From positions 248,001 through 312,000 of the forward strand of contig JAMXDE010000048.1 in NCBI GenBank assembly GCA_026770025.1: a DNA stretch of 64,000 nt. Reading direction: 5' to 3'. The first letter of the stretch is position 1. Every line of letters starts with the position of its first letter. Positions 1 to 64,000 of this stretch are shown here, piece after piece. The translations under genes were made by a program, and so were the position numbers. The notes under the pieces are model-generated. The model had not been told where the DNA came from, searched no databases, and saw nothing but the letters and a program-made list of their open reading frames with translations. This stretch comes from Craspedostauros australis (taxonomy: Eukaryota; Bacillariophyta; Bacillariophyceae; Mastogloiales; Achnanthaceae).

Positions 1-3000
1 TCTCCATGTAGAGGCGAAATTGTGTCCCATGAAACAAATGTGCCCCCTCATAAGTCGTTGACGCACATTCTTTGCTTCATCAAGGCGCTCTGGTGCTCTT
101 AATGTCGTATCACTGACTCCATGCTTCGAACATCTGGAGGGCACCACATCGGCCAAGTGCGTGATTGTGTCTGTTTGCACACCAAGACATCACCATCTTT
201 GAGCTGTTAAGTCAGGCTCGCACTTTCGTGGATCAGATCACACAATGGCCAATCACAATCCGCAGTCTGTCGACGAGTTTGCACCACGTCAACACAAAAT
301 AATTTAGATCCGGATGTGAAGCACCCAAAATGCCAGAACCAAGACGCTTCGGACATGAACTTCTGGGTCCCACCACCACCTTCACGATTTGGGCTTGGGC
401 AGAGTGTCGCACACGAATACTCTACGAGTAACTCGTTCATGCGCACTGAGCAAACGGCGGAAGAGAGAAAACAGAAGGCGAACAGCCTCGAGGACAAGAA
501 TGGCCGCGCTGCGAATCTGCGATGCCATCGCAACTTGGATCCGCACCCATGTCCATGGCTTCACTCTCTCACTCCTGCAAGTACGAGCCATTCTGCTCTG
601 CTCCACGTTACACTGTTCTGTTCTAAACCTCATCAGCTACCGCCTGCACGTGAAAGCACGGTAGCTCGTACAGTGGAGTATCAGTACATTGTACTGCGTG
701 TGAGGATATCTCCATCTGAATGTGGGTCTGAAGTTGGGTCTCCGATCGCCCAAGCGCCCCGCTGAGCGAAAGAGAGAGAGAGACGACGACGACGAAGACG
801 ATGACGGAAACAGTCGTATTCAAAATGTCTTCACATCCACCATGGCATCTTGACATCTTGACATCTCGAACACCTTCACGCCGGGTCATCAGCGGTGGTG
901 CTTTGCACGATTGGAGTCAGCAGCTACGCTCCTTTCGTGTTCAATGAACATCCTTGGTACGACCAATGTCATCATCCATGGACGATGAGCACATCCAGCT
1001 CGCTCGTTCCAAACATCTCACCCGGCCATCGGCATGCGTGTCACGCTTGGCATGATCGACGAAGAACTCAACCATGAATTCAGCCATGAACCCAACCTCT
1101 CGCACAGCCAACACACGACTCCGATCTCTTCATCTGTCTTCCTCTTACCCTTCCCGTCCAGCCAATGATGTGATACTGACCCATTGACAATTGGAGTTTG
1201 GAGGTCAGCATGTGAGCCGGACCTTGTTCCATGGCTCCACAACGTGGCGGCTCACCGATCGTATCTGGACAATGAAACGGATGCATTCTGGAGCATCAGC
1301 CAGGTGGTTACGAGGACTGCGAGCTATTACATAGTAGATGAATATGCCAGATTGTTCATGTATGTGGAGGCGGGAAGGCTGAGATCAAGACGATCAACAT
1401 GCATCACGTAAGCAACGCAATTGCATGGCTAGTACCATCAGCAGATGACCAGCTGGTGAGAAATGCTGGGAAGTTGGAGGGCCCAGCAATTGCACCTGTC
1501 CAGCAATACAATGCAAGGTGATCTCGTGCAAACACTGGGGCAGGGGCAACCAACGAAAACTGCATCGGGAATGCACATACTGGCACATACCAAGCTATCT
1601 GATCACTGGCTGAGAAAAGAGACTCATTATGAAGCATGCAGCCAGGCCATTAAACAGTCATGCGGCCATACAGCTGGTCAAATGAGAAGAGACAGTTGTC
1701 TTTCCATAATGAGACACGGGTCGGCATCATGCAAACATGCGATGTCATGCACGTATTCTGCCGGTAGGTGCCCCCATTAACAGCAGCAACAGCAGGTAAG
1801 TGTATCGTAGGCAATCTTGCCTTGGTGGACCTAGCGGTCAGCTGTCCACAAGTATCTGCGATGCGGATGATTGACGCATAGGCAGGGTGACTTGGTTGGC
1901 TCGTACTCTATCCCACACTCATTCTACTCACTCACGTCTATTCCTCTTCTATCTACGAATTGATGCCATCAGGAGAGCTACGCGGCTGTTTGCAGCGAAC
2001 TTTGCCCCAGCAGTCGTTTTGAAGCGGTTTGTTCCCCTCGACAATTCACAACAGCGAGACTGTGCAGCGACGTCACGGCCGCCCAAGAGATCTCATCAAT
2101 AATCCTTCCTTGCGCAACTAGAGATCGCATGCTCCCAATTCTGCATCATGCTGGGAGTGAGTGTGACGCATTGCAGATCACTTGGCGTTGCTCCATCGGA
2201 CTTCGTCGTTTCTTCTCTCACACCATTACGCCATGGAGGCGAGCAAGATGATTCTTTCCCATCGTGGTGAAGACTCAGAGAGAGAGAGAGAGCGAGAGAG
2301 AGAGGAATCCCTGGTGATAAATCTTGATAGAGCACGGCTGTATATATACCATGTGAGAAGTACTTGCACTTCCGTTGCCGCTTCCAACCATGGCGGATTC
2401 TTGTTGAGTACAGGACGCAGGGCTACTTCGGATAGCAAAAATTGGATGACAACTGTCATCGGCTGCAACCCGTTCGGGGTCTCTCATCTTTCCAGAGCAA
2501 CGCGTGTACTCTGCTCATCTTGCACCGACCACCCACTTCACATGGGTAGTGTGCATGTGTATGTGTTCTGTTAGTACTCTTGGTAATGTTATACTTCGTT
2601 GGAGATGCAGAGACTGACATCTCTTTCTCTACTTTCCATGGCGCAGTTCGATGCGCAGTTGTTTGTTAGGCCACAACCGCTTGTGCTGGTGAAATGGCAC
2701 TCATGAGTAGAATGTTCAAACATTTGTCGCGGAGTTGCGTACGATGATACGTTTATTCGTCAGGGATAGTATAATAGAATACTTGAGAATGCAGCTGACC
2801 ACGGCAAAGTGTGTAATCTGGTGCACTCCGACCATCGCAACATCCGGTGGAAGATGATGCTCGCCCTACCTGTCACGTGGCTGATGGCGGTGGACGGCCC
2901 GATCTGCGTAACCTCACTTGTTTAAGTCCTGCACCTTGTCACCGCTTTGCAACAGTCTCGCGTGTACATATTCTCTCTCATGGAGAGCACGCGTGTGTTG

Positions 3001-6000
3001 TAACTATTGTGGGACGCGAAACAAGGCCTGGCTCGTTCCTGCGAACGCGTCGGTGCCATGATAGTGGACTGGGACGAAACAAGAGGGCAAAAAGCCGTGA
3101 CAGGACAAGGAGAATGGATCCTTGGGCTGTTCGCGATCCTGGTGCCGAAGATGTGAGGTCTTGTGGGCTGGGGGACGAAGTGCTGTATGCTGTTCGTTGT
3201 TCACATGACGGAGCCTCTATTCTTCTTTTGTGTACTCGTATGTCGTTGGATTGTTGAAGAGGAGTTGATGGACGTTTGTATACAGGTACGCAATGCGGAT
3301 ACGTGTGGTCAACAACCAAGTCCGATGCCTGATGTATGTGGCGTGTGGCGGGTTGCGAACCATCCACTGACGTCGCCATTTGCTCGCTGTCATGCAACTT
3401 GGCAGGATACGACGCAGCCCAAAATCGACTTGACGGCGCCGTGGAGCGAATCGCTTCGACCTGCATCAACATGCCTGACCGCACGGAGAAGAATTTGGCG
3501 CAATTCGGAACCGAAGGCAGTACGATTGATGTCGGGCTCAATGGAGAGAGAGAGAGAGGCTGGCTTTGGATGGCTGTGGGGCGTGGTGCATGCGATGGGC
3601 GATGGAGCACGCGGAAGCTCAATTCGAAGAATCGATAGTTCGATGTAATGGGCATGGTGTTTGGAATAGTTGGACAGCAAAGGGTATCATCGCGTGTCGT
3701 GCAGGGGTGCCATGCGGAGCTGCCGTGCGGGGATGGCGGAGTATGGTACCATGCAAAGACGGGTGTGCTCGTTGAGTCCTCATGGTCGCGTGTGGGAGCC
3801 TCGTCGGAGTGTGGCAACAGATTCGCTTCCCTCGCGATCACGTCGTTGTGCTCTGTTCGGATCTGTTTGGAGAATGAACGTGGACATGGATGCTGCAATG
3901 CCATCTCATGCAGCGTTGGTGTCGGCGTCGGCACTGGCTATGCTGTTGGCGCGGATCCAGCCTTGGGCTGCCAGCAGCAAGACCATTGGAGCTGAAGTAG
4001 GATCTTCTCGAGATGTCTCTCTCCAAGATGTTGGCCCCCGCCCGGCCACGAGGCGTTGATGTGACTATGTGCCGATCCGCCAGCCAGTGCCCTTTGCCTT
4101 CTGCTCAACCTGTCGCTAACCTCCATGCCCAATCAAAGTTGAGTGTGGCACGGATTTTCGGCTTGGTTTGATGCCAGTTTTCAATCACAAGGAATCGATG
4201 GTCTCATGGCGAATCAGCAAGGCCGTTGTCACCATGATGGAAGGCTGGTAATACAAAGACTGCATATTGTGGCTCGGTGTGTTGAAACGCCTGTGGGTTC
4301 AGTTGATGGACGGAATCGTCGTTTGAAGGTGTTGCAATGGCAATGTAATGCAGATACGGATGAGGACATAGATGGCATGATGTGGTGTCCATGGCCTGGT
4401 TGTTGTTCATTTGCCGATCCATGGGATGCTGACTCGGGGGAACGATTGGTTATTGACGGCTTGATTGTGTTTCTGCGCTTGCAAGAGGGTTTACCTGTCG
4501 TGGTGGTGGTGGTGGTGGTGCTTCAGCTGCTCAGTCGTCGTGGTCCGGAGCGTACCACCCATCTGATTGCATCTGATTGCATTCATCCTCCTGTGTTTGG
4601 CTTTCTTGCGCTGGAAGGAGCTGGCGGATCACAGTGTTCTGAGCGTGTCGAGAGTGCGCGAAGCTGCAGCGTGGACGCGCAACACGATACGAATGCGCGT
4701 TGTTGCTGCGATGTGGTGCTGATCACGTCCTAACCACACAAATAGAGAGCACGGATTCGACAGAATGTACGGTAGCGGTACGAGCCACGAGGTCAGGGCC
4801 AACGAAGATTGACAATGACCCGAGTGCCGTTTGGCCATGTTCGGAGGCGTTCTCTGTTGCGCTTCGACACAAAAAGAAGGGGGACGCATTGGTGCGGTGC
4901 AATCACATCGGTGGTGGGGAGGTGACGCGCGACTCCTCTCCTCGCACCGTACCATACCCTCCACATACTCTTACCAATACCACACGATAGTGTGAGTTTC
5001 GTCTTCGTTCAGCCCCAGTGCGCAAAGTGCCATCCACAAGAGAACATGACGTGATGCATCGCAAAGTACAGAAATAGACCGCATCACTGCCCCAGACTTT
5101 GCTTTTCTTCCATTTGTCGGGGCTGGTCCGATTTCCCTTCACGATGTGCATCTGTTTGCGTTCAGCAACACTACTTGGTGGTTTCACAACAGGTTTGTCC
5201 GTTCGGTTTTGCACGTATTTTATCATACTTGGGAGAGAAAAAGGTGCTCGTCCCGCACGTCCATTGCGTCGCAACGTTCGCAAATTACAGAACTCTTGGC
5301 ACAGAAGGGCACAGGAACTGGTCCAAAAAAGGTAGCTGCCTCGTTGCGGACATCGCAATCACATTCATCCCAGCCACCCATTTCTGCGTTGTGTCCTTCC
5401 ATCACAAAGCGCCATTGTTGCCCCTGGTGCTGACCGCTGTCGTCGTCGTCGTCATCATAGTCTTTGGGGATGCGTTCTCGACGCCAAAGTTCCGTCACTT
5501 GCGGGAAGCTGCTGGTTGGTTCCAAGGCACGAGCACAAAAAGACGCATCATCCACCACCAAGATGCGGCAATAGTAGAGCATACAGCCCAATTCACGAAG
5601 TGATACCGGGAATAGACAGAACAAATATGCTCAGAACCAACCACAGTTTACCTCAACTGTTCCACCCGGAAATGTCGCAAATGCCCTTGATGTACTCCAA
5701 GAGAGAAGCTTCTCTCCGCCAAGACATGACTCAGAGGAACCCATTGAAACCTTCTGCCTACACTACAGGTACATTTGTGGCGCTACCGTCATTAATACCA
5801 CCAGCATTCACTGATTCGACGCACCCACCGTGTTGCTTCGCACGCCCGAGATTCTGCAGGGCACTGCGCGTAAGTTTTCGACGGACTGTTGCCCGCGTTT
5901 CAATCAGTCAACAATCCCATTGGCACGGTCTGTCTGTGTAGCTTGTTGCTTGATTAACAGACATTCAAGACAGATCGCGCAAACGAAATGCAACAAACTG

Positions 6001-6301
6001 ACAGTGACATGACGTGGAGATACTGTGTATCATTAGTAACGCGTGTCTGCCAGTCAGGTGTTGCACAAACAAAACTTCATGAAATCGGTACGACCTTCGT
6101 CAGGTACAAAGTTGAAACACGAAATCGGGAGACCGTTCATCGCGACCAAACGCAACACGCAAAACGACACAAAACAAATGATGTCGGAGCACAACAAAAC
6201 AAGAAGACAACATCGCAACAATCTCAAATCAGCACAAGCAAGGCACCACCCTCCGAGTCGTGCTCATACAGAACAGTTGATTGAACAGAAGGGACGCAAA
6301 G
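1..6301. other. Gene-poor left flank
   Basis: No open frame in this 6.3-kb stretch shows a recognisable domain or the codon texture of the real genes further right. The longest open frames (2978-3934 on the minus strand, 4143-4733 on the plus strand) are rich in Ser, Arg, Pro, His and Cys in the way chance frames are. What can be seen is simple sequence: a GA tract followed by GAC repeats at about 772-800, a GA tract at about 2277-2306, another at about 3544-3557, and a GTG tract at 4500-4520. The last few hundred bases probably include the promoter and 5' leader of the eIF3j gene that starts at 6302. Confidence 0.5.
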
Positions 6302-7402
6302 ATGGGTGACAACTGGGACGACGGCAGCGACGACGAATGGGATGTCGACGATGACATTCTCGAGCAGCGCCTTGGGCTTGCGAACAAGGATGACGAGGAG
6401 GAGGTCGATCTGGCCTTCAAGATGAAGGAGGAGAAGGAGAGGAAGGAGCAGGAGGAGCTCAAGAAGAAGGGAGAGGCCCTGGCGGCCAAGAAGAAGGCCG
6501 AGAAGGCCAAGCAGGAGGAGAGGGAGCTGGCCCTCAAGGTGCTGGAGGTCGAAGCGCAGATGGAGGCCAACATGACGCTGGACGAGCGCAAGGAGATGGA
6601 GCGCAAGCGAGTGGAGGATGCGGACAATGCGCTTGCTGATGAGCTCTTCGGCGGCGCCGGTGCAAAGAAGGGAGCGGCAGCAACTACCAAGGGCGCTGGT
6701 GACCAGCTCGCCCTGATGACTCTCAAGGATCACTTGAAGCATGCCAAGGTTGTTTCCGCGGCCTTGAAGGTACGTCAAGCAGATCAACTTCACGTTGAGT
6801 GAAATTGTTTGTGGACGAATGTTCATTGATGTATTCTGCCATCCACTATGACGTTCCTGCTCTGCATGGTTTTCGTCCTGCCGATGCAAGAATAACGCGA
6901 GAAGAGCACAGCATTGACTCTAGAGATTCCGCGCTCAATTCATGACATCATGCGCGCACACATAATATTATGAGTTATCTGCTGCCGTTGCTACGCTCTC
7001 CTGGACTCACTCACCCATTCGCTCACGCACTCACTCGCTCACTCTCCTTCTTCTTCTTCTTCTTCTTGTCTTCTCCACACTGGCATTGCTTTCGCGGTAC
7101 AGAAACACGGAAAGACGCTGCTGGCCACCACATTTCTGAGAGAGGTGATACAGGGGAGCAAGGACACCCTGGATGTCAATGCCATCTCGGAGCTCATCAC
7201 TGCCTGTAACGTCATCAAGAACGAGAAGATCCAGGCGGACAAGCGAAAAACGAAGAACCAGGGGCCGAAGTCCAAGAAGGCGGAGAAGGAGGCGCAGGCC
7301 AAGGCCAAGAAGATTCATGACGAGACCTTCGGGGACAACAACGAGTACGATCAGTACGATGAGATCGGCGAATCCTACCAGGATGATTACGACTTCTTCT
7401 AA
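6302..7402 (+). CDS. EIF3J: Eukaryotic translation initiation factor 3 subunit J (eIF3j/HCR1)
   Basis: This is the loosely bound J subunit of eIF3, which acts in the cytoplasm at the 40S decoding centre during initiation and ribosome recycling. The gene has two exons, 6302-6769 and 7103-7402, joined in phase 0. The intron 6770-7102 starts GTACGT, carries a TTC-rich pyrimidine tract at about 7047-7068 and ends CAG. The product is 255 residues, close to the human protein (about 258). It opens with the family's acidic tryptophan-containing start (MGDNWDDGSDDEWDVDDDI), then a long charged helix rich in Lys and Glu (about 40-120), the conserved core around DHLKHAKVVSAALKKHGKT at the exon junction, and an acidic tail ending DDYDFF. 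The ATG chosen gives this conserved start directly. A foldback transposon begins 149 bases after the stop. The assignment is firm; the intron is inferred from the frame and the splice sites. Confidence 0.95.
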
Positions 7403-7551
7403 GGTGTCCCCGTGTGGCCCATCGCGCATCCAGCTGGTGCATGCATCCGTGCGAGAATGCGTGGATAGGAGAAATGATGGGCTTGTTGGCTGGCAGCATT
7501 GTTGTAACTGGTAGATCTTCGCATCGTGCACAAAACCAAAGTGAATGAAAT

Positions 7552-7604
7552 GAGGAAATTCACTAACCAGCCTTTTTGAAGTGCCGATTTGCACTAACCA
7601 GCCT
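7552..7604 (+). repeat. Left terminal inverted repeat (perfect outer 53 bp)
   Basis: These 53 bases are identical to the reverse complement of 9767-9819. Within them the word CACTAACCAGCCT occurs twice, about 31 bases apart. Such repeated subterminal words often serve as transposase-binding sites, which is an inference here. Beyond this block the arms still match with scattered differences. Confidence 0.85.
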
Positions 7605-8419
7605 ATTTTGTGTTTCTTAGCGACTCAAAACGTCGAAATGTCCATGCGACATCCCACGGACATAGATATTTCGCATCGCCCCCAAGGCTAGTGTATCAAT
7701 GTAGACTACTTGTATCACACAGGAAAAGTAAAAGCCACATCATCCATGTTTGTCATACTTGTAACATTATGTCATTAATTCGTCCATACGAACGTACTTC
7801 ATCTAATGAAGGGAATTAATGCCTACGTAGTCGTAGATATGTGCATCATTTACCTGTTTGCTCCAATTTTGTACGTTGTGGATCGTATTCTGACCAAACC
7901 TTCATAGGAAAGGATAAACATATTCCATCTAAACAAGATAAGCACATCGAGAGCATTCCAATGGGTAGAATTCCAGCTAGCGAGCATCTTTATCCATCTG
8001 GGAGAGATGGTGATATCCAAATCTATGAACCTCGTCATACTCAGCGCTACGCTTGACGCTGCACAATCTTCTGCACATCTACACATTCCTCAGGCCATTT
8101 TGTGAGATCCGACCAGCGGCATTACTTCAATCACACTCCAAAGAGTACGGCCATAGATTTTGAAGTCCTTGATCTGTTTGGAAGGCATCTAATTGTACGG
8201 ACGCTGATATCACACGCTACTGAAGTGTGCGCATCACACTGCACATCGTTGTGAGCATATGTGCACAGAACATGTCGATCATATTCCAATTTGACAATTC
8301 ATCGACTCCGAACGCACTCCATAGAGGGCGGGCATGGAGTTCGAAGCCGTACACCCGTCAGCAAGGTGTATCGACACGCGCCCAGGTGATCCTCATGTCA
8401 CGACGCCCCTAAGTGCCAC

Positions 8420-9080
8420 TTGACATCAACATCCGGAAAATTGGATTCCTTCCGAACGGATCAAGGACTTCAAACTCCATGGCCGTAGCCTTTGGAGTAT
8501 GTTTGGAGTGATTCCGTTGATCGCATCTCTCAAGATGGATGGCCGAAGGCATAGATGTGCGGAATACTGCTCAGAGCGATGCCTACCGTCCAGACGCATC
8601 CCACGCAGTAGTGTGTGACATCAGCATCCGTAAGACTGGATCCCTTCCAGACGGATCTTGCATTTTAACCGCAATTTGCGTACTCTTTGCAGTGCATTCG
8701 GAGTGGCCAAAGTTTTCGATTGGAATATGATCGACGTTTTCTATGCATATATGCGCAGAACGCTGTACAGTGCGAGGCGTATCGTTCAGTACCGCGGGAT
8801 AGCATCATCCATGAAATTGGATCCCTTTCAGATGGATCTTGCACTTCTAACTCCATAGCCATACTCTGTGACGTGTGATTGGAGTGGTTATAGTGTTGGA
8901 TCGGAATACGATTGATAGTTCCTATGCGCAAATATCCAAATCACTGTCCAATGCGATGCGTACCATTTAGGACTGCGTGATATCAGCATCCGTTGAATTA
9001 GATCCCTTCCAAAGGGATCTAAGACTTCAAACTCCATGACTGTACTCTTTTGAGCGTGATTGGAGCTACGCAGTTGGTCA
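8420..9080. repeat. Internal tandem repeats of about 170-195 bp in the foldback element
   Basis: Diverged units recur with anchors at about 8431, 8626, 8817 and 8988, each centred on an ATCC / GGATCCCTTCC-like core followed by AACTCCATrgCC-type sequence. The core GATCCCTTCCAAAGGGATC at about 9001-9019 is itself nearly palindromic. Related units make up both arms, so the interior looks like a small satellite arranged as a foldback rather than a decayed gene. Confidence 0.7.
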
Positions 9081-9766
9081 GATCTCTCAAAACTGCCTGC
9101 CAAATGCATAGATATGTGGAATACAGTACAGCATCAAGCGTAGCGCTCAGTATGACGAGGTTCATAGATTTGGATGCCGGCATTTCTTCCAGAAGGATCC
9201 AGATCCTCGCAAGCCACCCCCATACCCATTGAAGGTCTGTCGCTATGATTACATTTGTAGAATTGCAGATGTTGAATCATTCATATGAAGGTTTGGTCAA
9301 AACCCTGCACACCGCACACAGCTACCATGCGGTATCATGTGATTTGATCGCGCATATTCTGCAACGCCTTCCAGATGGATCCAGTCAATTGCTAGCTGGC
9401 TTTATACCCATTGCAATGCCCTCGATGCGCTGATCTGGTTAAAACGTAATATGTTTATCCTTTCCAATGAAGGTTTCATCAGAATACGATCCACAACGCA
9501 AAGAGTTGGAGCAAACAAATGGATGATGCACATATCTATTACTAATGTAGTCATTATCCCTTCATTAGATGCTATATATTCGTATGGACTATTTACATGC
9601 ATTCTATGGCAATTATGACAAACTGTATGATGTGGTTTGTACTTTCCTGTGTGATACAGGTGGTCTACATTGATACACTAACCTTGGAGGTCGATGTGAA
9701 ATCTCCGTGTCCATGAGATGTCGCACAGACATTTGGACGTTTTGTGCCACTAAGTGTTGTAAAAAC

Positions 9767-9819
9767 AGGCTGGTTAGTGCAAATCGGCACTTCAAAAAGG
9801 CTGGTTAGTGAATTTCCTC
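9767..9819 (-). repeat. Right terminal inverted repeat (perfect outer 53 bp)
   Basis: This is the inverse of 7552-7604 and ends at 9819 immediately before the 9-bp target duplication. Counted from the ends, the right arm is about 180 bases longer than the left up to a shared internal landmark. This fits one extra copy of an internal repeat unit in the right arm. Confidence 0.85.
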
Positions 9820-9828
9820 GAATGAAAT

Positions 9829-11548
9829 ACCTTCGTATATGTGATGGCATGGAGAAGGAAAACACAAACAAATACACAGACACAGACACACACGTGTCCA
9901 TGAACGTTGCGATGACCGTTGCATCTGAATGGAATGGAAAGGATCGGGACGCGACGCAACGGAGGGAGAGAGAGAGAAGCGGCGATGCATCATACCTTGT
10001 TGGGCATCACGTGAACGATGGATTCCTACGTCAGATTGCACGCGCCAATTGCGAGCATCCCTTGTGACATCACAGCACGCTTCTATTTGCCGCTCCCGAA
10101 TCAGCGCGAACAAGCTCACCTGCCAATGCGTGGACGGACAGATGGATGAATGTGTGGAAGAGCGAAGCCAACCATCATCACCATTTGCCTGCAGACGAAC
10201 GAAGTATTTCCATCCTAGCAAGCGTGAAATGAACGCGTATCTTCAACACTTGTGCTAAGAGATATATATACATTGGTAGTCGTCCAATGCACTCTGCTCG
10301 ATTCCTTCAATGATGACCGCTTGCGGCGATGTGCGACCTATGTACTCAGTGTAGGCGTACATGTGTATATTACCTTCAATTAAGTATTTCTCCTCAACTT
10401 TCAATGTTGTATTGTTCTCAATACTTAGTGTCATTAGCACTTCTACACGGGCTTCCAATGGTTCGGAGAAACTAACGTGGTCTTCGCTGCGACATCGCCA
10501 ACGGATGAAAATGCACTTTCTACCAATCACAACCAATCGTGGAACGTGTTGGAGAATGACTCGTGGTGGTCCATCGTCACAAAAGCGAATTGGTTGTACC
10601 CTTGTTGCGCAACAAAAGCGCGGAAGATTGTGATGTGCCGATTCTTCTTGACGAAAGGAAGAACAAAGCCGAATGGCCAATCAAAAGGTGGCAAGATGCA
10701 ATTATTAATGCGACTGCAACAGATTGGTGTGATGCGTGTGGGCCACGGATGCGCGTGCGTCGAGGGTTCCGCGTATCCAATTCTGGCATTTCGTGTCTGC
10801 CCGTGCAACCACATGGGTCGTTTGTGTCCGTCCGACCTTGCTTCCCTTCCTCGTGCACTTTCCACACGTGAAAATCCTCCTGCACTTTCCACACGTGAAA
10901 ATCCTCGCCGAAGGCTTTTATGCGCTGTCATGTCCCTCTATTGGTTTCTTTGTTGGTCTGCCTGCACAGGTAACAACATGCCAATGAAACATAGGAACGG
11001 ATGGACAGACTGACGGGCCAATAGTTCGTCGAGCTTCTCGCGAACGTCTGGGGAAAACTGACTATCTGCGCCCTGGCCACAAAACGAGGTCATCATCACC
11101 AACATCGGGCATTTCCGCGTGTGGTTCCGCGCCTCATCCAACCACGCTGCTGGTTCTCCGCGGTGGCCTCCTGTTGACGATCATCGTTGTTGTCCTGCCA
11201 GTTGGAGCGCCATTCGAACTTCCCATCACATCACAAGGAATCACTTATTTCGAGAAACATAAATTACACACGAGACGGCATCGACGCACCACTCACTACC
11301 AGGGGAGAAGGGAACACAAGCAAAGCATCGGCAAACACCAAAGAGAATCAAACGCATCCAGAACACTTGCACATAGAATACCAAACACCCAGAGAATCTC
11401 TCTATTAGCGACAGCACGAGCAGAGGGATCCTATTAACTTTCACATCTACAGCATCAACATAATTGGCAGCATTTCCATAATCTAACCAAATCAGATCGT
11501 AGCAAAGGAACGACAGCAAAGGAACGACATCACGACCATATCACCACC
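9829..11548. other. Intergenic region before the sideroflexin gene
   Basis: No supported gene is seen. A 27-bp direct duplication (TGCACTTTCCACACGTGAAA...) lies at 10854-10906. Short AT-rich words such as ATATATATA occur at about 10261. The final 100-200 bases before 11549 are A- and C-rich, as in the 5' leaders of other genes in this window. Confidence 0.5.
10854..10906. repeat. 27-bp tandem duplication
   Basis: Two adjacent copies of a 27-bp unit beginning TGCACTTTCCACACGTG, the second one base short, lie in intergenic DNA. Each contains the palindrome CACGTG (an E-box/G-box core), so the pair gives two CACGTG sites 27 bases apart. No nearby gene clearly depends on it. Confidence 0.7.
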
Positions 11549-13515
11549 ATGGCCAGCCTGATGAACATCACCGCGACGAAGGCAGCCATCACCACGAAGA
11601 GCGCGACTTTCCAGATGGTCCTGCAGAGCAAGCAGCGGCGATTGCCGGCCCTGATCCGATCGAAGGCCACCGTCACCACTTCCAATGCAAATGCACCCAC
11701 CAACACTGCGACCGGAGCAGCCACGGGAACGGGGGCCACCCCAGCGCAAGCGCACGCCCAGGCTCAGACCCAAGGGCCGGGACAGGGGCAGTCCGCCATC
11801 AGCTCCACCATGTCGGGCGGTGCCAACCTCACCACCCAGCGTGGAAAGGCCACCATGTCCATGCCAGCATCCAACGCAGGGCTCACCATGACCAGCACAG
11901 CCGCCTCCTCGGCCTCGAGCAGCAGCAGCTCGGCCAAACCATCCATCGCTTCGCTGTGCGCCGCGGCAGCCGCAGGCATCGCCACGGTGGGCTTGGCCGC
12001 CACCGCCGTCGAGCAGCTCACCGCTTCGGACTGCCCGCGCTACTACCATGCCGCCGCATCGCCGCAGGACAACAGCGACATCCACAACAACCGCCAGCGG
12101 CAGCGATTCGACGCATCCACATTCGGGGGACGCTTCGCGCAGATGCTGCTGGCTTGCGATCCGCGGTTGCTGCTCAACACGCCGTCGCAGGTGCAGCGCG
12201 CGCAGGCCTTGCTCGATGATTGGCAGCTGCTTCGTGACGACCGATCGAGGGACCGCGAGCTATGGGAGGCCAAGCGCGTCGTGGAGGCCTCCGTGCATCC
12301 TGACACGGGATCCGTGATTCCTGCGCCGTTCCGCATGTCGGGTTACGTGCCCTTCAACGGACCGATCTGCGTTGCCATGGTGGCCTCCACCTCGACAGCG
12401 CCCATCCTCTTTTGGAGCTTCATCAATCAATCCCAGAACGCTCTGGTCAACTACTACGTGAGTTCCTCAACGACAGCAGCCTTGAGGTTGAGTTTGAGCC
12501 GTGGTTGAACCGAGGTTGCACGCGTCTGCTATGTTACAGCGAGCGCGTTCGCCTTTCCTGTCAACCTGCATGTCTGTGAGCTTGTGGCAAGGTGCTGATG
12601 CTGACGGTGATGCTGATGGTGATGTTTAAGTGTGGAGAAAGGAATGGGCACGGATGCCATGTGAACGCACAGAGGATCGGCACAGACGCTTGAAGATGGA
12701 CATTCCTTTCGTGTTGGTGTGATGACCCATATCGTACACTTCACTCTTGCCAATACCAACGAATACAACTCACATGTTCCCTTTCCATCTTCATCTCCAT
12801 CTGCCAACGATGCTCGTGTGACCACTTCGGTAACAACCACCCCATCTTCATTCCCCTCCCTGCACAGAATCGCAACGCCTCGGCTCCCATGTCCAACGAG
12901 ACCTTGCTGAAGAGCTACGGCGCGGCCGTCACGGCGGCCTTGTCCGTCGCATTCGGGTTGGCCACCGTCATCCAGAAACGATACCCCAAGGAGCAGGCCT
13001 CACGCCTTCTCAAGTGGGTGGCATTCCCATCGGCAGTCGTCGCATCCAGCCTCAACTGCTACATCGTGCGCAGCCCGGAAATCGATGCCGGCATCCCGCT
13101 GCTGGATCCGGTCACGCACGAACCGATCCAGGTCTACAACAACGCAACGGGTACCACCGAACCAGCCCTGTCACAGGAGGCCGCCCGACGAGGCGTCAAC
13201 TCGACCACCGTCTCCCGCGCCATCCTGCAGGCGCCCGTCTACTTCCTCCCGCCGCTCCTGGCTGGAAGCCTTCCGCTCCTCGCGCCCTACCTGCGACGCC
13301 GTCCTCAGTTCGTCGTGCCTGTCACCACCTACCTCCTGCTCGTCAGCTTCGGTATCGGCCTGCCAGCATCCGTCGCCTGCTTCCCGCAGATGGCATCGAT
13401 CGCAGCATCCGACGTCGAACCGCGCTACCAGCATCTCTCCAAGCAGTCCGTGCAGCCCGATGGCACCGTCGTGCACAGGCCGTCTGACTCGTACGTCTAC
13501 AACAAGGGGATGTAG
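11549..13515 (+). CDS. Sideroflexin-family mitochondrial amino-acid carrier
   Basis: Sideroflexins are inner-membrane carriers; the human SFXN1 imports serine for one-carbon metabolism. There are two exons, 11549-12457 and 12868-13515, joined in phase 0 with donor GTGAGT and acceptor CACAG. The product is 518 residues, against about 320 for typical members. The family region starts near residue 187 (FDASTFGGR). It includes HPDTG at 250-254, FRMSGYVPFN, the NQSQNALVNYY segment just before the intron and NRNAS just after it, so the intron splits the family's most conserved motif. Several hydrophobic segments follow. The extra N-terminus is rich in Ala, Ser, Thr and Gln; its first 45 residues are basic and hydroxylated like a mitochondrial presequence, and residues about 133-155 form an added hydrophobic segment. 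The transported substrate cannot be told from sequence. Confidence 0.93.
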
Positions 13516-14502
13516 AGTATGGGTTCTATGAAGCACGTGCTTGTCTTGTTTGTGCGGCGTATCAGAACAATTCTGGTACAGTGGCTATCATACTCGTACG
13601 TACAGTACAGGCAAGCAGAGTCCGGTATCGTGCAGCTTCGGTCATAAAACGGCATGAGAGAGGAGTGCGAAGGTGGGTTGGGTCGAGTTGGGTTGTGAAT
13701 GCATGAAGCACGCAACCAACTGATCGGCATGCGAGTACCAGCAGGTTTTGACAACAAGAATACAGTAGAGCAGCTAGTTTATGTCACACATGAAATCCTC
13801 GCTATAGCATTGCTCCTGTCTTGCAACAAGCGACGGATCCTTCAGTCATCATCGAACCCGCTTGGACAAGGAGTGCTCTGGAGAGACTCGGAGGCAGAGT
13901 TGCAGTCTGTGCTGATCATGCACACAAGTCCACGTACCATTCATTGCCATGTCATTGCGTGCATCAATCATCTTGCTCGACTTCCTTGCTCGAAATCGCT
14001 GACATCAATGTATCCACCTCCGCCTGCGTGAAGCCGAGACCTCCAGAAGCTCATCGTTCTGTCCCCCCACTGCGAATTGGTCGCCGATGGATGCCATGGT
14101 GCATTGTCGTACTTGGCGAAGTCATGGCCAAAGGGATCTGTGATCGTTGCTGTGGAAGTTCGGGTATTCGTTGATTCTTGCTACTCTTTTTCGGAGGCAT
14201 TTTCAACAAGAACAACCACTGTTCGCAATCGAGAACAGGCCAATGGCATGTCGTAACTCTCAACTTCGAGTCGATCAGATTGCCCTCTTTCGCCAACAAG
14301 GGCAACTCCTTCGGAGGTTGGAAGACGCAACGCAACCATGCAGCACCTGCGTCTACGACCTATGGCATGCAGGCACATTTCCAAAGGTGACGATCGTATT
14401 ATATTCAATGACACGATTGCTAAAGCTACTGTTACATCCACCTATCCCCAGTTCCCTGCCGTCCCTCACCAATCTCCCCTTTTCGGTGGCAATCTCTTCA
14501 CT
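13516..14502. other. Convergent intergenic region
   Basis: This stretch separates the 3' ends of the sideroflexin gene (+) and the cyclase-phosphodiesterase gene (-). No further gene is supported. It must contain both 3' untranslated regions and polyadenylation sites, but none can be placed with confidence. Confidence 0.5.
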
Positions 14503-17500
14503 CTACCGCGACGAGCCGGACTCCTCACCGATCTTGTTCTGGTTGTAGTTCTCCAGGTAGACCTCGACGATTGCCTTGCCCTTCTTCTCCCACTCGTTAC
14601 GGTTCGTCTTCGCGTAATTCAGATACTCGTCGGCGCCGACGCCAAACACCCCACAATCCTGCAGCTTCTTCGCGAGCGGGATGATGTAAAAGTCGAAGAA
14701 GTTCAGTTCCCCCTGGTACCAGCCTGTTGACGGATCCGTGAACACTTCACGGGCTTCGTCGCTGTCATCCTGCTGGTCGCCTTCAGCTGTTGCCCCCTCT
14801 TCTGCCTTTCGGCGCTCGGTGCGTCCCTCCCGGAAGGCCTGGTAGGACTCCCAGAAGAATCGTTCGTTCCATTTCTGCGCCGGTCGAAGGTGGTTGGGGA
14901 GGAAGCCGCATAATACCATACGTATGTACAAGAGAGAGAGAGAGAGACGTACGGTTTTATGAGATACGGTGCTTTCCACACAAAAAGGCAAAGGGCACGA
15001 TGATCAATGCTCTCGACATCCATGTTGTAAGCGTAGGTACGGTGCAATGCCGCACAGCACAGCATATCGCTTTTCTTCGCTCGTATCGTGTAAGTACTTA
15101 CCAGGTATACGTGCCAATGTTGCATGGTGTGAGCGACATCCGATGCCTGGATCAGATGCTCGATCACGATCGTCGCTTTGCGGTTCATGCTGTCCTTGGC
15201 CGTCGCATCATCCTCGACAGACGAGTCCCTCGTAGCGAAGGCACGTTCCCATCGATTGCGGCGCAACTGGCCAAGTTCCCTGTCCGCGATGTCTGTCGCC
15301 ATGACCGTGTTCACCACCAGCTGTCGGAAGCGCGAGAGCTCTGCCTGATTCGAGTAGATGCAAGCACGCAACGCCCTGTACTTTTGCTGCATCAGCATGT
15401 CCCATGCGATGTCGACGGAATGCTGTTCCGCGATGCTCTTGTTGCTGTACTTTTGCGCTTGGTCGGTGCCCTCGCGCACGAGCTGGGCGTTCGGCACGCC
15501 AGGATGATCGACGTCGTGGATCAAAGCCGAGAAGGCCACGGCGAACTGCGTCAAAGGCTCGGACGCAATGCCGTACGTGTAGTTGTGCAGCTTCATGCTC
15601 TTGCCTTGGTCCTTGCTTGGACCGATGCTGTCGGGCGTCACGACGCGGGACAGCAGCTTCGTAACTGATTGAGTCACATGGCTGATGGTGCAAGATGATA
15701 CGGAGCAGGAATCAAGAATCAGCGTAGCACAGCACAACAGAGATATGGCAGTACGATACAGGGCATGATGTAGAGCATTGTCGATGCATGAAACGCGACG
15801 GCAGGAGGAGGAAGCGATACGAGAGAAAGCAAGATGGAGTTAGTTTGACGAATGCGATGCATCGCGACAAGTCGAGGTGCGTTGGGGCGCCACAGCCACA
15901 CATGCACACGCACTTGTGCAATACGAGTAGGTGGACACGCAGTTCTTTGACGTACCTGGCATGATCAAACGAATGGAAGCAATTGCTGTTGTACATCTGC
16001 GAGATGCACGTGATGTAGTCATGAAGTTGTTCAATCGCGTCTGTCGGAAGCACAACGGTGCTGGGATCCACTTTGTAACCCGATGCCTTGTTCGGTAGAT
16101 CGATGATTTCTTGCACTTCATCCAGAACTGTGGCTCCGGTTGGCGTGGCCGCGAATTGCTGAGACTGTCTGTACAGCCGGACCTTGCCGCCTCTCATGGC
16201 GACAACCCTCTTGAGCAACATCTGGAGAACGTCCCGGTTCCAGTTCACCAAGCGTTCCCGCCTATCCACGTCTGCGTCGCTCGAATCCAGAACGAGCTCA
16301 GATGAGGCACCCGATGATCGGCTCACCGTTCTTGCCTGCTTGGCCGAAGTCTCGAGTCCGCTGCTGCCATGGTTCTGCTGCGATGGGCTTCGTGGGTGTT
16401 CTAGCGTCGCGAGCGATGCCGATGTGACGGACGCGGACGTGTTGGAACGGCTGTAGCAGAGCCAGTAGGTTTGGAGCTCTCCTTTTCCTTTGACCTGGGC
16501 CTTGGTCTCGCGAGGCTCGACCCAGAGATCTCTGCAGGAGCCTTCGACGATCAAGTCAGCAGTCTGCTGAGACACCTGGATGCGGTTGCGGATGCCGGTG
16601 CTCTCCATGCGTGCGGCTGTGTTCACCGTGTCACCGAAGAGCTGGAAACGGGACTTTTCACCACGCAGCACGCCAGCTGTAACTGACCCGGAATGGATGC
16701 CAATCCGCATGCACAGCTCGGCCGTGTCTGGTCCCAACGAGATCTCGAGTTCCTTGACAACGCTCGCCATCTTTGACAAGCAATCCCGTGCGAACCTTGC
16801 CATGACGATCGCATGGTTTGCCATGGGATCTGGCAAGCCTGTGGCAGCCACATAGCAATCGCCAATCGTCTGTAAGATTTATCAGCAGAGGGCAAACGGA
16901 GATGAATAGATGGGGGCGATGAAGGGCGTGTGAGAAACCTCCTACGAGTACAAGCGACAATAGTCCCCGCCCTCTGCCTTTTCATTGCAGCACAGCACAG
17001 CACAACAGACCCAGCAGACGAGGATGTGATTGGACTTACCTCGACCTTGAAGACACGGCGACGTCGTGCGATGCGATCGAAGGAGTTGTAAATGGCCTCC
17101 AACAGTGCGAACACCTGGGTTGGTTCGCGTGTCGAACTCCATGCCGTGAAGCCAGAGATGTCCGCAAAAAGGACGGAGGTGTTCAGGAAAAGATCCGCTA
17201 TCGGCAACGACGAGTCCACCTGCGATGGACGGTCGAGTGAGAACGGATCAAGCATCTCATTCGTCGTCTCGTGCTGACTGGCAAGACGGTCGCCTCCGAA
17301 GCCCATTTTGGTCTTTTCAGGCTTCGCTGAGCTCGTTGCGTAGTCATCCATCAACCGGTCGCGGACGTTGGAAGGGAAGAGCGAGGTGACGATGGCGTTG
17401 GAACGTTCGGCGCTCGTGAGCACCTTGTTCTGTCGCCTTTCGACGAGGCAATCATACAAGACGAACACCAACGTCGTGATGATGAAGATGGAGATGGCCC

Positions 17501-19280
17501 CGACGGTGAAAATGATTGGCGTGTCGTCAAAGTACTGATCTCTGAAGTCGTCTGTGGGGTAGAAATCGAGGGTGTGGAGACACTCCAATTCGTTGGAAAA
17601 TGGTGTGAAGGCGGTGCTCGATTTCAGATCTTCGAACTCCGTATCGTGCAAGTCCTCGGGACCCAAGTATTCCACGCTGGGTCCATCGATGAGGTAGCTT
17701 TGGGTTTGATTACAGTTGTTGTGAATCACAAGGAGGACGCCGCCCACGCTCGCCGTGAGCAAGTTCTTGAAGTAGTTGATCCACGGCAGCAACGAGATGA
17801 TGACCCCTGTAACGTCACCACCCTTGGCCGTCCTGAAGATGGGAGCAAGGAGGACACTTTCGGGAAGGGTATCATTTTCGTCGAGATTCCGGACCTGTGT
17901 CAGCACCGGCGCCTGCAACTCCAGCATTCGCGCGTAGGGCTTTGGGATAGTGGGCAATCCGAAACTATCGAAATTGGAAATCCGTTGATTCCCTTGAATG
18001 GGTGCCACCATCCGCAGTGGCAAGAAGTCAGATTGGCCCTCCCGCGGCTTCGTATCTGGGCGCGGAGGTGGGCGGAAGCTGCTGTAGATGAAGGGGACAA
18101 TGGGCGCAAGTGGAGCATCTCCCATATTCTGGAACTCCATGCCCTCTTGCCTCCAGCCCTGCTCTGCGACGGAAAAGTTGTTGTAGGCCTCGAGTTGATC
18201 TGGTTTCACCAGACACGCGTACCCCATGCTCTTCGCCCCTGTTTGTTTGATGAGCTTGTCGGTTTGGGCCTCGAACTGCGGCATGGTGACGAAGGGCCAT
18301 TGCGAACCGCTTCCACTGATGCATTAGATGGCGTTGATGGTGTAGAGTCGATAAATTGGTACAACATGTGCATCGGCCACAGGCAGGGTCAAGTGGTTCA
18401 ATAAAACAAAGCACATACAGGATACGTGAGTAGGTGAGGGAATGGACAAGTGATTGAGCGAAATTGAGGTGACCATGCGAGATGATGTTCGGGGATAGGA
18501 TGGCGCTACGAGTACATGCCGTTGTCCGCAATCGCGCGAATTCCTCCCAGAACAATTCCTCGCCACCGGTCACCATGCCCATCTTCGGAATAGTTCGTAC
18601 GGCATCGCAAACACATCCCGAAATTCCTGCAGAGGGGAGACTTACATGGCGTAGGAGGTGATCTGGAGTGCGAAAGCGTCGTAGGAATCGAAGATCTTGG
18701 CGGCGTTGATTTGATACACGCTGATGATCTGGGATGCAGTTTCACGGAACTGTTGTTTGAGTTGAAAGAGGTGGCGGACGTACGCATGCATGCATGGTGG
18801 TGGGCAGATGGATATCAATATGAGTATGTGTGTATGTATGTGGTTGATACGCAGAATGTGAGAGGCACGGAAGAGGCAAGAGCGCGAACGGCTTCAAGTG
18901 CGACGCTATCCATCAACGACGATGGCAGTGGCAAAAGCAGCAGTAGTCTTGGCAGCAGCAGCAGCAACATCATCTCGACTTACCCTCGTCCTGAACTCGT
19001 CGTCTTGCTGCTGGCGCGTGTACAGGTAGGTGGCCGCTGCGGCACCACCTGCCGCCAACAACAGAACGCATAGCACGAGCAACTTGGACCATGTGACTGC
19101 CTTCGTCTCGCGCGCTGCCAAAGGGGCCGGCGTAGACTTGCTGTCGCCGTTTGTGCCAAGCGTTGGGGCCGAGTTGATGCTCCCGCCCGAGCTTCCTGTC
19201 CAGCTCTCGCCCTGCGGCTGGCCGCTCTCGCTGACGCTGCCGCTGTGCGAGTCCATCTCCTCGAGGTCGCTCGACATCAT
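14503..19280 (-). CDS. Receptor-type nucleotide cyclase fused to class I cyclic-nucleotide phosphodiesterase
   Basis: The protein should both make and break a cyclic nucleotide at a membrane. Six exons join in frame: 19280-18984, 18749-18646, 18315-17040, 16869-15956, 15681-15102 and 14874-14503, with GTAAGT or GTACGT donors, giving 1180 residues. Order: cytoplasmic tail; membrane segment about 68-90; external sensor region about 95-395 with WPFVTMPQF; second membrane segment about 400-426; class III cyclase about 510-660; phosphodiesterase about 790-1110. Cyclase metal residues are seen at D519 (FADISGF) and D563 (IGDCY), and transition-state N642 and R646 are present. E559 (KVET) is the guanine-type residue, but the partner position is Q635 rather than Cys or Asp, so GTP or ATP use is uncertain. 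The phosphodiesterase keeps H858, H862 and HDVDH 919-923, with Ser859 in place of the usual Asn. The first two introns were chosen to restore the family's spacing and are the least certain part. Confidence 0.92.
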
Positions 19281-22200
19281 CTTGCTCTGCTCTCCGACGA
19301 TGTCCTTGGTGTTGCCTTGGGGTCTCGACGTTGGTTGGATCGAGCGTAGTGTTATGCAGGAATGTCCTGTCTTGCGTGGCGTTTCGTGGCGTTGATGTGG
19401 TGACCTGGCCTGTCCTTGAGTTGTTCGGGTGAGAGTGGTGATGGATGGATGGATGTATAGATGGTTGCTTGGTGGTCGTAGTCTTCTTGATGGTGCTGGT
19501 TTAGATGGACTTGTCTTTCGTTGCTCGAGCTGTTGGCGCGAGTATGTATTGGTAGGTCCGTGTGGTAAATTCGTGGTGGAGTGAAAAGTATGGAATGATT
19601 GTCACTCTTGTGTGCGGTGTAGCTCCCAAAGATGATTTATGAGGTTTGCCCTTGTGGGGTGCTGCCATTTCAGCACATGAAAGTGAATGTTTGTGTTGTT
19701 TCCACAGTCAAAGGCGGTTGTTGCATGTCGTCTCTTCTTCCATCCCTCCGTGCCCGGTCTCGACCGGTTGGGTTCGTGCTCGTCCTTTCGCGCACAACGA
19801 TCGCGGAACCGGTAGGGCGCGCATGCGCTTTGGTTCATGCACAGAGGACTTCCGTTCTCAATCTTGTCGATCAGCCCCTTGCGGGCTATGTCGTTTTCGG
19901 TCCTCGTGGACTCCTTCGCTGTGGACGAGTTGTTGTCTTGGTCCAGCCCTGCGCACGGCAACATGTGCCGCGTTACTGTGACGATTTCTGCCGCCGAAAC
20001 GCACGGATTCTTGGCCTCTCGTTCTCACATTGTGATCAGATTTCGAGATTAACCGCTGGGACTTTTTGGCACGCCTGTAACGGGTGTGGACGAACACCTC
20101 CACGAAAGCACCAACGGACTTGTGTCAATTCACGTACAATGCCGCCAATGACCGACACAGAGAAAACAACAATGCTGCTCGGGGGTTCTTTATGTCCTGT
20201 TGTTGCTTCCACGTACACGTTTCATGTTTATCAATTTAGTCGCCTATTCATCGACAACGAGATGCTGTGTTCCGATTGTTGATGCCTCAACATGGCATTG
20301 TGTCACGCTGTTCGTTGCTAAGTATGCACACAAACTTCAGCCGAACTTACACCGCACGCACACAAACTTCGCCAACAATTGCAAGAACAAGGACAAGAAC
20401 AAGAACAGGGTCACCTCATGCACACACGATCTTGTCAGCTGTCATCGAAGAACACGAAAGAATTTGGGGAGAACACTTAGACAGCGCCAAAGGGCTATGG
20501 TATTCCATCAAAACCTCTGAGAAAGTCGCGATCTTGGCGGTCTTGGTGGTACCAATTGTAACAAATTCCCAACACATTCATTTTCGCCCACATCCCTTCC
20601 GCAACCAAGGACTTTCCTCCTTGTGACTGTAAAGCCGCCAACGATACCCACGCCCACAGTTGACCATTTCCGCACGTAGACGTATCGCACACAGAAAAGT
20701 GATGATGGCATCAACGCGGGACAAGAGCAAACATCGTAATTTTCTTTCGCCTTTATCATCTGATACGGTGTGCTTCGTTGGGGCAGAAGCCGACAAGTAA
20801 GTTAGTTGATGGCTGTCACGCGATCGTCGCTCGGACATGTGGCCAACAGCGAAGACAAGGAGCGAGGGATCCTTGGTTCCCCTGATCCTCTCATGGAGTC
20901 AAATGGAAGTGAACATGGATGATTCTTGCCGTCATGGATGACGGTGACGGCGATGCCCTTGAATGACATTGGTCCCCCTCTCTCTCTATGTCACTCCGTC
21001 GAGCATGAACAGCGCTTCGCGACGAATGGGAAGGAACTCTTTTGTCTACTTGATTGCAACCGTTCGTCAAATCAACCATGATGATGAGGAAACGAAGGTC
21101 TCGTTGAGATTCGGTGGACATGGTAAACACAGGCGCCCTTGCCATTGTGTGCGGTACGACACCAAACTCACACTGATACGCACCAGTACCACACATGAAC
21201 GCTTTGGTACACATTCGCATCCCTGTGTCATCCTTCTCCTGTTCTGCTGGTTGCGGAGTAGTCGTGCGAATATGCGTGGTGGCGACGAACCTGCAATGCC
21301 AGATGTGCGCCATTGCTACACACATTCGCAGCTCCAGAGGCAAGGAGGACGACCTATTCATCGAACACAGAAACATAAACGCCGTCGTCCACGCAAGACG
21401 GCAGGTCGCGGGGAGACTTTGTCAACGTCCCCATCACTCCAGCTCAAGTGTCCCTTGCCACGCACGCAGATCCGCTGTGAGGTTGATTGGGCCGATGAAT
21501 GAACAGTTCCTCATGGCAACTTGGAGCCCGTCGCCTGTTGCCATCCTGTGTCCACGAGCGGGTGGGTGTCAGCACAAAGTACAATAGAGTAGTAGTACAT
21601 ATAACACTCTGATGATGTACAAACAACTGAAACAAGATGAGGAATACTCGAGCTCGTGCAATTGCAACACAAGTACGAGCTGCATGCTTGTTCGAGAATT
21701 GCCCTTGTGGTCATAGATGAGCGTGCTGGGGCGGTGGGTGGTCCTTCCCAGAGCGCCTGGCATTTGTATGAATGCGAGCCGTAGAAGTTGCAGCGGTGTG
21801 CATACATACAAGCTGCTCGGACTTGCACCCAGCTGTACGAGCACGACCAATGATGCGCTCATTTCACTTTGTGATCCCGGTACCCTCCTCGCTTTCTCAT
21901 TCTCCACATGTTCCTACCTTTCGCAGATTGTGTTATTAAGCGATAGGAACTTCACGGCTGCTACCATTCTGGCAGAGACGCTTCCGTAGGTCAATCACAC
22001 AAACATACAGTAGATCGTTCAACAACACTGAACAGTATGAGCACTTCGACAGGCGGCAACACCTTTTGTATCCACGACACGGGAAAGGGAAGGGGCGCGA
22101 GCTATTCTACTATGGAAACGGACGCATGTGCAGGCAAGTGCAGGCATGTGCAGGTATGTGAAGGCACGTGGACGTGGATGCAGCCAGTCAGAGATGCTCG

Positions 22201-23274
22201 CGTGTGGCACAGGGTACAGAGGGGTGATCCCCAGAAGCAGACATGGCCCGGGAGGTCTTAGGAGAGGAGATGGAAGTTGCCATTGATTGCACTTTGGGAA
22301 TGGTGAAGGTGCGAGCTCGAAGAGCAATCAAATCGGGTTGGCCGCAATGAATTCATTCGGCGACGAACTCCTTCGTGACATGGCAGAGAATGGTCGACAC
22401 CACACGACCACAGCATCGCATTATCGAGATCACAGAATCACTGTAATGTTGGCCCAAAGTCTCGCTCTTCCAAGGCCAATGATGCCTTCGATGTCGTGCC
22501 CGTACGAGCAAAAATATTTGATGGAACATCTGGATTCCGACTGGCATGTGAGCGTTGTTGGAGGGACATGGACAACGCGCACAAGAAGACTTGCAGACAA
22601 CAGGGTCATAGCGAGATGTTGGGAAGAGTACAATCGAAATGAAGTGTCTCGAGACCTTCCAGCTGTTGGATAGCGCCGACGACTATCATTGTAGAATACG
22701 TATGAGTATTTCTGCTCCATCCACTCCGCCTGGAAAGTGAAGCGCCCAATGCATCCGCAACTGAAGGGACACAAGAACATACAAACCTACCGAAGAGAAG
22801 GCAGCTAAGGAGCGATGCCGCCTTGTGTCTGTAATGTCGTTTGTGCTGACGACCTGAAGTCAATGTCTGATGAGGCTTGTGAAGAGCATCCGAAGGGACG
22901 GGCTGTTCCACAACGGTGTCCGGCTTCTCAATTTTGTATTTTGTTGTTGTCGATGTTTGGATTCTCTGTCCTACCTTTGACACAGACAGACATAGAGACA
23001 CAGACATCAACTGACAACGTTGCAGCTGACACAAACAGACAGACACACCAAGACTGAATCGATGCTCTCGGGCCCTTCGTCCCGCGCCATGATGGTTGGT
23101 GTTTGTGAATAGCTCGAACATGGTGTGTCCATCCCTACTTCCGCAGGTGCCGCTTGTATCTTTGATCCCAGAAGATCTCTAAACGCGATTGTGTAGGACA
23201 AAGCTGATTACTATTCCTGATTCCATCAGCTCATCGATGACAGAGTGCCGCAGATGTGGGCGCACGGCCACGCT
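19281..23274. other. Intergenic region without supported genes
   Basis: This is the upstream side of the minus-strand cyclase gene, so its promoter should lie just above 19280. Open frames such as 19632-20282 and 20963-21502 on the plus strand lack domains and look like chance frames. Short CAGACA/ACAGAC repeats occur at about 22980-23045. No RNA gene was recognised. Confidence 0.45.
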
Positions 23275-23787
23275 CTAAAATCTGCGCTTCAAGTTTCTTC
23301 CCTTCCTCCGCTCCAGGTCTCTTTCTTTGGCCTTGGCGTGGTAGCCTGTCAGCTCTTTCTTCTTTTTTGCTTGCCTTCGTACCATTTTTTGTTCCTGGGC
23401 ATCAGTCATATCATTGCGGGCGCTGCGATTGCCAACCTTCCTCTCTCCCTTGGATACCCTGTCTCCGTGCATCTTCTTCATCATTTTCTGCGTCATTTCT
23501 GACTTCTTCTCTGCTGATCGAATAGTTTGGGTGACGGATGCATGGAGTCTCTTCTCAAGGTCACTGCCGAGTGGGTGGCGGTGTGAGACGATCATCGCTT
23601 TTTGTCCGGGATCATGCTTGATACTCAGATGACCTTTAATTCCGAGCTTGTGTTGTATTGCCTTGATCGTCTCGCCACCTCGGCCGATGATGAGCCCTGT
23701 GTAGTCTCTCTTGCATGCAACTTTGACGACGGTGGGGGCACTTGGGGGAGCAGGGGCGACATTGCCTTCTGCCGTGGCCGATGCCAT
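23275..23787 (-). CDS. Small KH-domain RNA-binding protein
   Basis: The single-exon frame encodes 170 residues. After an Ala/Pro-rich start, residues about 20-92 form one KH domain. Its GxxG loop is GRGG at 35-38, within GLIIGRGGETIKAIQ, the signature by which KH domains clamp single-stranded RNA or DNA. The rest is a highly basic tail rich in Lys and Arg (KKSEMTQKMMKK, RRQAKKKKE, ending RRKGRNLKRRF) that could bind nucleic acid non-specifically or act as a nuclear or nucleolar signal. An in-frame TGA lies 17 codons upstream of the ATG, with no other ATG between, which supports this start unless an upstream exon exists. Its neighbour upstream is the GNAT-PhzF gene on the same strand. The exact KH subfamily was not recognised. 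Confidence 0.8.
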   Translation of the reverse strand: MASATAEGNVAPAPPSAPTVVKVACKRDYTGLIIGRGGETIKAIQHKLGIKGHLSIKHDPGQKAMIVSHRHPLGSDLEKRLHASVTQTIRSAEKKSEMTQKMMKKMHGDRVSKGERKVGNRSARNDMTDAQEQKMVRRQAKKKKELTGYHAKAKERDLERRKGRNLKRRF

Positions 23788-24342
23788 TGCTTCGAAGTTG
23801 TCTCGGCTTGCTGTTGACTTGGCGGAGGGCGATTCAGCTCATGGAACTGTGCTGCTTCCGAACATTAGTATCCTCGACCAAGTTGTGAACTTTGTGATCT
23901 GGTTGTTCCAGCCATGATGTGATGCGGTGCCGTCAGCAGGAGCAGGAACGGCAACAGTGACAGCATAGTCATGAGCGTGGACGTGACCCTCGGGAAACGC
24001 ACCGCCACTGCTACGATTCGAAGGGGTGCGAACGGTCTCCTGTACGTAGCAAAACCTACGGAGTAAAAAATACAAACCGTGCGATCTTTAGCGCCAGTAG
24101 GGATCGGGTATAGAGATCAAACAAGTCGAGTCTCCGCACAGTCAAGTCCGGAGCATGACTCCTCTGCGGCTTGGAGAGCCCACGTCTCCAGAGAGAGAGA
24201 GAAAGAGAGTACGTATTCTGACGACATTCGCCTCGCGCAGATGGATGCTCCCTCTTAGCTTTGTGCAAGACCAACGACGACACAAGATACTGCTCTATAC
24301 GTAAGATCCTGAACTCTGTCTTGCGTATGGCATGGACTAAAT
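23788..24342. other. Spacer between the PhzF and KH genes
   Basis: A 555-base gap lies between two minus-strand genes. It should hold the 3' end of the PhzF-fusion transcript and the promoter and leader of the KH gene. A short GA tract lies at about 24190-24208. Nothing else is supported. Confidence 0.5.
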
Positions 24343-26715
24343 TCACATTGATAGCGTACCGTTCATGACGGTTTGTGCCGTGCCGGACAGGATGACACAA
24401 GCATCGTCCGCAGCAGCACTGCTGGTGTCGCGCATCTGGCATTCCACGATGCCTGTGCGCTTGGATAGCTGTTTGCCGATGACATTGGGCTTGCCCAGCT
24501 TCTGGACAAAGTGCGGCGCGAGTATGCAGTGGGCCGATCCGGTGACGGGATCCTCGTCGATGCCTGCCTTGGGACCAAAGAAGCGTGACCAGAAGTCGAC
24601 AGTCGGCGCAGCGTTGATGCAAGCTCGATTGGCCTTCTCCCGCTTCGCTCTCTGCCTAGCTTCCTCCAGTCGCTGTCCTGACATCAGCTCGTCATCTGAC
24701 AGGGGACGGTCATGATCGCTGTACTCGTCGTCTTCCGCTGGCACTGAGTGGCTGTGGGCGTCGTCAGTAGTCATGGTATGCCCATGCCCACGTCCATGTG
24801 CGCGCCCGTTTCTGCTGCTGCTGCTGTTGTTGTTGTTGCGATTAGGACCGCCGCCGACACTGGATGGGATGCCGCCGACGATGACGTTCTGCTGTTGGGT
24901 GCTTGTAACCGTCGGTGCCACGCAGCAGATGATCACACCTCGCGAATACCCGTCGTACTCTAGAAAGGCCGCGATGTTGACGGTCTGGATCTGTTTGAAG
25001 TCGGCGGGCGTGATCTCGATGAGGAGATCGCCAACATCCGCGTTGAAGCCCACGTAGATCGGTTTGATGGCGAAGCCGAACGCTACGCGCAGCATTTTAA
25101 CAATCTGCGATAGATCACGTTTGGATGCGACTTCCACCGACAGTTTGATGGGGAATTGCATGCTGATCTTGGTGCATTTGGACTGCTGCAGGTCCTGCTC
25201 CGGCTGTGGCTCGCAGGTGTCTTGATCCACAGTCGATGCGGGAGAAGGAGCACAAGTCACCGACTTTGCACGGTTCAAAGTCAGCACGTCATTGCGCGCA
25301 TGGCACACGATGGTGTCGATGCTGCCTTGCTTCTGGGTCGGCTGCACGGTTTGGAACACGACCGCAGCGCTGGCCAAGGTGGCGTGCCCACACAGGCCGA
25401 TTTCGACCGTCGGAGTGAAGTATCGGATGGTGTAGTGCAGTCCATCCGCTGCCCCTCCAGATTGCGGGATGAGGAAGGCGGTTTCAGATAGATTGAACTG
25501 GGCCGCGACTTTTTGGCACCAGCGCACGAGATCACTGGTGTCCGGCGGGGTGCTGGCAGGTAGCATGACGACGGCAGCTGGATTTCCGGTTCCCGCTTCG
25601 GCCGTTGGGTACGAAGATGACGCAACTGCGTCGATGTCAACGTCAACGCTGGCTGACAGGCAGCAGAATGCGTTGACGATGTAGCATGGGTAGCTTGGCT
25701 CTGCCGCGCATAAGTTTTGCGGAATTGACACGTCACCAAGCAACGGCGCAAGTGCCACATCAGCAACGGGCGCCGCCAGCGGACATTCGACCAAATAATG
25801 TCCAAATTTGTGATCGGACGGTTTGACGATGGTGAAGCCGCACCGTATGTAAAGTTCTAGCCATCGCGGAGGGATGATGCGGACGATGCGATCGATGGGG
25901 TGCACCTCCCCTGTCCGCACCGTCTCGCGCACGTTGCCGACGTACTCCATGAGCATGTCGGCGACGAGGGAGGGGGCGACGTCGTGCGGTGGCGTGGATG
26001 CGGATGCCTCGTCGTCGTTTTCGTAGTTGCGGAAGTCGCCGCGCAGCACGACCGAATGCAGGACCAGCATGGGTCCTCGGATGTCGTGCAGGTTCGTGAC
26101 GGCGCTGTCATCGTGATTTCGCGAGAATGAGTTTCTATCTTTGGCTTCGTTGGCACGACGTTCCGTGCTGTCCTGCTGTTGTGGTTTGTTTTGCTGGCTC
26201 TGCGCTTGCTTCTGCTGCTGCAGTGGTTGTTGTTGTTGCTGCTGATGGTTTTGCTTGTGATATGCGCCGAATTTCATGATCTGATCAAGGGATGTGCATC
26301 GCGTGGCGCAGATGAAGCCGATGATGTTGCAAGGGTCGTCATCATCATCGTTGTGATGTTGGACTTGGGCAAGTTTGATGCCGTTGTGCTCGCTGGAGGA
26401 ATTGTGGCTCTCGCTCACATGCGACTGATGATCAACAGCGCTTGGGCCTTGCTCTTCGGATTGTTGGTGCACTTGCCCTGAATCTGTTTGCTGAGTCAAT
26501 GGCGGATCGTGATCGTCAGGATGGTCATCGTTGTCGGAATGGTGCATGTCCTCTTCGGAGGCGACGTAGGTGGCGCAGCGGAAGAAGCACGCGGCATGAT
26601 GCTGCCTGTACTGCAGATCATTCTTGCTCGACCATTCGGCCTTGTGCTTCCACCCTCGCTCCAGCTCCAAGCAGGTGGACACGTCGGTCGGGTGCGCTCT
26701 GCGGTACTTGATCAT
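24343..26715 (-). CDS. GNAT-like domain fused to a PhzF-family isomerase/epimerase
   Basis: One uninterrupted frame encodes 790 residues. The C-terminal part (about 342-790) is PhzF-like, a diaminopimelate-epimerase fold. It shows GNPAAVV 377-383, catalytic Glu411 in SETAF, FTPTVEIGLCGHATL with His444, and DEDPVTGSAH with Asp722, so the active site looks intact. A long Ser/Asn/Gly/His-rich insertion (about 610-680) interrupts it. The N-terminal part looks like a GNAT acetyltransferase (MIKYRRAHPTDVSTCLELE; GFICAT about 133-138; MLVLHSVVLRGDFR about 216-229; RWLELYIRCGF about 284-294). It is split by acidic and Gln-rich insertions (about 55-127 and 154-200). The usual RxxGxG/A acetyl-CoA loop is replaced by an acidic, Ser/Thr/Pro-containing stretch (RNYENDDEASAS), so acetyl transfer is doubtful. 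Substrate and pathway are unknown: PhzF relatives outside phenazine producers are mostly uncharacterised. Confidence 0.88.
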   Translation of the reverse strand: MIKYRRAHPTDVSTCLELERGWKHKAEWSSKNDLQYRQHHAACFFRCATYVASEEDMHHSDNDDHPDDHDPPLTQQTDSGQVHQQSEEQGPSAVDHQSHVSESHNSSSEHNGIKLAQVQHHNDDDDDPCNIIGFICATRCTSLDQIMKFGAYHKQNHQQQQQQPLQQQKQAQSQQNKPQQQDSTERRANEAKDRNSFSRNHDDSAVTNLHDIRGPMLVLHSVVLRGDFRNYENDDEASASTPPHDVAPSLVADMLMEYVGNVRETVRTGEVHPIDRIVRIIPPRWLELYIRCGFTIVKPSDHKFGHYLVECPLAAPVADVALAPLLGDVSIPQNLCAAEPSYPCYIVNAFCCLSASVDVDIDAVASSSYPTAEAGTGNPAAVVMLPASTPPDTSDLVRWCQKVAAQFNLSETAFLIPQSGGAADGLHYTIRYFTPTVEIGLCGHATLASAAVVFQTVQPTQKQGSIDTIVCHARNDVLTLNRAKSVTCAPSPASTVDQDTCEPQPEQDLQQSKCTKISMQFPIKLSVEVASKRDLSQIVKMLRVAFGFAIKPIYVGFNADVGDLLIEITPADFKQIQTVNIAAFLEYDGYSRGVIICCVAPTVTSTQQQNVIVGGIPSSVGGGPNRNNNNSSSSRNGRAHGRGHGHTMTTDDAHSHSVPAEDDEYSDHDRPLSDDELMSGQRLEEARQRAKREKANRACINAAPTVDFWSRFFGPKAGIDEDPVTGSAHCILAPHFVQKLGKPNVIGKQLSKRTGIVECQMRDTSSAAADDACVILSGTAQTVMNGTLSM

Positions 26716-28843
26716 CGTTCCGGGCGGATTTTGTGTTTGTTTTTGTGATGATCTGCCGAGCTGGATATCTGTACTCTTTGAGTATAATATGGAGTACTCT
26801 TTGGAGCAGAGTACTACGTGATTTCACTTCACTCGATTCTGCTCAATCAGTATCCTTTCTCGCACAATATTTGTAGTGCGGATATTGCAAGATGTCCTTA
26901 ATTGGCTCGTTCCACAGCAAGGTTCACTGACTGGGAGAACACTGTCTGGTCGCTGCTCTGGTGTTTTCCCTTGATAGACTGGTACCCACACTGGACCTCT
27001 GGCAGATATAATGGTGCACAATCCCCGGCCTGGATGTCGGCTGAGTAGCTGAGTGCTTGAACGTCGCAACTGAAGCGACAGTTGGGGGTTGAAGCGCTGG
27101 GTCTGGTTCCTCTCGCAAGCCGAGAGATGGGTTTATTGCAGTTCTCCAATCGATTGCTCTATCCTTCTCAGCTTGAGCTCTCTGTGGAGCGTGCTGTCTC
27201 TGCTCTACCTTCTTGGACGATGATCTCTTTGGTCGACGAACCCAGATCTGAGCGTCGGATCAAGAGCAGCAGGAGCTATGTCGCCAATTGCTAAAGCCTT
27301 CCCACAACTGTGCTGAGACAAGGAATGACGAAGCCCCGCCGCGGCACCTGTTGCAGCACCTCTTGCTGCAATCCGCCCAGCTTCCAAACCCAACGTACTC
27401 GGGGTACGTTTAGGTTGCGCTGACAACGATGCTGCCGTAATGCTGTCGTAATGCTGTCGAAGTGTTGTATTGATCAAGTATTATATCCACCAATCGATGT
27501 GGAGGTTGGCAAATGTTTGGGGACAGACCAGGAACGATCCTTCGCGAAACAACGACAACGACAACGACAACGACATCCAAACAAGCGCCAACCAAACAGC
27601 ACAAGAAGAGAGAGAGAGAGGATTCATGAGGTGGATGACGTCCACCATCCACGCACAGAACAACGCCATCACAGGAACACTGATGTGGGTGGAGGTGACG
27701 ACGATTTTGGATTCCCGCGACTGCAAGCAACGCGAACATTTGTGCACAAAAGCGGATGGGCGTTGTGTCACGAGATGGATCCAGAACTTCCGCACTTTTT
27801 TGGAGTGCGTTGCTTCGGTGTCACTATTGTGACGTCATCGGACCTTCCACGAAGCGACGGAAGGTGGTCAAGACGTAATTTATGACATTTAGTATGGACA
27901 TGGCAGTCTACGTATTGGTATGTGCGACCTACTCGTGATTTTGAGAAGAGACTGGGGGAGACAATCACCCTGAAGTGTGCAGCGCCGGTACACTCCTTTC
28001 TCTACTAGTGCCACAGTATCGCCTACCAGTGCCTGTATACACATAGTGCGTTGATGCATGTGCAGGCTTACTATCCAGAGTACTCTAGTCAAGGTTTGCG
28101 TGAAAACTGCACTTCCACCTTCTGTCTGTTGGTCAGCGCTCCGTCTTCGCTGCTACTGTTGTTGCTACTGTTGTTGCTACTGCTGCTGCTGCTACTACTA
28201 CTACTGCTGCTACTACTACTACTGCTGTTGCTGCTGCTGTTATTGCTGTTGGCATTACCTCACCGCTCTCTGAAAGTCTGGACAGTGCTTGTTCAAGAAT
28301 TCACACGTGTACGTTTGAGTGGATGTGTCATCACAGTAACGGCGGGTACCAATCCGTTGTCTGGTTGCCTTCACTCTCCGTTCTGTAATTGCACATGGAA
28401 GACGCAGTATGAATCAATGCTGCTGTTACTTCTGCTTTTTACAGTTAGGCACGAGTGTGTGTTGCTGTTGGAGTTGCGCTGGTTGGCGCCCCTACGGTCG
28501 TGCTGCTATGCTGTGCTTTACGATGCTGTGTTTGATATGTAGTGCTATGTGTTATCGTGAAGTGCAGTGCCACGCCGCGCGCTTTGCTGCCTGATGCTGC
28601 GCGGCGCGACTCTTTGCGTTCTTTGTACATCATTTGCGTCTGTGCACTAGCATGGTCTCGCTCGGTGCTGCGCTGCGCTGTCCTACGGTGCGTGGTGATG
28701 AAGATTCATCGTCCTCAGCTGTCTCTTTGCGGCGCTTTTGGGCGGTCGCCAGTTGGATGCGCGCGTGTTGGAGCCGCCACCAACGCGTCCGTGCACGTTT
28801 CGTCGGTTGCCGCTTCTCACATGCGCCGCTTCACGAGCGTCCA
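26716..28843. other. Intergenic region with trinucleotide tract
   Basis: This region starts upstream of the GNAT-PhzF gene (minus strand), where its promoter is expected; a GAGTACT-rich imperfect inverted repeat lies at about 26788-26815. No supported gene is present. The main feature is the CTR trinucleotide tract listed separately. Confidence 0.45.
28149..28252. repeat. CTG/CTA/TTG trinucleotide tract
   Basis: About 100 bases consist almost entirely of CTG, CTA and TTG triplets on the plus strand. Every third base is fixed, so one frame reads as an unbroken leucine run, which makes short chance frames look hydrophobic. It is a microsatellite-type tract in DNA with no supported gene. Confidence 0.85.
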
Positions 28844-29212
28844 TCAGTGCAGCCCGCACGAGGAGAAATGGAACGGCTGGTCTTGTTGAGTTGCCTGCTG
28901 TTGATATTCGTCTTGATCTATCCACAGGAGATCTTCGTCCGCATCATCGGCCAGCAGCTCCAGGACCTCATCGATGATGACCGTTATCTCCGAGGCGCGG
29001 CAGCCGGATTGCGACTCACATGTTGAGGAAGGGTGCGCCGGTTGGTTCCGGCCATGGCCTTGCTGCTGGAGTTGCTGCTGATCCATGTTGTCTGTTGGCG
29101 CGGACGATGATGACAACGATCCGCTCGAGGTCGTCGGACTTGATGCCGAGATGGCATCTCTCATCGACGATGCTGGCAGGCTTTGGTCTGTTTGCGCCGT
29201 CTCGATCTTCAT
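28844..29212 (-). CDS. Possible small acidic, Gln/Ser-rich protein (uncertain)
   Basis: An open frame of 122 residues has the composition of many regulatory proteins in this window: Ser/Thr-rich start, Gln-rich middle, then a coherent acidic amphipathic stretch (EITVIIDEVLELLADDADED) that could be a helix. It is not recognised as any family. Three copies of a 13-bp repeat lie just upstream (29240-29280), in what would be its 5' leader. It might be a complete short gene, one exon of a longer gene, or a chance frame; no convincing splice partner was found downstream. Confidence 0.3.
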   Translation of the reverse strand: MKIETAQTDQSLPASSMRDAISASSPTTSSGSLSSSSAPTDNMDQQQLQQQGHGRNQPAHPSSTCESQSGCRASEITVIIDEVLELLADDADEDLLWIDQDEYQQQATQQDQPFHFSSCGLH

Positions 29213-29239
29213 GATGGCGATGATGTCTCGATGTTGACG

Positions 29240-29280
29240 CTGTCGTTGCTTGCTGTCGTTGCTTGCTGTCGTTGCTTACT
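29240..29280. repeat. 13-bp minisatellite, three copies
   Basis: Three consecutive copies of CTGTCGTTGCTTG, the last slightly different, lie directly upstream of the doubtful minus-strand frame that starts at 29212. Confidence 0.75.
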
Positions 29281-32200
29281 GTATCCTTTGCTGTGGTGAG
29301 GCGTGTCGATAGGAGGAGAGTCTGGAGACAAGCCGAGAGAGTGTTGTTGCGGGGTGAAAATGGTTTGAGTTGGCAGAGTGCGTGTTTGGACTGGGTTGTG
29401 ATTTATGATGTACGATAAAACGAAAGCGGATGGGTGCTGAGAAAGATACAACAGCAACAACTACAACGACAAGAACAACAGGAAGAACAACGACAACAGC
29501 AGGAGCTGGAACAACATTACGAGTACCGCACTGGCTGCGATCATTCACTTCCTGGACTGCTGTGAGTTCTCCACCCACTTTACACAGCCTCGGCGTTGCC
29601 AGCCGTGCTGACACCAAGAACGCCAGATCATGTCTCGGTTATGAGAAAGATGGCCAATGGTGGTATCTTTCGGAGGCGTTTCTGGCGCGCCCCAAAGATA
29701 GTTGCGTCGCAATGGATTACTTATTGGGTGTGACGTTGTTTTCTGTTGACCAAAAACACGACAAGGATCAGAATGACAGCGACCGAATCGGTCTTTCTTC
29801 GTGTCGCACCTTGAGATGTGTTTATGGATTCCTACTATTCGACATGCGTGGCGTGAAGTGCCCCGAACTCCAGGACTGACGTCAAGGTGTCAAACGGCGC
29901 TTTCGATGCCGCTCGCCCACAAAATTCCGGAACAGCGCACTATCAATAGGGGAGGTTGGTCGGCAATTCGCGGAAGCTGGAGTGCAACACCGAGTTTCGA
30001 CAGACAAACACCCACCATGATCACGCAGACGTGTACGCACCTGTGGATGCGCGCCTCCCTCCAGAAAGAGGGAACACAAGCGACGCGATGTGATGCGATG
30101 TGATGTCATGGAATGTCAGCGCCATGTTGGTTGGACCATCTCACAAACAAACGACGCCAGACGACATGATCAGGTAACGAGGCCAACAGCGCAAACACCG
30201 ACATCGACATATCATGGACCACATGTGCACAAATGCACACGGATTGTTTGTAAAATCGCAGCATGCTTATGGTACCATCGCTCATCCACGCCTCTAACAA
30301 GTATCGCCGCGGCGCACCAACTCGTTATTCTTGGGCGGGGCTGTATTTCATTATTGTCCAAACTCCATTCATCTTGTCCACGTGGAGGTTGCAGTTGCAT
30401 TTGCATTCGCGGTCGCGGTTGTGTTTGTGCCGTGCCTTTCAGGCACCCGCCATCATGTTTCTTGTCCACCTTCGTGCCTCCTGTCAGACCATGTGCCCTC
30501 AATCGATACTCTACTCTGCGGACAGCCGCCTCTGATACACGCGCTGCAATCGCTTCGTTTGGCGGTGTGGTATCGCAACTTGTTTCGATTTCCCAGCGGA
30601 ACGGTCGGGCGAAGCGAAACCGGATGATGAAGTAGTTCATTTGCGTCCATGCGGTGACATCCTGTAAACACCGCTATGCTACTGCATGCGGTGTGATGAA
30701 GCTTGACCCGTTCTTACGATCAGTTGGGACAGACTTGGTCCGGGACTGATACGGGACTCACATGTCCAGCTCGCGTACACAGTACTTGGTATCCGAAACC
30801 AATACTGTGATGAAAGTCTACCGCGCACATGGTGTGTAGTTGAATCACAATCCACACCCTGCTTGCCCTCCAGCACACGCACCTCTGCCACCTGTCCGGC
30901 TAACCATCTTGCAACACCTACACGCATCTTGAAGCATATCCATGCCAATGGATCAGGCATTGCGCCACTGATGGTACCTCTAGACAGCTGTGGGAGCAGA
31001 ACAACCACGACATGTTGTTGTACAACAAGAACGGCTGAAGCACGACAGCATGAACCCCTACCTTTCTACTCAATCATCCATTCAATAGAAGCTTAACACA
31101 TAAAACAAGCAATCAGAAACAATCTTCACAGCTTACTTCCAAGTCTACTACAGTTACACCATTGCCTGATACAGCTTTGTTCTCAACATCAAACGGCGCC
31201 AAAAACCGGTTGAAGGACAGACCATCCTCCTGACAACGTGCAAAAGACACGGAATACCAACTCGATCTATCTCTCCTGTTGTCACCTGCTCTTTTTCTCT
31301 TCTACGCCAACAACGACGAGCCTTCCAATCCAACAACGGGAACCAGTCTATCTTCGAATGGAGTATCGTATTGGCAGAGCCAGCTGAAGAATAGAGCATC
31401 ATTCTCATGTACCACATGTACCTATTGCTATAACCACATGGGCATCATTGCCATGTACTAGGATTACATACTCTGCCTCTCCAATACTATTCCACTTTGC
31501 CACATACTCTCCACTCTATCTTTTCAACAATTGGCACCATTTCATCACACCGCATCACATGCAACAACAGTACAGTGACAATAGTTGGTGTGGTGCTATC
31601 AACATCGACATGAGCAGATGCACAGGGATGTGTTTCATTCAACACGTAATCAGATCCGCTCTTCTTCGTCTTCGAGAAATAAACAAGCAGCAGCAGTCTA
31701 AGCAACAGAAGAATACCATTGTGTCGTTCGCTGTGAACATCAACCATGCAGTCACGCCGTGTTTCTCATTCCCTGACTTCTGCCACTTGAGGCATCACAC
31801 AATCGACTTGGTTCCGTCGCCACGTGGCAACCATCTGGCTTCACAAGATGTGTCGATCACAAATCAACCGCCTGTGGCATGCAGAGGAGACTCGGTCGAT
31901 TTTTGACGGATGGAGTCGATCGCTCGATCTTCACAACATGCCAAACAAATCCTGATGCACTCGCATTCGAATGCCTCTCGTAAGTGGAGTATTGGCGTTT
32001 CCACATGCTTGCGGAAGGCGCTTCATTGCCAAGGCAGCAGCACCGCGCAGCAGCGGCGACCACGATGATAATGATGAACTTCTTGCGGCGTGCTCTGACT
32101 GCATGATCCATCCTACAGTTGATGGTGCCGTTCGTATTCCTGTCGACGCGGCTCGACGTGCAGATTCCGCCTCGTCCATCTGGCCGCTGGGGACAAAGCC

Positions 32201-33942
32201 ACTCAAAGAATAGCCAAACGCTTGCGCCACAGCCGGCTGATTGATTGGTTGCGTGTGCGTGTGTGCGTGCCATTGTGCGGACACAGATGCTCTTCCGTCG
32301 TCTCTTGCTCTTGTGTTCATTCATTTCCATGATTGCTGCATCGTGAGATATCGATATCGATGGCAATGGCGTTGATGAGGCCACATCAGAAGACGTAGCT
32401 CCTCACTTTGCCGCACACCATGCCGACAAATCCTGTCAATCCATCGACCGTATGTCTCTCATTCGTGCCGTTGGCGGCTGCTCCAGTTGTTGTTGTTGTT
32501 GTTGTTGTTGTTATGTTGTGTGGAAATCTTGTATCATCCAGTCCAGTCCGGTCCATGTCCAGTCCAACACGAGGAACTCGCCCACACTCGTACGCGGAGG
32601 TGCGGACTCTTGCCGTCTATCGCAAGTGTGCAAGTATGAGGAAGATCATGTGATTGCTTCGTCACGTGACACCATTCGAGCTGCAGTGCATTCCTATCGA
32701 CGATGGCAGGAACGAGCTCTTGTTGCATGGCCAGAACCGAGACCAACCAATCCTTCATGGCAGACAATGGGCTCTGAGAAATGAGACGCCTCACCACTCG
32801 CAAGTGTGGTGAACGCTGCTTGGGGAAACGTCTCCGAGCACGAGATCGTGAGCGCCTGTATCAGCCCGCCATCATACCTAACCACGGACGTGGGTGGCCA
32901 CATGTTTGCATGTTCTCGTGGACAGTCCGTCGAGAGCGTTTGGGTCGTGGTGTGCTCAAAACAGATCGAAGTGATTGATGGATGGGTGTGTTGTGGTGAC
33001 GCGAAAGTTAACAAACCAAAAGAGGCAGGCTTCGTGCCGATGCACTTTGTGACACCAATCGAATCGACCATACGACTACTCCACTCTGTTCTCTCCCGCC
33101 GCATTTGTCCGTTCCACGAAATGTGCAACAGTCCTTCCCACCTTTCACGTTCAAGGGAGATGCTCATACTCTGCTTCGCCTTGTGCTTCAGCTTTTCGCC
33201 ATTGTGCCCGGAGCGAGACACGATGATAGTTCTGATGCAATGAGAGACTAGATCACCTCGTCGGAGTCACGAAGCATCCAAGGAGGGTCAAACGCATCTG
33301 CGCAGACAGAGACGACGAGCTTGGATTTTATGGGTGACACACGTTCGCTCAGTCATCATGTGCTTTGCAACGATTGTTCACAATGCAAATGAGAACGTTG
33401 GCGAAGCAGAGTCATTGGATGTGATGGCTCTTCAACGAACGCCAAAAGCTCACGCTCCTGACAGTCCACGCATGTTGATGGCATTTGGCGAGAAGTGGAA
33501 TGACCATGGTAGCATTCGAACCAGCCCATGAAACAAACCATCCAGAGGGAAGAACCATCCCACGAACAAATACAGTCGCATAGATCGTGCTCGTGTGGAA
33601 GACGCAACAGTGATGGAAAGCAAAAATTAAAATAGTATTGGAGCAGTAGAGGAGACGAAATGACTCTCTGCGGTGTTGGTATGCACGAGCAGAGGTCAAA
33701 AGGTCGAGAGTCTTTGTGCAAAGTCTCCGCATCATGACAGGTGAACCTTCTACTTTGTTCTGCAGATGTTCAGCGGATGGAATGGCCAAGCCAAATTGAC
33801 GCATGTTGGAATGCGATGCCATGCAATCGCAGGATCAAACTGCGCTGTGTCTTTGCCATCACTTCATACGAGAAGTGCAAACAGCGCCAGCACCGCACCC
33901 CCACTGCTACCGCTGGCTGGCTGCTGAGTGGACGATTTCGTC
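29281..33942. other. Gene-poor intergenic region
   Basis: No frame here shows a domain or sustained coding character. A TTG tract lies at about 32486-32511. Several stretches are A/C-rich or T/G-rich, as in the leaders of nearby genes, but no start can be tied to them. Unspliced or non-coding transcripts cannot be excluded from sequence alone. Confidence 0.45.
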
Positions 33943-35592
33943 CTACCGCCTCGAGATGTTTCGGATGCTCATGGCAATCTTCTGCCTCGCGACAGGTAGC
34001 GCCACCTGCTCCCAGTAGTCCCCGCTCTCGTCACGTTTCAAAAATCGCACGCCGAGCTTCATGACCTTCATCGTGAGATCGGACAGCACGGTGGTCTTCT
34101 CGAGCTTCGTGCTGGCCTGTTCGTACATCTTGCAGCATTGCTTCTCGAGAAAATTCATGAGGAGGACGTTGCCCGGATACGATTGATACGGCCATCCGCG
34201 TCCCAGGAGGACGTCGTTCTTACCGGGATGATGGATCAACGACGCGAGAGATTTGCAGTGCTCGTACTCCTCCATCATGCGTCGGTCGATCGCGTTGAGC
34301 TCCTCGATGGACTTGTCGGCGACATCCTGTTGCATGTTGCCTCCGAAATCAAAGGGCAGCAAATGAGACGACACGCCGTAGGTTCCCAGAGCGTACATGC
34401 ATTCCAAGTGAGACCCGAAATGGAACTTCGACCTCAGCCTTATCTCCTGCGGCGCAGCCAGCACAAATGCCTTGAGGAAGGCCTGCATCGCGGAGGAGTC
34501 CGGGAAGAGGAAGTGATTGCTCGTGAAACGGATCGGGATGATGTTGCAGATCCCAATCTTGGTGGCGGCGTGCACGCCGCGCATGGCGTGCAGGATCTGC
34601 TCGCTGTGGGCGCCGATGAAGTTGGAGATCGTGACGATTCCGCTTTGCGTCATGCGGGTGGGATCGGATGCCAGCGTCAGCTTGTTGCCTCTGTTGATGT
34701 ACCAGGTGGCCTTGATGAATGATTCTGCGGAGCCGAACTTGAATTTTGGATAGTGGAAGACCACGAGGCCGCGCTTGCCGCTGACGGACTTGATGGTGGG
34801 CTCGTGTCGCACTATGGCGCCGTCCCTCAGCGACTCCTTCGCATCCTCCGGCAAGTCATCCCACACGATGGGTCGGAGGAAGGCCTCCTCCCCCCACACG
34901 TCCCGCTTCATGGTGAAATGCTTGAACATGAACAACGCGGCGTTCTCCGGGTTCCAATCGGCACCCTTGAGCATGGTGAGGCGCAGCGCGCGGTCCTTGA
35001 CGGCAGCAGGTGCCAGGAAGGCCGCCCTGCTGAAGGCATCCCGCTTCTTCCGCCTTGACTGAATGCAAGCCTCCAGGAGTTCAAGATGTCTGTTGACGAA
35101 CTCCTCGGACTTTGTCGTGGAGGACGCTGGGTGGATGCCGTGCACCTCCTCGTACACCTTCTCACGGTCCTGCAACGACAGGGCCTTGAGGTCGTCCGCC
35201 AGTTTCTGCTCGCCGTCCGTGGTGGCCAGCGCAGGCGTTGAGAATGTGAGGGTGCCCCGAAGCAGTGCCGGGAGCCCCGAGGATGGTGTCGCCGGCGTCT
35301 GCACCGTGGATGGGTTGAACTCGGCAGGCAGAGAGGGATGATGCACCGACGATGGATTGTGCGCCGGCCGCGTCCTGAGCTTCGCGGTGTGGAACTGCAG
35401 GAAGTGGCAACCGTTGCTGAGACCATGGCTGAAGGCTCCGGCAGAACAGGAGTCGGAGCTCGGGCTGGCGCTGCGGCTGGAGCCGTGACTGCCACTGTAG
35501 CCCTGGGGCATGATGGGTGCGCCGGCGACGTCGAGTCTCATCGCGGTGGTTGGATCGACCATCGTCTGCTGAATGTGGTCGGCCTCGTACAT
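33943..35592 (-). CDS. Sec14-like CRAL-TRIO protein with C-terminal DUF6824 domain
   Basis: A single-exon frame of 549 residues. After a Ser/Pro-rich N-terminus (about 1-110) comes a helical region resembling the CRAL-TRIO N-terminal part (LSLQDREKVYEEVHGIHP ... LRLTMLKGADWNPENAALFMFKHF). The lipid-binding CRAL-TRIO-like fold follows at about 255-430, including GLVVFHYPKFKF, SGIVTISNFIG and GICNIIPIRF. Residues 459-549 are a DUF6824 domain: NDVLLGRG (459-466), YPGN, then VRFLKRDESGDYWEQV and ARQKIAMSIRN. Sec14 relatives exchange phosphatidylinositol and other lipids; the DUF6824 domain has no established activity but resembles a small nucleic-acid- or protein-binding module. The pairing suggests a regulator that responds to lipid or membrane state, which is inference. 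The gene is divergent from the sulfatase gene, 2.2 kb away. A further 5' exon cannot be excluded. Confidence 0.85.
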   Translation of the reverse strand: MYEADHIQQTMVDPTTAMRLDVAGAPIMPQGYSGSHGSSRSASPSSDSCSAGAFSHGLSNGCHFLQFHTAKLRTRPAHNPSSVHHPSLPAEFNPSTVQTPATPSSGLPALLRGTLTFSTPALATTDGEQKLADDLKALSLQDREKVYEEVHGIHPASSTTKSEEFVNRHLELLEACIQSRRKKRDAFSRAAFLAPAAVKDRALRLTMLKGADWNPENAALFMFKHFTMKRDVWGEEAFLRPIVWDDLPEDAKESLRDGAIVRHEPTIKSVSGKRGLVVFHYPKFKFGSAESFIKATWYINRGNKLTLASDPTRMTQSGIVTISNFIGAHSEQILHAMRGVHAATKIGICNIIPIRFTSNHFLFPDSSAMQAFLKAFVLAAPQEIRLRSKFHFGSHLECMYALGTYGVSSHLLPFDFGGNMQQDVADKSIEELNAIDRRMMEEYEHCKSLASLIHHPGKNDVLLGRGWPYQSYPGNVLLMNFLEKQCCKMYEQASTKLEKTTVLSDLTMKVMKLGVRFLKRDESGDYWEQVALPVARQKIAMSIRNISRR

Positions 35593-37752
35593 TCTGTCAA
35601 CGCTGCCGCTGTTCGAAGGATGTCAATGCTCACTGTCTGTGGCCAAGACTGTCGATGGATGACTGTGGCGGCTGGCCAAAGCAGGGTGTCGCAGATTCAG
35701 AGACGAAGGGTCAATGGTCGTACTACTATAATAGGCGATGCAGCTGTTCCTGTTCCTCATCGACAATTGATCCATTTGCAGTTTTGTGTCTTTTTGTTCT
35801 GTCACTTTTCGGTGCGCCAATGCAATCTTCTCGTTGCTTCTCACCATGGCCAAAGTCGTTGTTGCTCCTGTTGGTGTTGCTCTCTCTCTCTGCTGTGGCT
35901 TGTTGTGCGGAAGGCCACCTTGTATCAAGGCAGGTAGAACCACGCCCAATGCGGTACCTTTTGCACGCAGATGTGTGCTGGATGGGACCATCGTTTGCTT
36001 GTTGCGTGTGTCTGTGCCATGTTGTTCACCTGATTTGTCGGCCTTCTGCACGTCTCTCTTTTGTCGTGTTCGTTGGTCGTGAAGAGAGTCATTCACGAGA
36101 AGGAACAGACGAACGCAAGGTCGATGCGTGACTGATATTGTGACAGGATGACGAGTCTTGGTCATTTCAAGTCATGAGTTCCAACGAACATCAGGGGCTT
36201 CCTGAGTACCTTGTTTTCGATTTTGTGTTGTACTTGAGGGACGCACTATTGTACTCAATTGAAAAAAAGCAAGCAAGACCAAAAACGTGCACAAACACCA
36301 TGGCGTTCCCTTCCAATCTGCCAGAGAGTAGAGACCCCCGTGGTCGTACCTCGAACCCAAGCTCCACCCAAAGTTATGCTGCATACAACTACTCGCACAC
36401 TTCCAGAGGAAGCGGAATGAAGAGTGCCCGTTGCAATCGGCGATACATGGTCAAGGCGGTCTCACAGTGATGTCATCTCATCACCATCGCCATCATGACC
36501 GGAAAGGCGACATTGTGACGTGAGTGGCTGGTGAGATGGCTGGTGAGATGGCCGGTGGGATCTTGTACGACAGTACGAACAACAGTATTGGCATGCTGCA
36601 TGAAGGCAATCATCCAGGTCATCGACATGGTCGATCTTTTGGACGGAAGGCATGGAGGAGGAGAAGATGGCGGACATCGAAAGCGTTGTACAATGCAATG
36701 GAATGAAATGCAACGCAACGCAATGTGGGGCCCTCCATCAACATTGCCTGGGAAGGAAGTCGCTGTGATTGACGTTGGCATTGGACATGCCCCTAAATGC
36801 CACATGCGGAACATCCAGCCATCGATGGTCTTGCTCTTGGTCATGGTTGGACACACAGAGCATTCAAAAGGTGTCCAAAATACTCCTCGTCTTGTTCACC
36901 GGCTACGCATCCACGATCCTGGAGGTAATTGTTGCTCAAGTCGGGGAAATGTGGGGATGAATGACCTATGCGGCGACAGCCGTGGGCGCAAACGAAAGGA
37001 ATATTCTGCACCACATCCACTCGCAACGGATGTTCACTAACTGGTGTGTTGGGACAAGGGGTGTGTTGGGACAAGGGGTGTGTTGGGACAAGGGGTGTGT
37101 TGGGACAAGGGGTGTGTTGATCGTCGGGGAGCAAACAGCATAACAGTGCAACAGCTTCCTTCAACTCCCCTGTCCCAATCCTCATTGGCGCCACACTCTT
37201 CCTATGTAATGCACAATGCCCTCCACGAGAGGAGTGAAAATGGAGGCAAGGAACTTTGGAAGATACGAGTATTCTCGCTAGGATCCAACTCGACTCGCAA
37301 ACCGGAATATTCAAAGGCCCAGATCACTCCAAAGAGAGAAGAAGAAGAAGAAGAAATGGGCCGATGCCGACATGAACCGGCAACGCCACATTTATGGAGG
37401 CGATAATGACAACGCCGAGAAGAATCTTTTCACCAGTTGACGACGAGACATCATCCAGTCGTTCCCTTTCCGTTCCTTCATACAATGAACGCCATGGGAT
37501 GGAGCAAAGGATGTATTATATAATATCTTCTATTCTATATATTATCTCACTGCATCTTCCATCACCCAACACTCGATTCTTCCTTCGTCGGTTTTTCATA
37601 TCTCTCCTCCAGAGACCTTCATCTCACAATTTCGACAAGCTCAAATAGAACAACTCATTGAAAACGGACCAAGTATAACAACACCATCAGACCACAACAC
37701 ACTGCTACACGCAACAACGTACTCGTAGCACAACAACAAGCAAGCCCGCACG
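35593..37752. other. Divergent intergenic region
   Basis: This 2.16-kb spacer must contain the promoters of the CRAL-TRIO/DUF6824 gene (minus) and the sulfatase gene (plus). It holds a 17-bp minisatellite (listed separately), CT-rich tracts at about 35880-35892, and TCTCACAATT at 37622-37631, about 122 bases before the sulfatase ATG. That word also occurs upstream of two other genes. No internal gene is supported. Confidence 0.5.
37043..37120. repeat. 17-bp minisatellite
   Basis: About four and a half perfect tandem copies of GGTGTGTTGGGACAAGG lie in the divergent spacer upstream of the sulfatase gene. The perfect identity of the copies suggests recent or continuing expansion. Confidence 0.9.
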
Positions 37753-40110
37753 ATGAAGCTCTCAATCGCCACCAGCCTTTTGTCCCTCGTCTCCAGCGCC
37801 AGCGTCGCGCATGCCGTCAAGGGCAAACCAAACTTCATCGTCATGCAACCAGATGACATGGAATTCCTTGAGGCATGGACGCCTCCGGCCCACTACGATA
37901 ACGAGTCTGGAAGGATGACCGTTCCTGCGACTTCGCTCATCCCCAAGCTCGAGAGCCTCAGAGAGAACGGCCTGCAGATGATGCAAGCCCATGCCGCGGC
38001 TCCCATGTGCGGCACGTCCCGGTACAGCACCCTCACAGGGCGATACGGATCTAGATCCTCCTTCGGTCGCACGCTGGACAGCAGCGCGGACAGGCGTCGT
38101 GTCGTCATCCCTCGAACCAAGCTGATGGACATGCCCGGTCTTGCCGATGGCAACGACTGCTCGCGAGGCAACGCAGCGGCCATCTTTCAGCAGAACGAAT
38201 ACCGCACTGGCGTCGTCGGAAAGTGGCACCTCTTCAGGGACGACTCCACCGTTGTCTTCGACTACAAGAACTTCCAGGAAGATGTTCGCGAGTGTGGTTT
38301 TCACTACGCTGAAGCGCTGTACCCTGAGAACATGTCGGGAGGATGGTTCTCGCAGTTCGACAACGTCGACCACAACATGTAAGTCAATGAGACGTCGGTG
38401 TGGCGAGTGTGGCATGGCCTGCCTTGGCATGGCATAGTATGGAATGGCATTTGAGCAGCGATCGATAAAGTGGCCATGGTGATCGGACTTGTGCCGTGCC
38501 CGTCCTTTCATCTACTCGCCCGAGACCAGCCCAACTTCGAGCAGGACCGTTGCATTGATCGTTGCAGAACACTTTCTACTCTCCTTTCGCTCACCCCCCA
38601 ACGACTTCCACCCATCTACTTGCATTCTCCCTTCTCAATCCATGCTTCCATGCGAATGCACGCATGCGTGCGTGCTGTCAACGTCGAATGTCCAATCGAC
38701 AACAGGGAGCACGTCACGTCCAAAGCCATCGAGTTCATGCACGATTCCATCGTCAATCGTGAGGAAGCATTCTTCCTGTACGTCAATCCCACCGTCCCGC
38801 ACGGTTCGAATGACGTATCAGACGCTCTCAGCGGAGGAGACTGCCGCGACACCGTGGAAGGAAGATTGGACGAGCCACCTCTCATCCGCTACTCGACCCC
38901 ACCTGGGTACGGAGATGACTGTACTGAGTACAGAGCCAGCGTGCTCAACAGGCACCAATGCACAGGCAGACCACGGGCTTGCGACAAGGAGCTTGGGATG
39001 GTCTGGATCAACGACTCCATCGGCTGGATGCTGGACGCGCTCGAGGCCATGGAGGAACTTGACAACACCTTCTTCCTCTTCCAGATGGATCATGGAAATG
39101 AAGGCAAGGGGTCTCTGTTCGAGCAGGGGTCCAGGATCATGCAGTTCGTGCATTATCCAAATCTCTTCAACCCGCTCTCCACCTTCAACGGCATGGTGTC
39201 CACCATCGACATCCTCCCCACCATGCTGGACATCGCAGGCATCGATGAATCGTCTCCAGGATGGTACGATATGGACGGCCAGTCCTGGGCATCGGCAGTG
39301 ATGGACACGACTGTGCACGAGGACTGGAAGCGGCGCTGTCTGATGTTCGAGCACGACTCCGAACGCGCGCTGAAGTGCGGCTGCACAAAGCTGATGTCGC
39401 TTCCGGTCGGAGTTGATGATACTCGAACCGCCGCCAGTGCGAATGGCCTTGTGGTGAATGAGGAAGGTGCGGATAATCTGTACGATGTCTGCACCGACTC
39501 CGGTGACTGGGTCGTCAGTCCGGCCACCAACCCAGAGGCCAACGGCGTTGCATTGTTGGCGCAGAACGCCGAGCTCGTGACGCAGCTGAACGGTTTGATC
39601 AACTGTCACTTGCTGAGCACGGATCCCAGGCTCGATCCTGCTTACGGGATGAATTGCTTCCCGACTGTTGACAGCGGTAGCTCCGATCGCAATGGCGATA
39701 CCGATGCTGACGGAGATGTTGATGGAGATATCGATACTGACTCCAATGGTGATGGAGATGCTGACATCGACACGGACGGAGACACCGACTCCGACGGTGG
39801 TGCCGATACCGATGCGGACGGAGACATCGACTCTGATGGAGATACCGATGCAGACGGAGACACCGACGCTGATGGCGATACCGATACCGATGCGGACGGA
39901 GACACCGACTCTGATGGAGATACCGATGCAGACGGAGACACCGACTCTGATGGCGACGAGGAAGAGATCTGCGAAGACAGCGCCAGCGTGACGATGTTGG
40001 TGAATCGCCGACGTCGACAGGTGGAGGTCCAACGTCCATGCAGATGGGTGGCAAGAAACGGATTTTGCGACCAGTACCATGACGCTTGCTGCAGCAGCTG
40101 CAGCGCATAA
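37753..40110 (+). CDS. Secreted sulfatase with Asp-rich repeat tail
   Basis: A type I sulfatase-fold enzyme, expected to remove sulfate esters outside the cell or in the secretory pathway. There are two exons, 37753-38378 and 38706-40110, joined in phase 2 with donor GTAAGT and acceptor CAACAG, giving 676 residues; an acceptor further upstream is possible. Residues 1-21 form a signal peptide (MKLSIATSLLSLVSSASVAHA). Metal-site Asp34-Asp35 follow. The formylglycine position is Cys86 in CGTSRYSTLTGRY, where the usual CxPxR has Thr instead of Pro. GKWHL (156-160) and MDHGNEGKGSLFEQGSR are also family motifs. Residues about 536-629 are DGDTDADGDTDSDG-type repeats, probably calcium-binding. The end is a Cys-rich cassette (CRWVARNGFC ... 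CCSSCSA) of the kind seen at the C-termini of diatom secreted proteins. The natural substrate is unknown; algal sulfated polysaccharide is a guess. Confidence 0.9.
39685..39966 (+). repeat. Coding Asp-rich repeat (DTDADGD type)
   Basis: The DNA is an irregular 6- to 18-base repeat of GAC/GAT-containing codons inside the sulfatase gene, giving about 94 residues alternating Asp with Gly, Thr, Ser and Ala. The pattern resembles thrombospondin type 3-like or dockerin-like calcium loops, but strict loop spacing is not kept throughout. It also creates a long antisense open frame that is an artefact of the repeat. Confidence 0.85.
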
Positions 40111-40986
40111 GCTCATTTCATCTGATCTGATCTGATCTGATCTGAAAACATAACAATAAAAAACGAACTTGGAGCATCTCTCCACGTATTTTCGACTCGT
40201 GTGTCATGCAGCAGTCAAGGATCGCCGCCTTGGACCTTCCCCTACCAGAAAAAACATGAATTCCCCACTCTGATACAATCAATACGCAAGATGGAAGGAC
40301 GGTGTGAGCTTCTTCTTGAACCAAGCACAGACACAGTTAATGCGGGATGGTGGGTAGTACGACTATCCAGTCTCATCTCTTGGCAAGGTCTACAGACATC
40401 TGTTAGTTCCATCATCCATTCTACCTTTATTCATGGTCTGAGGTGTCAATCGACACGTTTGGGTTGAATGACTCATACGACTCAATTTGATTTCGAGACA
40501 TCATCGATGGATTGTTTCCTGTGGGTCTGATGTGACGTTGTCGCACGCCGAGGGTCTTTGTGACCGTCTAATTTGTCACCAGAAGAACACACTCGTCACC
40601 GAATGGAACAACAGGTCGTAATCCGTGGTCGTCATCTCCCTCACCATCAACCACGCGCTTGGATGACATGGTGTTTGCAAGAGGAACCGTCACCAAGGGG
40701 GGTTGAGGTGGAGGTGAAGGGATCCAAGGACAGAGCAACCGCGGCTTGCATTGCATTGCATTCGAATCATCTCGTGCGGACAGTCCAGCCATCGCTCAAA
40801 AGGTCCCAAAAACGTGAGGAGCAATTCATCAGGCATCAGCATCACCCATCAGGCATCAGCACATTCGCAGGCATCATCTGTGTCTTCCACGACAGCTGCA
40901 CTTGCGTGGCTGCATCGAACGCACAGGATCTCCCATTCATTCGTTGAGGCATCCATTCATCGCACAGTCATCGCTCGCTTTCAAAC
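40111..40986. other. Spacer between the sulfatase and coiled-coil genes
   Basis: The sulfatase 3' region contains five copies of TCTGA at 40121-40145, followed at 40155-40160 by AATAAA, a possible polyadenylation signal. The rest should hold the promoter and leader of the coiled-coil gene. A short imperfect repeat of GGCATCAGCA-type sequence is seen at about 40831-40875. No gene is supported. Confidence 0.55.
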
Positions 40987-43900
40987 ATGTCGAAGGTCGA
41001 TTGCCCCGAGGCGCTGGCATTGGCTGCGGACCACAGCCGGCGACGGTCCAGCGTGGCCCAGCGCTACCTGCAGAACGTGCAGCTCAAATCCCCGTCGAGC
41101 AGTTCGCGTCGCACGTCCCTGAAACCGAGTCAGATCTTCGGCAGCAACCATAGTCGCAGCGCAATCGGGCCACCGCTGTCCGTCGGCAAAGGGGTTGCAA
41201 CCAGCTCGCTTGGCGATGATGCCAATGATGATGATGATGATGATGATGAACCAAAGAAACAGCCGGAGGAACAATTGAAGGAAGAGCAATCGCAAGAGCC
41301 TGCGAATGGCCCGTCCGCTCCCCAAGATGCATCGAAGGTTCCGACCTCCACATCATCTATCAAGCAACGCTACCTGCATGGATTGCAGAAGCAGCAGAAG
41401 CAGCAGGATAGCAGCAAGGACAAAGATCATGTCTCGCTGCTTCCCAAGGGCGGGAGAGGCGACAAGAGGACGAACCAAAGCAACAACGGCGCTGCTCGCA
41501 GTCCCAGCAAAAGCAGCAAGGATCCTCACAACCATGTGGGAGCATCATCGCAAAGTCCTGAAAAGAATGGCAAGATTGAGAGGGACGCCGATGACACCTC
41601 CTTCGCCGGCAGCCAGCACTCTCGCTCGCATCGCAACGATCGCTGCATGCAAGATCCGTCCCCCAGTCCAATCACGTTGTCGACGCCGACTTCCAAATCC
41701 GCATCGGTGTCGAGGAAGATTTCGAAACTGAGCTCGCCGTGGCTTTCTGCCAAACCGCCTCTGCTTTCGAATAAGGCCGGCGGTGATGCGCAGCAGGGCG
41801 ATGATGACGACGACGATGATGATGATGGCATCGTGTATTTGGATTGGGCGTCGGCGGTGGGATTGCCGTCCAAACACAGCACGCCCAAGCAGTTGTCGGG
41901 ATCGCCATTGCGGCCGCCGCGCTCCTCGTCGAGGCGGCGATCCGGTGCCGATGATGGCTCCGTCAGTCTCAATTCCGCCGACAAGAAGAGTGGCCGTCGA
42001 CGTTCCAAGCAGGGCAAGAAGAAGGGCGGCACTGGCAAGTCCAAGAAGGGCAAGAAGAGCAAGGCTGAGGATCATGACGATGACGAAACGAAACGAAACG
42101 ACGGCGACCAGCAGCAGGAAGAGGAGGAAGAGGAAGACCTGCGGTCTCGCACTCCGTCGCAACGACGGGCCGAAGCAGCCTTGGCTCTGTGCCGAGGTTC
42201 CGGTCACGACAAGCCGGCGAAAACACCCTCCAAGTCGGGTGCACGTCGAAGACGTCTCAAGGGACAATCGTCGTCCCATCGGGAAGAGGATGATCCCGAC
42301 ACCATGGTCGTCACCGTTCCAAAGTTGAGTGGCAGCCGTCATTCGGAGAAGAAGCTCAGCACCAGCCTGCATAAGCCGCTCGCCGTGACGAGCAGCGACG
42401 ATGACGAGCTGGATGGATCCATGTCCACTTTGGGCACCACCGCCAGCGCGGCGAGCCGAATCAGACGCCAGATGCAGCAGGAGCGTGCCATGCTCAAGGG
42501 ACGGTCGTCACTCTCCACGTCCAAGCATAATCGTGATCCATTGGCCATGCCTTCCAATCACCGCAACAGTAACGCCACAAACAGCAACATCAGCAACAAC
42601 AATCTCAGACCATCCGCATCGGCGTTGGCATCCCCTCCGAAGCCACAAAGGGCTACCAAATCGAATGGTTCACGCAGTCCTCGTAAAGTCATAACCCCTC
42701 TTGCACAGGACCGTGCCATCACGAAGCACAAGGACAAAGCTGAGAATGCGGATATTTCCAACCACCCCACGGTCCAACAACTGCAAAAGCGGATACAAGA
42801 GTTGGAGGCGGAGATCGGAGACTTGCACCACAGCCACGATGTCAAGCTATCGTCTGAGGTTGATGCTGCGAAGGCGCAATCACAAAAGCAGATCGATGCG
42901 ATGCAGACGCAGCATGCGAACGAAATGGCGAAGATGACCGAGTCGCACCAGGAGGTCATGGAAGCGCAGGCAAACAAGCTGCAGCTGCTCGAAGAGCACA
43001 AGGCGGAAAGTCAGCAACAGTATGACGAGCACGCGAATGCGATGGCCGCGTTGCAAGAACAGCTGGAAACTGTTCAACAGAAGCTACAGGCATCGACGTT
43101 GCAAAATGAAGAATTGAAAGCGCAGCATGAAGAAAGTCGCCAACAGGAACAGCAGCAACACGAAGCGGCAATCGAGGCATTGAAGGCGCAGCATACCCGG
43201 CACGCATCGGAAATGCAGGAACAGCTCGACGTCACGCAGAAGGAGCTGGATGCTGCCGCCGCACGGCAAGAGGAACGTGCCAAAGGCGATGCCGAAGTTG
43301 CAGAGAAGCAAAAAGCCGAACATGAAGCCAATCTGGCGGCGGAACGTGCCTCCCATGCAAAAGCTCTGGATGTGTTGCAAAGCAAACTGGATTCCGCATT
43401 GGAGTCTGCTGATCAATTGGCACAAGAAAAGACGAAGCAAGAGTCTGATCACGAAACGACTGTAGCAGAGCAAGTTCAAGCGCATGAGGAAGCCGTTAAC
43501 GCCATGACATCGCAGCACGATGCCACAGTCAGTGAAATGCAAACGCAGTTGACTACGGTCAAACAGGAACTCGACGATCTGCGTGAAACGAAAAACAATG
43601 GTGACGCCGAACACACGAATGCAATGGAGAAGCTGCGAGTAGACAACGAAGCCGCAATTGCTTCGTTGTTAGCAGATCATGGGGAGACCATGTCGTTGTT
43701 GCAAACGAAGTTGCAGGTTACACAGGAAGAGTTGGACCAAGCCAAAGAGTCCAACGAGGAGCAAACAGAGCAACTGTCCAAATTCGACGAGATGCAAGAG
43801 ACTCAGCAACGCGATCATCAAACGGCGCTTCAAGAATTGGAGGGTAGCCACACGGCAGCGTTGGTCTCCATGCAAACCGAGTTGGATTCCGCACGGCAGG

Positions 43901-46900
43901 AACTGGAGCAGCTATCGATACAACAACGTGACGCAGATGATCGGCATTCCGAAGCCATTGAGCAGATGGAGACCGATCGATCTACCACGCAGGCAGCTCA
44001 GGAGCAGGAGATGCAGCGACAGAGATCGGAGTATGAGAAGGAGAAGGAATCCATCATTGCGAGCCACGCAGTTGCACTGGAGTCCATGATGACCGAATTG
44101 CAGACGGTGCGGGATGCGTTGCAGGCCTCGCAGTCCGACCAATCTCAGCAAGCCGCCAAGCATGAAGCAGAAATTGAAAGCTTGCAGCAGCAATTGGTCC
44201 AACAAGCCCAAGAACGGGAGTCGGCAACAACCGAGCTCGTTCGGCAGCATGCCGAAGCGTACGAAGCTTTGATATCGGAGCATGCAAGCGAACTGTCCAA
44301 TTTGGCATCGCAGAATGATCAGTCGGAAATGCTGGAGAGTGTCAAAACCAAACACGAGCAGGCGTTGCAAGATCATGAGGCACAGCGGAAGCAACTTGCC
44401 AATGAACATGAATCACAAATTGAGAGCATTCGTGGCGAACATTCCGAAAGCGTTGCGCAACTGCAACAGCAGCTGGATGACGCGAAGGCAAGGCACGAAA
44501 CGACGCAGCAGGAGTTGCATGGCTTGCAAACACAATCCGACAACGACAATCTCCAAATCCAGAATGATCATGAGTCCGCCATTGCTAAGCTGGAGAACGA
44601 TCTTGCCGAGCAACGCAAAGCCGCCGATGAAGCTCTTCACAAGGTACAAGCTGAGCATGCGGCAGAGGTGGAATCGCTGCAACGTAGCCTGAATGCTGCG
44701 ACAGCTCAGCATGAGACGACGCAGAAGGAGCTGCATGACTTGCAAACACAATCCAGCGATGAGAAGGCTCAGATCGCCAATGACCATGAGGCCGCCGTAC
44801 ACAGGCTGGAGAATGACTTGAACGAGCAACAGAAGGGCGCTGATGAAGCTGTTGACAAGCTACGAGCGGACCACGCGACCCAGGTGGAATCATTGCAACG
44901 TTGCCTGGACGAAATGCGAGAGGCCAAGGAGGCTCAGACACAACCACAACCGCAGGACTTTGCGACCGATCAGCTCAAGTCAGAGCATGACAACGCAATG
45001 GATTCCTTGCGTGCGACGTTCGATGAGCAGCAGACGGAGCTGCGCAGCGAACTGGAAAGCGCACAGGCGGAACGAGATGCGAATGCTGCGGGAATGGAAG
45101 ACATGAAACAAGAACATGAAGAGAAGTTGATCTCAATCAAAATACAGCATGAGGAGGAACTTCGACGACTTCAAAACGAATTGGATCAGTTGCGCGAACA
45201 GCATGATGCGAAACTCAAGGCGATGGCAGATTCGGAAACGGCCACAAAGGAACTGGAGGCAGAATTGAAGACTCTGCAAAATCAACAGGAGAATGGGTCC
45301 ACAGATCGGGGTGTACCAGGAGAGTCCAATGATGACGATGCGCAACTGCAGAATCAGCTCGAGCAAGCCCGCGCACAACTCGATGATGTAAAGACGAAGC
45401 TGGACGAAGCGCACGAAGCCAAGTTGACGGCGTTGAAGGAGGAACATCAACAGCAGGTCCAGACCTCGCAAGATGAGATCGCCGACTTCGCAGATCAGAA
45501 GGTGGCATGGAAGGCGCAGCTGGAGGAGCAGTCGCGTCAGCTGGAGGAGGCGGCCGCGATGCGAGCAACGGAAGAGGCATCGTCTCAGCGCGTTGTGGAA
45601 TTGGAACAGCAGATCAACGAGATGGAGCAGTTCATGGAGCAGATCCACGCCAACAACGCCGAACAGATGAGGCAGTTGGGCGATGAGGTCGACGGGAAGG
45701 ACAAGACGATCGAATGGATGAAGCTGGAGGAATCACGCAGGGAAGACGAAGCGAAAGCGCTCCAGCTGAAGCTTCAGGCTGCCCAGGATGAGAACGACGC
45801 GGAAGCAGCGTCGTTTGAGGACAAGCTGAAGGCGGTGATGTCTCAATTGGATTCTGTGACGCAGGAGAATGACACCATCGCGAGTCGACATCAGCAGCAA
45901 CTAACCGAGCTTCAAGAAGCGCTGTCGCAGCAGGAGACGACGGCAAATGACCTTCAGTCGACGAATGCTGACCTTCAGGCTGAGCTCGAATCGACGAAGC
46001 GAGAATTGGAGTCCAAGATGGTTGCCGCAACTTCCACCACTGACGAATCCAACGGTGAAGCCAATGACGCCACGCAGCCACCGAAGGAAGAAGCGGGCAA
46101 GGAGGAATTGCAGGCGGCGCAGCAAGAGCTGGCGCAACTAAAGGAAGCCTCGGAAACGAACGAGTCCGAGCTGCAGTCGAAGATTGCAGAGTTGGAGAAT
46201 GAACTGCACTGCGTGGCCGAGGAGCAGGATGAGTCGCGTGGTCATCTCAAGTCGCTATCCACTTCGATCGCCGAATTGCAGGTGGAGAATATGGATCTGA
46301 AGGCGAAGGTTGCCGCTGCCGAGAAGGAGAGAGAGGAGTTGGAACAGCAACGAAGGCGGCAAGAAGAAGAAGCGGCAAGCAAGGCGAAGGCTGATGGAAG
46401 CATCAGCGATGCCAGTGCGAACGGCGACAACGCGCCAACAAAAAGAGATCAGTCGCAATCGAAGAACGCAGCTCCAGATATCCAGGTGAACACCGATCCG
46501 CACGAGGGCTCTCCCGCCAACGAGCTCAAGGACGTCAAGAGCGAGGTGGAGGAGCTGGAAGTGCAGCTGGCCCTCGCGAAGGGACGGTTGGCGATGCTCA
46601 CGGCGGACGATGATGATCATGACGATGACGATGACAACATCGACATGTTTCAGGATAGTGCTTATGACGAGGAGCTGTCTCACCACGACGAAATCGACGA
46701 CGAGACGAAGACAGAGAACAAACGAGATCCGGCGTCGAGAGCATCATCGCAGGACGATCTCGTGCAGGAGGCCGTCGTGAAGAAGCGCCACCGTAGCTGG
46801 ATGTTCGGCTTCGGCAGCAGCGTCGAATCTGGCGAAAGCCCGACGATATCTCCCACGACGAGTCCCCGTTCATTGATGGCGGAGAATGAGAATCTGAAGA

Positions 46901-46995
46901 GCCAGCTCGTGAAGGTGCAGAGCAAGTACAAGGATGAGCTGTACACCCTGAAGCAGCGCATCAAGGATCTGGAAGAAGGTAAGGAGGAACAGTGA
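40987..46995 (+). CDS. Giant coiled-coil protein, 2002 residues
   Basis: A 6-kb frame without introns. Residues 1-585 are disordered and highly charged, with Asp runs (about 79-89 and 272-281), Lys-rich blocks (RRRSKQGKKKGG, about 335-360) and Ser-rich stretches. Residues about 586-1797 are an almost continuous coiled coil rich in Glu, Gln, Ala and Lys, of the kind seen in golgins, tethers and cytoskeletal scaffolds. Shorter coils lie at about 1847-1872 and 1963-2002. No motor, GRIP, GRAB or other terminal domain is seen, so the cell compartment is unknown. The coil contains a 72-residue tandem duplication (listed separately), and QRYL-type motifs occur twice near the N-terminus. GTAAGG near the stop could in principle be a donor to a further 3' exon, but nothing convincing follows. 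A tethering or scaffolding role is inferred from shape only. Confidence 0.85.
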   Translation: MSKVDCPEALALAADHSRRRSSVAQRYLQNVQLKSPSSSSRRTSLKPSQIFGSNHSRSAIGPPLSVGKGVATSSLGDDANDDDDDDDEPKKQPEEQLKEEQSQEPANGPSAPQDASKVPTSTSSIKQRYLHGLQKQQKQQDSSKDKDHVSLLPKGGRGDKRTNQSNNGAARSPSKSSKDPHNHVGASSQSPEKNGKIERDADDTSFAGSQHSRSHRNDRCMQDPSPSPITLSTPTSKSASVSRKISKLSSPWLSAKPPLLSNKAGGDAQQGDDDDDDDDDGIVYLDWASAVGLPSKHSTPKQLSGSPLRPPRSSSRRRSGADDGSVSLNSADKKSGRRRSKQGKKKGGTGKSKKGKKSKAEDHDDDETKRNDGDQQQEEEEEEDLRSRTPSQRRAEAALALCRGSGHDKPAKTPSKSGARRRRLKGQSSSHREEDDPDTMVVTVPKLSGSRHSEKKLSTSLHKPLAVTSSDDDELDGSMSTLGTTASAASRIRRQMQQERAMLKGRSSLSTSKHNRDPLAMPSNHRNSNATNSNISNNNLRPSASALASPPKPQRATKSNGSRSPRKVITPLAQDRAITKHKDKAENADISNHPTVQQLQKRIQELEAEIGDLHHSHDVKLSSEVDAAKAQSQKQIDAMQTQHANEMAKMTESHQEVMEAQANKLQLLEEHKAESQQQYDEHANAMAALQEQLETVQQKLQASTLQNEELKAQHEESRQQEQQQHEAAIEALKAQHTRHASEMQEQLDVTQKELDAAAARQEERAKGDAEVAEKQKAEHEANLAAERASHAKALDVLQSKLDSALESADQLAQEKTKQESDHETTVAEQVQAHEEAVNAMTSQHDATVSEMQTQLTTVKQELDDLRETKNNGDAEHTNAMEKLRVDNEAAIASLLADHGETMSLLQTKLQVTQEELDQAKESNEEQTEQLSKFDEMQETQQRDHQTALQELEGSHTAALVSMQTELDSARQELEQLSIQQRDADDRHSEAIEQMETDRSTTQAAQEQEMQRQRSEYEKEKESIIASHAVALESMMTELQTVRDALQASQSDQSQQAAKHEAEIESLQQQLVQQAQERESATTELVRQHAEAYEALISEHASELSNLASQNDQSEMLESVKTKHEQALQDHEAQRKQLANEHESQIESIRGEHSESVAQLQQQLDDAKARHETTQQELHGLQTQSDNDNLQIQNDHESAIAKLENDLAEQRKAADEALHKVQAEHAAEVESLQRSLNAATAQHETTQKELHDLQTQSSDEKAQIANDHEAAVHRLENDLNEQQKGADEAVDKLRADHATQVESLQRCLDEMREAKEAQTQPQPQDFATDQLKSEHDNAMDSLRATFDEQQTELRSELESAQAERDANAAGMEDMKQEHEEKLISIKIQHEEELRRLQNELDQLREQHDAKLKAMADSETATKELEAELKTLQNQQENGSTDRGVPGESNDDDAQLQNQLEQARAQLDDVKTKLDEAHEAKLTALKEEHQQQVQTSQDEIADFADQKVAWKAQLEEQSRQLEEAAAMRATEEASSQRVVELEQQINEMEQFMEQIHANNAEQMRQLGDEVDGKDKTIEWMKLEESRREDEAKALQLKLQAAQDENDAEAASFEDKLKAVMSQLDSVTQENDTIASRHQQQLTELQEALSQQETTANDLQSTNADLQAELESTKRELESKMVAATSTTDESNGEANDATQPPKEEAGKEELQAAQQELAQLKEASETNESELQSKIAELENELHCVAEEQDESRGHLKSLSTSIAELQVENMDLKAKVAAAEKEREELEQQRRRQEEEAASKAKADGSISDASANGDNAPTKRDQSQSKNAAPDIQVNTDPHEGSPANELKDVKSEVEELEVQLALAKGRLAMLTADDDDHDDDDDNIDMFQDSAYDEELSHHDEIDDETKTENKRDPASRASSQDDLVQEAVVKKRHRSWMFGFGSSVESGESPTISPTTSPRSLMAENENLKSQLVKVQSKYKDELYTLKQRIKDLEEGKEEQ
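44494..44925 (+). repeat. 72-residue tandem duplication within the coiled coil
   Basis: Two adjacent 216-bp units encode HETTQQELHGLQTQS... and HETTQKELHDLQTQS..., each ending near EVESLQRSL or QVESLQRCL. The copies differ at many positions, so the duplication is not recent. Seventy-two is not a multiple of seven, so copying the unit shifts the heptad phase by two. Confidence 0.85.
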
Positions 46996-47824
46996 ACAGT
47001 GAATAGCGAGGAGATCATTGGTTGGTTGGTTGGTTGGCGAACAGCACAAGCATCCGGGTAGAGTAGATCGTACGCGTACCAATAGATTAAAGAGAAAGAA
47101 CAAGAATGCACTCATGTGCAGGTAAGAATGCAAAACTATCACATCAGTGTCTTACGTATGTATAGCTCTCAGTATGGTGTTGGTATGGTGTTGTACCATC
47201 CATGCATATTGTACAATATCATTCTCTCCTTCGAGTAGATTGCTACTCTCTAGTCTTGTGTTACGTACCATATTGATACTACTTATACTTTCATAGTGGT
47301 ACTCACTAAGTGAATCACGGGCGAAAGAGATTCCCCAACGGCGAATGACCGAACTCGGAGATTCGTTCGCGGTGCGCGCCGTTGGAAAAGAGCGAAGTTG
47401 AGCTTGCTGTTGCACGAATGCCGAGCGTTACGCAACGGAGGCGACAACGGAGATGAGATGACCGCCTCGGACACCATGGAATTAGTATGGGTTCAATCTC
47501 CCAAAGTTTTGACATGATGACTGGGATGCCGATGCTGTTGTGGCAACGTCAACACGTATGACCGTTCAACTTGTGGGCAACAGACAGCAAAAATGAGAGA
47601 AGAGGCAGGATGGCCTCTTGCGGATGTTCTAGATTCGAGTTCAAAATCGGATTTAACAATTTACAGATGCCATCTTGCATCTGATTGGAATGAAAGGTGA
47701 ATTGTGTATGAATGGTATAGCGGGCGCTGGCTGTGCGCAGAGGAGGGATCAAAATTGGCTGTTGCTGCGTTGGTTGCTGCCCACGCTAGCTGTTGAACAT
47801 GTGTCGCTCTTTGTGGGAGTGCGT
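46996..47824. other. Convergent intergenic region
   Basis: The spacer lies between the 3' ends of the coiled-coil gene (+) and the VIFAPG protein gene (-). A TTGG repeat follows the coiled-coil stop at about 47020-47038. No gene is supported. Confidence 0.5.
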
Positions 47825-49465
47825 TCAATGACTAGCGATTGGATGGGAGAGTCTGATCCCGTTGGAAATGTCGAGCTCGTCGCCAGCTTCATCGAACAAG
47901 CTGTGCTCCGGCTTCATGCGGACGAGCTGTGGGAAGGGGCGTCCTCCGAGGATCTCGCTGTCGTCCTCGTTGGCAGCTTCGTTGCTGTTTTGGTTATCGA
48001 CCTCCGTGTCCATGGTGGAGTCGGTCTCGTAGTCGAAGTTGAGAGTGAAGTCCACCAGGGATGGCATGGAGGAGATGGGGCCGTCCAGGCCATCGCACTT
48101 GATCGGGTTGCTGGCCTTGATTGGGTTGAATGCGTAACCGACCGGCAGGGTGTTCTTGCGGAAGATGCTGAGCTGTTCGATGGGCGATGCCGTGCTGCTT
48201 GTGCTGGTGCTCATATTGCTGGCGTCCATGGCGCTGAAGCTCTTGCAGGTGCGGATGGGTGTCTCGAAGACGTACTGGGAGCTGTGCTCTCCGGTGGTCT
48301 CGGTGTCAGCCTGCTTGAGCTCGGCCATGAAGCCCATGTGGTCGTCGATGGTGCATTCGATGCCATCATCGTCGCCCTCGAAGAATGACTGGCAGGCGTC
48401 GATCTGGATGATGCAGGTGCTGTTGTCGTTGCGGTCGTCGGCGAGGACCTTGTCGAGGTCGAACTTGTGGAACTGCACAACCTCCGCACCGGCGATGTGG
48501 AAGGTGGCGCTGTTGTCATCGGCGTCGGCATCCTCGGTGGGGCCGAGGCCGTTGTGCTCCTCGAGATCGAAGCTGGTCGATTGGAGGGAGGCGGTGGACT
48601 GGGTCTCGAAGGTGGCGACCGTCATGGCAGCGCTCACGGGGCTCTCCCTGAGCTCCTCCATGAAGGCCGTTCGTGCGGAGGTGAGGTCCGCTCTCGTCTC
48701 GGCTGTCTTGTCGGCCTCTTCGTCGTTCTGCGCTGGCTGTGGGACTGCTGCTGCGTCTGTTGTTTGAGCGGCGTTGCCTGCGCCCCACGCGAACTGACCT
48801 GGTGCGAAGATCACGGACAGCGGTCTCCACGGCTCTCCTGACTGGCCGTTGCAGTTGAAGTCGACGTTGCTGTCCACTGGGGTGCCGTCGCCAGCTGGAT
48901 CCGCGTAGAGAGGGGAGTCGCTGTATGGGTAGTCGAATGGCGCCACCATGCTGTGCTCCTCAAGGTCTCTGAGGATGGCAGCGTCGTACTCGCTGTATGA
49001 GTCATCATCGGAGTCCTTGGACTCTTCGACTCCGTAGCTGCTGCGATCGATGAGGTGCACGGTTCTCTGGGTCTTCTGCCTCTGCTTCAGCGGCTTGGAG
49101 GTGGACACGGAGCTCTTCATGTGCGGCTCGCGGATGTCGTCATCCCCTGCGATGGTGTTGTCGAAGGGGGTGCTCTTGCAGGCGCTGTAGAGACCCTTCA
49201 GGATGTCATTCAGCACGTTCTCCTTTGGCAGCTTCGGTCCTGAGGAGTTGTAGGCAGCGGTTCTGGGTCGGAAGATGTCCTGCTTGGAGGCTGGGACGTG
49301 CTTGGTGCCGCTGCTGCGCACCTTCTCGTACACCTGCTTCTGCACCTTGCGGCGTGGCTTGGTTGGAGCGACGGCGTTCATGGTGTCATCCATCGGCGAC
49401 GATGATGATGACAGCTTGCTTGTGGAGGAGGTGTTCAGGGTTCCTGGGGCGAAGATGACCTGCAT
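47825..49465 (-). CDS. Acidic protein of unknown function with duplicated VIFAPG motif
   Basis: An intron-free frame of 546 residues, not recognised as any family. It is mostly low-complexity, acidic and Ser/Thr-rich, with no membrane segment or signal peptide. A basic patch near the N-terminus (KPRRKVQKQVYEKVR, about 36-50) could be a nuclear signal or nucleic-acid contact. The motif VIFAPG occurs at residues 3-8 and again at 218-223. A short region (PKENVLNDILKGLYSACKSTPFDN, about 80-103) looks ordered. Codon texture is strongly coding, with GC-rich third positions over the whole frame. The ATG is preceded by ACACAGACAAC, nearly the same as before the ATG of the next minus-strand gene, which supports the start. 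A regulatory or structural role cannot be told from sequence. Confidence 0.75.
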   Translation of the reverse strand: MQVIFAPGTLNTSSTSKLSSSSSPMDDTMNAVAPTKPRRKVQKQVYEKVRSSGTKHVPASKQDIFRPRTAAYNSSGPKLPKENVLNDILKGLYSACKSTPFDNTIAGDDDIREPHMKSSVSTSKPLKQRQKTQRTVHLIDRSSYGVEESKDSDDDSYSEYDAAILRDLEEHSMVAPFDYPYSDSPLYADPAGDGTPVDSNVDFNCNGQSGEPWRPLSVIFAPGQFAWGAGNAAQTTDAAAVPQPAQNDEEADKTAETRADLTSARTAFMEELRESPVSAAMTVATFETQSTASLQSTSFDLEEHNGLGPTEDADADDNSATFHIAGAEVVQFHKFDLDKVLADDRNDNSTCIIQIDACQSFFEGDDDGIECTIDDHMGFMAELKQADTETTGEHSSQYVFETPIRTCKSFSAMDASNMSTSTSSTASPIEQLSIFRKNTLPVGYAFNPIKASNPIKCDGLDGPISSMPSLVDFTLNFDYETDSTMDTEVDNQNSNEAANEDDSEILGGRPFPQLVRMKPEHSLFDEAGDELDISNGIRLSHPIASH

Positions 49466-50694
49466 GTTGTCTGTGTCTGTGTTTATACGTCGTTGATGAG
49501 ATGGGATTGATTGGTGTCGGTTGGTGTCAGTTGGTCTGGTGATGTCAGTCTTCGGTTGTGCTTGTGGTTGCTGTTCTTGTGAATGTTGTTGCTGTGGGTG
49601 TTTGTTTTGTGACCTTTAGTTTTTGGCTTGTGGTTTGAATTGTGAGAGCATGGGAATGTCTCTCCACCTCTCTGTGTGACAATTGGTACAGTCAACAAAA
49701 AAGTAGGACCGGTTGATGTGCCTTTTTTGGCAACCGACGACTCCGCAAATTGGCACATCAAACCCCTCTTGTACACATGTGCAGTGTTCTTTTCGTCTCC
49801 CCCCGAAGGCACAACCCCCTCGCACTTATTGAACTTCCACGTCAAGCTTCAACCAAAGGTGTTCTTTTTCTACGATCGCCATATCCGATACGACATTAAC
49901 GAGCCAATCAAAACTCCAACCGCCATTCCCACGATCGCAAGCCCGACCGTGCCTGTCTTGCCACGATCTTGGGATTGATACGGGCGTTAAAACGGTGTTA
50001 TTCTGACGTTACAAGAAGCCTCTTAAATTTCATCCCCAAGCTCCCGCCAATTCCCGTAACTCAACGGAAACCAAATCGGAACCCTTCTTGTCCCCAACAA
50101 GAAGCGCTGAACGTTCCGCATGTCCGTCTTCGATCCATACGACCAGACTGATCTGCATGAGTTCGTGAATGCAATCGGTTTCAGTCAGCAGTGCACTCGT
50201 GACTCTGCAGACCTCGAAAAAAGAGATGTTGCCTCAAGATCGTGTGATCTGTTCTGTTCACAGAAATCTGTGGCACTTGTCGGGTGAGGTCTTCATCCCA
50301 GAATCGGCGCTCGTGTGGATGGGCGAAACAGAGTGATGTTTCCAGTCAACCCAACAGGTCCTTCTTTTGGGAAGAAAGTGCGAGTTGTGGGTACGACCTA
50401 TGACACGACACAAGTGGAACAGAGCAGAACAGAGAAGAGTGCAGCAGAACTAAATGAGCGAAATGAAACACGCCTTGTCTTTCTGGAGAAAGAGCATGGT
50501 GTGGTACATCGAGGTGTATTGTACCATCATGTTGTATCATCGTAAAGTTCGAGTGAATGGACTAAGAGTGTTTGTATGTATAATACATTCGGCTGCCGCT
50601 AAGTGTGTTTTAATGTACATCAGCCGGTTGGGTGCTGAGGCAGCGTCCTACGGATGCTCGTGACGAGCCGGGGATTCATCCAAGGCCGCCCTCG
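49466..50694. other. Intergenic region between the VIFAPG and DUF6824 genes
   Basis: The promoter side of the VIFAPG gene (minus strand) contains GTTTGAATTGTGAGAG at 49633-49648, a 16-base block found again upstream of the next DUF6824 gene. The right half should hold that gene's 3' end. No further gene is supported. Confidence 0.5.
49633..49648 (-). promoter_or_regulatory. Shared upstream block, copy 1
   Basis: The plus strand reads GTTTGAATTGTGAGAG, 168-183 bases upstream of the VIFAPG gene's ATG. An identical block lies 109-124 bases upstream of the ATG at 52128. Read on the coding strand it is CTCTCACAATTCAAAC. A promoter or leader role is inferred from position and identity alone. Confidence 0.4.
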
Positions 50695-52128
50695 TCACAG
50701 GTTGTGTGCCTTCATGATGTCTTCTGCGCCGTCGATCACGTCCTCCTTCAAGAAGAAGTCGATGTACTGGCGGAACTCATCATCGGCGTAATCTGGGAAG
50801 GCGCCACCGGTCCTCATGGCGTGGCCGTGCGAGGTCGAGTTTGCGTTCGCGTTCAAGTTGATGTTCATGGTGGTGGCCATGTTGCTGATTGTGTTGATGT
50901 GAGTGTTCGCATTGATGCATGTGTTCACGGTCGCGTTCATACGATTGGAGTTATTGTTGCTGTTGCAGTTGGTGTTGTTCAGGCTGTTGCTGTTGTTCAG
51001 GCTGTTGCTGAAGTTGCTTACTGTGATGTCGTGGCTCAAGAAGGCTTGGCGTGGTCCCATGGACATGACGTCGATAGCGGACAGCTGCCCGAGGGGCATC
51101 ATGGAATCCTGCTCCGACTCTGGGAGGTTCAGGCGCTGCGAGCAGTGGATGCGCGGCGAAGGCATTGAAGGTGCGTTGACATCGACGAATGGCATCAGCG
51201 GGCTCATGATATCGCCCGGCTGTCTGACGCTGCGGCTGCTGTTGAGGTTGGTGCTCTTGCTGATGTTGTTGTTACTGCTGCTGCTGATGCAGGACTTGAC
51301 CGTGATGGGGTGCGTGTTCTCCCGCAAAGCACGGTTCAGCATCATCTGCTGGCAGTTGCCGTCGCCTGTGATCGTTTCGATGGAGGCGTCGTCATCCATC
51401 ATGATATCGTTGTTGCTATGGTTGTTGTCGCCGTTGCTGCTGCCTCCGCTACTGCTGCTGGTGCTGCTGCTACTCCTCCTGCTGACCTGCGTGTCTCCGT
51501 CACTGTCGGCACCGGCGTCGCTGAAGTTCGCAAGAGCCGCGCGTGCTTCGGCAGCCGTCCGTATCGTGGGAGAATCCTTCGCCTTGGAGGGCTTGGAGCT
51601 TGCTGCGGATTGGCTCGACCTCCTGCGTCGGCGCGTGGGCTTGCTCGGAGTCGTGATGGAGGTTCTCTTGTCCTTGGTGGTCGCCTTGATGACGGAGAGA
51701 TCTCGCAGGGCGTGCGCCACCTTCTCGCGGACCTTCACATCCTTGAGCGGGACGAAGCGGTTGCTCTTGTGCCTGTAGAATCGGCCTCCGGCGTCTTCGA
51801 TAGAATGGATGATGGCTCCGATGATCAGGCCCTTCTCCGTCTTCGTCTGCGCGCTGAGGTATGCTGGTAGGTTCATGTTGATGGTGAGCCGGAAGCGTCT
51901 GTTGCCGACGTTGTTGAAGCACTTGGCGCTGCGTCCACAGAGGACGTCGTATTGATTCAGGCCTTCGACCACCGATTCGTTGGCTGTGGTGTCGATCTCG
52001 GCGGCAGGCGTCGTTGCCTGCAGTCGTCGTCGCCCGTTGCGTGCCTTGCTCTTGGATGCTGCTGCTGCTGCTCTGTTCATTGTGACTGTTGCTTTTGCTG
52101 CCGCTGTTACTGCTGGATTCTGTGTCAT
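50695..52128 (-). CDS. DUF6824 domain protein, single-domain type (copy 1)
   Basis: The frame encodes 477 residues from the chosen ATG at 52128. The open frame extends upstream to 52446, but that part reads as His/Ile repeats from GT-rich leader sequence. The ATG at 52128 also sits behind ACACAGACAAT, matching the neighbour's start context. The DUF6824 domain is at about 60-145: YDVLCGRSAKCFNNVGNRRFR, then a basic LKDVKVREKVAHALRDL end. The rest is disordered: Ser runs and very Asn-rich tracts (NNSNSLNNTNCNSNNNSN), ending in an acidic helix-like FRQYIDFFLKEDVIDG. Proteins of this make-up are usually nuclear regulators; no activity has been shown for the domain that I know of. It is closely related to the gene at 59150-60301 on the same strand. 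Confidence 0.82.
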   Translation of the reverse strand: MTQNPAVTAAAKATVTMNRAAAAASKSKARNGRRRLQATTPAAEIDTTANESVVEGLNQYDVLCGRSAKCFNNVGNRRFRLTINMNLPAYLSAQTKTEKGLIIGAIIHSIEDAGGRFYRHKSNRFVPLKDVKVREKVAHALRDLSVIKATTKDKRTSITTPSKPTRRRRRSSQSAASSKPSKAKDSPTIRTAAEARAALANFSDAGADSDGDTQVSRRSSSSTSSSSGGSSNGDNNHSNNDIMMDDDASIETITGDGNCQQMMLNRALRENTHPITVKSCISSSSNNNISKSTNLNSSRSVRQPGDIMSPLMPFVDVNAPSMPSPRIHCSQRLNLPESEQDSMMPLGQLSAIDVMSMGPRQAFLSHDITVSNFSNSLNNSNSLNNTNCNSNNNSNRMNATVNTCINANTHINTISNMATTMNINLNANANSTSHGHAMRTGGAFPDYADDEFRQYIDFFLKEDVIDGAEDIMKAHNL

Positions 52129-52236
52129 ATTGTCTGTGTCGTGGATGTGGATATGGATGTGGATGCAGATCTGTTGCTCTTGCTCTTGCGTTGATTGCGT
52201 TGTGTGTGGCAACGTGTGCTGTTGATGTGTGCGTGT

Positions 52237-52252
52237 GTTTGAATTGTGAGAG
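52237..52252 (-). promoter_or_regulatory. Shared upstream block, copy 2
   Basis: This repeats GTTTGAATTGTGAGAG exactly as at 49633-49648, 109-124 bases upstream of the DUF6824 gene's ATG at 52128. The shorter core TCTCACAATT also lies about 122 bases upstream of the sulfatase ATG, in coding-strand orientation. Confidence 0.4.
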
Positions 52253-55200
52253 TTTGCAGATTGTGTGCTTTTGTGGATTTTGTGAGGATGGGAGAGCAGG
52301 GTGCGGGTCTGCGCTGTTGGGACCGTTCTTTCGCCTCGTTCCAATTTATTTTCGTGTTGTTTTACTGTGTATTGTGCGTGGTGCTCCTGTGCGAGTAAAA
52401 CGCAAGGGCGCGAGTTTCCTGCCATGATCTGCGTAACGAGAAACACTTGCGGGTCTCTCTTCGCGCGTTGTTTTGCGTTGTTTTGCTTTGTTGGTTTTTG
52501 TTGGTGGCGATTTCAGCACTGTTGCGGTACCTCATGTCATGAGTTAGCCAGCAACAACAGATACGCAAAACGCGACCTCCCGTTGCGTGAGCGTTTTGTT
52601 TCTTCGAGCGCAGACGTGAGGTAGTGGATGACTGCTGAGCAGGATTGTGAGCATTTTCGTGTGCACTTGCGGCCTTCATCAGACGTGCGATGGATGAATG
52701 GTCACAAACGTGCAGTTGTGACCACACAAGATGTCATTTTCTGTCATTTCGGCACTGTTTTTCGTCTGTTCCGACACTCGATCCTTGCACGTCTGTTGTT
52801 TACTTATGAGCCATGACATCCATTGGTGACCAGGGCATCCCAGACACGGAGACTTGTGAGAGGTTTGGATTTTGGTCACAATTTCGTTCTCGACGCTGAC
52901 TTCGCAAACACAGGCCGGACGCGATCTTGGCGTGTTCTTGTTGTCCGTTCCCACAGGCATTTGTTTCCGCAAGGATACCATACGATACGGATGAGGTATA
53001 GTCGTGTGGCACGCGCACGTCGCGAAAGGCGAAAAACGAATCGCCTCGTGTCGTGCGACATCGCTGTGAGAGGTTATTTTTTTGGTTTGTTTCTTCTCGC
53101 GTTGCTGCCTAATGGATTCTGGGCTCCCTCGGCTCTGAACAGGTTCGGACAAGTTGTGCAAGACGCCAGCAATCGTGGGACAAACTGCGGCGACAAGGGC
53201 GAGGTCGCGAACATGATGCGCGAACGACAATGCCAACGAGCTTTGTCCACAGCCACATCACACGCATCACACACAACTGTCGGTGAGCGGATGTCGTGGC
53301 ATATTGCCGAAGTGTGGTATGTGCTCGTAACCGAAGGGATCGACAGCGGACACGAAACCAGTCCCTTGGGAACATGAATGAAGCGTTCCTCGACCCGCTC
53401 ATGCGTTCATCAGATGGAGCATGAAGTACGCAGAAGCCGCAAGGCAAACGAATCATGACATACGACTCGACCACTGTCTTCCACAGCTGTACGATCTTAT
53501 CCCATCCCGTGACATGTCATGCTGTGAGTAGTGCTCTTTCGTGATGTTGTGAGGACACAAGCAGAAGAGCAAAGGCGGTCGATGGTGAGAAGGGAAGGGA
53601 TGTTGTTCGTTCCAGAGAGAGAGGGAGGGGACCAGTTGCCGCTGCCTTCCCTTCGTTTAGCCTCCCCTGCTCTGTTGGAGTAGCTCTTGTTTCTATACAT
53701 CCCTTGGTTACGACATGTTCATATCACTCTCGTCCACATGTATGAGATGGCCATGCTCAACAGAAGGGAGTAGAGTAGAGCAGAGCTGGGTATTGGTCGG
53801 GTAGTCCCACGTCTTTTTCTATCCCTGCGTGGCTATGTGAGGTGTCTGAGGCGGTTCCTTTTGTTGCCTCTGGTTCGGTGGCAGGTGCTCGTTGAGCAGA
53901 ACAGAGCAGAGAGAAGGCAATACGATCGTCCCATACGTGAATGGTACAAGTACAATCCAATCAGCACCAGGGATGCGCTCCTCCGCCATCCTCTGCTCCG
54001 CTCTGCTGCTGTTGTGGATGAGATGATGGCACAAATGAACACAGGCGGCAACGAAGAACTCTCAGGTGAACGCACGACCCAAGAGCCACGGATGCGTGTC
54101 CACCAGCCCCATGCCTCAAATGATCATCGTCATCGCCAACGTTAGTACCACCAGCAACAAGAACAACAAGAACAACAGATACCAAGACATCATTCGTGCA
54201 CTGGCATGACTACGAGTACGACCAGCGTTCCCTCTCAATTGTTCTCGTCCATCTCCATTCGCGTGGGCCGCAAGAGGCGGGTTCCAATCTGTCGTGATTT
54301 CACGACTCAACGAGGTGGCGCAGAGCAGAACGTTTCCAGCAATTCCCTCTCTCTCCCTTTTGGTCTTCCTGTTGCCGTTGTTGTTGTTGTTGGCGAAAAC
54401 GGCGAACGGTTTGGAGCTGTTCTGTTCGCCCAAATGAATCTCACACGTCTCGAAAGTTGTGAGGCGAAGAGGACCTCTTGGCGAACCGTGCCAGCCATAA
54501 ACCAGACAGGGTGTGCGTCTGGGTCTGAGTGACCGCACGGGCCGATTAGGCGAAACACAACACGCTGGGACAGAATCAGTGACACGATGATTATATGTAC
54601 CACATCGGAGGAATAGTCACAGTGACAGGCACAGTGACGCACACTTGGCCACAATAGCATTTCGACATTCGTCATGTGTTCGTCGCATCCCAGCCCAGGC
54701 GATCTCGCCCAGAGTCGCTTCCAAGGTGGCTCCACAAAACGGGATCGGCAATCGTTCAGCCAAAGGCTTGGCCGCGGTCACAGAATGGTCGCATAAGTGT
54801 GAACATGGTCCTCTTCGCTCCGTGATGTCGCTGTTGTCCCCCTGATCCTTTTCGAGCACTTGTTGTCGGTTGAGGCGCTTTCACAGTATCCGAATACCAT
54901 CAGAAGGAGAGAGAGAGAGAGAAGGAAGGAATGGAGCGGAAGCGTTTGCTCCGTGCACTTTTGTTGTTGGGGCTGGTATCGCAGGGCCTCGGCACGTACG
55001 TACCTTGTACGGTGCGGGTGCTCTGCTCGATGCGCTGTCGCCGACTTGCTACGGTCATGATAGTAGCTCGTATCAAGAAAGGAACTGCCCATCCAGTAGC
55101 AATCATGGATTGGATGGCGATGAACACAAGCACAGGTGGTTTCTCAATTTCTGCCAGGGACAGACAAAGCCTGTGCGGCTTTCCGATTGGAACCATTCGT

Positions 55201-57591
55201 CCATGGTGACAGGAAGCGATGTCGGAACCATGCCACCAGTACTCGAAGGTAGCAGACGCTCACGGCTTCACGACTGACATCGTACTGATCGCGCTCTGCG
55301 CGGGCTGGAATGCAACGAATCCAAGAAGCTCGTGGAGAAGTGAAGAGAGAAGAGGATAGAGTACAAGCGCAACCACAAATGCAAGCATGAACACAGACAA
55401 GAAGTCCCAGGAAGCAGCGCAGCTCGGTAGAATGCGACACTCCGTTGGTGTGCCAAAACACAACGAGGGGCAGCAACACGAGCGGAGTGAAGCCAGCAAC
55501 CGAAATGGCCCGCCCCTCGTTGGTGTGACCTCTTAGAATGGAAGCATTTGCGTGAAGTGCCCTTTCGCCGAGAAGGTATCATTCTCGACAATCGAGGCCT
55601 GCCGCTAATTTGAGACGGCTCTATCGTCTCCGTCTCCGTCTTTCCCTTGACCATTTGTTGGCTTCTCTATTTGTTCCTTGAGTGTGGTCGATGCCTGCAG
55701 CTCCTACTTGTACATACGCATGTATCCGTACGGGTATGTACCCGTACTTCCTCTATGTCGAGAGGCGGATAGGTTCACCTTCTATCAAGGAGAGGCAAGC
55801 AGCCGTTTGCAATGCTGCAAAAGCACGCTCAAAGAACAATGGAGAGCATGGTACTCGAGGAAACTTGTCCGCTTTGCTTTGCCGCATCCAATCCTGATGC
55901 TCTGGACTACGAACTGTGAAAGAGCTGAGCACGTGTTCCAGTCCTCTTGCCCAGACATCCTCATGCCGTACACACTGAGCTTTGTTTGTGGGTGAGGCTC
56001 TTTTGTGCTCCGAAACATACGAGCGACAAGAGTAAGTGTGGTCATTTCGCTGGTGTTTAGCATTTGGCAGACATGGTGAGGAAGCAGCGATTGTGACCTG
56101 TCTTGTATTTGTGGAACACAGGCACATTTGGTTCGGCTCGCCACGCTCGAGACCTGACAAGCCCGTGGAATGTCGGAGAGGCGCAGAACACTCTTGTCGC
56201 GAGTTGGTTCACTCCACGCGACGGACAACCAAGTACTCTACTATACAATATCTTTTCTACCTGAAGTACAGGGGCGTGGCGGCACTATGAGGGAGGACGC
56301 TTGCATACAAGTATCGTACAGTTGTACTCGCGTGTACCATGGAGTGGCTGTTTTGGGGACTACGACACAAACTGCATTCTGCGGATGGTAAAAGCTCAGT
56401 TCGACTTTTCTTTTTCTTGTGGTTGTGACCAAAGAAGCCCGAAATGGGAAGGGGCATACTGATCCATCGTGACTAAGGTGCTTATGGCTATTGCGTGGCG
56501 AACACTTTCCTCCGCGAAGAATGCCAGTGACAAGCTGCAGGTGCTGCTCACATTTTCAGTCATCGACCTCGCAATACCGTTTTCTGTTTTTGCCTCGCAG
56601 CGTGCAACACAACAGCCTCCTCGTTTATCATCACACAAGGCATGATCAACGAGTACGGATTGTGGCCAAAGTCCGCGTGCGGCTTCGCGCGACCTGTGCT
56701 CCGTTTGCCCCTCCCTCGTATCACGCTCTGCCGCCACGGGCCTTTGGGATGAGACTCGCCCGCGCCGCACCAGAACATGTGAGCAAGATGTCCTCGCACC
56801 ACAACTCGTACCTACGTTCGGCCAGGGTGGATACTCCAAGATTCTGACAAGGAGCGCGCGACGTCGCCATGGCCAACAGACACAAGAGACCGAAGAGCCA
56901 ACAGCGGAGGAAGAGAGACGTGCCTGGAGCGCGGGCAATCTCAGAGAGGGCAAGGGTGAAGGGCCGCGCGGCGTAGCGCATCCGAATCCCTCGTTGGATT
57001 TGAATTGCTGTGCGTGCTGACAGAGAAAAAATGGTATGCGCCTTTGGGGAAACACACATGGCTGGAGCGGGGAGAGCCAATACCGTTTTTGGATGGCTCC
57101 TCTCTTTTCTCCAGTTCTGCCATTTTCCTGTGTTCTTACGTTCCTGTAGTGCGGCCTATGGTCATCATTCCCCTTGATTTCTGTCTGGCACGGTCGGATT
57201 CTTTTCCGCACACAGCATCTTCAGGTCCATGAGGATTCATGTGACAGTAGTTCTTGTGGAAAAGTTGATAGCCCCAACTGTGAAAGATCTCAGGGATCTT
57301 CGTCCCAGGCAGAGATACAACTAACAGGGCGAAACAGGCGCGTCCATACCACACATACGCGTACTCGGAGGCGACCGTAGATTGAGGCTCGTCGCTGGTC
57401 ACTCGCGGCTTCATTGCATGTAGGAGTACGGACGTGCGATTTGGAAAGAAAAATCCACCGCCGCCAATTGCTTTGCGTGTTCTATCAATTGACTCTCTGT
57501 CTATCAGGCATGCTCATCAAGTGGCTCGTATAATAGCGCTCGTAATGCAGTAGACGGTAGCTTTTGGGATGGTGATGTTGTGTCGACATGG

Positions 57592-57620
57592 TATGGTATG
57601 GTATGGTATGGTATGGTGAT
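57592..57620. repeat. GGTAT pentanucleotide tract
   Basis: About six consecutive copies of GGTAT lie in intergenic DNA. Microsatellite only. Confidence 0.75.
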
Positions 57621-59075
57621 GTGACATGATGTGGCGTGATATGCCAATGCCATGTACATGTCGATGTGATGCGCGCACGTGACATGGTTCTCTTTCTTGT
57701 GGCGCACGCACAACTGGCTCTTCTTGGGTTGTCGTGTTGGATCTATTACTCTGAACCATACATGCACTCCTCGCTTAATAGTGTGGAACGGCACGGCGCT
57801 GGTATGGTATTATAGGTCGTAGAATTTGAAATATTGGCAATGCATGCACTACGATCTATTATAGCACAATGGAGTATTCAATTGTAGTATACGCACATGC
57901 GCGTGACATCACATACTTGGACAATGTGCTCCCAGTTGGAGGATTGCCAAGCTGGCTTGTCAAAATGCCACGGTTGACCACCTCCCAAGTTGCACCTGCG
58001 CTGATTCTGTGTCATACGAGCACCTCCTCGAATGTCAGCTTTTGTGGTGCGTGCGTGCGGCAAGTCACGCGACCCCAGCTCGTCTTTCTTCTTGCGGCTC
58101 TTTCTGATGAACTATAATACTATACTATACATGCGAGTATGTGCCGACGAGCAGAGAAGATATGACAATGGCGCCAATGGTGACAATGATGACAATGGGG
58201 ACAGTAGCAAACGCCGTTCAATGCTCAGCTGTGCCTGACAAACTATACTCGCAGATGCTCAAGATTCGGTCACAACAATGGCTACTCCTCCGCATACGCA
58301 TAATAAAATATGAATCTTGCTGTACATGAGCTGCGACGTACAGTTGAGATACTAAACCACAAAGTGTTGTGCCGCACCGTACACAACACTCGAGCCATGG
58401 TACAGCCATGCCATTGCTTGTTGGTGTAGCACTATCCTCGTACTGCTGAGATCTGCAGTTGCTTTCTGGAAGAAGAATGGCAGAGTACTCCACTCGAAGG
58501 CAAGATGAACCACTATAGAGCTGAGTACTCTGGTCTCCTTCTTTCTCTCCAGGGAGAGAGACCATTCAAGATTGTCTTGTCAGATCGCCATCCTGGGCAG
58601 AGGACGTACATGCAATACAATGTCCTCCTCCCACTCCAACGATAGTCGCGATATCCTGATGCAACTACCGCTTCACCAGCAACATACGAGCTATGAGTAT
58701 GAAGCCCATGAAGTATAATAGAACAGAGCATGGGTATGGAAACAGTCGAGAAGAAGAGAACTGCATTTGACACATCGTAATGATTGCTTTGGAACATTTG
58801 CGTATTTAGTAAAGTCGAATGAAACTAAGTTAAGTAAAGCGTAGTGGAGTGGAGTGGATCATTATGCTCCATGCATGTCGAAAAGTGTGGGTTGAATGGC
58901 AGTACGTCATACTCGTATGATCAGCCCCCTACTTCCACTATGTATCAAATGTACAGATCTCAAGGTATAGAGAACGAATGACAACCTGCGTTGTTGGCAG
59001 ATCAAGAGTGCAAGCCTCCGTTACACTTGGGCGGTAGGTGTCCCATCAACAGCCCCATTTGTTGTATCCCCCGTG

Positions 59076-59081
59076 TGTTGT

Positions 59082-59125
<44 letters not shown>

Positions 59126-59137
59126 CTGCTGTTGATG
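59076..59137. repeat. GCTGTT/GCTGCT tract in a 3' region
   Basis: An irregular run of TTGCTG and CTGCTG words lies just past the stop codon (59150) of the minus-strand DUF6824 gene. In the transcript it would read as CAGCAA repeats within the 3' untranslated region. Confidence 0.85.
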
Positions 59138-59149
59138 GGCGGCCTCCTG

Positions 59150-60301
59150 TCATGCCTTCTCGGCGATAAATGTCATGGGCAATGGCTCCATGGAGGCGGA
59201 CTCGTCGCTGCTGCAAAAGCCGATGAGATCATCAATCATCATGGAAAAGTTAGAGTCTTCCATCTTGCCACTCGCAGAATGCATGGTGGAAGCGGCTGAG
59301 TTGGTCTCCATAAGGTGTCGCGACATAGGCGGTGGGCCACCGATTGTGCGTGTCGTCCTTCGTTGCTTCTTGGGTGGTTGGTGCGAGTTCTGCGGTGTCG
59401 CGTGTTGCTGGTCGGGCGAGGAGTGCAGTGCTGTCGAGATTGTGTCATAGAAGCCCGGTGGAAGTGCATCATCATGTTGCTGTTGCTGTGATGAGATACT
59501 GAGGGGTTCGATGGGTTCCATGTTGAACATGAAGTCCGCACTGCCAATAGCGATTGGTTCAAAGTCGTCAGCGGTCATTGCCGACGAGGTAATCTTGTCG
59601 CTGCTGATACTGCTGATGTTGCTATTGCCACACTTGCCTGTCTTGAGTGCAGACACCTCGGACGAAGCGGCGAAGTGAGACTTGGTGGGCGACTTTTTTG
59701 ACCGAGATTCCGGTTGGCGAGTGTTCTGGGCAGTCACGACCGGCTTCTTGTCATCGCGGGTTGTGGTCATCACGGCGAGATCCCTCAAGGCGTGGCCGAC
59801 CTTCTCGCGGATCTTGCTGTCCTTGAGAGGGATGAGTTCGCCTCCCTTGGGTCTGAGGAAGCGTCCTCCGGCTCCTTGGATGCTGTCAACGATGGACTGG
59901 ATGATGACTCCACGCTCTGGCTTGGTCTTCGTCTTGAGGTAGGCTGGGATGTTCATGGTGATCGTCAGCCGGAAGCGTCTGTTGCCAACATTGTTGAAGC
60001 AAGAGGTGCACCTCCCGCAAAGCACGTCGTACGGTCTCAGATCTTTCAGCTTGCCGAGGTCCAAGGGAGATCGGGATGCACGCTTCGGCTTGCTCAGCGC
60101 TGAGAGGACCGTCGATGGAGTCGAGGACGCGACGGAGGCTTGTGATGATGAGATCGATGCCGATGTGCCGCAGCTGGTTGTGCTGATGGCGCTGCCATGC
60201 TTCGTGGCTGCTCCTGCGGACTGGCTGGTCGGTTCTGATCTTCGTGCTGCGCTAGTTGCGTCGCACGTTTGAGGGTCGATGGTCATGTTGTTTGGTTGCA
60301 T
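59150..60301 (-). CDS. DUF6824 domain protein, single-domain type (copy 2)
   Basis: The frame encodes 383 residues if started at the ATG at 60301; the ATG at 60289 is nearly as good, and the open frame runs up to 60757 in Arg/Ser/Leu-rich sequence that is probably leader. The DUF6824 domain is at about 90-178: YDVLCGRCTSCFNNVGNRRFR, TITMNIPAYL, GGRFLRPKGGELIPLKDSKIREKVGHALRDL. It is nearly the same as in the gene at 50695-52128, showing a recent paralogous pair, while the flanks are unrelated in detail. The remainder is Ser/Gln-rich with an acidic hydrophobic end (FSMMIDDLIGFCSSDE) that could be an activation or interaction segment. A nuclear regulatory role is inference from composition. Confidence 0.8.
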   Translation of the reverse strand: MQPNNMTIDPQTCDATSAARRSEPTSQSAGAATKHGSAISTTSCGTSASISSSQASVASSTPSTVLSALSKPKRASRSPLDLGKLKDLRPYDVLCGRCTSCFNNVGNRRFRLTITMNIPAYLKTKTKPERGVIIQSIVDSIQGAGGRFLRPKGGELIPLKDSKIREKVGHALRDLAVMTTTRDDKKPVVTAQNTRQPESRSKKSPTKSHFAASSEVSALKTGKCGNSNISSISSDKITSSAMTADDFEPIAIGSADFMFNMEPIEPLSISSQQQQHDDALPPGFYDTISTALHSSPDQQHATPQNSHQPPKKQRRTTRTIGGPPPMSRHLMETNSAASTMHSASGKMEDSNFSMMIDDLIGFCSSDESASMEPLPMTFIAEKA

Positions 60302-63300
60302 GGGTGGTTGATGTTCAAGGCGTGTGTGGATTGTGCCGATGCTGATGTCGAGGCTGAGGCTGAGCTGTGGCTGGGTGGTGTCGATGTTGTTGAGGATTCT
60401 GCTACTGAGGATGCTGATTCTATGAGTATTGCTGGCGTTTGCTGCTGTCGCTTCGTTTGACAATTCAATATCTAAGCTGCGAGGTTGGGCTGAATGGAGA
60501 GCGCGAGTAAGTGGAGTGTGGAGAGTGCGCGTTAGTCGAAGAGGGAGTATTCTGAGTCGAGTGCTCCGCTTCAGAGTGCGATGCTGTTCTGCTGTTCTGC
60601 TGTTATGCTGTTGTGCCTTTGAGACAGGCGCTGATTGGGGATGGAGTGGGGTGAAGCCGGTAGGAGACGGAACGAATGAGCGTTGCGAGCTGCGAAGTGC
60701 AATTGTTGGTTGCGGTGATTGTCGTTTTGCTTCTCCTTGTTTTGATTTTTGTGACAACAGAGTGAAGTCAATCCGAAACTTTAATTGAAAGCGCGTGCAC
60801 TCCTCACGTATCCTCTACCCGTAGAGTGCGAGTAAACAATCACACAACGGTACACGCAACAAGGAGAACGCACCAAACAACACGACACACTCACGAGGAA
60901 CCGGCGACAAAACAAAGAAAGGAACCAAACGACAAAACTGCAGAAACTGGAACACATGGGGCACATTGGTTCTGCACGCCATTGGTGCACGACAGGGACA
61001 GCCACTCAGGATCCAAAACAAGACATCTCCCTCTCCTCTCGGATCGTACCATACGAGCTATGGCACGGCATAGTAGTCTCTTCCAGGACTTGCTTTCCGG
61101 GGATCACGCAGCCCATCCACACGGCTTCAGACGACTGACGAATCATCACAAACTATCTCGCAGATTCGCACTCGCAAGTACAATCCCTACCATTCGTACC
61201 ATGCACTCGTTGACTCATCGTCTTAATCCAAGGACAGCTGAACACATGCATCAATTGCCGATACCTCCCGACTTCCAGCATCATGGAGCCACAAATCTGT
61301 ATGGTATATCGCCGAAGTCTAGCTTCTACAACACAAGACGTCCCCATACTGCGCACGCCATCCTCCATGTACCACACACTCACGAGTCAGGGGCAGGACC
61401 AACAACCTGACACAAACTGCGTGCAACTTTTTTGCGTTTTGGATCTTGGAGCTCAAGTCTTACTTCGTCCCAAACCAAATCGTTCTCCTCTCACGAGTCA
61501 AAGCCCGATCCAAGGGGGTATTTATACCCAGAATGGTGGGACACACTGTTCATAAACACTACGTTGGAGCGGCATTCACATTCGTGATCATAACGCTGTG
61601 GCGAAAACGGTAATGGCATCTACGATTCGCTGCGAACGATGGTTTCCCTAAATACTTTCGGGTCATCTCGAGAACAACTGTGTGAACGTTGTCACGCATT
61701 CGACGCGGCCAAAACGTCTGACACCGTTCTGCCGATTTCCTCCCTCGCCATCTTTGATGACGATAAATCGAGTCGTACATGCAATGACATTTGTCACAGC
61801 AATGAGAACAAAGTGGTCGTTGTCATCGTACTGGTTGTGTGAACGCGTGCCACACCCACGCTACAGTTGCTGGTGCCATTGGTATTGACGTGTGGGTATT
61901 GACAGGAATGTCGACGTGCATGGATACAAGGCGACACAACTATGGATGGTCAATACTGGTGGGGTGCTCTTCTGGCCTCTTCGGTGACAGAAACAACAGC
62001 GGAGAGTTGATAGCCTTGTGCTAACAACTGCAGAGAGGGGAAGAAGCGATTCTATCGGAGAGAAGCCCAAACAACCCACAAGGGGCATGCGCGGAGGCAT
62101 GTTTCCGTCGATGCGCTTTGGCTCTTCTCCAGCCTTCCTCAGTTTGTATCCCACACATCCTGTGACCGCTGCTGCACTCGTGTGCTGCTACAGCTTCTGT
62201 TTTTCTCTCGCCATGACGATTTTCGACGTTGGTACTTGTACGTACTGGCATCGTAAGTCGTACCTCGCCGGCCAGTTTGTACGACCAAGGAACTATTGAG
62301 CCTGGTACTTCTGTGGACGCTGGTACTACTTTGGGAACATGGCTGTTCCCGTGTTTGTTCTTGCACGTTGTTGTGTGCTTCTTTCATGAATCAGACAACA
62401 AGAATTGGCACGCATACGATATCACATCACAGGCACGAGGGCAACACGACTGAGCGACGCGCGGTCGGATGAACCACAACGATGACGACAACGATAACGA
62501 TAACGATAATCACGAGCTATGAGCGACAGCACCACACGTGTCTCTGCTCGTGACATCGCTGGTTGTTCTCGCAAATTCCAAGTGCTCTGTGAGCATCAGC
62601 TCTGCTCTACTTGTATTTGTGTGCGTGTGGTGCAGATACATACCGATAAATCCCATGCCGCGGCTTCATTTGGTGGAATGCGTTGCACCCGCCTGGCGAA
62701 GTCTTTGCCAGGCTTATCACTGTTGGTCATCACATGAAAGGCGCCTCGTGCCATTGAGTCGCTCGTGGAGGCCATGGGCTATGAACAATGATCGGCGTTG
62801 CGGACCCGCGTGATGTTGGCCACTCACAAAACTATCACGGTTGTACCGACGCCGTCATCATGAGCGTTTAGTCTTGGCGCCATTACAGTACCAATATCAA
62901 TGCTGATACTGACGCTGATGCTGAGTTGGCGCTCATGTTTGTGTTAGTGTTGGTCTTGATCTTGCGAGACCTTCGAGAAAAAAACAGCATGTTCTTTGTT
63001 GAATCAACTCAGCCCAGTCGTGCAGTAGGTACATACCACCGCATACCAAACCATACCAGCGAGCGTCCACCCGCACATAGGGCTCCTACTCCCATCTCTT
63101 GGAGTATAGCATATGGCGAGGTGTTCATGCTGGCAATGTGTTCATGCTGGCAATGTGTTCATGCGTGCAGCGGCCAATCGGGCGAAAGGGGCAGCATCAC
63201 AACATCACTCGCAGCCAATCAGCCGCAGAGGGTTGGCGATGTCGGACGTCTTCGGAGCCCATCGTGTCACATCACACCACATCACGTCACGTCATGTCGT

Positions 63301-63676
63301 GTCATGTCTCTCCGCAGACTGAGACAGCGTACGAACTGCACTCAGCAATAGACTTCACCGTGGCAACGCTGTTTGTTTCCGAACGAGGGTTTTTGTTGCA
63401 GCGACCTCTGGTATCACCTTCATGACCTGTTCTTTTGAGCCTCCGGCAATTCGACCTTTCCATGAGTTTCGAGGCAAAGACATCCCCGACTCAGCAATTG
63501 TTGTCTCGATTCATTTCCACGCGTGTCCTCACAAAACGCGAGTCGACTGCCATCAACACTTCGCTCGTCACAATCGATTGACTCCTTGACTTGACTCACC
63601 CTACTATTATGAAGTTAATGCTTCTAAATTGCGTAGTTACAGTGTTGTAGTGCATCTGCCTTCGTTTTTGTAGATC
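60302..63676. other. Right intergenic region
   Basis: It begins with the presumed leader and promoter of the DUF6824 gene. The plus-strand frame 60826-61410 lacks domains and is not supported. Short simple runs occur (ACGATA repeats at about 62490-62508; CATCAC/CATGTC words at about 63268-63310). Nothing else is seen. Confidence 0.45.
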
Positions 63677-64000
63677 TCAGGTACCTGCATTGGAGTGCGT
63701 CTGGGTCCAGTTTCCTTCTTTGCTCCTTTGCATTTGGGTTGCGAGTTCGTCATTTCTCGTTTGTCTTTCTGCATTGCTTCGCATCGGGTATCGTAGCGTT
63801 TGGCAAGTCGTTTCTTCCTCTTGTTCGCCTCCGAGGCTGTCCACCATGAACTTGATTTCGGTTAGATCCATGTTTCCCACTACATCAGAGTGAAAATGTT
63901 GCACGTTCGGTATTGGATATTTGAGCGCGCATTCAGTCTTTCCTCTCGGTGATGTCTTTGTTGTTCCTGTCTCTTCTTCATCATCTTTGTCAAGGATCAT
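63677..64000 (-). CDS. Possible 3' part of a gene running off the right edge (uncertain)
   Basis: An open frame enters at the window's right end and stops at 63677, giving at least 107 residues. The content is polar and charged with normal amino-acid balance (KDDEEETGTTKTSPRGKTE; NMDLTEIKFMVDSLGGEQEEE). This is unlike the Arg/Cys/Ser-rich chance frames elsewhere in the window, so it may be a terminal exon. No family is recognised, and an ATG happens to lie at the very edge, so it could also be complete or spurious. Confidence 0.28.
   Translation of the reverse strand: MILDKDDEEETGTTKTSPRGKTECALKYPIPNVQHFHSDVVGNMDLTEIKFMVDSLGGEQEEETTCQTLRYPMRSNAERQTRNDELATQMQRSKEGNWTQTHSNAGT

Follow-up and report, generated by a model that had tools for sequence, protein, structure and literature searches.

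The question raised by this locus is what kind of element forms a long inverted repeat bounded by an exact short duplication, and how an element of this sort might have been moved. The window referred to here is the whole stretch of DNA that was analysed (64,000 nucleotides), and the first-pass annotation of it had proposed a non-autonomous foldback Mutator-like element (MULE). We find that the window element is most likely (with a probability of about 0.92) a non-autonomous foldback-type Mutator-like transposon mobilised in trans by MULE transposases of the same genome, and the proposal is supported both by further copies and by MULE-encoding elements having the same ends, which are referred to below as helpers. 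The features of the locus are as follows, with coordinates given for the window.

7552..9819, no strand assigned: probable non-autonomous foldback MULE of subfamily A, 2268 bp
7543..7551, no strand assigned: left target-site duplication GAATGAAAT (from the sequence and a flank-pair test)
9820..9828, no strand assigned: right target-site duplication GAATGAAAT (from the sequence and a flank-pair test)
7552..7604, plus strand: left outer inverted repeat, 53 bp, perfect
9767..9819, minus strand: right outer inverted repeat, 53 bp, perfect
7552..8004, plus strand: outer arm alpha, 82% to the other outer arm
9368..9819, minus strand: outer arm beta, just inside the 53-bp end like the distal (3') end of helper MULEs
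7870..8366, plus strand: inner arm, 71% pairing with 8824-9318
8824..9318, minus strand: inner arm, 71% pairing with 7870-8366
8230..9819, plus strand: helper-colinear stretch (element positions 679-2268), 64% and E 2e-157 to positions 3125-4762 of helper C2:3703633-3708394, covering part of the 196-bp repeat array, the subterminal part and the 3' end

Structure and setting of the window element

Re-measurement of the ends bore out the length of 2268 bp and the perfect 53-bp outer inverted repeats described earlier, and the exact duplication on both sides was confirmed at 7543-7551 and 9820-9828. The left 53-bp end contains CACTAACCAGCC twice (7561-7572 and 7592-7603, with a start-to-start spacing of 31 bp) and the right end has it on the minus strand (9799-9810 and 9768-9779); in the family as a whole the 53-bp end contains two copies of a CA[CT][TGC]AACCAGCC motif spaced 31 bp from start to start. 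The arms, said to pair imperfectly almost to the centre, do so with declining identity: element positions 1-453 pair with 2268-1817 at 82% (E 5e-113), positions 319-815 with 1767-1273 at 71% (E 2e-83), and the centre pairs more weakly (573-1334 against its own inverse, 62%, E 3e-62). Plain global alignment of the two halves gave 56% identity compared to 47-49% in five shuffles. The arms can thus be paired over most of the length of the element, as in a foldback, and the terminal inverted repeats are long, as in MULEs (53 bp perfect and 82% over some 453 bp). No ORF of at least 100 aa (ATG, GTG or TTG start) lies wholly within the element and three overlap its edges. TRF detected no tandem array in the element itself because the repeat units are too diverged; alignment does detect them.

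Nine window ORFs were scanned, none of which overlaps the element. Judged from these, the insertion site is downstream of an eIF3-subunit-domain ORF at 6281-6802 and upstream of two ORFs at 11549-13515 that have a sideroflexin domain. Elsewhere in the window, a 2002-aa ORF (40987-46995) had no Pfam match at E 0.001. The suggestion that the genome is of diatom type is likely to be right, as it is supported by 88 silicon-transporter (PF03842) matches and 61 light-harvesting protein matches. The former profile was over the cut-off in none of 14 control genomes, with one control matching below it, and for the latter one cyanobacterial control was over the cut-off; when two of the light-harvesting proteins were compared with the PDB, the best matches were LHCI chains of 9vfj followed by fucoxanthin chlorophyll a/c proteins. 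Silicon transporters occur in other silicified protists too. The silicon-transporter family in this genome looks large, and 32 of the 88 matches are long (E 4.3e-228 or better), including four with in-frame stops.

Copies in the genome and their target-site duplications

The genome (74.8 Mb in 90 contigs) was searched with a 33-bp pattern from the end, allowing up to three mismatches, and this located 74 termini (38 forward and 36 reverse) while the reversed pattern used as a control found none. Pairing the pattern list by hand gave 26 two-ended elements and 22 single ends, so that the other copies anticipated by the annotation do exist. By alignment and end type (for C70 the ends alone were read), the two-ended elements comprise five foldbacks of subfamily A, eleven of B, five of C and five helpers of autonomous type. 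Subfamily A consists of the window element and copies on C2, C3, C9 and C25, and is 73-79% identical to B and C. Over the full length, C9 is 99.3%, C3 95.3% and C2 88.6% identical to the window element, with the C25 copy 99.3-99.8% identical in two pieces; three subfamily B copies are about 77% identical to it, and the five subfamily C copies 73-79% identical over long pieces.

A perfect duplication flanks 21 of the 26 two-ended elements, with 15 of 9 bp and six of 10 bp, and none of the 26 has a perfect duplication of 8 or 11 bp. The prediction of other copies with 9-bp duplications therefore held for the 15, and the six of 10 bp strictly depart from it; both lengths are covered by the range of 8-11 bp that the available text of PMC6446971 allows for MULEs. 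When flanks were crossed between elements as a control, three of 650 pairs matched (C59/C70 once and L066/L068 twice), and the comparison of 21/26 with 3/650 excludes chance as the source of the duplication. It should be noted that the left boundary of L068 was shifted three bases outward on account of small insertions in that end, and that unshifted it fails and the count becomes 20. Imperfect duplications were seen in L026 (9 bp with two mismatches), L057 (10 bp with two mismatches) and C23 (where the poly-T length differs), and C59 and C70 were the elements among the 26 tested with no duplication of their own. The five helpers with both ends include three with perfect 9-10 bp duplications. 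L066 (C14) and L068 (C13), both foldback C elements, have an identical 9-bp duplication, and as a single target sequence is common to both they are probably one insertion inside a duplicated segment.

These flanks also bear on whether the window inverted repeat is a transposon at all. A local inverted duplication of host DNA would account for the inverted-repeat shape and for nothing else, and as the copies elsewhere carry different 9-10 bp duplications we give this explanation a negligible probability.

Candidate helper elements with the same ends

A PF10551 profile search of the genome identified nine loci, seven of which have the same 53-bp end (90.6-96.2% identity), with 1122-1125 bp between it and the nearer domain edge. 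An element of autonomous type sharing the ends and encoding a MULE-type transposase, which the annotation had suggested looking for, is therefore present. The 662-aa protein of one helper matches PF10551 (MULE), PF00872 (Transposase_mut) and PF04434 (SWIM), all over the cut-off, and Pfam scans of one helper transposase gave no match to a PHD finger (at E 0.01) or to FLYWCH. The transposases of the seven loci are 93-99% identical to each other; four loci keep an uninterrupted 662-residue frame, two have part of the protein (521 and 324 residues) and one has a stop. Helper copies are 93.7-96.8% identical to the reference copy, and the helper at C2:3703633-3708394 is 4762 bp long with 350-bp ends at 89%. 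The uninterrupted frames, together with foldback elements having similar copies at different sites, may reflect recent movement.

The two remaining loci differ from these. At C12 the end is weaker (77%), and at C5 the family end was not found in the stretch read. The C5 (L029) and C12 (L031) transposases are 62-66% identical to the helper transposases and, judged by sequence, form a second MULE family; there is a 196-bp-type array near the C5 locus and a related end at C12.

The shape of a foldback does not by itself reveal its class, and in the available text of PMC3169594 the Galileo foldbacks are linked to a P-type transposase. The window element might similarly have been moved by another class of transposase (P/Galileo-like or hAT-like) and resemble a MULE merely in appearance, but the 53-bp end is found at seven of the nine MULE-transposase loci and the 21 perfect duplications are all of 9 or 10 bp, and we consider this very unlikely. 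The annotation had allowed that shared ends might turn up with a different transposase class; the transposase search, made with the MULE profile, placed them on elements of MULE type. Our preferred reading remains that the window element has no transposase of its own and would depend on MULE transposases from other loci of the genome to move it in trans by cut and paste. The transposase would recognise the 53-bp end, with the two-copy motif as the putative binding site, and would make staggered target cuts of 9-10 bp. When foldback ends are aligned with helper ends, identity is 94% over columns 0-59 and 48-82% in the 30-column windows between columns 60 and 359.

The repeat hairpin and the origin of the foldback

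Between the transposase and the far end, the helper at C2:3703633-3708394 has two arrays of 196-bp repeats which face each other and form a hairpin, with 2453-3265 paired to 4138-3350 (78% in an alignment of 835 columns). The C39 helper is longer, with 11.25 kb between its ends and 21 units of the repeat in the part read. The 196-bp unit has 228 matches genome-wide and, among the matches listed, at least 20 array loci could be recognised by eye (13 in minus-then-plus order, seven in a single orientation and none in plus-then-minus order).

The foldback arms are related to this hairpin of the helper. Apart from the colinear stretch listed above, a doubled 196-bp unit aligned to the middle of the window element with scores of 186.5 and 142.5 on the two strands, whereas none of 100 dinucleotide shuffles per strand scored above 77. 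Element positions 351-816 can be aligned to the helper hairpin both ways round (57.5% plus and 62.8% inverted), and their scores against the transposase region of the helper are no better than those of shuffles; no foldback hits were found in that region (helper 350-2573) at E 1e-4. The window element thus resembles a diverged copy of the repeat-side half of the helper with both ends and without the transposase. The simplest reading of these alignments is that it may be an old internal-deletion derivative which has kept both ends and the hairpin. A helper would have lost its transposase by internal deletion, bringing the 5' end next to the hairpin array and 3' end, and this would have preceded the split of subfamilies A, B and C. 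When five foldback ends were compared with helper ends across their first 330 bp, with the 53-bp end included, identity was no more than 70.9-84.0%, and the foldback and helper ends therefore have no recent common source.

Alternatively, the 3' (repeat-side) end of a helper may have undergone inverted duplication, as could happen through template switching during gap repair. Element positions 1-816 are 67% identical to the 3' end of the helper when this is inverted, and 351-816 fit the inverted side better, but the helper is already a hairpin so that no new inversion is needed. The two arms also differ in a way this origin does not lead one to expect: in a comparison using two copies from each of the three subfamilies, the beta arm just inside the 53-bp end is 78-88% identical to the distal helper end, whereas alpha is not similarly close in any subfamily (67-74%) and is 71-78% identical to the transposase-side end. 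We regard the inverted-duplication origin as rather unlikely, though deserving of consideration, and prefer the internal deletion. It should be noted that the match of 351-816 in either orientation and the slightness of the lean of alpha towards the transposase side leave the deletion origin unproven.

Conflict between the 53-bp ends and the arms

The most unusual feature of the family is that the 53-bp ends of the three subfamilies each match a different set of helpers (0-2 mismatches), a pattern at odds with the tree of the arms. In a tree of arm positions 54-330, alpha and beta each form a group that takes in all three subfamilies, and the helper ends stand separately (support of 97/93 for beta and 100/99 for the helpers, with alpha weak at 85/37), and A and C join before B in both the alpha and the beta arms. 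The tree covers 51 of the 74 ends (46 of 52 paired and 5 of 22 single); it leaves out C4 and C23 at the distal end, and C70 and the 9.5-kb copy on C10 at both ends. With A 73-79% identical to B and C, and helper copies 93.7-96.8% identical to their reference, the foldback subfamilies look to have arisen earlier than the helper copies now in the genome.

The outer 53 bp group unlike the rest of the arm. Among the nine foldback ends tabulated, the typical B end has no mismatches to C2b, C23 and L027 and one to L026, the C-type end is one mismatch from the C4 helper and the A-type end two from the C39 helper, with 3-5 mismatches in the other foldback and helper combinations; a further A-like end (X_L064) is two mismatches from C39 and 6-7 from the rest. 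The end type is the same at both ends of nearly all foldback copies, with the B copy L035 having a mixed end, and the C11 helper end is a B/C hybrid. Topology tests on positions 54-330 rejected a grouping of B foldbacks and B-type helpers (p-AU 0.001), and on the outer 53 bp they rejected a grouping of all foldbacks (p-AU 4.4e-5; from 50 ends, with the L068 left end dropped for indels and one set of identical rows unconstrained), though these p-values are lenient since the groups were picked after inspecting the ends. Placed on the inner tree, the outer sites need 34 changes where the minimum would be 13. Ten outer sites are variable and four of these (12, 13, 43 and 44) are the same two positions in both motif copies. 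The picture is not a tidy one, however, as B foldbacks and B-type helpers do not form a single clade in the best outer tree (p-AU 0.077) and the C11 and L035 ends are of mixed type. We suggest, tentatively and at somewhat less than even odds, that in this parasitic lineage of foldbacks the ends track whichever transposases move it, either as coevolved recognition sites or through conversion of ends from helpers.

Unusually long copies

A 10.2-kb copy on C25 (L020/L021) and one of 9.5 kb on C10 (L022/L023) were considered as autonomous versions and rejected, as each is a foldback split by an insert. The paired long direct repeats are 96.4% identical over 616 bp in the C25 insert and 100% identical over 632 bp in the C10 insert, and each insert is bordered by a short duplication of some 5-6 bp. 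These paired repeats and the short duplication make them LTR-retrotransposon-like in appearance, and three ORFs scanned from the inserts had no Pfam match. L024 (C10:1973272-1979174) is a 5.9 kb foldback B with a centre of about 3.7 kb that has no match to the family, and three of its 12 listed ORFs were scanned, yielding one weak Hamartin match below the cut-off. Two further foldback B copies, L060 (C59:320282-325261) and C70:23989-28968, are 4980 bp each, and the C59 copy has an extra centre of about 2.7 kb with 18 listed ORFs. The left flank of the C59 copy equals the right flank of the C70 copy over 10 bp, reflecting either an exchange between copies or an assembly swap.

Comparison with known foldback and MULE systems

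Foldback MULEs are already known elsewhere and the diatom family is a further case of that type; the comparisons below draw on the parts of each account that were available. Tm1 Mutator/Foldback of root-knot nematodes (PMC3169594) likewise combines a MULE-domain helper with non-autonomous foldbacks, and has composite ends common to both and 9-bp duplications. However, Tm1 has tandem units of 13-15 bp within the TIRs whereas the 196-bp units are internal here, and its transposase has FLYWCH (Phantom-type) where the diatom helper has SWIM and no FLYWCH match. Rehavkus (PMC6446971) has a minisatellite before the 3' TIR, in the manner of the 196-bp arrays of the diatom helper, as well as a 9-bp duplication, and the diatom TIR falls within its 26-400 bp. 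In contrast, a PHD finger is reported for Rehavkus and none was found in the diatom helper scanned, and its hosts are arthropods and annelids (the comparison is by description and not by tree). The family is therefore near Tm1 in concept and near Rehavkus in the helper minisatellite, with the helper scanned having the transposase features of neither.

MULE-Diatoms (group 37 in PMC6446971) shares a stramenopile (diatom) host, one ORF and a SWIM finger with the helper, but its TIRs are 123-124 bp compared to about 350 bp, and the available entry, again compared by description, gives 'No TSD and not indicated' against the 9-10 bp seen here. Tetris of Drosophila virilis (PMC4079207) is a foldback with internal tandem repeats of about 220 bp and 8-10 bp duplications, for which the available account knows no transposase-encoding copy, whereas the diatom genome has candidate helpers. 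FARE of Arabidopsis (cited in PMC3169594) is also a foldback family with a MULE-domain transposase, though in a plant host. Among diatoms, MULE elements are abundant in Nitzschia inconspicua, where the expansion is called unique to that species, and foldbacks are unmentioned in the available part of this account (PMC8329260). Our search of one literature library, by title and the start of the abstract, found no diatom foldback transposons, and further searches returned nothing closer than the systems compared above among the matches listed.

This diatom-type genome has a MULE foldback and candidate helpers side by side, with clear 9-10 bp duplications, and the family provides a direct link between the internal repeat hairpin of a helper and the foldback form. 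If the ends of the foldbacks do follow the transposases that move them, the three end types would be a natural experiment in binding specificity, and if they match three transposase specificities, the family would lend itself to testing how changes in helpers are tracked by the non-autonomous elements that rely on them.
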